Assembly: GCA_943735955.1 (NCBI GenBank)
Contig: OX030958.1
Location: forward strand, 671,001 to 735,000
Length of the DNA: 64,000 bases
Source: Piscicola geometra
Lineage: Eukaryota; Annelida; Clitellata; Hirudinida; Piscicolidae
Direction of reading: 5' to 3'
Part shown: positions 1 to 64,000 of the stretch, piece by piece
Layout: every line of letters starts with the position of its first letter
Numbering within the stretch: the stretch's first letter is position 1
Notes under the pieces: model-generated
Told to the model about the DNA's origin: nothing
What the model saw: the letters and a program-made list of their open reading frames with translations, nothing else
Databases searched by the model: none
Position numbers and translations under genes: made by a program

Positions 1-590
1 GTGTGTGTACCTCTAATAAATCGACCTTCTGGATCATTGCCAAAGATGCATTTAACTTTCCCATCACATCTAATATATATCTAATAAAGATGAGAATCGA
101 ACCAAAACTTAATAATTCGAGTTCGATTGAAGATATACAGATACTTACTTTTGACAATAACATTTTTTTAACAAATGTTTTGTTAAATATTATCATTGAA
201 TGTATCCCAATTTACTTAAATATCAAATACATAATTGTTGTTCCAGATGCTTGTATATGTTATTCGAATAATTAGTTTGATGACACCCATAAATCAATCA
301 ACCACGATAACTAATAGATATCTAATAGAGAATCGAATCCGAACTTAATAGTTCGATTGAAGATACAGATATATCAGATAAACTAAATAAATAAATAAAA
401 ATTTCGGTTTTTCGGTAAATATGAGATCCATTTCGGCCGAAACCGAAATTGAGCCGAAATTACAAAATTATTTTCGGCCGAAACCGAAAAATGGCCGAAA
501 TTGTAAAATTAGATTCGGCCGAAACCGAAAAATGGCCGAAACTAAGAAAATTGGCAATTTCGGCGCCGAAACTTTATGAATGTTTACAAA
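1..590 (-). repeat. Truncated copy of the TTTCGGCCGAAA-rich hAT-like repeat
   Basis: The segment is the inverted counterpart of 38045-38680. It shares the stretch with repeated AATCGAA and TCTAATAGA words, then an array of palindromic words built on TTTCGGCCGAAACCGAAA at about 400-580. The outer end runs into the (CA)n-linked block also seen at 27040-27110 and 38617-38735. The terminal TAGAGACCGACCGAAA of the intact copy is missing here, so this copy is truncated. No coding sequence is recognisable. Confidence 0.7.
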
Positions 591-657
591 CTCTAAATTA
601 ATAAACATTGAAGTTCATTAGTGATAATAATATAGAAAGTCAGTTAAAAGTAATAAT

Positions 658-2600
658 CAGTGGCGCAAGCCCACGGGGGCCCCCAGGCCAATTCGAAGGG
701 TCTCGCAATTTATCGAAAATCAATGAGTTTTTTTTATGGGTAATGTGTTTTTCAATATGCCATAAGACCAAAATATTTTGTCTGGATGGCCTTCTCACGA
801 AACATTTCATATATCAACACAAAACATAGAGATCCCGCCAAAATAACACTAACTTGTCACAAATTCTGGGAAGAAATAGAGCACCACTAGACCTTTATTA
901 AACTTTTATATCTCCACACTTATCATACGTACATTCTTCCCGCCATGATATAGTATATATAGAACAGCGCAGAAGGGCAAAATAACTCCTGAGCTTTCAG
1001 AATAATGCAACCTTCATGTAAGGGATGCTGGAACTGTGCAAATACAGCTCAAAATCACATCAACAAGTTTACGTGCGGATCAGTCTGATCTCATTGCATG
1101 TATCGAACTGCAAGAACTCTTTTGTGCCACAAGCCCTCAGACCGAGTTGCATTATATGCTCGATGTTGTTCTGACTCTGCCAGTTACTTCATCAGATGCA
1201 GAAAGCATTTTCTAAACTTCGGCTTATTAAAATTCATCTTAGGACGACTGTTTCTGCTCGTCGTTTGCAAAGCTTGTTTGAGAATATCTGCTACCAAAAC
1301 AGCTACTGCACTTCTTCCAGTAAATAAAATGGTGAAAAGATTTTCAAAGACTGATCGAAAAATTATTTTGCAACTGAGAACACCTCAAAATTTAGTTAAA
1401 TTAAATATTATAAAATTATAGACTCTTTAGGATCTCATATCAAACTTATTTTTTTACTTTTACCTTAGTTCAAAAAATGGTGACGTAACTCTAAGATTAC
1501 TATGCAACTTTATTTGTAGTTTTGATTTAGACCATCTACCGCCGCTACCGGAAAAAAAAGTTAACATGAATTTTACATTTAGACCTGCATTATATGGTTA
1601 TAATAATAACTCAAGCAAAATGTAAAACAATTATTTCATAAGTTTTAGTGGGGAAAAATGTTGCAAAAACGCAACGTGAGCAGGAAGTGTGATCTAATTC
1701 TATGCAGTAAGAAATCATAAATAAATGGATTCAAACCACATTTATCAAAACAGAAATAAATTTCAATTGCAAATAGTTCGATAAAATTTTTAATTGTAAT
1801 TATTTTAATTGTTATAAGAATTCTTATTTTAATCATAACAAAGCAAAATATTTAACGTGAATTACAACAGCACTCATGAGCTGTCGTGCGGTTGCAATGA
1901 CGAAACTGACGGCGAATGTTACCTTCATTTTAATTTTAAAATCAATCTTTGTGAGGTGAATAAATTATATTTTCTTCAATAAAAGCTTCAAATGTGAAGC
2001 ATTTGCGGTTTGGAATTTTTTCTAAAAATCTAAAAATCAACATTCATATACAAAATTAAAATTCAAATAACAATGTAATAAATTTCATAATACATTAACA
2101 TTAAAAAATATTTTTTTTCTCTTCATAATAAATATTGTCATAAATCACTAGGTCTTTTAAAAATCATGTTATCAAATTACGTCAAAGTTGCGAAAACGCA
2201 GATTGATTTAAATGCATTGAAAAAGTTGTAAAAGTTATTTTAAATAATAAAACATTAAATTTAAATATTAACTATCTTATCACTCTGAAATAAAACTAAA
2301 TTTGTATAAAAATACTAAAATCGAACAAAAAAATTGAACAATTATCTATGGGAGAAAAAATTGTTTTGAGAAATGTTAAATGGGAACAGAAAATAAAAGA
2401 TGATAAATATAAAAGGTAAAAAATTTAATTTATGAAATTAAAATTTCAAATTTATTGTTAAAAAACTCGAAAAAACTTTGTATTAAAACAGAAAAAAATT
2501 TGTAAATTGATGTTGCGAAAGCGCAAAAAAGCGGCGGTTGAACAATTAATTAATTTATTTTTCCCAAACCATTTCCAGCATTTTTTTTGGTAGCGCCCTT
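658..2600 (+). mobile_element. Non-autonomous hAT element, copy A (8-bp TSD)
   Basis: The left end reads CAGTGGCGCAAGCCC and the right end is the inverted form ending GGTAGCGCCCTT. Perfect 8-bp direct repeats GTAATAAT lie at 650-657 and 2601-2608, as expected for hAT insertion. At 1135-1420 is a decayed remnant of the transposase C-terminal dimerisation region (hATC), with recognisable pieces such as LPVTSSDAE and HLR-type helices broken by a small deletion. The 3' 1.2 kb is non-coding and contains CGCAAC/GTTGCG words. About 1.94 kb is too short for a whole hAT transposase, so the copy is non-autonomous. Confidence 0.88.
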
Positions 2601-2608
2601 GTAATAAT

Positions 2609-4009
2609 TAATGCTCGTCATAATCACCATTATAATCATTCTAACTTTTAGGATTTATTTACGAACTAAGAACGCAAAAAATATTATTTCGAAAAATGAA
2701 AGTTCGAACATTATGGGTATCCGTCCAATCTGGTATTTTAGAGTATAACGTTTTTCATTTTTTGAAAACTCTTCTGGCAAGGTATTAAAGGTCTAAAATC
2801 AGTCGAGTTTAAGCAATACAGCTTTCCAAATACAAAACTTCTGCAAGTCTTTGACTTCTTCCTAAAATGCCCGTTTGGTGGAGAAGACAAGCTGGGAGGT
2901 TGCATGACGTCACCTAGCTTGACCAGGTGCTCACATGGATCTTCGAAACTTGAAGCCAACCGTTTTAAGAAATAATTATTTAATTTGCAAATATTTGAAA
3001 AAAGTTAATAATAATAAATAACATTTTGATTTATTAAATCGAAAAAAAAGTATCAATAAATTCAGGGGTGATGTGAATAATAAAAGAAAAAAAACACTGA
3101 GTATATGAAACTAGTGAAGCTTTTTCAGAGCCACTTTATTATTTAGGAGCCTTTGGGGACGAAAAACTGCCTGAAGACTGTGAGCTTTTTATTCTGTGTG
3201 GGTGTTGGTGGTTTGGTGAGGAAGAGTGAGTTTTCAGTGAAGGAAACCTTCATGGCAATCATTTGTATGCATTTTGCACGAGCGTCAAATAAATAAGACA
3301 ACAGCGAAGGGCAGTGAAGTGGTTTAAAAAAGCATTCGTGTGCTAATTGCTAAATCCCCAAAAATCAGAAGTTGTTCAAAAAGAAATAAGAAAATAGTTT
3401 TTGCTCAATATAACTTTGGTTGCGTAAGGCATTTTGAAGACATTTTGCATTTGTTTGAATGGGACAGCTGGATACTGTGTTTCTTTCAAACACAACATCC
3501 TATCGTCACCGAAAGAGCTTCAGCGACTGTTCGAATAAATCAAAGATTTATTTTAAAATTTAAACAACCACACCACTCAGCACAGCTCCACCTATCTAGC
3601 TAGGAGAACGTCACATAGCAAAAGCAGCTTCTCCATAGGAAGAGTGTAATCACACATCTGAAACGAGAGGCTCCTACATGCAACTGTACTTGCTTGAAGG
3701 CAGTTGGTCATCCTACGTTATCTAACAAGTGCGATATGAGAATTAGAAGGGTCATGTTGGAACCCACAAACAGAGGAAGCAGCAGAGAGGTATGAAACGA
3801 GTCAATAAATTTGAAGATTTTAATCTTATTTCACCCCATATTTTAATAAGAAAAAGATTCTGCAAATTTAATCTGAAATTTGACATTCACCGAAATATAC
3901 CGATGATTTGTAATGATGATCAGCAATCATTGGTGAGACAAAGCCCTAGTTGCACAGGAGACGAACATATCAAGGCATGTTTCAAATGCCCCAAAAATTC
4001 TATTGTAAA
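2609..4009. other. AT-rich stretch without recognised gene
   Basis: No conserved domain, repeat array or transposon end was recognised. On the minus strand this is downstream of COPS7 and may include its 3' UTR or further non-coding exons; several AATAAA-type words on the minus strand (for example near 3545) could serve as polyA signals. The short open frames at 2738-2959 (minus) and 3340-3603 (plus) resemble nothing I know. Confidence 0.4.
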
Positions 4010-4012
4010 CTA

Positions 4013-4606
4013 TAGGCTACCCAGCAAGCACAGGCTACCCAGCAAGCACAGGCTACCCAGCAAGCACAGGCTACCCAGCAAGCACAGGCTACCCAGCAAG
4101 CACAGGCTACCCAGCAAGCACAGGTTACCCAGCAAGCACAGGCTACCCAGCAAGCACAGGCTACCCAGCAAGCACAGGCTACCCAGCAAGCACAGGCTAC
4201 CCAGCAAGCACAGGCTACCCAGCAAGCACAGGCTACCCAGCAAGCACAGGCTACCCAGCAAGCAAAGGTTACCCAGCAAGCACAGGTTACCCAGCAAGCA
4301 CAGGCTACCCAGCAAGCACAGGCTACCCAGCAAGCACAGGCTACCCAGCAAGCACAGGCTACCCAGCAAGCACAGGCTACCCAGCAAGCACAGGTTACCC
4401 AGCAAGCACAGGCTACCCAGCAAGCACAGGCTACCCAGCAAGCACAGGCTACCCAGCAAGCACAGGCTACCCATCAAGCACAGGCTACCCAGCAAGCACA
4501 GGCTACCCAGCAAGCACAGGTTACACACAAGCACAGGCTACCCAGCAAGCACAGGCTACCCAGCAAGCACAGGCTACCCAGCAAGCACAGGCTACCCAGC
4601 AAGCAC
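4013..4606 (-). repeat. 18-bp minisatellite directly after COPS7 exon 8
   Basis: About 33 near-perfect copies of an 18-bp unit (plus strand GCTACCCAGCAAGCACAG). On the coding (minus) strand the array begins right after GTGAGTGCTTGC, a consensus-like splice donor that overlaps the in-frame TGA ending the COPS7 reading frame. The unit length is a multiple of three, which explains the long open frames across it on both strands. It is either an intron start or 3' UTR. Confidence 0.9.
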
Positions 4607-7600
4607 TCACGTCAGCTTGATCTTGCCCTTCTTGCCTGCCACCTTGTCGGAGGAGGAGGTCAGATCGAGCGACAAGTCGTCGTCGGTGTCCGCATGCGAC
4701 GAAGCCTTCATGCAACTCTTCATCTTCTGCATCTGTTGGTCACCATTGCGCTCATTGTGGGAGTTGCATGTGGTGCGTTTGCTGCTGAGAAGATGGAATT
4801 CATTGAGGCATTCGACGTGTGTCCAATAAACTGCCATCCAATAGGCTTCGTAGAAGCACCCACCTCCCCTGGCAAGCAAGCACCCACCTCCCTAGCCAAC
4901 AAGCACCCACCTCCCTGGCAAGCAAGCACCCACCTCCCCTGGCAAGCACCCACCTCCCCTGGCAAGCAAGCACCCACCTCCCCTGGCAAGCAAGCACCCA
5001 CCCCCCCTGGCAAGCAAGCACCCACCTCCCTAGCAAGCAAGCACCCACCTCCCTGGCAAGCAAGCACCCACCTCCCCTAGCAAGCAAGCACCCACCTCCC
5101 TGGCAAACAAGCACCCACTCCCCTGGCAAGCAAGCACCCACCTCCCCTGGCAAGCACCCACATCCCCTGGCAAGCAAGCACCCACCTCCCCTGGCAAGCA
5201 CCCACCTCCCCTGGCAAGCACCCACCTCCCCTGGCAAGCAAGCACCCACCTCCCCTGGCAAGCAAGCACCCACCTCCCTAGCCAACAAGCACCCACCTCC
5301 CTGGCAAGCAAGCACCCACCTCCCTGGCAAGCAAGCACCCACCTCCCCTGGCAAGCAAGCACCCACCTCCCTTAGCAAGCACCCACCTCCCTAGCAAGCA
5401 AGCACCCACCTCCCCTGGCAAGCAAGCACCCACCTCCCCTGGCAAGCACCCACCTCCCCTGGCAAGCAAGCACCCACCTCCCCTGGCAAGCAAGCACCCA
5501 CCTCCCTGGCAAGCAAGCACCCACCTCCCCTGGCAAGCAAGCACCCACCTCCCCTGGCAAGCAAGCACCCTTCTCCCTAGCAAGCAAGCACCCACCTCCC
5601 TGGCAAGCAAGCACCCACCTCCCCTAGCAAGCAAGCACCCACCTCCCTGGCAAACAAGCACCCACTCCCCTGGCAAGCAAGCACCCACCTCCCCTGGCAA
5701 GCACCCACATCCCCTGGCAAGCAAGCACCCACCTCCCCTGGCAAGCACCCACCTCCCCTGGCAAGCACCCACATCCCCTGGCAAGCAAGCACCCACCTCC
5801 CCTGGCAAGCACCCACCTCCCCTGGCAAGCACCCACCTCCCCTGGCAAGCAAGCACCCACCTCCCCTGGCAAGCAAGCACCCACCTCCCTAGCCAACAAG
5901 CACCCACCTCCCTGGCAAGCAAGCACCCACCTCCCTGGCAAGCAAGCACCCACCTCCCCTGGCAAGCAAGCACCCACCTCCCTTAGCAAGCACCCACCTC
6001 CCTAGCAAGCAAGCACCCACCTCCCCTGGCAAGCAAGCACCCACCTCCCCTGGCAAGCACCCACCTCCCCTGGCAAGCAAGCACCCACCTCCCCTGGCAA
6101 GCAAGCACCCACCTCCCTGGCAAGCAAGCACCCACCTCCCCTGGCAAGCAAGCACCCACCTCCCCTGGCAAGCAAGCACCCTTCTCCCTAGCAAGCAAGC
6201 ACCCACCTCCCTGGCAAGCAAGCACCCACCTCCCCTAGCAAGCAAGCACCCACCTCCCTGGCGAACAAGCACCCACTCCCCTGGCAAGCAAGCACCCACC
6301 TCCCCTGGCAAGCACCCACCTCCCTGGCAAGCAAGCACCCACCTCCCCTGGCAAGCACCCACCTCCCCTGGCAAGCAAGCACCCACCTCCCCTGGCAAGC
6401 AAGCACCCACCTCCCCTAGCAAGCAAGCACCCACCTCCCCTGGCAAGCAAGCACCCACCTCCCCTAGCAAGCACCCACCTCCCTAGCAAGCAAGCACCCA
6501 CCTCCCTGGCAAGCAAGCACCCACCTCCCTGGCAAGCAAGCACCCACCTCCCTGGCAAGCAAGCACCTCCCTAGCAAGCAAGCACCCACCTCCCTGGCAA
6601 GCAAGCACCCACCTCCCCTGGCAAGCAAGCACCCACCTCCCTGGCAAGCAAGCACCCACCTCCCCTGGCAAGCAAGCACCCACCTCCCTAGCAAGCAAGC
6701 ACCCACCTCCCCTGGCAAGCAAGCACCCACCTCCCCTGGCAAGCAAGCACCCTTCTCCCTAGCAAGCAAGCACCCACCTCCCTGGCAAGCAAGCACCCAC
6801 CTCCCCTAGCAAGCAAGCACCCACCTCCCTGGCGAACAAGCACCCACTCCCCTGGCAAGCAAGCACCCACCTCCCCTGGCAAGCACCCACCTCCCTGGCA
6901 AGCAAGCACCCACCTCCCCTGGCAAGCACCCACCTCCCCTGGCAAGCAAGCACCCACCTCCCCTGGCAAGCAAGCACCCACCTCCCCTAGCAAGCAAGCA
7001 CCCACCTCCCCTGGCAAGCAAGCACCCACCTCCCCTAGCAAGCACCCACCTCCCTAGCAAGCAAGCACCCACCTCCCTGGCAAGCAAGCACCCACCTCCC
7101 TGGCAAGCAAGCACCCACCTCCCTGGCAAGCAAGCACCTCCCTAGCAAGCAAGCACCCACCTCCCTGGCAAGCAAGCACCCACCTCCCCTGGCAAGCAAG
7201 CACCCACCTCCCTGGCAAGCAAGCACCCACCTCCCCTGGCAAGCAAGCACCCACCTCCCTAGCAAGCAAGCACCCACCTCCCCTGGCAAGCAAGCACCCA
7301 CCTCCCTGGCAAGCAAGCACCCACCTCCCCTGGCAAGCAAGCACCCACCTCCCTAGCAAGCAAGCACCCACCTCCCCTGGCAAGCACCCACCTCCTTTTC
7401 GACGTCGAGGTTCTTCTGAGCTGCTTGCAGCCTCGTGTGGTCTGCCTCCCTGGCCAGCTCCTCGATGTTCTGCAGCACTTGCGCGCATGTGCTGCAGCTG
7501 CATGGTGTCCATCGATCGTCAGTGGCAGTAGCTCAGAGGTCTCCATACAATAAGCTATCAGCCTAATGCCTATTAATGAGCATGTCACTCAGCCTGATGC

Positions 7601-10554
7601 ATATTAATGAGCATGTCACTCAGCTTGATGCATATTAATGAGCATGTCACTCAGCCTGATGCATATTAATGAGCACGTCAAACAGCCTAATGAGCATGTC
7701 ACTCACCAATCAGAGAGAACCCTCAGGATGTTGGCCACGCCTTCCTTCCTCACATCTCTGCCCACTGCATACTCCACCTGAGGGTGCATCGTTGCTGATG
7801 ACGATCACACAATTATCATTATCATAGTTTACAAATTAATAATTTAAATTAAACACCTCACAAGTATATTGCAATAATTATGGGCAAGATCACGTGATCG
7901 CGAGGTATATAAGGACGCCTGGAAGGGATGTGGGCATGTCAGAGGAGTAAGGGAGGTTCGATTGCATCGGGCAGTTGAGGTTAGCCGTCTCTGTTTCCTC
8001 GTGTCTTTCAGTACTAATTGATTCTTCTCCTTCTGTCATTTAATTTCCTGATTCTTTTTCATCTCGCTACTCAGTCCTTCTATATGGTCCTATTTGAGTT
8101 TCTTCTGCTGTTCTCCTTTCTTAATAAATCAATCTAAATCGCAAGTTGTAACGATATCTATCCAAATTTTTCATGGATTTTAATTCCAGATGTTCAAATA
8201 TTGTCTTGATGAAAAAACATTTATTAACTCGAATTATACGAGCGCCAGATGTATGCCCTCCTGCTACCACTCCACCATTCCACTCCTCCACCACTCCACC
8301 ATTCTACCCCTCCACCACTCCATCACTCAACCATTCCACTTCTCCACCATTCCACTACTCCATCACTCCACCAATCCATCACTCAACCCCTCCATCACTC
8401 CACCAATCCACCATTCCACTCCTCCATCACTCCACCACTCCTCCATCACTCCACTCTTCCACCCCTCCACCACTCAAACCTGCAAGTGCTGTTCTTGCTG
8501 ATCAAGTCTGCCTGCCACGATGCCGCTGTTGATCACCTCGATCAGAGAGTCCTGCACGCACGTCAGTATTCAACAAATATTATTGGCAGTGAATATAAAT
8601 GGAGAAACTAATGTGATGCACAAGGACAATGGCACAAAGACAATGGCACAAGGACAATGACACAAGGACAATGACACAAGGACAATGACACAAGGACAAT
8701 GACACAAGGACAATGACACAAGGACAATGGCACAAGGACAATGGCACAAGGACAATGACACAAGGACAATGACACAAGGACAATGGCACAAGGACAATGG
8801 CACAAGGACAATGGCACAAGGACAATGGCACAAAGACAATGACACAAGGACAATGGCACAAGGACAATGGCACAAGGACAATGGCACAAGGACAATGACA
8901 CAAGGACAATGGCACAAGGACAATGACACAAGGACAATGGCACAAGGACAATGGCACAAGGACAATGGCACAAGGACAATGGCACAAGGACAATGGCACA
9001 AAGACAATGACACAAGGACAATGGCACAAAGACAATGACACAAGGACAATGGCACAAGGACAATGGCACAAGGACAACCTCAAGCTCCCTCAGACTGCTG
9101 TATCCGAGCTCGTCGAGGAGAATGTTGTAAGGCAGGCACTGTGATGTTGTGGTGGTGATGATAGTAGTGGTGTGGTGGTGATGATAGTAGTGGTGTGGTG
9201 GTGGTGATAGTAGTGGTGTGGTGGTGGTGATTGTAGTGGTGTGGTGGTGGTGATTGTAGTGGTGTGGTGGTGGTGATTGTAGTGGTGTGGTGGTGGTGAT
9301 TGTAGTGGTGTGGTGGTGGTGATTGTAGTGGTGTGGTGGTGGTGCTAGTGGTGGTAATAGTAGTAGTAATAGTGAATAGGTCGATACACACTCGTGCCAC
9401 TGAAGCCTTAGTAATCAATTTGCAGCTAAAGTGGCCTCTCCGCTTATAAGCCACTCAGCTCTCACTGAGGGTGCACTTTTCACTTGGACCACTGAACTAT
9501 TGCCTGCCGCTCTTTCCAGATTGCATTAGTATTGTTTAGAATAAAGAATAATTGTATAGAATAATGAATAATTGTTTAGAATAATGAATAAATGATTAGA
9601 ATAATAGAATAATTGTTTAGAATAATAGAATAGTTGTTTAGAATAACGTAATAATAAGAATAATGATGAGCATTATTATAGTAGCGTATAACCCGAACGA
9701 GCTTCCAGACCACTTGAGCTGCATATTTCATTTGCGCCTTTGGGTTACTAGGGCATTAGTTGCACTTGAACCTAGGACCTTTCATTATTGGTCAAAGCCG
9801 AATAATGACTTCACAGATTTCGATATTGTTGGAGATTCATAGCAATATTGCAAGTACTTTTTTGTTAGAGGCGAGGGTCATAATGGTGAGGTGCCGAAGT
9901 TTGTTGATGTGCTTGTCGTTGAGGGCAGGGTAGTTGTCTTTGGCATCTGAAGAGAGAGAAAGAGCAATCGAAATGAACCAATGCAAAGTAAAAATTACGT
10001 TTTCATATGAATGAAATATAAATAAGTTAACTTGAAACAATGGAACTGTTGATTATTGATTCAGATTGTAAAAATGAAACTTTAAATTATCTTAATAATT
10101 CGTTTTCTCCTCTTCATAATGAAATGGTGAATGAACTAACTGATATAGTCGTTGTACTTTCCATATGCAAACAGTTCCAGCAGTTCATAGTGCTTTGAGT
10201 GCTCTCCTGCCTTCAACTGTCATAGTTTTGGACATTTTAATTATGTACATTTGTCAAAAAAATTCGTTTGAAAAAATTCCCAATAATTTATAAATTCTTC
10301 ATTAATTCAGAAAAAGTAACAATTTTAACAAATATCAAACGTTAACTTAATTATTTTACTTTAAACTGTAAACTATTTTAAATAGCATAGTTACAAACCT
10401 GTTCGATGTTGGCGAGGTCGAGTAGTTCGCCGAAGACATAGAGGCCAGGAGTTTCAAGGGCCTGCATGAGCAGCTCTGCACAGGCCGCTCCCTCGGCAGA
10501 CTTGCCAAGCAGCAGAAAGTGCTCCAAGTGGTTCAGACAAGTCTTGTCCATCAT
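4607..10554 (-). CDS. COPS7: COP9 signalosome subunit 7 (split gene, at least 8 exons)
   Basis: CSN7 is a PCI-domain scaffold subunit of the COP9 signalosome, which removes NEDD8 from cullins. Exons on the minus strand: 10399-10554 (ATG 10552-10554), 10141-10216, 9858-9946, 9079-9138, 8480-8551, 7707-7777, 7392-7497, and a last exon starting near 4784 and ending at a stop at 4607-4609. The first seven join in frame at GT-AG sites and follow vertebrate COPS7 collinearly: [80 protein letters not shown]. The last exon encodes an acidic then lysine-rich tail ([19 protein letters not shown]), as usual for CSN7 C-termini. The join of exon 7 to exon 8 is out of phase with the visible sites, so a small exon or sequence error is likely there. 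Introns 3-7 carry minisatellites at their splice sites. Confidence 0.9.
4855..7391 (-). repeat. COPS7 intron 7 minisatellite, 20-24-bp unit, 2.5 kb
   Basis: A 2.54-kb array, roughly 110 units by length, of variants of (minus strand) GGGAGGTGGGTGCTTGCC with an optional extra GCTT. The real donor of exon 7 is AAGGAG followed by GTGGGTGCTTGCC, so each unit repeats an AG|GTGGGT donor-like site. Larger segments are duplicated: 5278-5614 recurs 611 bp further on, and 6188-6558 recurs 571 bp further on. All long open frames across the array are by-products of the repeat. Confidence 0.93.
7560..7706 (-). repeat. 31-bp tandem repeat in COPS7 intron 6, starting at the donor
   Basis: Four to five copies of a 31-bp unit containing, on the minus strand, GAGTGACATGCTCATTAAT. 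The donor of exon 6 reads GTGAGTGACATGCTCATTA, so the first unit is the 5' splice site itself. The array fills most of this roughly 210-bp intron. Confidence 0.85.
8268..8479 (-). repeat. Degenerate GGAGTGATGGAGTGG array in COPS7 intron 5
   Basis: An imperfect array of purine-rich 8-17-bp words (plus strand CCACTCCATCACT types) that begins immediately after the exon 5 donor (CAG|GTTTGAGTGGTGGAG on the minus strand). The unit is less regular than in the neighbouring introns. Open frames here on the plus strand are repeat artefacts. Confidence 0.8.
8626..9078 (-). repeat. 14-bp minisatellite in COPS7 intron 4, starting at the donor
   Basis: About 32 copies of a 14-bp unit (minus strand ATTGTCCTTGTGCC, with G/A and G/T variants). 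The first copy is the exon 4 donor itself: GAG|GTTGTCCTTGTGCC differs from the consensus unit by one base at the splice site. The array runs nearly to the end of the intron, leaving about 75 bp before exon 5. Confidence 0.92.
9141..9365 (-). repeat. 23-bp minisatellite abutting the exon 4 acceptor
   Basis: Copies of a 23-bp unit (plus strand GTAGTGGTGTGGTGGTGGTG plus ATT, grading into ATGATAGTAG variants) end within a few bases of the acceptor of COPS7 exon 4 (CACAG at 9139-9143, minus strand). This is the only array in the gene touching a 3' rather than a 5' splice site. CACCAC-rich sequence on the coding strand may double as a pyrimidine-poor tract. Confidence 0.85.
9537..9655. repeat. AATGAATAATTGTTTAGAAT short tandem repeat
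   Basis: Six or so imperfect copies of an 18-20-bp AT-rich unit (GAATAATTGTTTAGAATAAT) in COPS7 intron 3, directly next to the ATT-rich tail of the SINE at 9655-9805. Confidence 0.7.
9655..9805 (-). mobile_element. tRNA-derived SINE, family 1, copy 1
   Basis: It is closely related to 27632-27830: the minus strand shares GTAACCCAAAGGCGCAAATG, a conserved core (CTCGTTCGGGTTATACGC) and a 3' end ATAATAATGCTCATCATTAT. A B-box-like GGTTCAAGTGC is visible on the minus strand near 9751; the A box is lost. It lies in intron 3 of COPS7. Confidence 0.75.
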
Positions 10555-10559
10555 CTTGG

Positions 10560-11743
10560 TTCAGTTTATGAAATGATATCTTAATAATTAAGGCTTAAAT
10601 TTTAATTATATCGAAAATATATATTTGTCGATTTTGCAAAAGTGAATGTCGGTAATTACTTTGATAAATAGAAAAAATCATATATATTGTATATATATTT
10701 TAAATAAATTTTAAACGGCATTTAAATTTTTATTGTAGTGAAAACTTGTAGATGGTATTAGTTGAAATTCCCCATCATACGTTGAGTATCAAAATTATTC
10801 CTAATAAATAAAAAGTTAAATGCCGTTTAAAATTTATTTAAAATATTAAAAATATTTTTGATATTTAAAATGTATAAAAAATATTAATAAAATATATAAT
10901 AATTTTTTGAACATTTCAGTGCTTTTTCATCTATGCAATTGTCTTCTGCCAATTATTTTTTCTCTTGCGATTTATTAACTAATTGTTAGCTATTTTGTAC
11001 AATTAATTGTTTAAAAAAGTATAATAATATATTAATAATAATAACTCATAATGCCTTATCCATATACCTATAGTAATACTATATAATATATCAAATATAA
11101 TCCATAAGTGTTTTTTAACGACTGGTAAGTATAATAAATATATTCAATTTATACAAATAGAATATCTTAGATTTTGTGACAATTGCTTTTTCTGAGAAAA
11201 AAACTTTCAACTTATAGAATATGTATGACTTTAAATTAAAAATGGAATTCAAACCCAAATTTCACTTTAGAATTCGACATTTTAGAGTTCGAGTTTAATT
11301 CGAGTCCCATCTCGCTTCTTTTGTTGATAGTAATACTAATCTGTAAGTTGATCAACTATTCGTAATACCTATAAAAACAAAATTATTTAATCAGTATATA
11401 TCTAATAAAAATGTCTACAAGTTCTTCTTTTTTTCAGATGAAAGTGTTATGGTTTTTCAAAAGCGAACTGTGAGGAAACTAGACAATCATCACATGTGTT
11501 TTCCTAGCATTTGAAACTGCTCTTTTCAAATAACGGCGAATCAGCAAAGATCAAACATTTTTGACGACTTTTCACCAAAAACAAAGACAAATAGGAAAAC
11601 TTCAAAAGATTTTTGCTATGGCTGTAATATATTCACTCACCTAGATGAAACTATGTATTAGTACTTCACTTTTTTATTAATTTATAAATATTTTTTTCCA
11701 ATATTTAATTCATTCATGAAAAAATTTCATATCATTATCAGTG
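10560..11743. other. AT-rich upstream region of COPS7 with an inverted repeat
   Basis: The region lies 5' of the COPS7 start codon and should include its promoter and 5' UTR, but no clear TATA box was assigned. A 29-bp inverted pair at 10697-10725 and 10816-10844 (core TTTAAACGGCATTTAA) surrounds about 90 bp and looks like a small palindromic MITE. Nothing else is recognisable. Confidence 0.5.
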
Positions 11744-12635
11744 GTGGGGACCAGGGGCGGCCATCTGCGGAAAATCTTGGGGGGGTCCTCCCCAGAGTTG
11801 GAATCAAAGAACCGGTATCGGCCAATACATTATCAGCGATACTATTTAGTATTGTTTGCTGTATTGATCATTCTTTTTATATCAACTATTAATATTTGTA
11901 TCGCCAAACATTTAAAAAAAAGCTCGATACTCAATAAAAATACTTTTCTATTGCCACTTTAAGCTATTTGAAGAAAAACAATAGCGATTTTAATACCTTT
12001 TATTATTGGTCATCTATATAAATTCAATTACAATTAAATTCATAAACTACCCATCAACCCTATCAATATCAAAAGCACCACTCTAAAAATATAACCACGT
12101 TCCACGAGTTTGAAAAAAAAGTAAACTTTCTTTCAAAGTTTTTAGCGATTTTAGAAAAAAATAATTAGGTTTTGCATTGCGTACTTATAGATTCAATTAA
12201 TGTTATTCTTATATTCTTTCATTCATTTACCTTATATATTTTGTTTCCAATTATTTTATGAACGACTAAAGAAAACGTTCCACAAATCCTTTTATTATTT
12301 TGACAAATCTATTTATCAGTTCTTTTTGTAAAAAAATAAATTTGCATCCATATGCCTATGTCCCAATAAAATAGTGAATTCAGTACAATAGCGTCAAATG
12401 TAAGAATAAATGAATAATAATTAAATGTCCGGACAATCTGGTTTTTACAGTCATCATATTATAGATTTATATATAAATGTCAAGTCACTAAAAATTTGAG
12501 TATCAATATAACATAAATATGAAGCATAACTAACTAGGTAGACCATGAATAAATCTGTATTCATTTTGTTGATGAAACTCTAACGATAAATAAACAATTT
12601 ATTTGGTTAGCCAGTCCAAAAGACAGATAATTATA

Positions 12636-13101
12636 CACACTGGGTCAAAAAAAACATGCTGCTATATATTTGTATATAACTTTGGAAAATGTAAAGCGAT
12701 TTTTAATTTTTTCACTATTTGACTCAGAAATGAATAAGGAACAAGATTTAAGAAACATTTACCTTGTGAAACTGAAACAAAGATGAAAATATCGAAAAAT
12801 GTCATGCAAGAAACATGAAAAAAAAGTATTAACAAATGTCAAAAAAATTGTAAAAAAATTAAAACTTTAAAAAAAATTTATAACATTTTTATGTGTTTTA
12901 CATTACAGTCTTCGCTGTTTTCTCACTTTTTTTACTTTCACTAGGTGAAGATAATACATATTAAAGGAATCTAAATAAATTTTACAACATCTTGTTTTCC
13001 ATTCATTTCTGAGTCAAATAGTTTTTAAAATTACAAATCGGTTCAAATTTGCCAACGTTTTAAACAAATATACAATGGCCCATTTTTTATAGCCCACAGT
13101 G
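12636..13101. mobile_element. Tc1/mariner-type MITE with TA target duplication
   Basis: The ends are CACACTGGGTC and its imperfect inverse GCCCACAGTG, each next to TA (12634-12635 and 13102-13103). A second, longer inverted pair (ATTTGACTCAGAAATGAAT, around 12717-12737 and 13001-13021) lies inside. There is no coding capacity. It sits within the 5.6-kb hAT element. Confidence 0.75.
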
Positions 13102-13149
13102 TATATTCAGATGACATAAAATACCCTCTCTGTCTGTTCTTCTACCCTC

Positions 13150-14640
13150 TCTCCACAGCTCGCTAACTAATTTCCAAAAAGACCCCTCCGAATGTCTGAC
13201 TGACTGGCAAATTCTTCTAGTCTTTTTAAATCTAGGCTGTCAAGTATATCCTGATGTGCATGACAAACGGCCAGTGAATTCAAACGAGGCTGTGTCATAG
13301 TTGCACGCAATCAAGTTTCAAAACGCCGCAAAGCAATAAACGACCTTTCTGCTGTACATAAAGTTGCTGGAGGCACAAGCATCAACCGGATCAGACGTTC
13401 AACTTGAGGAAACAGATGTCTGACTTCGGGATCATAGCTTGCATTTTTTGCGCTTATGCTAAAGTTCTGTATTCATTCTGGTCGTTAAACATAGCTAACT
13501 GTGAACAAAGACTAGTTGCATTTAGCTCACGATACTGCTTGCAAATATCACCAGTTAGGAACATTGTCTCCAGCTGCAAGTATGAACGCAAACCAGGAGA
13601 ATCTCGATCGAACCTTTCTGTGAGTTACAGGATTGCAGCGAAATATGCTGCTCGATAATGTTTCTCTGGTTTTGTTGCTACATAAGCTGGGCCTAGCCCA
13701 CAATATTTTTGTGGCGGCTTTCACACCCGACGTACAGCAATCGCCAAAACCATACTGGTCGCTGCAACCATTCCACTGACCTTGGCACTTGCTCACTGCA
13801 ACGACTTTTTTAACTGTTCCAGAAGTGAAAACACCAAAACAACTAGCTTGAGAGCCAGTGTAGTAGTGTCCTGTTGAAAAAAAGCCTCGAGCCTTTTACA
13901 GCTGTTTCATCAGCAATACCAATGGAAGCAAATGATTCCAAGCTAACAAGTACCACTTCATATTATTCAAGCCCAGATGACACTGCAGATACTCTGACCA
14001 GCTATCTTGTAGGACAAAGAAGTTTTATACTATACTTTTCATTTAGCGGCTCATCAGGAAAGTCAATTATAAGAGACACTAAAGCATTACTAAACTGCTT
14101 TTTTAACTTCCCTGAACGATTGTAAAAAGCACCTAACTCTTGGACAAACTGAAGTGAATTGCTCACAAAAAGATTTGCGGCAGCTGTGTGCTGGGCTACA
14201 AGATTTTCACAGTGTGCAGAACAGTGGAAAAACAATGCAAACGGATGCTCACTGCTGATAATAGCCAGACAACCGTTAAATCGGCCGTTCATGTTAGCAG
14301 CGCCGTCATAAATCTGAGCTCTGAGGTTTTCTATAGGTAGCATAATTCTGATCAGAAACTCTTGCTACAGCAGATAATTTTTGTCTGGTCGTGTCTGGTG
14401 GGCTGAATAAACCAATAAACTGTTCCTTAATATTAAGAGCTTCATCAAAAAAACGAATGCATATCGATTCCTGCTCTAACCCATTGCAGTCTTGTGTGCC
14501 GTCAACCATAACACCAAACTGGCTTGATTCGGCATTGACAGTGCACACTGTGTTTCTAACGATAGAATGAGCTAAAGGCATCAGCATTTTATTTTTGCAG
14601 TCATGTGATATGAAACTTGTAGTTTGATTTAACCACAACT
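13150..14640 (-). pseudogene. hAT transposase (DUF4371/ZMYM1-like), decayed
   Basis: Three overlapping minus-strand open stretches read in order through a hAT transposase of the ZMYM1/DUF4371 type. 14306-14638 has FGVMVDGTQDCNGLEQESI; 14002-14343 has YDGAANMNGRF and HCSAHCENLVAQH; 13200-13420 gives the hATC dimerisation motif (CTAERSFIALRR then NSLAVCHAHQDILDSLDL) across a stop. Frame changes and stops separate the pieces, so it is not functional. It runs antisense to the nested piggyBac gene and belongs to the element at 11752-17324. Confidence 0.8.
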
Positions 14641-15098
14641 TTAGTTAATGTTCGAAGCCTTTTGAAATTCATTAACTTTGGTTCATCTAAAAAATTGAAA
14701 GGGTCGATATTAAAGTAGACCTCAGAACCCCCTATGAACAACGACCATGCAAAATAAGTAACACAATGTGAATGATTTTTTTATAGTATAAAATTAATAC
14801 AAATGTAAATCTGTCTGTTTGCATAAAGTGAACCGATATTTTCTGAAAAACATCCTGAATGTCTGCTTGAGAAAATTGAAAATTCAGAAATTGTATTTTC
14901 TATAAATATAATTCATTAATTTAAATCCATAAATATAAAAAAAAGAGTAGGTGGAGGAGTATTTGAGTAAGCAAAGAATAGTTTTGCTTCAGGCAGCTAT
15001 CACTATAACTACGCCTACCCAAAGTATATTACTGAATAAAAATTCTGTTTCATGCGTTGGTTGACGATTATGCTTGTATTAACCCATTAACGCATACT

Positions 15099-15117
15099 GT
15101 CCTTTTTTTAAGGACAG
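15099..15117. repeat. Subterminal palindrome of the piggyBac element, copy 1
   Basis: TGTCC, seven T, then AAGGACA: a near-perfect hairpin word four bases inside the left terminal repeat. Near-identical words recur at about 15449-15466 and 16690-16707. Confidence 0.7.
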
Positions 15118-15480
15118 CAATAAAAAGTTTTTTTTTATAATAGTTATCTTGATTATATTTATTATCTTTGCAACTAATCCTGTCCTATATAAACTGAAGT
15201 CTTTGTTACAAATTTTTTTGTGATTTGAAATTGATAAATTGTTTCGATATTCTGATTTTTCAAGGCGATAACTAAATTTTTTGTGTTTTTGTCATGGCTC
15301 ATGAAAAAAAGTTAGTTATAATTTTATTTAATGTCTACCATTTATAATTTATAATATTATTTCATTGTTATTCATTCTTATGTCTTATTTTAAAATAAAT
15401 TTAATGTTACATGCAATATTATTTCCAAAAACTGTGTTTTATTGAGTGTCCTTTTTTAAGGACACTATGCAGTAATACTG

Positions 15481-16626
15481 ATGGTAAAAACAATTATTTT
15501 CAGATTCGCTCTTCATGAAGTCATTAGTATTTTGGAAGATGACAATGATTTCTTTTCAGCAGATATAGTCATGATTCCTTCTACTGACCCAAACTGCTCT
15601 GATGAGGATAGTGAACCCGAGGATGGTGAAGGTACCCTAGATAATTTATCAAGAAACCAGCTAAATGCAGAAGCAGAAATAGTAATTTCCAAAATCGGGG
15701 AAGAGAAAACCACTATAAGTAGAGAAGAAACTGCTGTAAAAAAACCAGCTAAAAAAATTGGATTATTGGCAGATAATAGTTCAGAGGACAAACCAAATTT
15801 AGAAAAAATGTTTCCTCTCACATTGTTTAATTTATTTTTGGATGTACCAGTCATCAAGCGAATAACAGACATGTCAAATTTATATGACAGCCAAAAACTA
15901 AAACAGCTGAATGCTACTGAAAATGAATATAGAGTGGTGCTGGCTTTACTCATGCTTTCAGGTTATGTTCCTTTGGCAAAGAGCAGGATGTACTGGAAAT
16001 AGAGCGACGATGTACACAATCTAGCTGTAAGCAATGCTATGACTGTCAACAGATTTGAAGAGTTATTAAGAGATTTGCATTGCAATGACAACGAGAAAAT
16101 TAATAAGTTAGACAAGATGGCCAAAGTGCGTCCATTATTTGATGCTATGAATGAAAGATTTCTCAAATTTTGGCCCAAAGAATGTCATTTGGCGATTGAT
16201 GAATCAATGGTGCCATATTATGGAAGGCATTCATCAAAACAGTTTATCAGAGGAAAACCCATAAGGTTTGGATATAAAGTTTGGTGTCTAAATAATAGGC
16301 TTGGGTATTGGGTAACCTGTTACCCGTATCAAGGAGCCTCGGAAGAGTTCAATAGCGAATTAGGACTTGGTGGATCGGTGGTATCTAAACTAATAAAATG
16401 CTTACCAAAAGACACTCCATGTTATACTGAAATATTTATAATTTTTTCATATGGTTTCAAACAGATCAAAAAAGAAAAAAAAGAATCCATGAATTTAGCT
16501 AAAAGCGTGTTGCAGATGTCTGATACGATGGAAAAGATCATTTTATTGGTAAAATTGAAGATGGCCAAAAAAGATTCAAGCAATGTGGAAAGAAAGTGCA
16601 AAAGAAAGGCCTTAAATGTAATGTAG
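15481..16626 (+). pseudogene. piggyBac transposase (DDE_Tnp_1_7), disabled
   Basis: The ATG at 15481 opens an acidic N-terminal region (TDPNCSDEDSEPEDGEGT) followed by the transposase core. A UAG at 16000-16002 interrupts the frame just after GYVPLAKSRMYWK; the same frame resumes with MTVNRFEELLRDLHCND and AIDESMVPYYGRHSSKQFIR, which carries the first catalytic aspartate (DES). Near 16434-16460 the block that should hold the second aspartate (FFDNFF type) is shifted out of frame, with a Tyr codon where Asp is expected. The C-terminal third including the cysteine-rich finger is missing. Transposition activity is therefore not expected. Confidence 0.88.
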
Positions 16627-17332
16627 CTTTACATTTGGAGTGCTTAAGCATCTACCACGAATCGTGATTACCGTGAGTAGCAATGCATAGTGTCCTTTTT
16701 TAAGGACATTTTTTATTTTCATCATAACTTTTTTTGCATAAAATATTTCAGACTAATTTTTTGATTTTATATTTTAGAATCAGTTTTTCAATAAAATGTA
16801 AAAAAATTAATTAATTCCTTTGAGTCATGCGTTAATGGGTTAATATAGGGGTTAAGAAATTATTTTATTTGAAAAATTGAAGGAGGTCCATGTTAAGATG
16901 GACCCCAGGAACCCCCTAGCATCGCTGCCCATTCAAACTCACAATGTATTACTGTATTAGCATTTCTTTATCACATGGTTGACAATTAGGCTCGTATCAA
17001 AATGAGAGTTGAGAAATGTGTATTTTAAAAAATGAGTGAGGGGGTCCTTATAAAGGTGGACCCCAGGACCCCCTTAGGATTCTCGTCTACGCCATAAAGA
17101 TAAAAAGAAAAGTAGATGAAGGAGTATTTAATTAAGCAAAGAATATTTTTTTAGACAGCTATCACAATAACTACACATACTCACAATGTATTACTGTATA
17201 ACAATTCATTTTTATGCCATGGTTGACGATTATGTTCATATCAAAATGTAAAAAATTAGGTAAAAAGATTGGTAAAAAGTGGGGGGGTCCTGACCCCAGG
17301 ACCCCCCCAGGATTGCCGCCCATGGTGGGGAC

Positions 17333-18289
17333 AAGCAAAATACGATTGGAAATTGAAATGCAATTCGAAACATTTGCGATTTGATTTGATGTAAACGGAA
17401 TTCGATTTAAGCACCAGCGATTCGATTTCATTTGATATAAAAATCTCACATTTAAAATTTAAGTATTAGCTTAGCGAACTACTAATACACAAATATTTTG
17501 TAATATAACATTTTTAGATTTTTATAACAGTTAATAAATTAGGAGTTTTAAAAACAGTTAATAAATTAGGAGTTTTAAAAACAGTTAATAAATTAGGAGT
17601 TTTAAAAACAGTTAATAAATTAGGAGTTTTAAAAACAGTTAATAAATTAGGAGTTTTAAAAACAGTTAATAAATATAATACAAAAATATATTATTGTTTC
17701 ATTTTATCTATTAAAAATTGGAAAAGAGGTTTTGTGCGATTGATCACAAGTTAATTCAAAAGTTTAATCATGCGATTAAATTTTTTTATCGATTATAAGT
17801 CCTTATTTAGAAATAGTATTCATTTACATTATTTATCAATTTTCAAAAACTCAATATTTGCAAAATATATTTATTCGAATTTTGCAAAATATTAAAATGT
17901 TTATCGATTTTATAAACATAAGCCGACAAACCTTTATCCACAGACGCAGGTTTTTTGGCATCTTTGTGGGAGTCAATCATTCAATTGAATATTTTCAGTA
18001 TGACTCAATTGTTCAAAAGCACATATTCTTTAATATATTCTTTAAGCAACTTTAATTAGTAGTGTTAATTATCGCATACTTCTTCAGATTTATAAGTTGC
18101 AGTCAAAACGCATTTTAAACTAGTTGCATTAATGAAACTAATTAAAGTAGTAAAGGTTACTACATTTCCTAGTTGAGACTAATTAAAAAAAATTAATTAA
18201 AATTTTTTAATATTACGTGTGACATCAAAGGAAAGCAGCATTAAAAGAGCAAATAAATATAAAATAATACCTATTTATAATGAATTGCA
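17333..18289. other. AT-rich spacer with a 27-bp tandem repeat
   Basis: The only structure seen is about five copies of a 27-bp unit (AGTTAATAAATTAGGAGTTT plus TAAAAAC) at 17526-17670. The rest is low-complexity AT-rich sequence with no recognisable gene. Confidence 0.6.
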
Positions 18290-18292
18290 GTC

Positions 18293-18473
18293 GATTCACC
18301 CCTCAACCGATTCACCCCTCAACCGATTCACCCCTCAACCGATTCACTCCTCAACCGATTCACCCCTTAACCGATTCACCCCTCAACCGATTCACCCTTC
18401 AACCGATTCACCCCTCAACCGATTCACCCCTCAACCGATTCACCCTTTAATCGATTCACCCCTCGAAATAGTT
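18293..18473. repeat. 16-bp minisatellite CGATTCACCCCTCAAC
   Basis: About eleven copies of CGATTCACCCCTCAAC with occasional T substitutions. The plus-strand open frame crossing it is a repeat by-product. Confidence 0.88.
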
Positions 18474-18644
18474 GAAAACTGACTTATTTTTAGAGATAAT
18501 TTTCAAAAAAAATTAATACAAAATAGATTAAACATTTTTATAAGTATGAAATAATATATATAATAAATTATCAAATATAAATACAAATGTTAAATTAAAA
18601 TCAATTTAATTCAATAGAAAATAAATAGTTGAATATAAAAAAAT

Positions 18645-19905
18645 TTATTAAATTAAAAATACTTAATTAAATTAAAAATACTTAATTAAATTAAAAATAC
18701 TTAATTAAATTAAAAATACTTAATTAAATTAAAAATACTTAATTAAATTAAAAATACTTAATTAAATTAAAAATACTTAATTAAACTAAAAATACTTAAT
18801 TAAACTAAAAATACTTAATTAAACTAAAAATACTTAATTAAACTGAAAATACTTAATTAAATTAAAAATACTTAATTAAATTAAAAATACTTGATTAAAT
18901 TAAAAATACTTAATTAAATTAAAAATACTTGATTAAATTAAAAATACTTGATTAAATTAAAAATTCTTTATTAAATTAAAAATACTTTATTAAATTAAAA
19001 ATACTTTATTAAATTAAAAATACTTTATTAAATTAAAAATACTTTATTAAATTAAAAATACTTTATTAAATTAAAAATACTTTATTAAATTAAAAATACT
19101 TTATTAAATTAAAAATACTTTATTAAATTAAAAATACTTTATTAAATTAAAAATACTTTATTAAATTAAAAATACTTTATTAAATTAAAAATACTTTATT
19201 AAATTAAAAATACTTTATTAAATTAAAAATACTTTATTAAATTAAAAATACTTTATTAAATTAAAAATACTTTATTAAATTAAAAATACTTTATTAAATT
19301 AAAAATACTTTATCAAATTAAAAATACTTTATTAAATTAAAAATACTTTATTAAATTAAAAATACTTTATTAAATTAAAAATACTTTATTAAATTAAAAA
19401 TACTTTATTAAATTAAAAATACTTTATTAAATTAAAAATACTTTATTAAATTAAAAATACTTTATAAAATTAAAAATACTTTATAAAATTAAAAATACTT
19501 TATAAAATTAAAAATACTTTATAAAATTAAAAATACTTTATTAAATTAAAAATACTTTATTAAATTAAAAATACTTTATTAAATTAAAAATACTTTATTA
19601 AATTAAAAATACTTTATTAAATTAAAAATACTTTATTAAATTAAAAATACTTTATTAAATTAAAAATACTTTATTAAATTAAAAATACTTTGTTAAATTA
19701 AAAAATACTTTATTAAATTAAAAATACTTTATTAAATTAAATATACTCTATTAAATTAAAAATACTTTATTAAATTAAAAATACTTTATTAAATTAAAAA
19801 TACTTTATTAAATTAAAAATACTTTATCAAATTAAAAATACTTTATTAAATTAAAAATACTTTATTAAATTAAAAATACTTTATTAAATTAAAAATACTT
19901 GATTG
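18645..19905. repeat. 19-bp AT-rich satellite, 1.25 kb
   Basis: About 65 copies of TTAAATTAAAAATACTTTA. Variants fall in blocks: the first third uses ACTTAAT, a short transitional part ACTTGAT, the remainder ACTTTAT, plus a local run of ACTTTATAAAA. The array ends at 19905 in TTGATTGATTGAG, directly beside the 3' end of the RTE retrotransposon, so it may have grown from that element's tail. Confidence 0.92.
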
Positions 19906-19924
19906 ATTGAGTACAGCTGTGTTG

Positions 19925-22430
19925 GTGACTTTGTCTTGCCATGTTATGCCAAGGTGCGTCAGAGACAGCGAAGATGAAAGCTTTCGAGACTATCTTCTTG
20001 CCTGGCATAGGTTTCGCTGCCATACAACAGAGTGCTGAGAACGCATGCCTGGTACACTTTGAGCTTGGTCTTTAGTGTCAGTTGGTTGTTGGTCCATACA
20101 CGTTTTCTCAATCTGGCCATGACGCTGGCTGCTTTGGCGAGCCTCTTGTCAATCTCGATGTCCAGGGATAGGCTGCTAGTAATGACGGAGCCCAAATATG
20201 TGAACTTGTCAGTGGCCTCCAGCACCTGATTGTCGATTCTGATTGAGGGTGGAGCAAGCTGTCTTGACCCATAATGTTGGTTTTCTTGATACTGATGGTC
20301 AGACCGAATTCCATGCAAGCCTGAGCAAAGCGATTCATCAGCTGCTGAAGGTGTTCCTCCGTGTGTGACACCAGGGCCGCATCATCAGCGAACAGAATGT
20401 CTCTGATGAGGACAGTGCGAATTTTTGTCTTTGCTCTTAGGCGTGCCATGGTCAGCAGTTTCCCGTCACTTCTGGTGTGTAAATGGACACCTTCGGCAGA
20501 CTCTTTAAATGCAAAGTTCAACAGCATCGAGAAGAAGATACCGAATAATGTAGGCGTTAGCACACAACCCTGTTTGACCCCACTCTTGATTGTGAAGGAT
20601 TCTGAGGTCTCTCCATCGTAGCTGACCACACATTGCGTGTTTTTCGTGATAAGAAGTTGTAATGTTGAGCAGCCGAGGTGGACAGCCGATCTTCTTGAGT
20701 AGCCGAAATAGGCCGTTCCTGCTTACAAGGTCGAATGCCTTAGTTAGGTCGATAAAGGCGATATACAACGGCATCCGCTGCTCTCTGCACTTTTCCTGGA
20801 GCTGACGCACGGAGAAGATCATGTGGACTGTGGATCTTCCTGATCTGAAGCCGCATTGCGATTCAGGATACACGCGACTTGCTAGGACTTGGAGACGGTT
20901 GAGGACAACGCGGGCGAAAGCTTTACCCACGACGCTAAGCAGTGAGATGCCCCTGTAGTTGTTGCAGTCGCTGCGGTCGCCCTTGTTCTTATACAGGGTG
21001 ACAATCTCGGCATTGCGCATGTCCTGTGGATCTCTACCTTCTCTCCAACATAGGCAAAGGAGCTTGTGAAGTGGTTCTAGTAGAGACGGTTTACCACATT
21101 TGATTATTTCTGGTGGGATGCCATCGTCTCCTGGTGCTTTTCCACTCTTTAAGGCATCAATAGCTTTTCTGAGTTGGTCCATGGTCGGCTCGACATCCAG
21201 CTCTTCCAAGACTGGCAAATCTTCAATAGCGTCCAGTGCTATCTGAGTCACAGAGTTTTCTTTAGAATAAAGTTCCAGATAGTGTTCGACCCACCTTGCC
21301 ATTTGCTTGTCTTTGTCTGTGATGGTCTCTCCTGATTTGGACTTTAAGGGTGCTGTCTTCTTTGCTGACTTGCCTGTTGCTTTTTTGATGCCTTCATACA
21401 TGCTCCTTACGTTGCCAGAGTCTGACGCTTGTTGGATGCTATTCGCCAGTTGAAGCCAATAGTCATTTGCGCAGCGTCGAGCCGTCTGCTGGGCCTTTCT
21501 TCGGGCAGCTTTCAACTCTTCGAAGGTGGACTGACTCGGGTCGCGTTTGTAATCAATCAATGCCTTTCTCTTGGCGTCAATAACAGGCTTGAGATCTGCC
21601 GCATTCGCTTCGAACCAATCGGTGTTCTTGTGTTCCTTTTTACCATACGTGAGTAAAGCAGTTCTGAAGATGGTATTCCGGAGCGAGTTCCATCTGACTT
21701 CCGCGTTAGGCTCTTGGTCGCAGTGTTGCAGCTCCCCCAGCCGATCTATGAACTCATGGTTCTTGTCCTGATGGGTGGTCTGATAGGTGTTGATTTTCGG
21801 CTGGCATTTCTTCTTGGAGAGGTGGAGCCTCTTGGGGTGCAACTTTATCTTTGACGCGATCAGAGAGTGGTCTGTATCGCAATCGGCGCTATGGTAAGCT
21901 CTGGTGCTGCGGACGTTGTTCAACGAGTTGTGCCTGGTGATGATCAAGTCCAGTTGATGCCAATGATTTGATCTTGGATGTCTTCAAGACACCTTGTGAC
22001 ATGCTTTGCTCTAGAAGTATGTGTCTGTTACGCAAAGGTTGTGGTAGCAACAGAATTCGAGTAGTCACTGGCCATTTTCGTTCATTTTCCCGATGCCATG
22101 GTGACCCAGCACATCTGGCCATGAGTCGTGTTCAGAGCCAACACGGGCGTTAAAATCTCCCAGAAGGTAGAGGTGTTCGGAGGCAGGAACTGTGGCAACA
22201 ACGCTGCTTAGTTATTCATAGAATTGATCTTTAGTCTCGGTGCGGGCTTAGGACGGGCGGTAGTTACCATGGGACTGCGAGGGTCCCTCCCACCATTGAA
22301 GACAACCCGTAGCGTCCAGCTCTACGCCAGTTGAGCAGAGACTTATAACCCGTAAACTGCTGTCTTCTTGTTTGTGCTCTCGCCGTAAAGCGAGACTGGA
22401 GTGAACATCTCTAAAATTTTCAAACTTTTC
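19925..22430 (-). mobile_element. RTE-type non-LTR retrotransposon, decayed
   Basis: Reading on the minus strand: an AP-endonuclease part ([10 protein letters not shown] and SEHDSW at about 22080-22180, then DLIITRHNSLNNVRSTRAY and DCDTDHSLI at about 21870-21950), a long linker, and a reverse transcriptase. RT signatures are GKAPGDDGIPPEI, YKNKGDRSDCNNYRGISLLS, ESQCGFRSGRSTVHMIF, YIAFIDLTKAFDLVSR (motif A) and ILFADDAALVSH (motif C), then TYLGSVITSS and LYGSETYA. The order and motifs fit the RTE clade (the craniofacial development protein 2-like mis-annotations). Stops and frame changes at about 20620, 21950 and 22060 break the reading frame. Confidence 0.9.
20505..21947 (-). pseudogene. RTE endonuclease-reverse transcriptase, main open part
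   Basis: A 480-codon open stretch covers the end of the endonuclease (SADCDTDHSLIASKI), the linker and RT blocks up to motif A (IAFIDLTKAFD). It then runs out of frame, and the catalytic ADD block continues in another frame at 20108-20629. A single frameshift near 20600 separates motif A from motif C, so no complete RT can be made from this copy. Confidence 0.85.
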
Positions 22431-22528
22431 AAATGGGGGGGGGGTCAAATTTAACTATAAAGTTTTAATATTAATTTTATTCGTTAGGCAAAAAATAAAA
22501 AATTATTTAAAAAAACATTTACTGGAAA

Positions 22529-23114
22529 TCAAAAATTTATAGCCACCATACAGTGATCACTTTTCACAAATTCACCAACCCACCCTTCTACCACTTCTTC
22601 CCTTCCTCTATCGTTAGTTAGTACCAAGTATAACCCAAACTCTTTCTTGCCACATTTCCAAGTGGGAATGTTCATCCCTGGCCACTCACAATTCAAGATG
22701 CTCAGCTCTTCCTCTTCGATCATTTTCTTAACCATCAAACCGTTTGTGTTATCTACCCCATCCAATTCCATAAGATGTCCATTGAAATCCCCTCCTACCA
22801 CAAGTCTATCTCTTGTCTTTTTTGTTTCCTTTGCCAACCTAGCTATGCATGAAATTCTTCTTTTATTTGCACCGTTATCCACCCCTTCGCATCTCTGATA
22901 CACCACACACAACCCCAGACCTGTTTCTCCGTTCATCCTCAACACCAGCAAATCTTCTTCTTGGTATTTGTTCACTACCTCTGCTTTCAATTCCTTCTTC
23001 ACTAAACACCCCACCCCACCACATTTCCCTTCTTCCATCTTCCTTCCCACACCAAACCATTCTAAAAAACCCTGTCCATCCTTCATCTGATCTTCGTTTA
23101 GGTTTTTCTCGCAT
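22529..23114 (-). pseudogene. LINE AP-endonuclease fragment (second LINE family)
   Basis: The minus-strand open frame has the hallmarks of an APE-type endonuclease: VVGGDFNGHL (catalytic D/N), a WKCGKKEF block in the DYVL region and SDHCMV (catalytic SDH). The N-terminal part (GGVGCLVKKEL) also fits. No RT follows. It lies upstream of, and is different from, the RTE copy, so it is a separate fragment. Its polar Lys/Glu-rich coding sequence is largely uninterrupted over about 185 codons. Confidence 0.75.
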
Positions 23115-23139
23115 AGTCCACAGATATCTATATCATTAG

Positions 23140-24200
23140 TTGAACAGATTTAAATGTGATGTTTTTATCACATTAAACATTTTTGAAATTTTATATTTTA
23201 GTTTTCAAACGATTTTACAATTTTATTAATTAGTCATTGAAAAATAATTAATCAAGCTCAGTAAAATTATTTTTTATATCTAGAAACTTTGTAACACAAA
23301 TGAATTGATATCTATTCGTGAATTTAATTTTCCAGTACCGGAGGCTTCATAATTGCTGAATAAATTGTATAACGGCCAAGATTAAATTCTGAGAGCAAGT
23401 GAATGAGATGCGACATCAACAGAGATTCTTATTTTAAATCATTAAAATTACTATTCAATGATTTCATTACTTTGATTCTTTAAAATAAAAAAATATTTGA
23501 TTAAAAATCATTCACTCGAGTCATTAGCAATTTTAAGCCACTATCAAGGACCGAGATAATTTATCTTATTCAAATAAAAATTAACTATTAAAAATCTTGA
23601 AAAAAGAACTAATGTTTTTATTTTATTTATTGAAAAAATATAACCTTTACTCTATCTAGAGACTCTATATTTTTGATTTGAACCTTGTGCTCTATAACAA
23701 TCACTTTCAGAATAGAGATATTGGCCTATTTTATTGTTGTTTAATTTTGTTGAGTTCATCATTTTGAGACTTTTATAACTTGAAAATACTTTCTTTAAAT
23801 TTTTTAATCTTTTAATCAAATTTTCCGAATTCTTTTTTTTTAATCCGGGTTTATCATGTTTAAACATCTGGAGAACCAACAAAATTAAAAAATAGTATTT
23901 TTTGGTTTTGTGGCCATGTCGTTTAAAAATCTAAATGAACTTTGAATAGTTAAAAACATGTTTATTCAAACAAAGATTCCTCCTACTATTAAGAAACAAT
24001 TGTTAGATATACTTGTTTTTTTTCTTTATTTCCCAATTTAAATCTGAGCTAAAAATATAAGTTATATCATTTAAAAAAGCTGTTAAATTATATTTTATCT
24101 ATGAAATATGAGAGATGTTGACTATTCGCTTGCTGTATAAATTGATAAAATAACTTATTGTTAGTAAAAAAAAGTATCAATAAATTATTTATATAATGGA
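23140..24200. other. AT-rich region, nothing recognised
   Basis: No transposon ends, arrays or domain matches were seen. The short minus-strand open frame at 23652-23882 resembles nothing known. The 3' part is the upstream region of the secreted-protein gene. Confidence 0.45.
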
Positions 24201-24219
24201 CTTGTGGTCTACTGCAATG

Positions 24220-24227
24220 TATAAATA
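24220..24227 (+). promoter_or_regulatory. TATA box of the secreted-protein gene
   Basis: TATAAATA lies about 140 bp upstream of the start codon at 24359, which would place transcription start near 24250 and give a leader of about 110 bases. Assignment rests on motif and position only. Confidence 0.5.
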
Positions 24228-24358
24228 GAGAAGAAATAGTAAGCACCCCTAAGTTTTACGCTTGATTAACCAGGTTTCGTTTCTTACAATTCATTTTACA
24301 ATTTATAATTTGAAAAGCTAGTATTTTAATTCATCATATTATTTTTCAGCATTCAAAA

Positions 24359-25490
24359 ATGAAGTTCGTTTTTGCTCTAGCACTCCTCACCGTTGTCCTC
24401 GACTGCATTTTGGGTAATTCTTATTACAAATACAATGAAAAATTAATTTATCGATTTCATACAGACAATTTAGATAATTGAAGCTAGGAAATTAACAAAA
24501 AGACGTCATTTCAAGAAGCGAAGCACCATAAAAAATTTCATTTATTCAGCAACTCCAGTTGAAAATGGAAGGACTCTGAATGAAAAAACGGAGACAGAAC
24601 TCGATAATAGAGAAAGGTCCTGTGAGGGGAGGGAGAGGATGCCTGACTGGTCTTCACAGGTCGTTTGAAAAATATCAATTTGCTTCTTTATAATTATTCG
24701 TCAACAAGCATATTGTATGTCAATGCCATCTATGTGTATAATATGTTTTTGTGTATGTATTTTATTATTAAAAATCGAATGAACATTGAAGATAGATGTT
24801 TCAAAATGTAGATAATAGAAAATTTGATGAAATTGAATGAAACATTCATAGTCATGACTTTTTCCTTATCTCATTATTATTATAATAATTATTAATCATA
24901 TTATTATAATTACAATAATAAAAATAAGAATAATAATTATAATTATAATTATTTTTGTTGTTGTTGTTGTTATTATTATTGTTATTATTATCAATATTAT
25001 TATTATTGATTATATTATCATTATTATTATCATTATTGTTATCATCATTATTATTATTATTTATATTATTTTAGAATAACTATTATTACTATAATTAATA
25101 ATAATTATTATTATAATTAATATTTATTTTTATTATTCTTCTTATTAGGAGAACGAAGATAAGAAAGAAGAAGAAAGAGATGAAGATGTTGTTGATGGTG
25201 GCTGTAAAACAGAATTGAAGATGGCGACAGAGGTGGAGACAGGAGCAGTGATGGAAGAAGGAGCAGAGATGGAAGAAGGAGATGCACAAATCGGAAATAC
25301 GACATGTTACTTCGAGACAGATGAATTGGGGAATCAATCTGAGAGATGTTTCACATTCACTAAACTCACTCTCCCTTCCTATACAATATTCAATATTACA
25401 ATCAAAAGGTTGTGTCTGTCTGACAGTACCGAAGAAGATTGTGTTCCCGATGAATGGGACAATAATTCTGGAAAGGATGAGGGTGAATGA
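24359..25490 (+). CDS. Small secreted acidic six-cysteine protein (3 exons)
   Basis: Exons 24359-24413, 24550-24659 and 25149-25490 join in frame at GT-AG sites (phase 1, then phase 0) to give about 168 residues. Residues 1-19 (MKFVFALALLTVVLDCILA) are a typical signal peptide. The mature part is acidic (ENEDKKEEERDEDV; METs with repeated EEGAEMEEGDA) with six cysteines, in the contexts ERSCEG, GGCKTE, TTCYFE, ERCFTF, RLCLSD and EDCVPDE, which could form three disulfides. A TATA box precedes it and AATAAA at 25619-25624 follows the stop. The spacing does not match any family I can name. Expression in a secretory tissue is inferred, not seen. Confidence 0.7.
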
Positions 25491-25618
25491 AAGTATAAAC
25501 TGTTTTGCTCGGATCCATTACTGAACTATACAAAGTTGTAACATTAAACAAAATATCTTTGGAAGTAATATACCGTTAAATATAAACTTTGTCTGGCATA
25601 TTGATGAAACTGTGTGCT

Positions 25619-25624
25619 AATAAA
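25619..25624 (+). terminator. Polyadenylation signal AATAAA
   Basis: AATAAA 129 bases after the stop codon of the secreted-protein gene, followed by a T/GT-rich stretch (TTTTTGTCTGTG). Confidence 0.55.
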
Positions 25625-25847
25625 ACCTCAAGCATTTTTGTCTGTGCATCATTTTTAACGTTGGTTTTTGAATGTTACTAGCACTGTGTATAAAAGCAGA
25701 AGCAAGAGAGAACAATGACAATTTAGTACGTTATTATACGTAATGTTGCAATGCACCATTGGTGCATAAGTTATACGATATAAGCCAGTCTTTCTAAAAA
25801 CTGAGAGCAACCCTTCAGTGCGTGATGCCAGTTGGTAAAAGACTCTA

Positions 25848-26860
25848 GGGGAGAGCAGGGCAAGAGCCCATGTTAAGGCATTTTTAATACTGCTTCTAGA
25901 AATAAAGAAATTAAAAAATTAAAAGTTGCATTAAATACTTCAATATCATAGCTATGTTCAATTTTTTTCTATTTTCCTACTAATTAATTTTCAAGGTCAA
26001 AAAACCATTTCCCAAACGCTATATGATTTTTTTCAATTTAAAATTAGAATTTTAATTAAAACTCAATTTTATTTTTTCTGAAAATCTTTATTGCAAATTG
26101 TTTGTCTATCACTGTCATGAAACACAGCCTAGTCTTTTCTCATAGTTGCAAACTTGTTCTCACGTTTTCTCAAGATAAAAGGCTCTTTTCGTTGGACTCA
26201 TCTCGCACTTTATCACCAAAGAAGCTCAACCATCCGCCAGCTTTATTTACTTTTTTCAGAATGTTTTCTCAAATTTGACTGCCATATCCAAGAGCTTATT
26301 TTGAATCGTCTTTGACCTGTAGGCTATTGGTTGCATTTCTGGGATCAGTTTTAGAAACCTTTTTGAAATACGGCTTTCGATTCGGAACTAAAAAGTGCTC
26401 TAAAGTTTCCACTTTTTCTTTTTTCAGCTAACTTCTGCTTTTTGACCCGAAATGTCGAAAGTACTGACCAAGCTTTAGTTAAAAGTTCTCATATTTGATA
26501 GCCAGTTGGTGTCTGGAGCTCTGCAAGCTCACTGTCGCTTGTTTAGAATTAGAAGCTTCAACCTTACTCGAGATGCTGAGTTGATTCTTACAGTTTTTTA
26601 CATTATAAGTTTTGATTTTGAAAAAAGTATTGTTTAAAGTATGAACTCTAGGTGGGTTGAGTGTTAGTCTTTTCTTGAGCAGTAAAAAATATTTTATTAC
26701 CGTGGAAAAAAATTTTGTTTACCACACAAACAAACAAGATTTACTAAATTTAAAGCAGCAAGTTAACTATGAAATTTTCACCCTTTACTATTGAAAAATC
26801 TCTAAATTTGCGTCATTGGAAAAATGTCGAGAGTGAAAATAAGAGACAAGGAAGTGCGCC
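25848..26860 (-). mobile_element. TA-flanked pogo/Tc1-like element, one end plus decayed coding part
   Basis: The left end GGGGAGAGCAGGGCAAGAGC follows TA and is homologous over about 140 bp to the left end of the element at 32630. On the minus strand 26100-26640 reads as broken coding sequence including GGWLSFFGDKVRDES, similar in kind to the CENP-B/pogo HTH region (GW-x-FF). Several stops interrupt it. A right-hand end matching GCTCTCCCC was not found, so the far boundary is approximate; AAGTGCGCCTTATACATGG at 26850-26870 may belong to another Tigger-like end. Confidence 0.45.
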
Positions 26861-26957
26861 TTATACATGGTATTTTACGGCAAATTCAAACCCAACAAAT
26901 TCTTACCTTTGGCTCAACATGTTTGGCTCAGAATTTTAATCTGTACAATTGAGCTTT

Positions 26958-27020
26958 ATCCATCCTTCCATCCATCCATCCATTCGTCCATCCATCCATC
27001 CATCTATCCATTTATGCATC
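26958..27020 (+). repeat. (CATC)n short tandem repeat
   Basis: Imperfect CATCCATC tetranucleotide repeat, broken by single substitutions. Confidence 0.8.
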
Positions 27021-27098
27021 TTTTTCAAATTGTTCAGAAATGTGATGGGAAAGTTAAATGTATCCTTGGCAATGATCCAGAGGGTGGATTAACTAGAG

Positions 27099-27412
<314 letters not shown>

Positions 27413-27631
27413 CTGAAATGAGGGTTGCTCCCTTAGCCCCAAATTAGCTAAAACCTAACCCGCAAGACAACAGGGCCATAACCTTGGCTGGGAACCTGAA
27501 GGTTAGAGTTATTATTGAAAGTTAATTTTAGTTGTTACAAAATCTTCAAACTCCGCCCCTTAACAATGTAACTTTGTGGAGTTAGATTATTTAATATGAT
27601 CCGATAAAAAATTCAGACATTTATGAATAAT

Positions 27632-27830
27632 AATAATAATGGCGAGCATTATTATAGTGGCGTATAACCCGAACGGGCTTCCAGGCCACTTAGAATGCAA
27701 ATTTTCATTTGCGCCTTTGGGTTACTAGGACATTGGTTGCACTCAAACCTAGGACCTTTCATTATTGGTCAAGCCGACTCGGCTACCTGTTCCCATATAC
27801 AACCCGTCATGGGGATATCCAGTCCGAACA
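27632..27830 (-). mobile_element. tRNA-derived SINE, family 1, best copy
   Basis: On the minus strand a perfect pol III A box TAGCCGAGTCGG (27774-27785) is followed 25 bases on by a B-box-like GGTTTGAGTGC (27739-27749), then a body with GTAACCCAAAGGCGCAAATG, the core CCCGTTCGGGTTATACGCC and an ATT-rich tail (ATTATTATTATT at 27630). Related pieces occur at 9655-9805, 32795-32880 and 56915-56985. The tail and the lack of a cloverleaf 3' half show a SINE rather than a tRNA gene. Confidence 0.82.
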
Positions 27831-28790
27831 AAAGGAGGGAGTTTCATTTTAACTAACATTCTTTCCCATTATTCGAAACAAAGACAAAACATTTAGAGTT
27901 ATTATTTGTCAAAAACTCGAAAAAAGTTATATAATGTGCAAAAAAGTTTATTTACGTAATATGAAAACAATTCTTTGTTTTCATAATATACAACAAATAA
28001 ATATTCTTTAAAATAAGTTCTCGAGGGTTAGTGACAAACTTTGAAATTAAATGTTCGATAAGTTTTTTTTTAAACCAATTGAAGACGAATGCTCGACATG
28101 GCAAATTCATTGAGTCGGTTTTCACTAACTGTGCTTCTAAACCAAATGAACGTTCTACAGGGCTGGTATTGCAGGAGAGTGAGTCAAATTAATAATCCCT
28201 TATTAATGTGGAAAACAAATATACTTTTTTTTTCAAAACGTCATAGAATATCTGGAATATTTTTGGCATTATTCCACGGGTACGAGCATATCTCTGGGTG
28301 AACAACATAAAAACACGTGTGTAATTCGTAGCCAATATTCAATGTCTGAAAATAAAAATGAAAACTTTGAGAAACGATAACAATTCATGATTGAAAAAAA
28401 AATTTCTATGCTTCTGCAGACTTCATCCTATCACGTTTTTTTAGCTGAGCATGGTTAATTAAGCGATACATTTCAAACAGGACATTTCCTCGTGCCACGC
28501 AAAAAGAAACGTCTTATCTGCGCCCATTCGATGATGATGATGATTTAAAAAAGAATAGCTTGAAGAACATTTTTAGAAAATGTGAAAATATAAGAAAATA
28601 AAAACATGTTTCAGTTTAATATTATTTGTGAAGATGGCAAGGATGGTAATGCTCTATCGATAAAATAACAAATTGTATCATTATATTAGTTTGAAAGAGC
28701 GTGAAATAATTCCTCAGGTTTGGTACAGAGTATACTATGTACAGTAAAAATGGAATGAGGAATTGTAAAGCTCATTTTTTTCACTTCTAA
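27831..28790. other. Downstream region of the type II enzyme gene, nothing recognised
   Basis: AT-rich sequence with no domain, array or transposon end. On the minus strand it should contain the 3' UTR and polyA site of the gene ending at 28792. Confidence 0.45.
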
Positions 28791-28791
28791 A

Positions 28792-31700
28792 CTAGGGAAC
28801 ATAGACCATGGTTGTGTTATGGAAATAAGGAATCACGGAACCACAAAACATATCTATAGCTTTTGTAACATTTTTGATGACAGCACTGAGTTTCACTGGG
28901 TGGATTGCATTCATACTGTCAATCACTGATTCTTTCAAGAAGGCCCAAGGCGTCATTCTAGTGCCATCCCAGTTGGACATCGTTGTCAAGTCAAGAGTCT
29001 TTTCTAAAGGTTCCATGCTTCTGATAGCGGTTGGAACAGCTATTTCTAAAAAGACTTCATGCTTAAAGAGTAAAGACACTATTTTTGAAAAATTTTTGAA
29101 ATAACTTTTAGGAAGAAACAAATTATCTGCAGTTGCGCCATACGCTCTGTGATTAGCCTTCGTAGATAAAGTCAATTGTTTTCTCATAGCTTTTAAATCA
29201 AGGTCAGTTTGGTTGCCAAAGTCGTCGAAAAAGGCAAAGAGATGTTTCCTATAAGCTCCCCACCAAACCCATGGGGATGTATGATTGCAAACGAACTTCT
29301 CATTGCAATCTTTCATCACATCGATGTCCTTCAGTCTATAATCCTCCTCTTTTGCTCGGTACCATATTCTTTCAAGCGGGTAGTGAATTAAATCGTTTTT
29401 AGTGAAAATATCATCGGCTAGAGAAAGAATTCCTTTGACTTGCAAGTCCAGCCTGATGACTTTCAGATAACATTCGTAGTGCATGGCTCCTGCCTGCCCC
29501 TTCTGCTTGTAGGTGAGGAAGTGGAGCCTGTACGACTGGAAACTCTCCAAGTTTGGCAGCTTGTCAGCGCAGTAGATGATGTTCGGGTAGAAGGGTCTGT
29601 ATTGCATTTCGATCAAAGGAATCAATTCAAGGTAGGCATGGTTGAAACAAACCAACAAAACGATGTTGCTCCTTTGATACCAAGGCTTGGACAAGTCGAC
29701 TCTGGTGTAGTTGTTCGTTTTGTTTTCGAAACAAAGATTTTCATATTCCTCTTTGATGGCTTCCAAGTTTTCAAACTTTTCATTTTGTGTACTTTGTTTT
29801 GGATGCCAAATGGTACGAGTGCATGTTGCATTCAAAACTTTGATTTCATTCTCTTTAAAATTGATCGATTCAGAACTTCCATCCACTTCACTAGTTTTGA
29901 TTTAATTGCATCGTCAGACATTGCTTTTATCGTTTCCGAGAAACACTTGCTCATGTCTTTGCTCTTGCAAACGGGCAAACTCTTTTTCATCTGCATGCAA
30001 ACAGAGCGATTGAAGGTGTGGAACTTCGTCTTGATGCTGCTTGCGTCCCAGTGCACTGATACGCCACAACCAGACCACGCCATCAGGTGCTGCATCACGC
30101 AGGAATACTTCTCGTACTGGTGACTGTCAATGAAAGAGTTCTCCATGAGTGGCAAGAAGTAAAAGGCGCAGCGAGAAAAGATGGAAACAGAAAAGCTGAT
30201 GGGGAGATGAGAGTTTTCAGGCAAAAGAATGTCAGGCATGGTGGTGTCGCAGTTTTTGGTTTGGTGTGGAGAAGGGAAAACGGCTGGAGTGGATATGCCT
30301 GCAAGGTGGTTGTGGTCGCACAGCAGTGGCATCACGTGCTCTTTTTCCGAGGTAGAATTCACCGCAGCTGATGAATTGCATGCGTAGTAGAGAGAGGTGA
30401 CGAAGGGAGAAGTACCATTGAAGCGGAAGCTGCCCCTGCTCGACAGACCCTCCAGTCTGTGCGCCATCTCTGAAGAAAGTTCCTTTTCGCCTGCTCTGTA
30501 GATCACTCGGGCGCCCAGCTGCGAGGAAAGAATGCTTTATTATACGTCTGTGAATATTTTATAATAATCCACTTCGCAGAAACAATTCAAGAGTGAGTCT
30601 ACTTTGATGGCGATGAAGGACTGAATGTCTTGCGGTGAGAAGAGGGAGAGGTTGAAGCCCTGTCTGGTCCGTTCCATCTCCCTGCTGTCGACCAACAACA
30701 GGTTTTCAGGCCTAGGGTGGTTATACATTTTTTCTTTATTTTTTCAAACAAAATTTAAATTGAATTTTAAATTTATTCAAAAGTTTCACAACAAAAAAAG
30801 AATATAAAGATATATATTTTTAAAACTTATCACTTCATATGTTTCATCAGTGGCGCAACCAGGGAAAGGTCTAGAGGGCCCTCCCCCTCAGGCTAATTCG
30901 AAGGGTCTCGCAGTTTTTAGAAAAATCTTGAGTTTTTTGGTGTTGGGGTAATGGGTTTTTCAATATGCCATAAGACCAAAATATTTTTTCTGGATGTTCA
31001 TCAGGCCTTTATCTCACGAAACATTTTCTATATAAACACAGAATATAGAGATCCCACTACAATAACACTAAATTTCACAAATTCTGGGAAAAAATAGAGC
31101 ACCATTAGACCTTAACTACACTTTCACAAATCTACACTTATCATATGTAGGGAGAGGTTGCTAAAGATGAACCGGTTCCAAAGATTATTTACAGTTATGC
31201 GCTTTGAAAATTAATTTTATATATATTTCATATCTATGCATCCATCTTAGATGCACATTTTAATGTTGGTTTCGTTTCGGAAAGTTGTCTCATTCGAATT
31301 AGAAAACTTGAAAAACTGATTTCTTGAAGAATTGTTGAAATATTGGGAGGTAACATTTTGCTTTTTATTTCTCAACGTCCGAAGGGGTATAATTTCAATT
31401 TTTTATTCGTAATTAGATGATGCAGTACAGTTTTACAAGTTGTACAATTTAAAATTGAGTGATTGGCCTGTTATGACCATGATTAGGTGCATGGTCATAG
31501 TTGCCTAACATGGACCACGAATAATTGTCTAAGATTAAACGTAGGAAGAGAATATAGACATTGGTGAATCTGTCTCTGGCATTCGTACATCTCGGGGGAT
31601 CATATAGCAATATTGACTATATACAATATAATCGACTATATAAAGTTTATATTCAAAATATTGAAAATTAACACAAACCAATAATTTCATTTTTTATTAA

Positions 31701-34700
31701 TTAAAAAAACTGTTAGAATTCATTAGCTTTGATACAACTATAAAAAGTGAAGCAATTTTCGAAAAAGTTGAACCAGTAAAGATCGAAATGAAAACTAGAA
31801 AGCCTAGAGCAAAAAAAGTTAAATTTTCAAAATTAACCTAAAAGCTAAATTTAATTTTATTTAGTCAATTTGATTAAAGGACAATTCACATTAAAATACA
31901 AACTGGTGTATTTCATTAGATAACTAAACAATTTTGACGATGAATACAGTTTTTAAATGGCATTTTTTATTGAATACAATATAAATTCATCTTAGGGAAC
32001 AGAGCTTTCCATCTTGAGTACCCAGTTGCTCAACATGGAATTTTTTGGTATTCATGTTTGAAGTAAAAAAACTTCTGTTTTTTTATTTGTTTCTTTTTTT
32101 ATCTAGTCTTATGTTTGAGTTCACATAACTAGATAAAGTGTCAATATAATGGCTGGATAAATTTAAATTATTTCTTATGTAATTGAGCTTTGAGGCTACG
32201 TTTAAAAATCGTCCCGACTTGTGCAAACTCCCCCTATATTCTTACTGCCATGACACAGTATACATAGAACAACGCAGAAGGGCAAAATAAATCCTGAGCT
32301 TGCGGACTTATCCAACCTTCATGGAAAGGATGCTGGAACTGTGCAAAGACATTTCAAAACCACATCAACAAGTTTATGTGCAAATCAGTCTGATTTCAAT
32401 ATATGTATCGAACTGCAAGAACTCTTTTGAGCTACAAGCCTTCAGTCCGAGTTGAACTATATGCTCGATATTGCACTGAGTCTGCCAGTTACTTCATCAG
32501 ATGCAGAAAGAGCATTTTCTAAACTTCGGCTTATTAAAATTCATCTTAGGACGACTGTGTCTATTTGTCGTTTGCAAAGATTATTTGAGAAGATCTGCTA
32601 CCAAAAAAACTACTGCACTTTTTCCAGTAGGGGAGCGCAGGGCAAGATGCGCATTTTAAGGGATTTTTAATACTGCTTCTAAGTGATAACGAGATAAATA
32701 AATTAAAATATTGCCTTAAATACTTCAGCTATGTTTACTTTTTTCCCATTTTTCTAATCATACATTTTCTAGGTTAAAAAACGATTTTCCTTATACAATA
32801 CAATACAATACAACGACGAGTATTATTAACGTGGCGTAAACCCGGACGGGCTTCAAGACCACTTGGTTATGGAAAATTTGATAATAATATTAATGATAGA
32901 TGAATAAATGGAAAGTATAGGAAAAGTAAGTTATTAAAATTTAACAATATAATCATTTATATATGTATATACATATATATACATACATATACATATATAT
33001 ACACACATATATTTATAGATATATATATTTTTTTTAATAGACAAAATAATTTTTTTAAAGATTGAGACTGAAATGATAATAACAATAAATTTAAGAAAAA
33101 AGTAAATATCTATATTATATTATTATGATTGTTTTTATTTATTATTTTTATTTATTTTACAATTATTATTGACTATTAGTATAAATATAAAAAAGAATGA
33201 AATTGGGGAGCAAGAAATTGATTAATGAAAAATGAGCAGTAAATTTGTAAGATATTGTTATCGGTCAAACAAGTACGTTTTCAGGGAACGGCTGAATGTC
33301 GCGGTTGAGCTCGGGGATTTGAGTCTATTGGGAAGACTATACCAAAGAGTCGGCGCTGCAACAAAAAAGCTTCTTGCACCTGCATACTTGAGTTTGTAGC
33401 TCTGTGGAACTACATCCTTTTGAATTCTTTGGTTAGCGGCTGCCATTTTGGCAAGCGCTCAAATAAATTTGTAGAATAAACGGTTTTGGGTATAATATAT
33501 TAAAAATTTAGAATCTTAAGTCTTAATAAAAATTAAATTAATTAGAATGTTTTTAGTGCGAATGTTATTTGTTTTGAATCTGTCAAGGAATGGCCGCAGC
33601 AGACCAAGATGGCCGCAGGGAATCAAGTGAGCTGCGATATAAAGAAGAAACCCTTCCATAGCAGCAGAAGTTCCAGTGCTGGCAAGGACTTCTCCTTCAC
33701 CCTTTATCGCAGCCTCGGCACCAGTGGCAAGACAGAAAATCGAGAAGAATGATGATTGTGTTTTATAGTTTTGAGGATGATGTGGTGATGATTGTGCTGT
33801 GGTATGAGTGTTGGTACTGTAGTGTTGATTGAATTTTTTTTGGTGGTGATAGTGATTTTTTAGCGTGGTTGTCATTGTGGTGTGGGTGACGTTGGATTAT
33901 TGAAGTTGATTGTTTGTTTTTTTATGTTTAAATTGATATTTATACATACATTGGTAGTGGTATAAAAACCGTTTTATTTAACAAATTTATTATAAGAGCG
34001 CTTTTGTTCACTTAGTAAAGGGCGCTATACAAATTATTAGTGATTAATAGCAGACTTGAGTCTTTCCCTCTGGGGAAGACTGGCTCTCATGACAATGCTA
34101 CTCGACAAATAATCTGGACACTCATTAGACAGACACTTGTGCATTAACAAGATGTTTTTGTATTCAATTCTGTTTTCAACACGAAGCCAGTGAAGCTCCT
34201 TGAGAACAGGGCTGAAGTGATCATACTTTCTAGCACCTGTTATGAGCCTAGCTGTGGTGTTGATTATAGACTGAATTTTCTGCAGCTGCGTCATTGGCAA
34301 CCCAGTAAGAATGATATTGCCATAGTCAATTCGACTGAGAACCAAAGCAGAAACCAATGTTCTCAGTGAGTCCTTGGTCAATAACAATCTTATGGATCGT
34401 ATTTGGCGTAAAGAAGCAAAGCAGGTTTGAGTCATCTTGTTGATGTGTGTCGTCATGGTGAGGTCTTTGTCGAGATAAACTCCTAGGTTTCTGACGCTTT
34501 CGGAAGGAATTATCTCGTTCTGACAAATTCGAACTGGATCTTTGGAAGTGTGAATAGAGTTTCGACGGGATGAGAGCCAGATAACTTCAGTTTTGCTGGA
34601 GTTAAGTTTCAGTTGATTGGCACCCATCCAAGCAGCAATTTCATCAATGCATGATGACACCCTTTCTTGCAGGTCAGCTATCAGAGCAAGACGCACCATT

Positions 34701-37700
34701 CGAATTTTATTTTAAGAAATTTAACTAAATCAATGAAACCATTTAAAATAGAAATAATTAGAAAAATTGGTTGTTTGTTCATTATATCTTAGTAATTATT
34801 AAAACTAAAGATGGACAAAAATAACATAAGAACTAATATTTCTATGAAAAAATGGAAAATAATTAACAAAGGTTTGTTCAATTTTTTATAATCTATAATT
34901 TATGAAACTGAAAATGGATACAAATCACATAGGAATTCTTTAGTGCTGACTCTATCTATACAATCTTCATGTGTCAACCATCACATTTGCCACACTGGAA
35001 TTAATTGTTCACTGGAAGAATCAATGTGGCACTCATCACATATCAAACAATTTTAAGATGTTATAGAAAAAAAGATGTTATAAACTGTAAATTATATATA
35101 TAACTTTCTCTTTAAAAAAAATTTTTTGTAATCATTTAAATAGTTTAATTCTTTGGTTTATTTATTATTTATTTATTTATCTTCCAAACTATTTCCTAAT
35201 AGGGGGAGCTTGTTAAAACATCAGCATAGTCTACTTGTCTTGCTCTTTTTCTCAATGGTTTACCTTTTGGACAATTGTTTAAGAACTTTGATAAGATCAT
35301 CATTAAAGGAAGCCGAATCTGATGTGTATTTTTTTTAATGCATTGAGAATTAAAATTTAATATTCTAAGTTAATTTATATTATAATTTTGAAAAATAATT
35401 GCAATTGTGTACCATGAAAACTTAAAAAAAAAGAAAAGTTTCTTAATTAGATCAGATGAGTGCGTCTTGCCTTGTAGGTATATGTTCCAAACTTGTTTAA
35501 AAATTAGATGATACAGTGAGAAAGTATATGTTATTTTGCTGTAATTGATGCAGCATAGAATCGTTTTTAACAAAAAATAATTAAAGTTCATTCTAAGTAT
35601 ATTGTAAAATAAAAGAAAATAAGAAGAAACAAACTAGCCAAACGAACATAAATGTATCACAAAAGAAATGTAGGCGTCTGCAAACGGGTTGGAAGTTAGA
35701 AAAAAATGCTTTTAAATAAAAGAAACTATTATTTTAGACAAAATTTTAATCTTACAAATTCTATATCACATTAATATTTTACAAAAACACCCATGCGCAT
35801 CGCACCCCGATTGAGCGTCTAGTCCCGCTCTCCCCTAAATGAAAGATTTTCACAAACTGATCGAAAAATTATTTTGTAACTGAGAACACCTCAAAATTTA
35901 GTTTAACTAAATATTATAAAAAATTATAGACTGTTTAGAATCTCATATCAAAATTACTTTTTAGATTTTCCCTTAGTTTAAAAAATGATGACGTAACTCT
36001 AAGATTACTATGCAACTTAGTTTGTAGTTTTGATTTAGTCCATTTACCGCCGTTACCAGAAGTAAAATGTCACATGAACTTTACAATAAGACTCTTCTAA
36101 CCTATGTTTATAATAAAAAATCAAGCAAAAAATAAAATAACTGTTTTATAAATTTTAATTGTGCAAAATGTTGCAATAACGCAACGTAACCGGAAAGTGT
36201 GATATAATTCTATGCAGTGAGAAATCATAAACAAATTGATTCAAACCACATTTATTAAAACAGAAATAAATTTCAATTGAAAATAGTTCGATAAAATTTT
36301 CAATTCTAATTATTTGATTAGTTGTAATAATAATAATTATTATTTTAATTAAAACAAAGAAAAATATTTAACGTTAACTACAACATGCTATTGCAAAGAC
36401 GACACTGACAACGAATGTTATCTTTATTTTTATTTTATAATCAATCTATGAAAAGAGAAAAAATATATATTCTTCAAAAAAAGCTTTAAATGTGAAGCAT
36501 TTACGCTTAAGAATTTTTCTCTAAATATAAAAAACAAAATTTATCTAAAAAATTCACATTTAAATATTAATTTTACAAATTTCATAATACATTGAAATTT
36601 AAATAATAATTTTATTATTTTCATAAAAATATTGTAATAAATGACTAGGCCTATTTAAAAACATATGATATCATATTACGTCAAAGTTTTGAAAAGTCAG
36701 CATTGATTTTAAATGCATTGAAAACGTTTTAAAAGTTATTTTAAACAGTAAAAAATTAAATTTAAGTATTAACTATCTTTTCACTCTGAAATTTAAACTA
36801 AATTTGTATACAAATACTGAAATCGAACGAAAAAATTGATTAATTATATAAGCGAGGAAAGATTGTTTTGAGAAATGTTAAATGTGAAAAAAAAAAAAAT
36901 ATTATATAAAAATATAAAATGTAACTTATGAAATTGAAATTTATGTACAAAAAATGTGAAAAAACTAGGTATTAAAACAGCAAAAATTAATATAAATTGA
37001 TGTTGCGAAAACGCAACAGAGACGGTATATGAATTAAACCATTCATTCTTGCATATCAAAGTTGAGCCCCCTCGGCATTTTATGCTGGTTGCGCCCCTGT
37101 GTTTCATTAAGATTTGGCTCTTTCTAAATATGACATACCACTATTTGAAATTTTCGTTAAAACACCGTCTCACCTTTCGTTTTCGTGATAGTTATCGGAC
37201 ACACACAGAACCCTCCAAAGAGGGAGTCTCCTGGCCAGCGGAAGGCAGTTGTAAGCATGGTAGGCTTCTTTTATGATCCATGTGGAGTTCTCAAAAGGGC
37301 TTGAAAAGTCGATGCGTGAAGGAAAAAAAGTAGAAGAAGCTGATTCGTTTTTTTTACTCAAAAAAAAAATTTTGAATTCTTTTTTTGGACTAAAAAAATT
37401 AATTTCGGAGCACTTACTCATCTGAAAAAACCAATTGAAATTATATTACTATTATTTCTACTTAAATTGCTAAAATATGTTTTCTTAAAATAAATTTTTG
37501 TTCCTTCAAGCAATAAAACACCGTGAACAGAATTTATAAATGTAGAAAAAAATAATAAATAGTTAACTTGAATAGCTATAGCAGCTTAATACGTTATACT
37601 TGAAGGTCAAAGTGAAGATAGATAGATGATTGTGATTGAGGTTGGTGGTTAAAACACGATTTCAAAATATCTTCGTATCACGTGAAAATCTGCCGCAACT

Positions 37701-37888
37701 ATTAAAGGGAAAAGACGCGCCTTTGTACACGGTGTTTAACGCTAACGAACCGATGCATAAAAGCTACACCCACATACCTGGATCAGTTTCACTATTGAGG
37801 TTTTTTTTGAAATGGAGTTGAAGAGGATGAAGCTTACAAGCAAGCTGATAATGGCTAGGAGCACTATGTTGGATTTAGGAAGACCCAT
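28792..37888 (-). CDS. Putative Golgi type II membrane glycosyltransferase-like protein (4 exons, frameshifted)
   Basis: Exons on the minus strand: 37778-37888, 37207-37421, 30603-30711 and about 28792-30518, all with GT-AG borders and matching phases. Exon 1 gives MGLPKSN then an uncharged stretch (IVLLAIISLLVSFILF) and lysines: a signal anchor. The lumenal part has about 650 residues with many N-x-S/T sites, cysteines, aromatic blocks (SPWVWWGAYRKHLF, MSNWDGTRMTPWAF) and an acidic LSLADDIF that resembles a DxD metal/nucleotide-sugar site. I do not recognise the family; PLWRVLPENLLLVDSREM is reminiscent of sulfotransferase domains. In exon 4 the frame changes within 29832-29886: the upstream frame ends in KRMKSKF-stop while the downstream one carries on from FKENEIKVLNATC. 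That is a one-base indel, sequencing error or inactivation. Confidence 0.7.
31150..32234. mobile_element. TA-flanked insertion 1 inside hAT copy E
   Basis: The ends GGGAGAGGTTGC and GCAAACTCCCCC are imperfect inverses and each side has TA (31148-31149 and 32235-32236). The flanks rejoin to the sequence of hAT copies A and C, which proves the insertion. About 1.1 kb, no intact coding sequence; the middle carries CATGGTCATAG / CATGGACCACG words. Tc1/mariner or pogo type is inferred from the TA target. Confidence 0.75.
32795..32880 (-). mobile_element. SINE family 1, 3'-end fragment
   Basis: The minus strand carries AAGTGGTCTTGAAGCCCGTC, CGGGTTTACGCCAC and AATAATACTCGTCG, then a TTGTA-type tail (plus strand ACAATACAATACAAT). 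It matches the 3' half of 27632-27830. Confidence 0.65.
33240..34705 (-). pseudogene. CR1/Jockey-like LINE reverse transcriptase, C-terminal part, interrupted
   Basis: Minus-strand 34037-34699 encodes the RT thumb and downstream region (WMGANQLKLNSSKTEVIWLS, RNLGVYLDKDLTM, YGNIILTGLPMTQLQKIQ, LKELHWLRVENRIEYKN). The end continues at 33258-33446 (SYKLKYAGARSFFVAAPT, WYSLPNRLKSP). The same protein is continuous at 55928-56482, which shows that 33450-34048 is an insertion. The 5' part with the RT catalytic core is missing. Confidence 0.85.
33450..34048 (+). mobile_element. Retroelement-like insertion within the LINE RT
   Basis: Comparison with the continuous LINE at 56230-56340 shows about 600 extra bases. 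The right end reads AAGAGCGCTTTTGTTCACTT, then GGGCGCTATACAAATTATTAGTGATTA, a sequence that also ends the inverted LINE piece at 56525-56600 and resembles a LINE 3' tail. Near both borders are inverted words (AGCGCTCAAATAAATTTGT at 33455 and ACAAATTTATTATAAGAGCG around 33981-34000). Coding potential is doubtful. Confidence 0.6.
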
Positions 37889-38044
37889 CGCTTCTTTCAA
37901 GATCCAGGGTTGGAATTAAAGTGTCCTTCAAGTTTTAATAGATTCTTTTAATGCTCCCCTTTCAATTGTATTTATTTATTATGCTTCAATCATTCAGATA
38001 TAAGAACGGCTAACTTTTCAGTGAGAAGTAGTTTGACCCCAAAT

Positions 38045-39218
38045 TAGAGACCGACCGAAATTCGGTTCAGTTTCGGTTTCGGCGCCGAAATTGCCAATTT
38101 TCTTAGTTTCGGCCTTTTTTCGGTTTCGGCCGAATCTAATTTTACAATTTCGGCAATTTTTCGGTTTTGGCTGAAAAGAATTTTGTAATTTCGGCTCAAT
38201 TTCGGTTTCGGCCGAAATGGATCTCATATTTACTGAAAAACCGAAATTTTTATTTCTTTATGTAGTTTATCTGATATATCTGTATCCTCAATCGAACTAT
38301 TAAGTTCGGATTCGATTCTCTATTAGATATCTATTAGTTATCGTGGTTGATTGATTTATGGGTGTCATCAGACTAATTATTCGAATAACATATACATATA
38401 CAAGCATCTGGAACAACAATCATGTATTTGAAATTTAAGTAATTGGCATACATTCAATGATGATATTTAACAAAACTTTTTTTAAGCAAATTCTATTTCT
38501 TAAAACATTTGTTTAAAAAAAATGCTATTGTCAAAATTAAGTATCTGTATATCCTCAATCGAACTCGAATTATTAAGTTTGGGTTCGATTCTCATCTCTA
38601 TTAGATATCTATTAGATGTGATGGGAAAGTTAAATGCATCTTTGGCAATGATCCAGATTTATTAGAGGTACACACACACACACACATACACACACACACA
38701 CATACACACACACACACACACACACAAACACACACATTATTCGAATAAGATATACAAGCATGTGGAATTCTAGATATCCATGCTTTGAAATATAAGTAGA
38801 AAGAACGAGAAGATTTGGCTTCGAATAATTAATTCAAAAATAAATTGTGAGAATGTCGTCGAATCCTATTTGGAAGTTTTTTACAAAATGTCAGTCTGAC
38901 CAAAGCAAAGCCTGACAACATCAATAAATTTTTGTTGAAAAACTTTTATTTTTTTTGCTTAAAATATACGCTTGTTTGGATTTATTTATTAAACTGGCAT
39001 TGTCATCATTAAATACTATTTTTTCATTTGGAATAAAAATTGGCAAAAATTTCGGTTTCGGCCGAAAATCTGCTTACAATTTCGGTTTAATTTCGGTTTC
39101 GGCCGAAATTTGATATTCAATTTCGGCTTAATTTCGGTTTCGGCTGAAAATGGGATTTTAATTTCGGCCTAATTTCGGTTTCGGCCGAAATAAAAATATC
39201 TGTTTCGGTCGGTCTCTA
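38045..39218. mobile_element. hAT-type non-autonomous element rich in TTTCGGCCGAAA (8-bp TSD)
   Basis: The termini TAGAGACCGACCGAAA and TTTCGGTCGGTCTCTA are inverse, and perfect duplications CCCCAAAT lie at 38037-38044 and 39219-39226. Both subterminal zones are arrays of TTTCGGTTTCGGCCGAAA with A/T-rich spacers. The centre holds the dispersed block also seen at 1-270 and an imperfect (CA)n tract (38667-38737). No coding sequence is recognised. Confidence 0.85.
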
Positions 39219-39424
39219 CCCCAAATGTACTTCTCATAAAATTACACTAGGTTTATTAACGTGATTATAAACAAAAAATTATAATTGCTACTATATTGGT
39301 ATATACATATTTGCTATGATATTTTGAACTAATTTTCAGAATGTACAAAATCTTTCGTGAATATTTGACACGAAAAATAATCAATTAAATCTAATTAAAA
39401 GGATATCAAAAATAAATGGTATGC

Positions 39425-41305
39425 GGAGCCCTCATCCTAGGTGACCTAATTCTAGGAGACCTCATCCTGTAGAAACCTAATCCTAGAAGAACTTATCTTG
39501 TGGAGATTTCATCCTGTGCAAACTTCATCCGGTGGATATCTCATCCTGTGAAGACCTCATCTTGTGGACATTTAACTAGGAAGCATTTAGTATTAATCAA
39601 TGAAATGTTTAATAAAACTATTATTATAGCTACTTAAAGTATTTCTTAAGTTTAAATGTAAACATTATTTTTTAACTATTTTTATTTATTAAAATTATCA
39701 TTTCAGTTTTCAAAATAATTTTCCTATTGAATTTAATTAGCATTCCAATAATTAGTTCATTGTCTTATATATTCTTTTTCTTCAGAATTTATCTTTTGAA
39801 CACTTGTCAATAGACAAATGACGTCACGCTCAGCTTTTTAAATTGCTGTATGGTAAAAAGAACTATTTCATGGAGACTGCAATGCAAAAACACGTTACTT
39901 TAGAAGCGAATTTCATAATTCCAATAAGTTTTAGTTCAATTGTGTTTACAAATATGTTTGAGGAAGGGTCTGAAATTAAACTTTATGGGTTTCCAAGAAA
40001 AAATTCCTTTTTAAAAGGTATTTAAGAACTATGAAACGAACCTCATTGAGCGATAATAATAAGTTATGCAAGTCTAAAGATAATGAACGACTTTGCAGTT
40101 TAAACTTCGTTGAAGGTAGTAAAAACAAATCAAAAAGTGTTTTACGTGACAGATAGTACAACATTTTTTTAAAAACCATTCCACTGAAAGAAAGTGTTCT
40201 TTCCTTATTCATCTTCACTCATTGCATAAAAATAATTCAAAGCGTTTGAAGAGATAGGAGCTAAATGAAAAAAGGCACATCCAATGTGCACCAGCAGCCG
40301 CAAAAAAGACCATTAAAGAGAATGAAGCAGCATATGGTCGGTTTGGAAAGTGATTTGCCTACTAACAGTCTACTTTTTAAATATCATGACACTGTTTTAT
40401 AATTTTTTCAAACCCATTATCAACTTAATTTAACCACTTATTTTGGATCATGGTAACTGAAATTGAAAAAAATATAATTTAAAAAAACATGTCAGGACTA
40501 TTCAAAAATAAATATTCTGACTGCTAGGCAAATTAAAATACCCTAAAATTATTAGACATTTTCCCCCTATTACTGTTAAAACATGCTGAAGACTTTTAGT
40601 GCTCTGACCACTATTATGCCAACACTTTTTTATTGAACAATTACACATAATATTTTTAATTTACTTTTCTAACATTTTGATTTCAATAAAGTGGTTAAAC
40701 CTTATTTTTATACGACGTGTGCAAATGATTTCATACTGCAGACAGATTTGTCATTGCTGAGTTGAATTTGTGAAAGCTGCAAACGATATGCTGCAAGTAA
40801 GAGCAATAAATCCTATCGATCGCATTATTTATTCAGATTTTAATAATATTCTAAAAGTATATAAGCCATAATTATTGTTCATTTTACGATATATCTTGCA
40901 TCAAATAGTTGCCGAAACAATAAAAATAGTTAACGTTATTTTTCTTATTTCGTACGTACATCAGCTGATTTAAGTAAATAAACAGTGCCGTTAGCTTTAC
41001 ACTGTAAAGACTGTATAAAGTGTATATTAATAATATTAGCATACACTAGTTACTTTGATTTAAGAAAGGTAAAAATATATTGGAATGCTGAATTATTTTG
41101 AAAACTGAAATGATAACCTTAATAATAATAAAATAATTATAAACAAATTATAAAATTAAAGAAATAATTAAAGTAGCTATATAAATAATTGTATGGAACA
41201 TTTCATTGATTTAATTAAATTTCTACAAGATGAGGTCTCCAGAGGATGAGACCTCCACAGAATGAGGTCTCCCAGGATGAGGCCCCCTAGAATGGGTCTC
41301 CGTAA
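39425..41305. mobile_element. Element with long repeat-built inverted ends (GATGAGGTC)
   Basis: 39425-39580 is an array of about 20-bp units around GACCTCATCCTGTGGA; 41222-41300 carries the inverted form (GATGAGGTCTCC). Inward of these, 39590-39740 and 41050-41215 are also inverse (ACATTTCATTGATT, CATTTCAGTTTTCAAAATAA). The inverted ends thus reach about 300 bp. Near-identical words ATCAAA(A)ATAAATG lie just outside both ends and could be a target duplication. Short open frames at 39843-40025 and 39976-40218 have no recognisable similarity. Confidence 0.55.
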
Positions 41306-41686
41306 ATCAAAATAAATGACGAATTCATCTAACAGAACTGACCCTTTAGTCCAAAAACATGTATTAAAAATATTTTATAAATCAAAAATAAAATAAAATC
41401 GTTTTTTTTTAATTAACTGGAACTAACGGAAACTATCGAGAAAATTTTCTGCCGTTAAAAATGTTCATCAAAAAATTTTGTGAATTTTCGCTTGTTAGTA
41501 TTTTAAACCGACGCGAATTCACGGGCAGAAAATTCAAAGGCTTAGTGAATACTCTCGGCTTAATGGTCATAGTTTGTATGCAGCCTATGCCTAGCAACCA
41601 CCACGGATTTTTATATAGCCATATACTTCAATTAAAATATTTACAGCTTTAATGGCCAGGTTGTACCCCACTAAAAAATCTCGTTA
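41306..41686. other. Spacer between two transposons
   Basis: No gene or repeat was recognised. A 63-codon open frame (41461-41652) has no similarity I know. Confidence 0.4.
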
Positions 41687-42430
41687 CAGTAAAACTTCTC
41701 TCATGCGAAACCTCCCAAGGACTCAATCCCCTCTCATACGAACGGTTTCAAAAGGACGGATTGTCTTTGCATTGAAATCTCCTCTCACGAACGGAAGCCT
41801 CTCTAACGCGTAAAAGGACAGCTCATACGCCAAATTTCACCCCTTCAAGCAAAATGTTAAAAAAATATTTCAAAAAGAATAATTAATTTATGCACGTGCC
41901 TGATTACTTGACTGTTTTCTATTTGCTTCGTTTCCGTTCAAGTTTCACGCGGCTTCATTGAATAGTATTAAAATAAATTCAATAATCTCACGTTATACGA
42001 TCGTTTTTAATAATATGACGTCTCATAAAAGAAATTTGTTAACATTAGATGAAAAAGTTGAAGGCATCAAGTTAAATGAAAGTGGACAAAGTTTGAGATG
42101 TATTGCCGAAAATATGGTATTGGAAAAACTCAGATTTAAAACATTTTTTGCAGCAAAAATAAAATCATGAAACAGTTTTAATGTAGTCTGGAAGGAAAAA
42201 AACTGAAATCTTTAGTAATTGGAAAATCTAAAAATCCTAGATGTTTCAAGTCCATTAACGTTTTCAATTTAAAAGTTCATTATGAGGCAAATACACTGAG
42301 TGAATTTGAACTTTGATACAATAATATTCCAAGAGAAAATACTCAAGAAAAAAATGAAACCTCAGAAGAAGAACCCCACATACAAGGACGAATTGACCCG
42401 AGCCCTGTCCTTATAAGAGAAGTTTTACTG
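41687..42430 (+). mobile_element. Tigger/pogo-like element with TA target duplication
   Basis: The ends CAGTAAAACTTCTCTCATGC and its imperfect inverse ending AGAGAAGTTTTACTG are bordered by TA (41685-41686 and 42431-42432). At 42015-42170 the plus strand encodes MTSHKRNLLTLDEKVEGIKL then NESGQSLRCIAENMVLEK, the CENP-B/pogo N-terminal helix-turn-helix pattern. At 744 bp it lacks the DDE domain and is non-autonomous. Confidence 0.85.
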
Positions 42431-42847
42431 TATATTTAGTTTCTTAAGTATTTATTTATAATTTTGAATCAAATAGTAAGTCCGGTGTTCAGTTCAGTTT
42501 CTATTTAAAGTGTAACTCATTTATTGCTCGTGAAAATGAAAGATTGATACTAAAATATTTCAAAACAGTCAAAATCACAAAGGGAGATTCACAGTAACTT
42601 CTTACCAACGCGAGAAAAAAGTGCTCGTAAAATACTTAAGCTATTAAGGATTCAAATTATAGATAGACATGAACATCAAAGACACACCTGTCCAGCCAAT
42701 CCAACTAGTGTTTGGAGAATTATTCTGCTATTGTCCTTTCATTAGCGCAGTTACGCTACACTATTGAAAGAGTTTATTCAGCTATCAATGCTATCGATGA
42801 AACGTCTTAACTGAATTTAGCTATTCATTATTTTAAAGCAAATGAAT

Positions 42848-43735
42848 AGAGATCGGACCAGGACCATTTTTATTCCCAGCCCCGGCTTGGTCCCGAAATT
42901 TTTCCATTATTTTGTCCCATTCCCGATGGGACATCAGAATTTTGACTCCCGTCCTGTCATGGTCCCGCGACTGATTCTCGGTTCCCACCCTTTCCCAAAA
43001 ATAAAATTTTGGTCTCTTTAGTCATTCCCGCAGCCGTGTTCACCGATCTCAAACTTGCGAGTCCTAAAATTTATTAACATTTATTATTTGAACGTCAGAA
43101 AATCAAAAAAAAAGGAAACAAACACGATTTAAATTTCAAATATTTATTTAAATGAAATTGTTGAAGATAGTCATTTTTTAAAAGTAATTCAATCAAGTTT
43201 TTATTTCTTTTCACACGGGCTAAAGTGTTTAGAATTTTAACTTTTAAATTTAATGATCTTGGATCTGAAGTTAAACGACCACCTGTAAAAAAATTCTTTC
43301 ACAAGGAATAGAACTTGCAGGGATAATAAACATAATTTTGGCTAGTGTGTATTTTTACAACAATCAAAATTCTCCACAACTGCAAAAATAAAATCATTCA
43401 TATAATTTTATAGTAAACAAATTTTATTATTATTTTTACGCTATAAGGACAGGCATAATATAACCATATTTGTAAACATAACAAAGAGAAATATAATTTT
43501 TTCAACCAAATTTTTAAAATAAATATTTTGTTTATGTTACTTTTATTTATATTATTAATTTTTTAAATACCAATAACTTTTTTTCCCATTTGTTTCGGAT
43601 CTTGATTTGAATTTTGATTCCCGTTCCCGTCCTGTCACGAAAACCTATTCCCGGTTCTCGAATTTTTCCGTCCCAAATTTAATTTCCATTATTTTTCCCG
43701 CGGGTCAAATCGGGAACCCGGTCCGACCTCCAGTG
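42848..43735 (-). mobile_element. Non-autonomous hAT element of the GGGAACGGGA family, diverged
   Basis: The left end TAGAGATCGGACCAGGACC and right end GGTCCGACCTCCA resemble the ends of the element at 54208-55770. The inner subterminal zones are CCCGT/CCCGA-rich in the opposite orientation to that copy. The last-base and flank sequences give no clear 8-bp duplication, so the copy is old or rearranged. No transposase remnant was recognised. Confidence 0.65.
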
Positions 43736-44014
43736 TAGAAGGATAAGTTTGTAGACTTGTGACAGTGCGAAGAATGTAAACGACTATAATATAGAGTTCC
43801 TACTTTATAAAATTATAATAGCATTTTAAAGATATTTAACTAACGATTTATGATCATTTACAATAGAATAAAACCACGTGGCATTAACCGCAAAAAAGCT
43901 CCACGAGCTCTTGCTTACGAATGAGGATACCTCTTAAAAGTGCTAATAGAAATATTGATTTATACAAAAAATCAAATATATAAATGATTATAATGAATAA
44001 ACTATGGTTACAAC

Positions 44015-46061
44015 CAGGGGCGCAACCAGCAAAAAATGCTGGGGGGGCTCAACTTTAGTAAAAAAAAATAATTGTTTAATCCATTTACCGCAGCTGTTGC
44101 GTTTTGCAACATCAATTTTTTTTTCTTTTTCTGTTTTTATACCGAGTTTTTTCACATATTTTGTACAATAAATTTTTTTTTTATAAGTTAAATTTCAACT
44201 TTTTACATTTTATTATTTACAGTCTTTTATATCCTGTTCACATTTAACATTTATCAAAACAATCTTTCTTCGCTTAGATAATTGTTCAATTTTTTCGTTC
44301 GATTTTTAGTATATTTATACAACTTTAGTCTTAATTTCGGTGCGAAAAGATAGTTAATACTTGAATTAATTTTTTAAATATTCAAAATAACTTGCAAAAC
44401 GTTTTTCATGCTTTTAAAAATCAATGGTGCCTTTTCGCAACTTTGACATAATATGATTTCATATGATTTGTAATAGGTCTAGTCATTATAATAATAATGA
44501 AATTATTATTTTAATGTTAATGTATTATGAAATTTGTAAAATCAAAATTAAAAGTTGAATTTTGTAGATGAATGTTGATTTTTATATTTTGATAAAAAAT
44601 TTCAAACCGCAAATGCTTCACACTTGAAGCTTTTATTGAAAAGAATATAGTTTTTTAACCTCTCATAGGTTGAATATAAAAATAAAATAAAGATAACATT
44701 CGACCACAGTGTCGTCTTTGAAACAGCACGACAGTTTATGAGTGCTGTTGTAATTCACGTAAAATAATTTGCTTTGTTGTAATTAAAATAATTATTATTA
44801 ATATTATAACAAATAAAATAATTAGAAGTTTGAATTTTATCGAACTATTCGCAATTGAAATTTATTTCTGTTTAATAAATGTGGTTTGAATCAATTTATT
44901 TGTGATTTCTTACTGTACATAAGTATGTCACACTTCCCGCTCACGTTGCGTTTTCGCAACATTTTGCCCCATCAAAACTTATGAAATAATTGTTTTCAAT
45001 TTTGTTTGAGTTATTCTTATAACCATGTAATGCAAGTCTAAATGTAAAATTCATTTAAATTTTTTTTATCGAGTAGCGGCGGTCAATGGGCTAAATAAAA
45101 ACTACCAATTATAATTGATAAAGAATTTAGATAGTTTATTAATGATACAAAAGAAAAACTACAAACTAAGTTGCATAGTATTCTTAAAGTTACGTCATCA
45201 TTTTTTAAACTAAGGTAAAAAGTAAAAAAATAAGTTTGATATGAGATCCTAAACAGTCTATAATTTTTTTTCAAATATTTAGTTTCAACTAAATTTTGAT
45301 GTGTTCTCAGTTACAAAATAATTTTCGATCAGTTTGTGAAAATCTTTTCATCATTTCATTTACTGGAAGAAGTGCAGTAGCGGTTTTGGTAGCAGATATT
45401 CTCAAACAAGCTTTGCAAACGACATCCAGATACAGTCGTCTTAAGATGAATTTTAATAAGCCGAAGTTTAGAAAATGCTCTTTCTGCATCTGATGAAGTA
45501 ACTGGCAGAATCAGAGCAACATCGAGCATATAATGCAACTCGGGCTGAAGGCTTGTTGCTCAAAAGAATTCTTGCAGTTCGATACATGCAATGAGATCAG
45601 ACTGATCCGCACGTAGACTAGATGTGTTGATGTGATTTTGAGCTGTCTTTACCCAGTTTCAGCATCCTTTCCATGAAGGTTGGATAATGCTGAAAGCTCG
45701 AAAGTTATTTTGTCTATCTGATTTGTTTTTTATATACTGTGTCATGGCTAAAAAAATTTACATATAAAAAGAGTAAAGATTTAAAAGTGTAGTTAAGGTC
45801 AAATGGTGCTCTATTTCTTCTCAGAATTTGTGACATTTTAGTGTTATTTTGGTGGGATCTCTATGTTCTGTGTTGATATATGAAATGTTTCGTGAGATAA
45901 AGACCCGATGGCCATCCAGAGAAAATATCATTGTTCTATGGCATATTGAAAAATTCATTACCTTCCCCCCCCCCCCCCCCCCACACCAAAAAAACTCATC
46001 GATTTTCGAAAAATTGCGAGAGGCTTGAGCCCCCCCCAGCCCCCCCCTGGTTGCGCCACTG
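44015..46061 (-). mobile_element. Non-autonomous hAT element, copy C (8-bp TSD)
   Basis: The ends are CAGGGGCGCAACCAG (44015) and CTGGTTGCGCCACTG (ending 46061), with perfect duplications GTTACAAC at 44007-44014 and 46062-46069. It is collinear, in reverse orientation, with copy A. At 45356-45538 the minus strand keeps an open hATC stretch (LPVTSSDAERAFSKLRLIKI), the best preserved of the family. A polyC run (45966-45982) lies near one end. Confidence 0.92.
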
Positions 46062-46182
46062 GTTACAACCATGGGAGGCGACTCTGGAAGGATCCCTAGA
46101 AGGGACTCCTTACCACTTTTTGGTAGTAAAACCAAATTTTTTAAATAATTTGTTCACAACTCTTGTTTCGATACGAGCATGA

Positions 46183-46987
46183 CAGTGTTGTTCCAGTTAA
46201 CTGTAACTGTAACTGTAACTTTAAATCAATGCATAACTGTAACTGAAATAGAAACTGAAAAACGAGAATACTAACTGAATAGTAACTGGAAAAAAATAAA
46301 TATTTAAAAAATAGTGAAGCGCTATAAGATAAAACATTCGCGTCGCTACGTGATTGAGCAATAATATTTTTAAAATATTGTATTCCGATTATATTAATTT
46401 AGTGTTTAACATAGTTAATTTTTTTCAATCAATCAATCACAGGCATTTATATAGCGTTTTTTATTCAAATCAAAAGTGCTCTTTAAATAAATAAAACGGT
46501 TTTTGTGAATAAATATGATTATAAATCCTTATTAATAGTGAAATTAAAAACTTACTCGTCGAAACAGGCTAAATGTAGGCTAACGTACTCGTTTTTAATT
46601 TCACTATTAATAAGTATTTATAATCATATTTATTCACAAAATTAAATTTGTTTATAAAAAAAACAAACAAAAAATTGTTTCGACGAGTTTTTTAGCCTAC
46701 GAGTAAGATTTTAATTTCACTATTAATAAGTATTTATAATCATATTTATTCACAAAATATTTAAAAAAAACTATTTCGACGAGTTCATGTTGCGACGAGT
46801 TCAATGCAATTCATTCTTTTTTTCAACTTTTTTAACTGAAACTGTAACTAAAAAAATAACTGAAACTGGAATAGTAACTGAAAAATTAAAATTTTCATAA
46901 CTGTAACTTGAATAGTAACTGAAAAATAAAATTTTTCTTAACTGTAACTTGAACTTGAACTTAAAAATCTGAACTGGAAAATCACTG
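46183..46987. mobile_element. hAT MITE rich in AACTGTAACTG (8-bp TSD)
   Basis: The ends CAGTGTTGTTCCAGTT and AACTGGAAAATCACTG are inverse, with perfect duplications GAGCATGA at 46175-46182 and 46988-46995. Both subterminal zones consist of TAACTGTAACTG-type repeats. The centre has three copies, in alternating orientation, of a segment with TTTCACTATTAATAAGTATT, and a fragment (46433-46500) related to the border sequences of the insertion at 33450-34048. Confidence 0.88.
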
Positions 46988-47054
46988 GAGCATGATCGGC
47001 AACCATGGTATAAAACAGAATTTTTATATAATAATACATTGTGAATATGTGTAG

Positions 47055-47470
47055 TAGAGGTCAGACCAGGTACCCGATCTGTCGGGTACCTGCGGAACTC
47101 CCGCGAGAACGGGAATGAAAACAAAAATCGGGACAGGAAAAGTCAGGAACCGGAAAAAAGTTTTCGAGACGAAAACGGAAATCAACATTCAAATCGGGAA
47201 CGGGAAAAAACGGGAATAAAAGTTACTGGCATTGAACAAATTAATAACATTACAGAACAATGGTTCTGAAAGCTTTTCCCTTGGTATTTGAGAGAATAAA
47301 CGTTTTGGAAATTCACCTTTGGGAGTCACCAAACATTATGTTGGAGACAATAATGGAGAAGGAGAGCTTCAAGACAGAGTTCTGGCAACAATTACTTTTA
47401 ATGTAAATCCCTTATCTAGAAATATTCTTGAGGAAATTAATAAACTCTGAATAGTAATTTTTGTAAAATT
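47055..47470 (+). mobile_element. Fragment of the GGGAACGGGA hAT family
   Basis: The left end TAGAGGTCAGACCAGGTACC is followed by CGGGAACGGGAA-type subterminal repeats, as in the element at 54208. A further 200 bp has broken transposase-like sequence (ATTGAACAAATTAATAAC). The right terminal repeat is absent. Confidence 0.65.
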
Positions 47471-47552
47471 ATTTTTTTGACATATTCATAAAAGATAAAT
47501 AAAAACATGTTTTAATATTTCAAATAATATTTATGATTCCAAGCAGTGGCTT

Positions 47553-47711
47553 GGGGTGGAAGGGGTGGGAGGGGTGGGAGGGGAGGAAGGGGTGGGAGGG
47601 GTGGGAGGGGAGGAAGGGGTGGGAGGGGTGGAAGGGGTGGGAGGGGTGGAAGGGGTGGGAGGGGTGGAAGTGGTGGAAGGGGTGGAAGGGATGGGAGGGG
47701 TGGGAGGGATA
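47553..47711 (+). repeat. G-rich minisatellite GGGGTGGGAGGGGTGGAA
   Basis: About 160 bp of G-runs of three to four separated by T, A or AA. The plus strand meets the simple G-quadruplex pattern many times over. Open frames (GGRGGRGG / LPPLPP) are by-products. Confidence 0.9.
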
Positions 47712-47879
47712 GAAAAACTGGAATCAAGTTAAGGAATTAAACATTATTAGATAAACACTCGGAATTTTCCCCAAACGACAAAAAAAATTATCTCAATTTT
47801 TAATATATTTTCAAGTTTTTAAAATCCTTTAAACCAACCCAAAAAAGATTTGATCTACGCCACAATTCTTGCTAAGCCT

Positions 47880-48370
47880 GCTCGAAAGATCCACCAAAAC
47901 TCAAGCCCAATTCGAAGGATCTCGCAATTTTTCGAAAATCGATGAGTTTTTTTGGCGGAAAGGTAATGAATTTTTCAATATGCCATAGGACAATGATAAT
48001 TGCTCTGGATGGTCATCGGGTCTTTATCTCACAAAACATTTCATATATCAACACAGAACATAGAGATTCCACCAAAATAACACTAACATGTCACGAATTC
48101 TGAGAAGAAATAGAGCACCACTAGACCTTAACTACACTTTTATATCTCCACACTTTTCATATGTAACTTTTTCCCGCCATGATACAGCGCATATAGAACA
48201 GCGCTGATAGACAAATTAACTTCCGAGCTTTCAGAATAATGCAACCTTCATGGAAAGGATGCTGAAACTGTGCAAATTCAGTTTAAAATCACAATAAAAA
48301 GTTTACGTGCGGACCAGTCTGATCTCATTGCATGTATCGAACTGCAAGAACTCTTTTGAGCCACAAGCAG
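47880..48370 (+). mobile_element. Truncated hAT copy F
   Basis: It matches bases about 680-1130 of copy A (CCCAATTCGAAGGATCTCGC; TTTTTCAATATGCCATAGGA; GCATGTATCGAACTGCAAGA). Both terminal repeats and the hATC part are missing. Confidence 0.75.
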
Positions 48371-48619
48371 TTATTGTAATTTATTTCATTGTAATGTATT
48401 GTATTCAGACCTGGGAGTCGAATTCTTTTCTAAAATGACTTGACTTGGGGTATAAATGACTCAAAAGTCGACTTGAAACTGAATTCTGGAAACAGAAACG
48501 ATTTGACTTGACAATAAATCAACCGACTTGGTGAGACTTAAATAACTTTAACGCGCTTTTTTAGCTTGGGTTGTAACTATCTTCCAAAATGGAAGATCTT
48601 AATTTTTTTGGAAGGAAAT

Positions 48620-49130
48620 TAATCTACAAATTTCTGTAATTGGTGTGTCAGAAACCTGGTTGGATGACACGTCATCCCAACTTATTTCAATTCCTGGTTA
48701 CACATTTATAAGTAAGAATAGGGAAAATCGCATTGGAGGCGGTGTAGGTTTTTTTATATCTAGCAGACTTTATTACGTAGTAAGAGATGATCTTTGTCCA
48801 AACTCTCAAGTTTTTGATTGGCTATGTATTTAAATAATTTCTGAAAACTCTCCTAATGTTCTATTAATCATTGTTTATAGACCATCAAATACAGATACAT
48901 TACTTTTTAATGATGCACCCGCTAAAACATTAAGAAATAAATCGATAAAAAATCATTTAATTTATATCCTTGGGGATTTCAATATTAATATATTAAATAG
49001 TGATTGTAATATATCAAATGATTTTACCAATTTGATGTCATAATTCAACCATATCCCACTCATCACTCACCCAGCTAGAGTCACTTCATATTCCAGCACG
49101 CTTATCGACAAGATATACACAAATGCTTGG
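48620..49130 (+). pseudogene. LINE AP-endonuclease fragment (CR1/Jockey type)
   Basis: The plus strand encodes VSETWLDDTSSQLISIPGYT, GGGVGFFISS and, after a stop at 48831-48833, VYRPSN, LGDFNINIL (catalytic D/N) and STLIDKIYTN. These are the endonuclease blocks of CR1/Jockey-like LINEs. The SDH block is cut off by the structure starting at 49127. Confidence 0.8.
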
Positions 49131-49180
49131 TGTTATCCTGCGTCAATATTGTTGCAGGATAGCGTAGGTTATAGGGGAAA

Positions 49181-49715
49181 TGCACACGAAAAAAAGCGCG
49201 CTGCATGTGGTAAATGCTCATTTGCTTTTGCAAGTTATATTCTGCGGATTGATGGGGTAAAAAGCAGAAAGATTTGAAAAAAGTAAAATATTAAAATTTA
49301 TTTAATTATTTGCAGAACCCTATAAAAATATTTTTTTTATTCTAAAATTATTTTTAAAATGTATAAAAATTTTGACAAATAAAAAAGAAGTTAAAACATA
49401 ACAATTTATTTAACTGATTTTAAAACATAACAATTCATTTAACTGATTTTAAAACATAAAAATTTATTCAACTGATTTTAAAACATAACAATTTATTTAA
49501 CTGATTTTAAAACATAACAATTTATTTAACTGATTTTAAAACATAACAATTTATTTAACTGATTATAAAACATAACAATTTATTTAACTGATTTTAGAAT
49601 ATAAATAAAATAAAATATCCATTTTTAAAAGGTAAAAACAAAATGGATTAAACGCAGATCATGTGCAATAGAAAATGTGCATTTAACACATGCAGCGCGC
49701 TTTTTTTCGTGTGCA
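49181..49715. mobile_element. MITE with 37-bp near-perfect inverted ends
   Basis: The arms at 49181-49217 and 49679-49715 start TGCACACGAAAAAAAGCGCG and differ at one position. The core (49380-49600) is a tandem array of about seven 29-30-bp units (TTTATTTAACTGATTTTAAA plus ACATAACAA). An 18-bp direct repeat TTGGTGTTATCCTGCGTC lies outside, at 49127-49144 and 49748-49765. No coding sequence. Confidence 0.78.
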
Positions 49716-50039
49716 GTTTATCTACAACCGATGGCGTAGCCGCGCGGTTGGTGTTATCCTGCGTCCAGATTTTAGCGAGATACTTTTAACAATCTTTTTT
49801 ATTTATTTATTAATATTTAGTGAATTTTCGTAAAATAATAATAAAAAATTTAGTATTAAATTTTTTTTTTCTAATTCGTAATAATCATTTAATTTTCGTA
49901 AACTAACCCTAAACTTAACCTTAACCCAACACTAAATAAATAAAATATTTATAATACTTAATTTACTCTAATAATTGAATTGATCTTTTATTTATATTTT
50001 AATCATATAATTTTTTTCTTTCACTTATTATAATTATAA

Positions 50040-50370
50040 TGGTTAGCTATGGAGAATATTGCATTCCGTGGTCATCGCGGTACTGAAGGTCATTTCGACG
50101 TTTGCTTTTTAGGTCGTTCATGCCAGATTTAGATCATTTCATGAAAGCATGTCCGAAGAACGCTAATTACATGTCTTGGAAAATCCAGAATGATTTCATA
50201 AAGATTGTTGATGAACCTAAAGTTGAAGAAGTTTTGAAGCCAGTCCTTCTGACAAAGAAACCATCCAGCGTAATAATGGATGAAACAACAGATTCTAGTA
50301 CCAAGATGCAAGTTGCTATTGTACGCCACACAAATGAAAAAACTATTAAAAATTATAATTTTTGAAGATT
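50040..50370 (+). pseudogene. hAT DUF4371 transposase fragment
   Basis: The plus strand reads IAFRGHRGTEGHFDV, then KACPKNANYMSWKIQNDFI and SVIMDETTDSSTKMQVAIV, the N-terminal RNase-H-like part with the first catalytic aspartate (DETTD) of DUF4371/ZMYM1-type hAT transposases. Only about 100 codons remain. Confidence 0.7.
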
Positions 50371-50559
50371 AATTCTCAATTTTCAAAAGTTTATCATGAA
50401 TGTTAGATTATGTTGAGTTTTTTTATAAAAAAACATATTTTTTTAACATTTATAAGTCAACAATAAAATAATAATTCAGTTGTGTATGAAAATGCACTTA
50501 AAATTTAAAAGCGCTCAAGTCTTAAATGTGCTTATATTTTAAATTTCCACTTTGACAGA

Positions 50560-52035
50560 CAGGGGCGCAACAAGCAAAAATTGCTGGGGGGGGGGGGGGC
50601 TCAACTTAAATGAAAAAAAATAATTGTTTAATCCATTTACCGCAGCTCTTGCGTTTTGCAACATCAATTTTTATAATTTCTTGCTGTTTTAATATCGAGT
50701 TTTTTCACATATTTTGTACATTAAATTTTTATTTTATCAGTTGAATTTAAACTTTTTTCATTTTATTATTTATATTTTCTTTTATATTCTGTTCACATTT
50801 AAAATTTCTCAAAACAATCTTCCTTCGCTTAGATAATTGTTCAATTTTTTCGTTCGATTTTTAGTATATTTATACAAATTTATTCTTAATTTCTGTGTGA
50901 AAAGATAGTTAATACTTGAAATAATTTTTTAAATATTCAAAATAACTTTTAAAACGTTTTCAATGCTTTTAAAAATTAATGGTGCGTTTTCGCAACTTTG
51001 ACATAATATGATTTCATATGATTTTTAATAAGTCTATTCATTATAATAATAAAAAATTATGCTTTCAATGTTAATGTATTATGAAATTGATAAAATTAAA
51101 ATTAAAAGTTGAATTTTGTAGATGAATGTTGATTTTTATATTTCGATAAAAAATTCCAAACCGCAAATGCTTCACACTTGAAGCTTTTATTGAAAAGAAT
51201 ATAGTTTTTGTACCTCTCATAGGTTGAATAAAAAATTAAAATTTGGGGAGCGGGGATGGCTTAGTTGGTAGACGTCGGACTTGCAACTTAAAGGTTGCCA
51301 GTTCGAATCCTTGGAAGCAACCGTGAACTATCATATACCTAGTGTATATGATGCGGTGTTTGCGACGTATGCATTGAAAGATGTGTACGTCGTGTGGAGT
51401 GGCGTCTCTGGCGCATAAGAACCATGGTTCTCAGAACCATTGTAACATGGCATGCGTCTGTCAGGCTGTGAATAGTATAGACCAAAAAAAAAAAAAAATA
51501 AATAAATAAATAAATAAAACATTCGTCTTCAGTGTCGTCTTTGAAACAGCACGACAGTTTATGAGTGCTGTTGTAATTCGCGTTAAATAATTTGCTTTGT
51601 TCTTATTAAAATAATAATTATTAATATTATAAAAAATAAAATAATTAGAAGTCTGAATTTTATCGAACTATTTGCAATTTAAATTTATTTCTGTTTAATA
51701 AATGTGGTTTGAATAAATTTATTTATGATTTCATACTGTACATAAGTATGTCACACTTCCCGCTCACGTTGCGTTTTCGCAACATTTTGCCCCATTAAAA
51801 CTTTTGAAATAATTGTTTTCAATTTTGCTTGAGTTATTTTTATAACCATATAATACAAGTCCAAATGCAAAATTCATTTTAACTTTTTTCTCGGTTAGCG
51901 GTGGTCAATGGGCTAAATAAAAATACCAATTACAATTGATAAAGAATTTAGATAGTTTATTTATGATACAAAAGAAAAACTACAAACTAAGTTGCATAAT
52001 ATTCTTAAAGTTACGTCATCATTTTTATACTCAGT
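50560..52035 (-). mobile_element. hAT copy D, truncated, with a SINE inserted
   Basis: It begins CAGGGGCGCAACAAGC and follows copy C base for base to about 52030, where the match stops before the hATC region. The family sequence is interrupted at 51243-51515 by a SINE. A polyG run (50585-50597) lies near the end. Confidence 0.82.
51243..51515 (+). mobile_element. tRNA-derived SINE, family 2, copy 1
   Basis: A box TGGCTTAGTTGG (51257-51268) and B box AGTTCGAATCC (51300-51310) are followed by a body (CTATCATATACCTAGTGTAT, GTTTGCGACGTATGCATTG) and an A-rich (AAAT)n tail. The second copy at 52472-52725 shares head and body. The head resembles a tRNA but lacks a pairing 3' acceptor strand. Confidence 0.85.
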
Positions 52036-52243
52036 CTAATGTCATGAAATCATTGAAATATCATTAATGTTATTAAGATGTAATCCGCGCTTAACTAAAT
52101 ATAATTTATTTGGGTGGCCCTCAATAACTGATTCCATTTTTAATTTTCTATTTCCAATTAAATTCAGACAGACCCACAAGAAAACGTTTTCTACCCTCAA
52201 ATCTTACAGACTCTGTAATTGTATTGCAATCTATGCCAGTTTG

Positions 52244-52415
52244 GTCGAACTGCAAGAACTCTTTTGAGCCACAAGCCTTCAGCCCGAGTTGCACTATATG
52301 CTCGATGTTGCTCTGACTTTGCCAGTTACTTCATCAGATGCAGAAGGAGCATTTTCTAAACTTCGGCTTATTAAAATTCATCTTAGGACGACTGCATGTC
52401 GTTTACAAACCTAGG
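52244..52415 (+). mobile_element. hAT fragment G with hATC remnant
   Basis: The plus strand matches copy A around 1100-1270, encoding LPVTSSDAEGAFSKLRLIKI in broken form. No terminal repeats. Confidence 0.75.
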
Positions 52416-52471
52416 AGTTTACCTCGTTCCTGCTTACAAGGTCGAATGCCTTGGTTAGGACGATAAAAGCG

Positions 52472-52725
52472 GGGATGGCTTTGATGGTAGACGTCAGACT
52501 TGCGACTTAAAGGTTGCCTGTTTGAATCCTTGACGAGCAACCGTGAACTATCATATGCCTAGTGTATATGATGCGGTGTTTGCGACGTATGCATTGAAAG
52601 ATGTTTACATCATGTGGAGTGGTGTCTCTGGCGCATAAGAACCATGATTCTCACAACCCATGTAACATGGCCTTCATCTGTCAGGCTGTGAATAATACAG
52701 ACCATAGAAACAAAAAAAATTATAA
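52472..52725 (+). mobile_element. tRNA-derived SINE, family 2, copy 2
   Basis: Head GGGGATGGCTTTGATGGTAG, B-box-like TGTTTGAATCC, the same body as copy 1 and an A-rich tail. Direct repeats AAAAGCG at 52465-52471 and 52726-52732 flank it and the RTE sequence rejoins across it. Confidence 0.85.
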
Positions 52726-52776
52726 AAAAGCGATACACAACGTCATCCGCTGCTCTCTGCACTTTTGATGAAGAAG

Positions 52777-53585
52777 GGGCGCATTGTTTAATTCATTCGA
52801 TGTAAACAATCGATACATCCAATGCGTTTTGAACGTTGTTTAATTCATCCGGGTGTGTCGTGAAGGACGTTGTTTAATTCTTCACTGCATAATTCGATGT
52901 ACATCTCATCAATCATAAACAAAGACGGATTAATACGATTTATTGATGTATAAATAGAACCACATCCAATCAAAACTACTTAAGTTATTATGTAGGTTAG
53001 CAATCAAAAGTAGTAAGTAAGAATGGGTTTTAGTAATTACTTATTATAATTATATAAAGTTATTACTATGATAATTATATTATTTTATTTAGTTTATTTT
53101 AAATAAGTTGTAACCCATTTGCTTTTAGTTTTAGTTCATGATTAAATAAGACGATTTTGATAATGGGAGATCTTAAAATAGGACCAATATATGTTGACTC
53201 AAGTAAGTTGAAGTGAATATTTATAATGTTTTTTTATATATTACTTGTTAAATAAATTTTCAAATTTACTCATAAATTTGTTGGAAAAAAAATCTTGAAT
53301 CAAGCTCATTAGAAGTAGATTTCTCGGTAGATTCCTCGGACAATAGATTCAAGCCAAGATTGAAAACAACTTTATTCGTATCAAATTTATTAACGATCGC
53401 TTCAAAATTATTATTTAACCCCGAAATTTCCTCTACAACTATATTTGATAAACAGTTTAAAACAACATTGTTTACATCCGACATTTTCTAAAATGGCGTT
53501 GTTTATTTCTTCTTAAAACTATCAATCCGATGGATGCACCAGAGATTTAAGATGTAAGATTTAAGAAGAATTAAACAATGCGCCC
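52777..53585. mobile_element. Harbinger-like non-autonomous DNA element (3-bp TSD)
   Basis: The ends GGGCGCATTGTTTAATTC and its inverse GAATTAAACAATGCGCCC are perfect over 18 bp, with AAG at 52774-52776 and 53586-53588. The RTE sequence continues across the insertion. A short minus-strand open frame (53266-53484, MSDVNNVVLNCLSN) has no known relative. A 3-bp duplication suggests PIF/Harbinger, but the target word is not the usual TWA. Confidence 0.72.
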
Positions 53586-53722
53586 AAGCTGACGCACCAG
53601 ATTTAATTTTATTTTCGAAAAAAAACGATAAACTAGCATTTAGTAAAAACAATTTCAGTTAAAATTTAAAAGAACACAATTTTTAAGGCACAATCAAGAA
53701 CTGTCGCCTGAGAAAAAATAAT

Positions 53723-54122
53723 TTAAAAAGTGGAAAAGTTATCAAGGTGATGACCGCTCCCCATACAGCAAGCCCCACCAGCAGCACAACGATCATCTCC
53801 TACTCCTCTTGGCTGCCACTGAGGACTCCCTTGCCAAACTGCCTCCATTGCGAGTTGTCCTCCTGCTCCTCGTTGCTTCTGACGTTTCCAATGAATCCTC
53901 AGCAGTCGCTTCAAATATTGACGGCTTGTTGGCAGTTATCGAAGTTGCTCGCTGCATGTTTGTCGCCTCCACCTGACTTTCGGTGTTTTTGCATTTAATT
54001 TTTGTATTTTTTGTATTGACTTCTAAACTTGTTGTATTCTGAGTCGTGAGTGTTGCTGTAGTTGGCCGGCTGGAGTCGAGCTTGAATCTGATTGGAGGAA
54101 TTTTCAAATACAGAAACTTCAT
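53723..54122 (-). other. GC-richer possible exon region
   Basis: The stretch 53745-53960 is distinctly richer in GC than its surroundings and open in two minus-strand frames. In a third frame, immediately after an in-frame TAG, an ATG at 53794-53796 opens MIVVLLVGLAVWGAVITLIT, which would make a signal anchor or signal peptide. No homologue is recognised and no splice partner was found. Confidence 0.25.
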
Positions 54123-54146
54123 ATAAGGACTGTCTCTTATTTGAAT

Positions 54147-54207
54147 GGGTGACCGATTCGTTAATGACTCGCAGTCTTTAGGCGTAGGTCGTGAGTTCGA
54201 TTCCCAC
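54147..54207 (+). mobile_element. tRNA-like (SINE head) sequence, split by a hAT insertion
   Basis: GTGACCGATTCGTTAATGAC then GGTCGTGAGTTCGATTCCCAC resembles a tRNA or SINE head with a good B box (GAGTTCGATTCCC). The hAT element 54208-55770 has inserted at the end of the T arm, duplicating ATTCCCAC; sequence resumes at 55779. The A box is weak. Confidence 0.5.
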
Positions 54208-55770
54208 TAGAGGTCGGACCGGGTACCCGCGGGACTCCCGCGGGAACGGGAATGAAAATAAAATTTCGGGACGGGAAAAGTCGGGAACCGGGAATAGGTT
54301 TTTCGGGACGGGAACGGGAATCAACATTCAAATCGGGAACGGGAAAAGACGGGAACGGGAATCAACTTTTAAATCGGGAACGGGAAAAACGGGAATAACA
54401 GTTATTGGGATTGGATTCTTTAACAATGATTTTTCAGCAAACTTCTAAGTATGGAAATCTTTATTTCATCGATACTCCGTACTTAAAATAAGTATTAAAT
54501 GCAATGGAAAAGTATAACGAAGCCACCATTGCCAATATCAAAACCTCCAACACTACATTTGAAGTTGTTATGATGAGTCCAAAGATTAGGGAGATTAGAA
54601 CAAATGGGTGATGATGAAAACTTTTCAGATGAAACCAAAATGGTCAGTTATATTATTTTAATTTTATAAATTAATACTTTGAATTTGAATGATTAATTTC
54701 CAAATGATTGCTCAGTTGATCATTTCGACAAAAGAAAAGATGCCATTGATCTTATTCGTATGACAGCATGTCTGTTGCATCCCCAGTATGAAAGAATAAT
54801 AGGAAAAAAGTTTGGGATAGAAGAGAAATAAATACCAAGACTTTCATTAGAAAAAATTTAATTCTATTTTTTACAGCCAGACCAAGCTGCAGTGCCTTTG
54901 AGAAAAAAAACAAATGATGGTTATTTAGACCTATTATGTTTGTTATTATAATGTAAAAATTATAATAAAATTATTATACTATCAAATTATACGAATGATT
55001 TTATATTTGCAGTTGTAGAGAATAAGAATGTTGTTATAAAACATATTTCTAACATTATTGAAGAATTAGTAATAATGAACAAAGAAAAAAATTCAGAAAA
55101 GGATGAATTGAACAAATATTCACAATTACGTCCCAAAAAAAATTGAAAATTATAAAGATGTTTTATTTTATTGGAGTAAAATGAGCAATTTTAAAATAGT
55201 ACAAGAAGTAGCCAAAATTTTGTTTAGTGTATCTGCATGTTATATTCGTTGTGAACAGAATTTTTCAATATGTGGTCGTTTAACTTCAGACCCAAAATCA
55301 TCTCATTTGAAAGCTGAAACTCTTAACGGTTTAACCCGTGTGAAAAGCAATAAAGACTTGATTGAATAACTCAAAAACAATACTTTCATTTCAATAAATA
55401 TTGAACTTTAAATCGTGTTTTTTTTATTTCATTAAAAGAAATATTCTCTGACTTTTAAATAATAAATTTTAAGAAATTTTAGAACTAGCAAGTTTGGGAC
55501 CAGTAAAAACGGCAGCGAAAATGAATAAAAAAACAAAAAGCTTTCGGGAACGGGTCGGGACGGGAAAAAAATTTCGGGAACGGGACGGAACGGGAATCAA
55601 AATTCTGATGTCCCATCGGGAACGGGACGGGACGGGAAAAAAAATTTCGGGAACGGGACGGGACGGGAATCAAAATTCTGATGTCCCATCGGGAACGGGA
55701 CGGGACAGGAAAACAAATTTCGGGAACGGGACGGGACCGGGAATGAAAAATCGTCCATGTCCGACCTCTA
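54208..55770 (+). mobile_element. hAT element of the GGGAACGGGA family (8-bp TSD)
   Basis: The ends TAGAGGTCGGACCGGGTACC and GTCCATGTCCGACCTCTA are inverse, with perfect duplications ATTCCCAC at 54200-54207 and 55771-55778. Long subterminal zones of CGGGAACGGGA repeats lie at 54230-54400 and 55550-55745. Between them is broken hAT transposase, including the hATC end at 55181-55369 (YIRCEQNFSICGRLTSDPKS). Confidence 0.88.
55181..55369 (+). pseudogene. hAT transposase C-terminal (hATC) remnant
   Basis: EQNFSICGRLTSDPKSSHLK then ETLNGLTRVKSNKDLIE matches the dimerisation motif (SERxFSxxGxxxxxxRxxLxxxxxxxLxxL) of Ac-type hAT transposases. Upstream sequence (54480-55140) has stops and frame changes. 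Confidence 0.65.
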
Positions 55771-55927
55771 ATTCCCACACACCCTTGTAGCCAACATTTC
55801 TTGGAGAAGAGTTGAACGCCGTCTAAAAAATTAAGCATCGTGTAAATTAGAAAATAAATTCCTAATTTCTACCAACTACGGGATAAATTCTTCGTTAGAA
55901 ACCTATGAATTTATCTTGATATAAAAA

Positions 55928-56482
55928 ATGATTCAAACCAGTTTTGCATCTTCACGGCAAATAAGATGGTTATTGACCAAGGGCTCACTGAGAACTTTGG
56001 CTTCTGCTTTGGTTCTCAGACGAATTGACTATGGCAATATCATTCTTACTGGGTTGCCGATGACGCAGCTGCAGAAAATTCAGTCTGTAATCAACACCAC
56101 AGCTAGGCTCATAACAGGTGCTAGAAAGTATGATGATATCAGCCCTGTTCTCAAGGAGCTCCACTGGCTTCGTGTTGAAAACAGAATTGAATACAAAAAC
56201 ATCTTGTTAATGCACAAGTGTCTGTCTAATGAGTGCCCAGATTATTTGTCGAGTAGCATTGTCATGAGGGCAAGTCTTCCCCAGAAGGAAAGACTCAGGT
56301 CTGCTAGGTCAAGAGATGTAGTTGCACAGAGCTACAAACTCAAGTATGCAGGTGCAAGAAGCCTTTTTGTTGCAGCGCCGACTCGTTGGAATAGTCTTCC
56401 CAATAGACTCAAATCCCCGAGCTCGACTGCGACATTTGGCCGTTCTATGAAGACATACCTATTTAAAATATTACTAAAATAA
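55928..56482 (+). pseudogene. CR1/Jockey-like LINE RT, C-terminal end
   Basis: An uninterrupted 184-codon frame: SALVLRRIDYGNIILTGLPM, VINTTARLITGARKYDDISP, LKELHWLRVENRIEYKN, YKLKYAGARSLFVAAPTRWN, then the typical LINE ending SLPNRLKSPSSTATFGRSMK. It is the same family as 33240-34705. The catalytic RT core is absent, so this is a 5'-truncated copy. Its 3' UTR ends in (AATC)n at 56513-56529. Confidence 0.88.
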
Positions 56483-56524
56483 TATTTTTTTGAAAATAAG
56501 CCGCCTATATTTGAATCAATCAAT

Positions 56525-56890
56525 CAATCACTAATTATTTGTATAGCGCCCTTTAAGAAGTGAACAAAAGCGCTCAGCCATCACGTCCCGAACAAGTACG
56601 TCTTCAGGCCTCGACGGAAAGCTATGAGTGACTTAGTTGAAGTTAAAGAAGAAGGTAAAGAATTCCATAAAAGAGCACCACAGTAAGAAAAAGAACGTTT
56701 AGCAAAAGAGTGTTTAACTGGAAAACGAAAAGAACGTCGAAGATCTTAGAACGGATTTAGGGGGTTGTTTAATTAGATTTTAAAGATAACTTGGAGCAGT
56801 ACAGTCATGAATGTTAAAAATATTTAAGCATATTTTAAGTCACTCTAGATCTCAAAGGTAACCAATGTAGCAAACGAAGATAAGGAGAAA
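56525..56890 (-). mobile_element. LINE 3'-end fragment in tail-to-tail orientation
   Basis: The minus strand gives FRRGLKTYLFGT and then the 3' tail GGGCGCTATACAAATAATTAGTGATTGATTG. It meets the tail of the plus-strand LINE at the shared AATC repeats. A different LINE subfamily from its neighbour. Confidence 0.65.
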
Positions 56891-56904
56891 TATGAGAAAA
56901 TTTA

Positions 56905-56986
56905 AGTTTCCTCGAAGCTCGTTCGGGTTATACGCCACTATAATAATGCTCATCATTATTATTATTATTATTCTTATTATTATTAC
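56905..56986 (+). mobile_element. SINE family 1, 3'-end fragment next to a BRCT exon
   Basis: CGAAGCTCGTTCGGGTTATA, CGCCACTATAATAATGCTC and an (ATT)n tail match the 3' end of the other family copies. The tail runs up to the donor of the last recognised exon of the MDC1-like gene. Confidence 0.75.
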
Positions 56987-59900
56987 GTACTCGTGGAAGA
57001 GAATCTTCTGCCGGAGCACTCCACTCAGCACGAACTCTGCACTCACCACCCGCAAGTCCCCACCCACCTGCACGAGCAATCAACCAAGTGGTCAGTCTTT
57101 GAAGAACTACAGAAAGAACTGATTAAGAACTGATAAATAATATTACGGCATGCAATTTGATTCTAGCCTGCTTTGAGGCATAGCGTCTGCATCATCAACA
57201 AAGTATTCATAAACAAGTTTTAATTCAAGCAGACTGTCAATGTGATGACCATCATTTTCTTAATTATCTGCATTTACTACGTTCCTCTCGAATTTCATTT
57301 CTACATAAAAAACAATTATTAATCGAACTAAAAGCAAAATGAGGCTAGACTCTTTGGGTGGCTCGCAATAAACACTCTCCAAGGTCTTGGAGCTCAGGCG
57401 TGAATAAAAGTTTAGGAAAAGTTGGTTTCGGTCGTTAATTTGGATGGCGAAATTTGACGTGAAGGAGAATTGTGAGTGATGAGAGGAAAGAACCTTGAGG
57501 GCCAGGGCGTCACACTGAGGTCGGTCCTGCATGCACGACACCACGAAGAGACTTTCCAGGTGTCGTCTGGTCGGCTGGCTTTTCAGAACCTACGTCAGTG
57601 TATTGAACTATTTGTGAGATGAAGGGTTATTTGTCCTTTATGTTCCACTAATGGATTATACCGCAATTTATTGTGCTCTATTTATTATCATTATTAATAT
57701 CTTTAATTTTTATTTATTTTTAAAGACTACATTTCCGTTTTAAAGTTAAAATTTTCTAAACGAATAGTTGGTCTGATTTGACTTATTTGCACGATTTTTA
57801 ATAACTCACTCAGATTAGCTGTATTGGCCACTCGACAATATATAAATGAACATTCAATTTTGAAGACTTTCAACCCAACTGAAAAACCTGAAAATAAATT
57901 TGAGGACGAACCTTTCCTTTAGCTGCTTCGATGACTTCTGCAAACATCAGATGAAATATAATTGATACTAAGTCCTCAAATACATTTGGCATTGAAATAA
58001 TTTATTGGTGCGGGTGGAATGTAGCGTTCTTTTGAGTTGCACGGCAAGACCAGCGTTCGCTGTATTGTCGTCTAAATGACAGATCAGGCATGGGCTGTCC
58101 ACGACGAAGAGAGATTATTTTGTCTCATTGGCCAGCGTCAAGATGCTTCCTCGTACATAATGCATAGAACAGGGACCTGCCTCAGTGCAAAACAAAATTC
58201 CTTGTTTTGGGCACCTGGAACACTTCCCGGACTCCCAAACGACCTCCAGATCATCAGCAACGATCGAAATTCTCTTCCATCTCATAAAAGCCTTGAGCAA
58301 TCTTCTGCGGGACTGTCTCTTCTCCCACCAGTTGAACTGCAAGAACCCAGTTGCAAACAACAAAGTCTTCGATTTGCCCTGGAAGTCACTTGGTTCTGAA
58401 AGCTTCAGACAAAAGGAACTCGCCATGAAAAGTGCTGCAGACGGCAGAAAGGAAGGTGTTGGTTTTGTTGCTCAACAGCTTCCAACCTTCGCAGAAAGCA
58501 TCCCAATCCCACAATTCAACGCAACACATCAAGACAACTGCACGTTGAAGAACGAACACAAATAGCACTGGCACTCACCACGCAGTTCGGGGGGATTGAC
58601 GTTCTTGGTGAGGTGGAAGGAGAGGCCGCAGAAGAGGGGCTTCAACAAGGCAGCCTCGAGACTCTCCTGCAGCTTGAAGTGGTACTTCGTCTCAGAGACT
58701 GCGTCCTCCAGTAGGTACCCCGTGCAATCTGGTGCAGTGGCGTTAAATGTAAAATTTTACGTGATTTTCATTAGGTACATTGAATGTAAGGGATTTCTAT
58801 CTTTATAAGAACAAATCAGCAACAGCTTCCGTGGCCTAGCGCTTGCACTCTAGACTCCGGATCGCTACGCTCTGGGTTCAATTCCCAGTAATAATATTTT
58901 GTTAAATAATTTTTTTAAAATATTTATATTTTTTAAAGGATTTAATTCATGTTTAAAAAAATTTAACTCGTTTTTAAGATTATTTATTTATTTATTTATA
59001 CAATTAAATAAATTAAACGATTTAATTCATGTTTAAAAAAAATTAACTCGTTTTTTAAATTATTTATTTATATAATTAATTAAATTAAACGATTTAATTC
59101 ATGTTTAAAAAAAATTAACACGTTTTTTAAATTATTTATTTATTTATTTATATAATGAATGTTCACTGTACCTACCGAAAAAGTCATTTAAAGTTGCGTG
59201 AATGTTCACTGTACCTACCGAAAAAGTTGCGTGGAATTCACTGTGGCGTCACAGTGAAATTTAAACGCCTTTTTCGGTAGGTACAGTGAACATTCAAGCA
59301 ACTTTAAACGCCTATTTCGGTAGGTACAGTGAACATTCAAGCAACTTTAAACGCCTATTTCGGTAGGTACAGTGAACATTCAAGCAACTTTAAACGCCTT
59401 TTTCGGTAGGTACAGTGAACATTCAAGCAACTTTAAACGCCTATTTCGGTAGGTACAGTGAACATTCAAGCAACTTTAAACGCCTTTTTCGGTAGGTACC
59501 GTGAACATTCAAGCAACTTTAAACGCCTATTTCGGTAGGTACAGTGAACATTCAAGCAACTTTAAACGCCTTTTTCGGTAGGTACCGTGAACATTCACGC
59601 AACTTTAAACGCCTATTTCGGTAGGTACAGTGAACATTCAAGCAACTTTTTAAATTTTTCTTACGTACAGTGATAATTATTTAATGTTTGAATTATTATT
59701 TAAATAAATTATTTTTATTTCTAATTAGAATATATTTCTATGCTTTAAAGATAAAATAATTTTTTTTTAATTATGAAAAGTATTTAATTATTTAAATAAA
59801 TAAATAACATATTTCAATGCTTAAAATATAAATGGAAAAATATTTTCAATATTTAAAAAATATTTCTCAAAAAAATGAAATTAATAAACAAACAAACAAA

Positions 59901-62900
59901 AATGTATTGAAAAAATCATGACCGGGAATTGAACCTGAGGGTAAACGGATAAAAAGTCTTCCGGATAAAAAGTCTTCGGATAAAAAGTCTCCCGGTTAAA
60001 AAGTCTTCCGGATAAAAAGTCTTCCGGATAAAAAGTCATCATCATCATCCCCACCACAATCATCATCACCACCACCACCACCAGTTATCATCAACGTCAT
60101 CATAATGTGTGTGTGTGTGCGTGTGTGTGTGTATGTGTGTGTGCGTGTTTTTGTGTGTGTTTGTGTGTGTGTGTGCGTGTGTGTGTGTTTGATGATGATG
60201 ATAACTGGTGGTGGTGGTGGTGATGATGATGGGGGTGGAAATGATGATGATGTCTTTTCATCTTGAATACTTTTTATCCGGAAGACCTTTTATCCTAGAA
60301 GCGAAAAGCCATGCTTTCACTGTACCTAATTTAAAATAACGAAAAATTTTAGGTACAGTGAGTTATCACTGTACCTACAGTTTCGCCGCCTATTTCGGTA
60401 GGTACAGCTTTCTCAATTTTTCTTGCGTACAGTGATAATTATTTAATGTTTGATTTATTATTTAAATATATTATTTTTATTTATAATTAGAATATATTTC
60501 TATGCTTCAAAGATAAAATAAGAAAAAATTTTAAAGTATGAAAAGTATTTAATTATCTAAATAAATAAATAACATATTTCAATGCTTAAAATATAAATGA
60601 AAAAATATGTTCAATATTTAAAAAATATTTCTCAAAAAAATGAATTTAATAAACAAACAAACAAAAATTTATTGAAAAAATCATGACCGGGAATTGAAAA
60701 GCCATACTTTCACTGGACCTAATTTAAAATCACGTAAAATTTTAGGTGATATTGACTGTACCTACCGTCTTGCGTGTGGTGGTGGTGGCATGTTGACGAT
60801 GCCTCAACCAACACCATTGATCATAACTGGCAACTCTTTACGAATGCATGCGTGTGTGTGTCACACGGGACAAACTTCCGCAAACTTTCAAGTGAAACAT
60901 TGTCTCAAAAGAAGGAAGTGTAATTTATGATAAAAAGTGCATTCTGATTGGTTAATTAACATGATTTTTTTGCTTAATTAATTTTATCTAGAATTTTTGA
61001 CTGTTGTTTGAGGCTGAAATATTCATTCGCTTGGAAGGAGACGGGTGCTTGAGTTTATATTGGGTTTGCAACTCCACCAAATGAGCACAAGAGACCCACC
61101 TAGGAAGACTCCTTCCTGCAAGGAGTCCCTCAACCAGTCCTGTCTCAGCACTGGCGCACCCACCGCAACTCCGCACAGCAGCTTTATCGTCCTGGTGAGC
61201 TGCTGTGATGCCAGAGTGAGAGAGCATGAGGGTCACAAACACTCATCGAAGATTCAACAGGATGAGTCGATGCTGGTGCGAAGAATGAATGCACCGATGC
61301 GAGAAAATCACAATGGTGGAAACGAAAGAACATAGGCGTAGTAACATTGGTGGTGACTATGTGGGTGCACTCCTGGACCGAGTCAACAACCAAACCACCC
61401 AGCTTCTTCACCATCTGATCAATTAATTACAATTAAATGCATTATATATTAGTCCAAAAAGAATAACTTTCAATGCAGGTTTTGGCATGGACACAAGCAA
61501 ACTGCAATGACTGAAGCACCTTGATGTACTTGATCTTTTCCACGCCAGTCAGCAGCACTCTGACCGCTTGCCTGTCTCTCCTGCTGCTCCTGCTGCTTTT
61601 GCCCCTTTTGGTGGTGTCGTTGGGGTTCACTGCTGCTGCAGCGGTAGTGGTGTTGTTGAGGCTCATTGCTTCTTCGTCTCCAGCAGTGACATCACTGCTG
61701 TCGTCAATGCTCTTCAAGATGTCTGACGAGAGCTTGCAAGCGGCAGTTTTGGGATTGTCTTTCCCTTTATTCTCCTTCCTCTTGTCCTTCTTCTTGTCCT
61801 TCTTCTTGTCATCCTTCTTACTATTATTGTCTTCTTTTTTATTGTCTTCCTTTTTATTGGCCTCCTTCTTCCTATTATTGTCTTCTTTTTTATTGTCTTC
61901 CTTTTTATTGTCCTCCTTTTTATTGTCTTCCTTTTTATTGTCTTCTTTTTTATTGTCTTCCTTTTTATTGTCTTCCTTTTTATTCTCTCCCTTTTTATTG
62001 TCTTCCTTTTTCTTCTCCTTTTTATTTTCTTCCTTTTTATTGTCTTCCTTTTTATTGTCTTCCTTTTTATTGTCTTCCTTTTTATTGTCTTCCTTTTTAT
62101 TGTCTTCCTTTTTATTGTCTTCCTTTTTATTGTCTTCCTTTTTATTGTCTTCTTTTTTATTGTCTTCCTTTTTATTGTCTTCCTTTTTATTGTCTTCCTT
62201 TTTATTGTCTTCCTTTTTATTTTCCTCCTTTTTATTGTCCCTCCCTCCATCATTGTCTCCATGCACTTTCTGCTTGCCTTCCTTGACAGCACTCGACGTC
62301 TGCAACTTCTTGCAACACCTGCGTGCACCCCTCCTCAGCCCTTCAACTCCACCACTCGTGTCCGTCCCTCCTCCACTCTGGCCAGAGGCATCTCTCTCCT
62401 CTTTCTTATTTCTACTATTTTTATTATTATTATTGTTTAAATTTGTATCATTATCATCATTATTATTTGAATTTCTATTATTATTATTATTTAAATTGTT
62501 ATTATTATTTAAATTAATATTATTTAAATTAATATTATTTAAATTAATATTATTTAAATTACTATTATTTAAATTACTATTATTTAAATTACTATTATTT
62601 AAATTACTATTATTTAAATTACTATTATTTAAATTACTATTACTTAAATTACTATTATTTAAATTACTATTATTTAAATTACTATTATTTAAATTACTAT
62701 TATTTAAATTACTATTATTTAAATTACTATTATTTAAATTACTATTATTTAAATTACTATTATTTAAATTACTATTATTTAAATTACTATTATTTAAATT
62801 ACTATTATTTAAATTACTATTATTTAAATTACTATTATTTAAATTACTATTATTTAAATTACTATTATTTAAATTACTATTATTTAAACTACTATTATTT

Positions 62901-63616
62901 AAATTACTATTATTTAAATTAATATTATTTAAATTAATATTATTTAAATTACTAGTATTATTATTTTCCTTAATTAAACTTTTAATATTATTATCAATAA
63001 TTAAACTTTTAATACTATTATCATTAATTAAACTTTTAATACTATTATCATTAATTAAACTTTTAATATTATTATCATTAATTAAACTTTTAATATTATT
63101 ATCATTAATTAAATTAATATTAGTCTTATTAAAATTATTATTATTAACATCATCGTTATTCACTTTGGAGTCCCCTTGAAGCACAAGAGCACTGCTGCTT
63201 TTCCTCGGAGCACCCGCCTTACAGACTCGAGCCTCCCTCCTCCTCCTCTTGCCATCTCCACCATCCTCCTCCTCCTCCTCCTCCTCCTCCCTCACCACCC
63301 TCCTCACAGACCTCTTCCTGCCCAAACGGAGTTTTTTGGGTCTTTTGTTGGAGTGGTCCACCACCAGAGCAGCCATGACCAACTGCTGCTCGTTGACACC
63401 TGCCTCACCGCCTCCACCAGCAGCACCCATCATCATCCCCAGCAGAGAGGTGTCACGGGGGATGCAGAGAGAGTTGCTGGTGAGACATCTCTCGTCCTGG
63501 GATGCCAGCAGCTTGCCGTCCAGCTGGAAGCCCTCCCGCACGTTCAACAGACGCCTCCTGCCTCTCTCCACACTGCACACAGACCTGTGCAGTCGATCCT
63601 TCGCTCCAGACGGCAC
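56987..63616 (-). CDS. MDC1/PTIP-like tandem-BRCT DNA-damage mediator (7 exons seen)
   Basis: Minus-strand exons: 61520 to at least 63616, 61346-61414, 61100-61199, 58579-58728, 57912-57937 (26 bp), 57494-57589 and 56987-57067, all in phase. The first exon encodes basic/acidic stretches, (NLNNS)n, (KKEDN)n and the BRCT start RVLLTGVEKIKYIK. The rest gives MVKKLGGLVVDSVQECTHIV, GAPVLRQDWLRDSLQEGVFL, LFCGLSFHLTKNVNPPELRE, VIEAAKGKVLKSQPTRRHLE and VVSAEFVLSGVLRQKILF: two BRCT domains with the conserved WL and GG/GK features. MDC1-type BRCT pairs bind phosphorylated H2A.X tails at breaks; the C-Q-D-x-P-x-C block favours MDC1 over PTIP. Neither the N-terminal start (no ATG in the 63616 frame; no FHA domain found) nor the last codons are certain. 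Confidence 0.82.
58115..58574 (-). other. Intron of the MDC1-like gene with open frames
   Basis: Two overlapping minus-strand open frames (103 and 62 codons) lie in the intron between exons 58579-58728 and 57912-57937. Composition is closer to coding than the flanks, but the phases of the flanking exons already fit each other and no BRCT residues are missing, so no exon is called here. Confidence 0.4.
58825..58890 (+). mobile_element. tRNA-like SINE head
   Basis: CCGTGGCCTAGCGCTTGCAC (A-box region) and GGGTTCAATTCCCAG (good B box and T arm) are followed by AT-rich sequence. No 3' acceptor strand pairs with the 5' end, so a SINE or tRNA relic is more likely than a working tRNA. Confidence 0.55.
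58955..59155. repeat. Threefold AT-rich tandem repeat
   Basis: Three copies of a roughly 70-bp unit (GATTTAATTCATGTTTAAAA, then TTATTTATTTATTTATATAAT). Confidence 0.75.
59155..59650. repeat. 43-bp minisatellite with an inverted leader
   Basis: About eight units of 43 bp (CGGTAGGTACAGTGAACATT, CAAGCAACTTTAAACGCC, then TATTT or TTTTT) run from about 59264. Two units in the opposite orientation precede them (59157-59235), giving a large hairpin. It lies in the 2.4-kb intron of the MDC1-like gene. Related words return at 60320-60410. Confidence 0.88.
59655..60700. repeat. Direct duplication of about 290 bp flanking a palindrome
   Basis: 59655-59935 and 60415-60695 are near-identical (CGTACAGTGATAATTATTTA at the start, ATCATGACCGGGAATTGAA at the end). 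The minus strand of the end reads TTCAATTCCCGGTCATGA, a B-box-like word. Between the copies lie the GTCTTCCGGATAAAAA array (59947-60037) and the palindrome 60037-60300. Confidence 0.8.
60037..60300. repeat. Long palindrome around a (GT)n tract
   Basis: The left arm (ATCATCATCATCCCCACCAC, CACCACCACCAGTTATCATC) and right arm (GATGATGATAACTGGTGGTG, GTGATGATGATGGGGGTGG) are inverse and enclose about 90 bp of (GT)n. The outermost words AAAAAGTC and GACCTTTTATCC keep the CTTCCGGATAAAAAG inversion. A hairpin or cruciform is possible. Confidence 0.8.
61775..62240 (-). repeat. 15-bp coding array, KKEDN pentapeptides
   Basis: About 30 units of AATAAAAAGGAAGAC (minus strand) read in frame as NKKED within the first exon of the MDC1-like gene, with occasional KKEEN, RKKEA and DKKKDKKK variants. 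The result is a highly charged K/E/D-rich linker about 150 residues long. Confidence 0.85.
62490..62955 (-). repeat. 15-bp coding array, NLNNS pentapeptides
   Basis: About 30 units of AATTTAAATAATAGT (minus strand) read NLNNS in frame, flanked by NLNNI variants. A related LIKS(L)INDN array follows at 62980-63110. The reading frame is uninterrupted despite the AT-richness. Confidence 0.88.
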
Positions 63617-64000
63617 TGCTTGATCCTTCGTGCTGCACGCTTCAAGCTGCCCACCCCCCTGCTCACCACCAAGAACACTGCATCCTCCTCTCCAACTGGA
63701 AGACTTCTTCTTCCGTTCCAGTGCTGTGGACGGGTGAGAGAGATGCTGTCACGAGTGCTTATTTTATAATTAGTCGAATACCAATAATATATCGATTTTT
63801 TAATAGCATAAAGTTACAAAAGTGTCATTTTTATGTCTAAAAAAATTCAATGAGAAATTAGGTTTTAATATTTGCGCACACCGACACAAGGTCACAATAA
63901 TTCAAAAAAACAATCGAAAAGTCGAAGAGATTCCAGATGAAAGAGTGCAGTTCTTGAAGAATAAAACTTGCCACAATAGGTCTGCATGCTCGTGAGCTTA
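63617..64000. other. Upstream of the MDC1-like exon, no firm call
   Basis: 63617-63770 is GC-rich and open in all minus-strand frames; one reads GEEDAVFLVVSRGVGSLKRA and may be part of a preceding exon or an extension of the first exon. 63770-64000 is AT-rich with no recognised feature. Confidence 0.35.

Follow-up and report, generated by a model that had tools for sequence, protein, structure and literature searches.

Tandem arrays in the fish leech Piscicola geometra reach both kinds of exon edge more often than random placement within introns would produce, and their composition is specific to the side of the exon, mostly GT-rich after donors and CA-rich before acceptors in the loci sampled, a pattern open to testing across the genome and in relatives. 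The case that drew attention is COPS7, in which five consecutive introns begin with an array. The gene lies within a 64,000-nt stretch (hereafter, the window) of the wrPisGeom1.1 assembly, described in the accessible part of its report as 171.1 Mb, sequenced to 76-fold with HiFi reads and including a mitochondrion of 15.1 kb; an assembly of the alternate haplotype is also listed there (PMC11134150).

COPS7 is on the minus strand of chromosome 4, with exons spanning window positions 10554 down to 3139. Our final model has 9 exons, a predicted protein of 268 aa and GT-AG borders in 8 of 8 introns, as follows:

10399..10554, minus strand, exon 1 with the start codon (gene model)
10141..10216, minus strand, exon 2 (start set by LKAGEHSK, similar to MKSGEHSK in the relative's protein P0001)
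9858..9946, minus strand, exon 3 (gene model)
9079..9138, minus strand, exon 4 (gene model, P0001 alignment)
8480..8551, minus strand, exon 5 (gene model, P0001 alignment)
7707..7777, minus strand, exon 6 (gene model, P0001 alignment)
7392..7497, minus strand, exon 7 (gene model, P0001 alignment)
4611..4732, minus strand, exon 8, terminus AC/GTGAGTG with the slash at the exon border (gene model, P0001)
3139..3193, minus strand, exon 9 with the stop codon (P0001 extension)

Similarity of the predicted product identifies the gene as COPS7, which encodes subunit 7 of the COP9 signalosome; the match to human CSN7B has E = 7.3e-54, computed with a 246-aa partial model that had a short exon 2 and lacked exon 9. 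P0001, a protein of 278 aa from a relative, is 61% identical to predicted COPS7 and presumably derives from a transcript, since the longest contig there is 997 nt. Its alignment with COPS7 is gap-free over the exon 4/5, 5/6, 6/7 and 7/8 junctions, and it carries 0 insertions at the junctions flanking arrays (a comparison with the relative's protein rather than with P. geometra RNA). Beyond exon 8, P0001 reads GIKSSQSSNSFSSPKLPK, and the window encodes TIKSSQSSGSFSSPKAPK and a stop at 3139-3193, preceded by an acceptor. The donor after exon 8 is supported by homology because this extension matches exon 9, and the possibility that GTGAGTG at this position is a mere overlap with a stop codon (TGA) is ruled out by P0001 and exon 9. 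Homology supports all five predicted donors of introns 4-8. The exon borders proposed by the initial annotation agree with P0001 and appear right, and the donor that it placed after exon 8 appears to be real, leading to an exon 9 that resembles the relative's protein and was absent from that annotation. At the exon 6/7 junction (window 7497-7707), the tryptophan of human CSN7B is a cysteine in both the predicted protein and P0001, and the codon for this cysteine is split by intron 6.

No TRF array was found in COPS7 introns 1 and 2. Those of interest in introns 3-8 are:

9141..9355, minus strand, intron 3 array, CA-rich, at the 3' end (TRF; 23-bp row 9148-9355, overlapping 12-bp row 9141-9333)
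8618..9077, minus strand, intron 4 array, 14-bp unit, 33 copies (TRF; begins 1 nt inside donor GTTGTCC)
8258..8475, minus strand, intron 5 array, irregular GGAGTGGT-type units of 8-32 bp, up to 26 copies (TRF; 4-7 nt inside donor GTTTGAG, the best-scoring row beginning at 7 nt)
7558..7692, minus strand, intron 6 array, 31-bp unit, 4.4 copies (TRF start 14 nt inside donor GTGAGTG)
4854..7386, minus strand, intron 7 array, TRF period 23-24 bp, 111 copies (unit consensus GAG/GTGGGTG)
4014..4606, minus strand, intron 8 array, 18-bp unit, 33 copies (TRF; begins 4 nt inside donor GTGAGTG)

The CA-rich array of intron 3 comes to 9 nt (23-bp row) or 2 nt (12-bp row) from the acceptor. This intron is not donor-anchored, a second array there (20-bp unit) lying 211 nt from the donor. 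Arrays starting at the donors of introns 4-7 and after exon 8, as initially reported, are confirmed. Counted from the donor, the TRF starts of introns 4-8 fall 1, 4, 14, 5 and 4 nt into the intron, respectively, and in intron 6 the homology of the unit reaches +1 of the donor. The lack of relationship among the arrays, in unit length and sequence alike, is likewise borne out. When the same arrays were placed at random within the same introns, the observed 5 of 7 arrays starting within 15 nt of a donor compared with 0.71 expected, and 0 of 3000 random placements reached five.

The further claim that the first repeat unit is the donor itself stands for intron 7 and fails for introns 4, 5, 6 and 8. 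Units with a GT where that of the donor would align numbered 0/31, 0/9, 0/3, 105/105 and 0/31 in introns 4-8, and 0/32, 0/4, 0/3, 189/194 and 0/29 when recounted from other seeds. Only intron 7 truly copies its donor, since the GT is retained by the units there and by none in the other four. The COPS7 units contain no exon sequence, apart from the four adjoining nt GGAG carried by those of intron 7. In that intron, 98 GTs downstream of the true donor reach its score on the donor matrix. The intron 7 array also holds three further matches (92-96%) to one 754-bp stretch, displaced by 614, 1157 and 1726 bp.

COPS7 had been picked for being striking and is thus not a fair sample, so a separate test set was used, consisting of 32 loci among the matches listed in a genome search for the protein kinase family (20 of 10 kb, 10 of 4 kb and two shorter). 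Exons were located by profile and splice sites set by joint scoring, and 76 of 78 introns, from 27 loci, were kept (two were excluded for ambiguous borders); the set missed introns, such as one with a 26-copy array at its donor (L025, position 5699). Arrays, 43 in total, occurred in 30 of the 76 introns. Their ends lay within 3 nt of an acceptor 6 times vs. 1.5 expected (P = 0.001), and their starts within 3 nt of a donor 3 times vs. 1.5, which is not significant (P = 0.17). The GT fraction of the units was 0.68 in the 24 arrays nearer the donor and 0.30 in the 19 nearer the acceptor, with a correlation of -0.62 between relative position and GT fraction (P = 8e-6). Once introns under 130 nt (17/76) were omitted from the 12-mer and end-folding analyses, the donor 12-mer recurred within 100 nt, at up to 2 mismatches, in 3/59 introns, vs. 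18/59 and 16/59 for control 12-mers taken 20 and 50 nt inside; repeats are in general scarcer at the donor itself than slightly deeper in the intron. COPS7, with recurrence in 4/8 introns, is exceptional relative to this set (Fisher P = 0.003).

Inspection of 41 long arrays in loci L011-L040 indicated that many seem to touch exons missed by the kinase profile. For a second independent set, a simple exon finder was trained on the kinase exons (exact recovery of 47/76 homology donors and 54/76 acceptors), and 287 of 618 second-pass predicted exons were retained after filters for score, array overlap (>25%), strand conflict and the COPS7 region. These exons come from 33 stretches, with the COPS7 region excluded and the rest of the window included, and introns were taken between neighbouring predicted exons on one strand, which gave 86 introns with 147 arrays at a TRF score of at least 50. 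Random placement restricted to introns replaced a raw edge-density measure (~5-fold at donors, ~11-fold at acceptors), which was overstated, as arrays confined to introns crowd the edges by geometry. With P values uncorrected for arrays sharing a locus or for the several thresholds, array starts at donors (bin [-1,3)) numbered 7 vs. 3.0 expected (P = 0.027, 6 loci) and array ends at acceptors 12 vs. 2.9 (0/1500 simulations, 9 loci), with 4 vs. 1.2 (P = 0.033) and 7 vs. 1.2 (P = 0.0007) at TRF scores of at least 100 (67 arrays), and 4 vs. 0.8 (P = 0.009) and 5 vs. 0.7 (P = 0.0013) at scores of at least 150 (47 arrays). Further in, the counts were 6 vs. 3.6 (P = 0.15) in donor bin [3,7), and 2 vs. 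3.5 and 6 vs. 3.1 (P = 0.08) in acceptor bins [3,7) and [7,11); beyond 16 nt from exon edges they were near or below expectation.

Restricting the test to 215 higher-confidence exons gave 5 vs. 2.4 at donors (P = 0.078) and 11 vs. 2.7 at acceptors (0/3000) at the lowest TRF threshold, and 3 vs. 0.65 (P = 0.025) and 5 vs. 0.62 (P = 0.0003) at scores of at least 150. To guard against predicted exons being ended by the arrays themselves, array interiors were also exchanged for random sequence, with 25 nt retained at each edge, before exons were re-called (292 exons), and in this control donors had 9 vs. 3.3 expected (P = 0.0025) and acceptors 11 vs. 3.3 (0/2000). Overall, array edges at -1 to +2 nt are about 2-5 times as frequent at donors as random placement gives, and about 3-8 times at acceptors; the donor enrichment is modest, and acceptors are enriched at least as much. 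The expectation of the initial annotation that arrays lie nearer to donors than chance is thus upheld across the 33 sampled stretches, but it applies to acceptors too. Position independent of splice sites, a trait of ordinary intronic minisatellites, is not what we find, given the excess at both.

Composition follows the side of the exon. When arrays lying between -6 and +10 nt from an exon edge were sorted by side, the acceptor set was CA-rich in 25/25 cases and the donor set GT-rich in 17/20, so that, viewed from the exon, the GT-rich strand usually reads outward on both sides. Edges free of arrays (none within 150 nt) have a weaker bias in the same direction, with GT at 0.522 near vs. 0.462 far from donors (167/270 exons) and CA at 0.589 near vs. 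0.492 far from acceptors (174/270 exons). This flanking bias is an average tendency: in the 76 kinase introns, the GC skew was positive in the 5' part of just 40 and negative in the 3' part of 63. Local complexity at array-free acceptors was lower than deeper in the intron (0.530 vs. 0.570, P = 0.0002), and at array-free donors it was not reduced relative to sequence further inside (0.539 vs. 0.546, P = 0.34). Acceptor-side arrays are G-poor (2.7% G), and 20/25 lack any AG. An apparent avoidance of AG in them (21 vs. 50.9 expected) was due to one long array, at L019, without which the count is 21 vs. 25.6, and the AG count equals the GA count in 17/25 acceptor arrays; the scarcity of AG is one of base composition. 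Avoidance of decoy donors was not evident either, with no clear difference by distance in the arrays without a GT as strong as the true donor (9/15 at up to 10 nt, 11/15 at 11-60 nt and 37/72 further away).

Arrays of this kind are not confined to COPS7. Locus L007 has an exon, which we take to belong to a Sac1-type phosphatase, whose donor is followed from -1 by 104 copies of a 20-bp unit; this locus was found by its similarity to intron 7 and was excluded from the placement tests. L021 has a donor-anchored array of 114 copies. L021 5387 and L025 5699, in paralogous kinase genes, both have an array anchored at the donor; the intron position appears to correspond, and the units are different (21 bp vs. 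14 bp). The CA-rich arrays at L024 2541-3912 (91 copies) and L019 5797-6647 (66 copies) stop 2 and 10 nt short of the acceptor, so that the branch point is probably within the array or far upstream. In the window as a whole, TRF returned 80 rows, merging into 32 arrays that cover 9,467 nt, and array density in the 20 loci L011-L030 ranges from 0 to 16 per 10 kb. A repeat of 41-bp period with a CGGCCGAAA-type core occurs at window 431-541, 38107-38217 and 39048-39208, and CGGGAACGGGA-type repeats at window 54307-54395 and 55544-55749 as well as on another contig (L023 8461-8667) are perhaps a dispersed repeat family. A Pfam search of 20 window ORFs returned reverse transcriptase and endonuclease domains, with DUF6451 and DUF4371 below cut-offs. 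On the minus strand, retroelement remains occupy 19962-23149 (reverse transcriptase PF00078 in two ORFs, endonuclease-type domains in adjacent frames), and broken ORFs at 13170-14644 resemble a hAT-type transposase, with the weak DUF4371 match below its cut-off.

It is tempting to speculate that these arrays are minisatellites seeded in the strand-biased sequence flanking splice sites and bounded at the exon by selection, the explanation that we favour, tentatively, and to which we would give somewhat less than an even chance. Intron flanks are on average strand-biased (GT-rich on the donor side, CA-rich with little G on the acceptor side), which the composition data partly show, and such simple sequence would be prone to slippage and tandem duplication. 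Many independent duplications in a minisatellite-rich genome would then grow by unequal exchange and block duplication, and selection would purge the arrays that enter an exon or break a splice site, so that edges accumulate at the junction. Each array would be an independent event whose exon-proximal copy stays a working splice site as the intron lengthens, and COPS7 would be a gene in which this occurred in five consecutive introns. Seeding in simple sequence is supported on the acceptor side only, because complexity is not lower at array-free donors. The recurrence of the 754-bp stretch at three offsets favours growth by blocks, and near-identical stretches are dispersed along the arrays of L007 and of COPS7 introns 4 and 7. 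Homogeneity is even along introns 4 and 7 and mixed in L007; in L021 homogeneity peaks at the donor end, whereas in COPS7 intron 8 divergence peaks there, so that no single growth pattern emerges. A broader version is possible but rather unlikely, in which exon edges of both kinds are birthplaces of minisatellites, the sequence flanking splice sites being amplified time and again into strand-polarised arrays with the GT-rich strand pointing outward from the exon, and thereby a general route of intron lengthening in this leech lineage; if true, the spliceosome must choose the exon-proximal one among ~100 equally strong sites in that intron.

The edge at the junction could also arise if the first duplication straddled the exon-intron boundary and the array copies then drifted together while the exon copy stayed fixed, as in the minisatellites called mirages, for which amphioxus provides a published precedent (PMC3087553, as far as its accessible text goes). 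Such a history would account for the sharp edge and for the loss of GT from the units of 4/5 COPS7 arrays, and the intron 7 consensus does retain GGAG/GTGGGTG, i.e., four exon bases plus the donor. Across 17 donor-side arrays, however, exon-tail bases match the units at 36/136 positions (0.265) vs. 0.234 for swapped tails, leaving no clear remnant of an exon copy, and we regard this origin as unlikely. The initial annotation had instead suggested a recurring process at 5' splice sites (replication slippage, R-loops or splice-linked break repair). Donor anchoring in 5/8 COPS7 introns, donor enrichment outside COPS7 (7 vs. 3.0), the long donor-anchored arrays of L021 and L007 and the homogeneous donor end of L021, as growth at the donor would give, all fit such a process, and the recurrence at donors survives as a finding. 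Its donor specificity does not: acceptors are at least as enriched (12 vs. 2.9) and with the reverse composition, 4/5 COPS7 arrays have no GT in their units, and recurrence over 59 kinase introns is lower for the donor 12-mer than for deeper ones. R-loop, transcription-linked and donor-linked break models are not expected to fit, since acceptors are enriched with CA-rich arrays, and a donor-specific process seems to us distinctly improbable; any explanation has to cover both splice sites and to claim less for donors.

Nothing special would need explaining if a minisatellite-rich genome had simply been viewed through a gene chosen for its striking look, and arrays are indeed abundant, both in the window and in L011-L030, while the kinase donor test alone is not significant. 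The COPS7 placement result (5 vs. 0.71, 0/3000), the controlled, independent enrichment at both splice sites and the composition rule make this reading very doubtful. Most improbable is that the arrays are functional intron ends, GT-rich at 5' and CA-rich at 3', which pair in the RNA and join the splice sites. The mean GC skew does run from +0.37 to -0.59 along the 76 kinase introns, and 10/59 end pairs fold at -40 kcal/mol or lower, but own ends (-18.6) hardly differ from swapped ends (-17.5, P = 0.15) or from shuffled sequence (mean z -0.07) in these 59 introns. Likewise, after omission of introns under 200 nt (30/76), the remaining 46 have as many shared complementary 8-mers between own as between swapped ends (0.63 vs. 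0.63), and their 5' G content is unrelated to their 3' C content (rho 0.06). We reject pairing of the intron ends, as neither duplex energy nor 8-mers exceed those of swapped ends.

Intron lengthening is usually considered in connection with transposons, and arrays seeded and bounded as we favour would offer a testable picture of lengthening without damage to splicing. COPS7 intron 7, with its donor-strength GTs, is in addition a natural experiment on the choice of the exon-proximal 5' splice site. Among the papers listed by searches of the literature, with most subscription papers outside their coverage, no report of leech exon-edge arrays or of the side rule appeared. Lin and colleagues reportedly described, in 2016, fish introns in which AC repeats at one end and GT repeats at the other are said to replace U2AF2; the leech introns have GT-rich 5' and CA-rich 3' ends in common with these, but without a pairing signal beyond composition. 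For human genes, Zhuo and colleagues reportedly described in 2007 how introns arise from tandem arrays. The human and the leech cases both concern arrays containing splice-site sequence, but in the leech it is existing introns that are lengthened, and no new intron is shown.

In Caenorhabditis elegans, the accessible part of the CeRep25B report links intronic minisatellites to alternative splicing through one shared family near alternative exons (PMC4039745). The leech minisatellites resemble what is described there in being intronic and near splicing decisions, but their units are unrelated to one another and are anchored at exons not known as alternative. The closest known system, judging from the available portion of its report, is that of the amphioxus mirage minisatellites in Adh3 and globin genes, tandem arrays at exon-intron boundaries on both 5' and 3' sides that are said to leave regular splicing intact and to undergo concerted evolution from which the boundary copies are excluded (PMC3087553). 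At COPS7 introns 4-8 and at other loci, leech arrays likewise lie at exon-intron boundaries, with 5' and 3' boundaries both enriched in the sample, and they look like mirages and may work like them. The amphioxus units, as described there, span the boundary and contain exon sequence, whereas leech units stop at the junction and match the exon at chance level (36/136 vs. the 0.234 control); we therefore do not class them as mirages, of which exon sequence in the unit is a defining feature. Beyond what that portion of the amphioxus report describes, the leech arrays add a GT/CA rule of sides and an excess over random placement measured across many loci.
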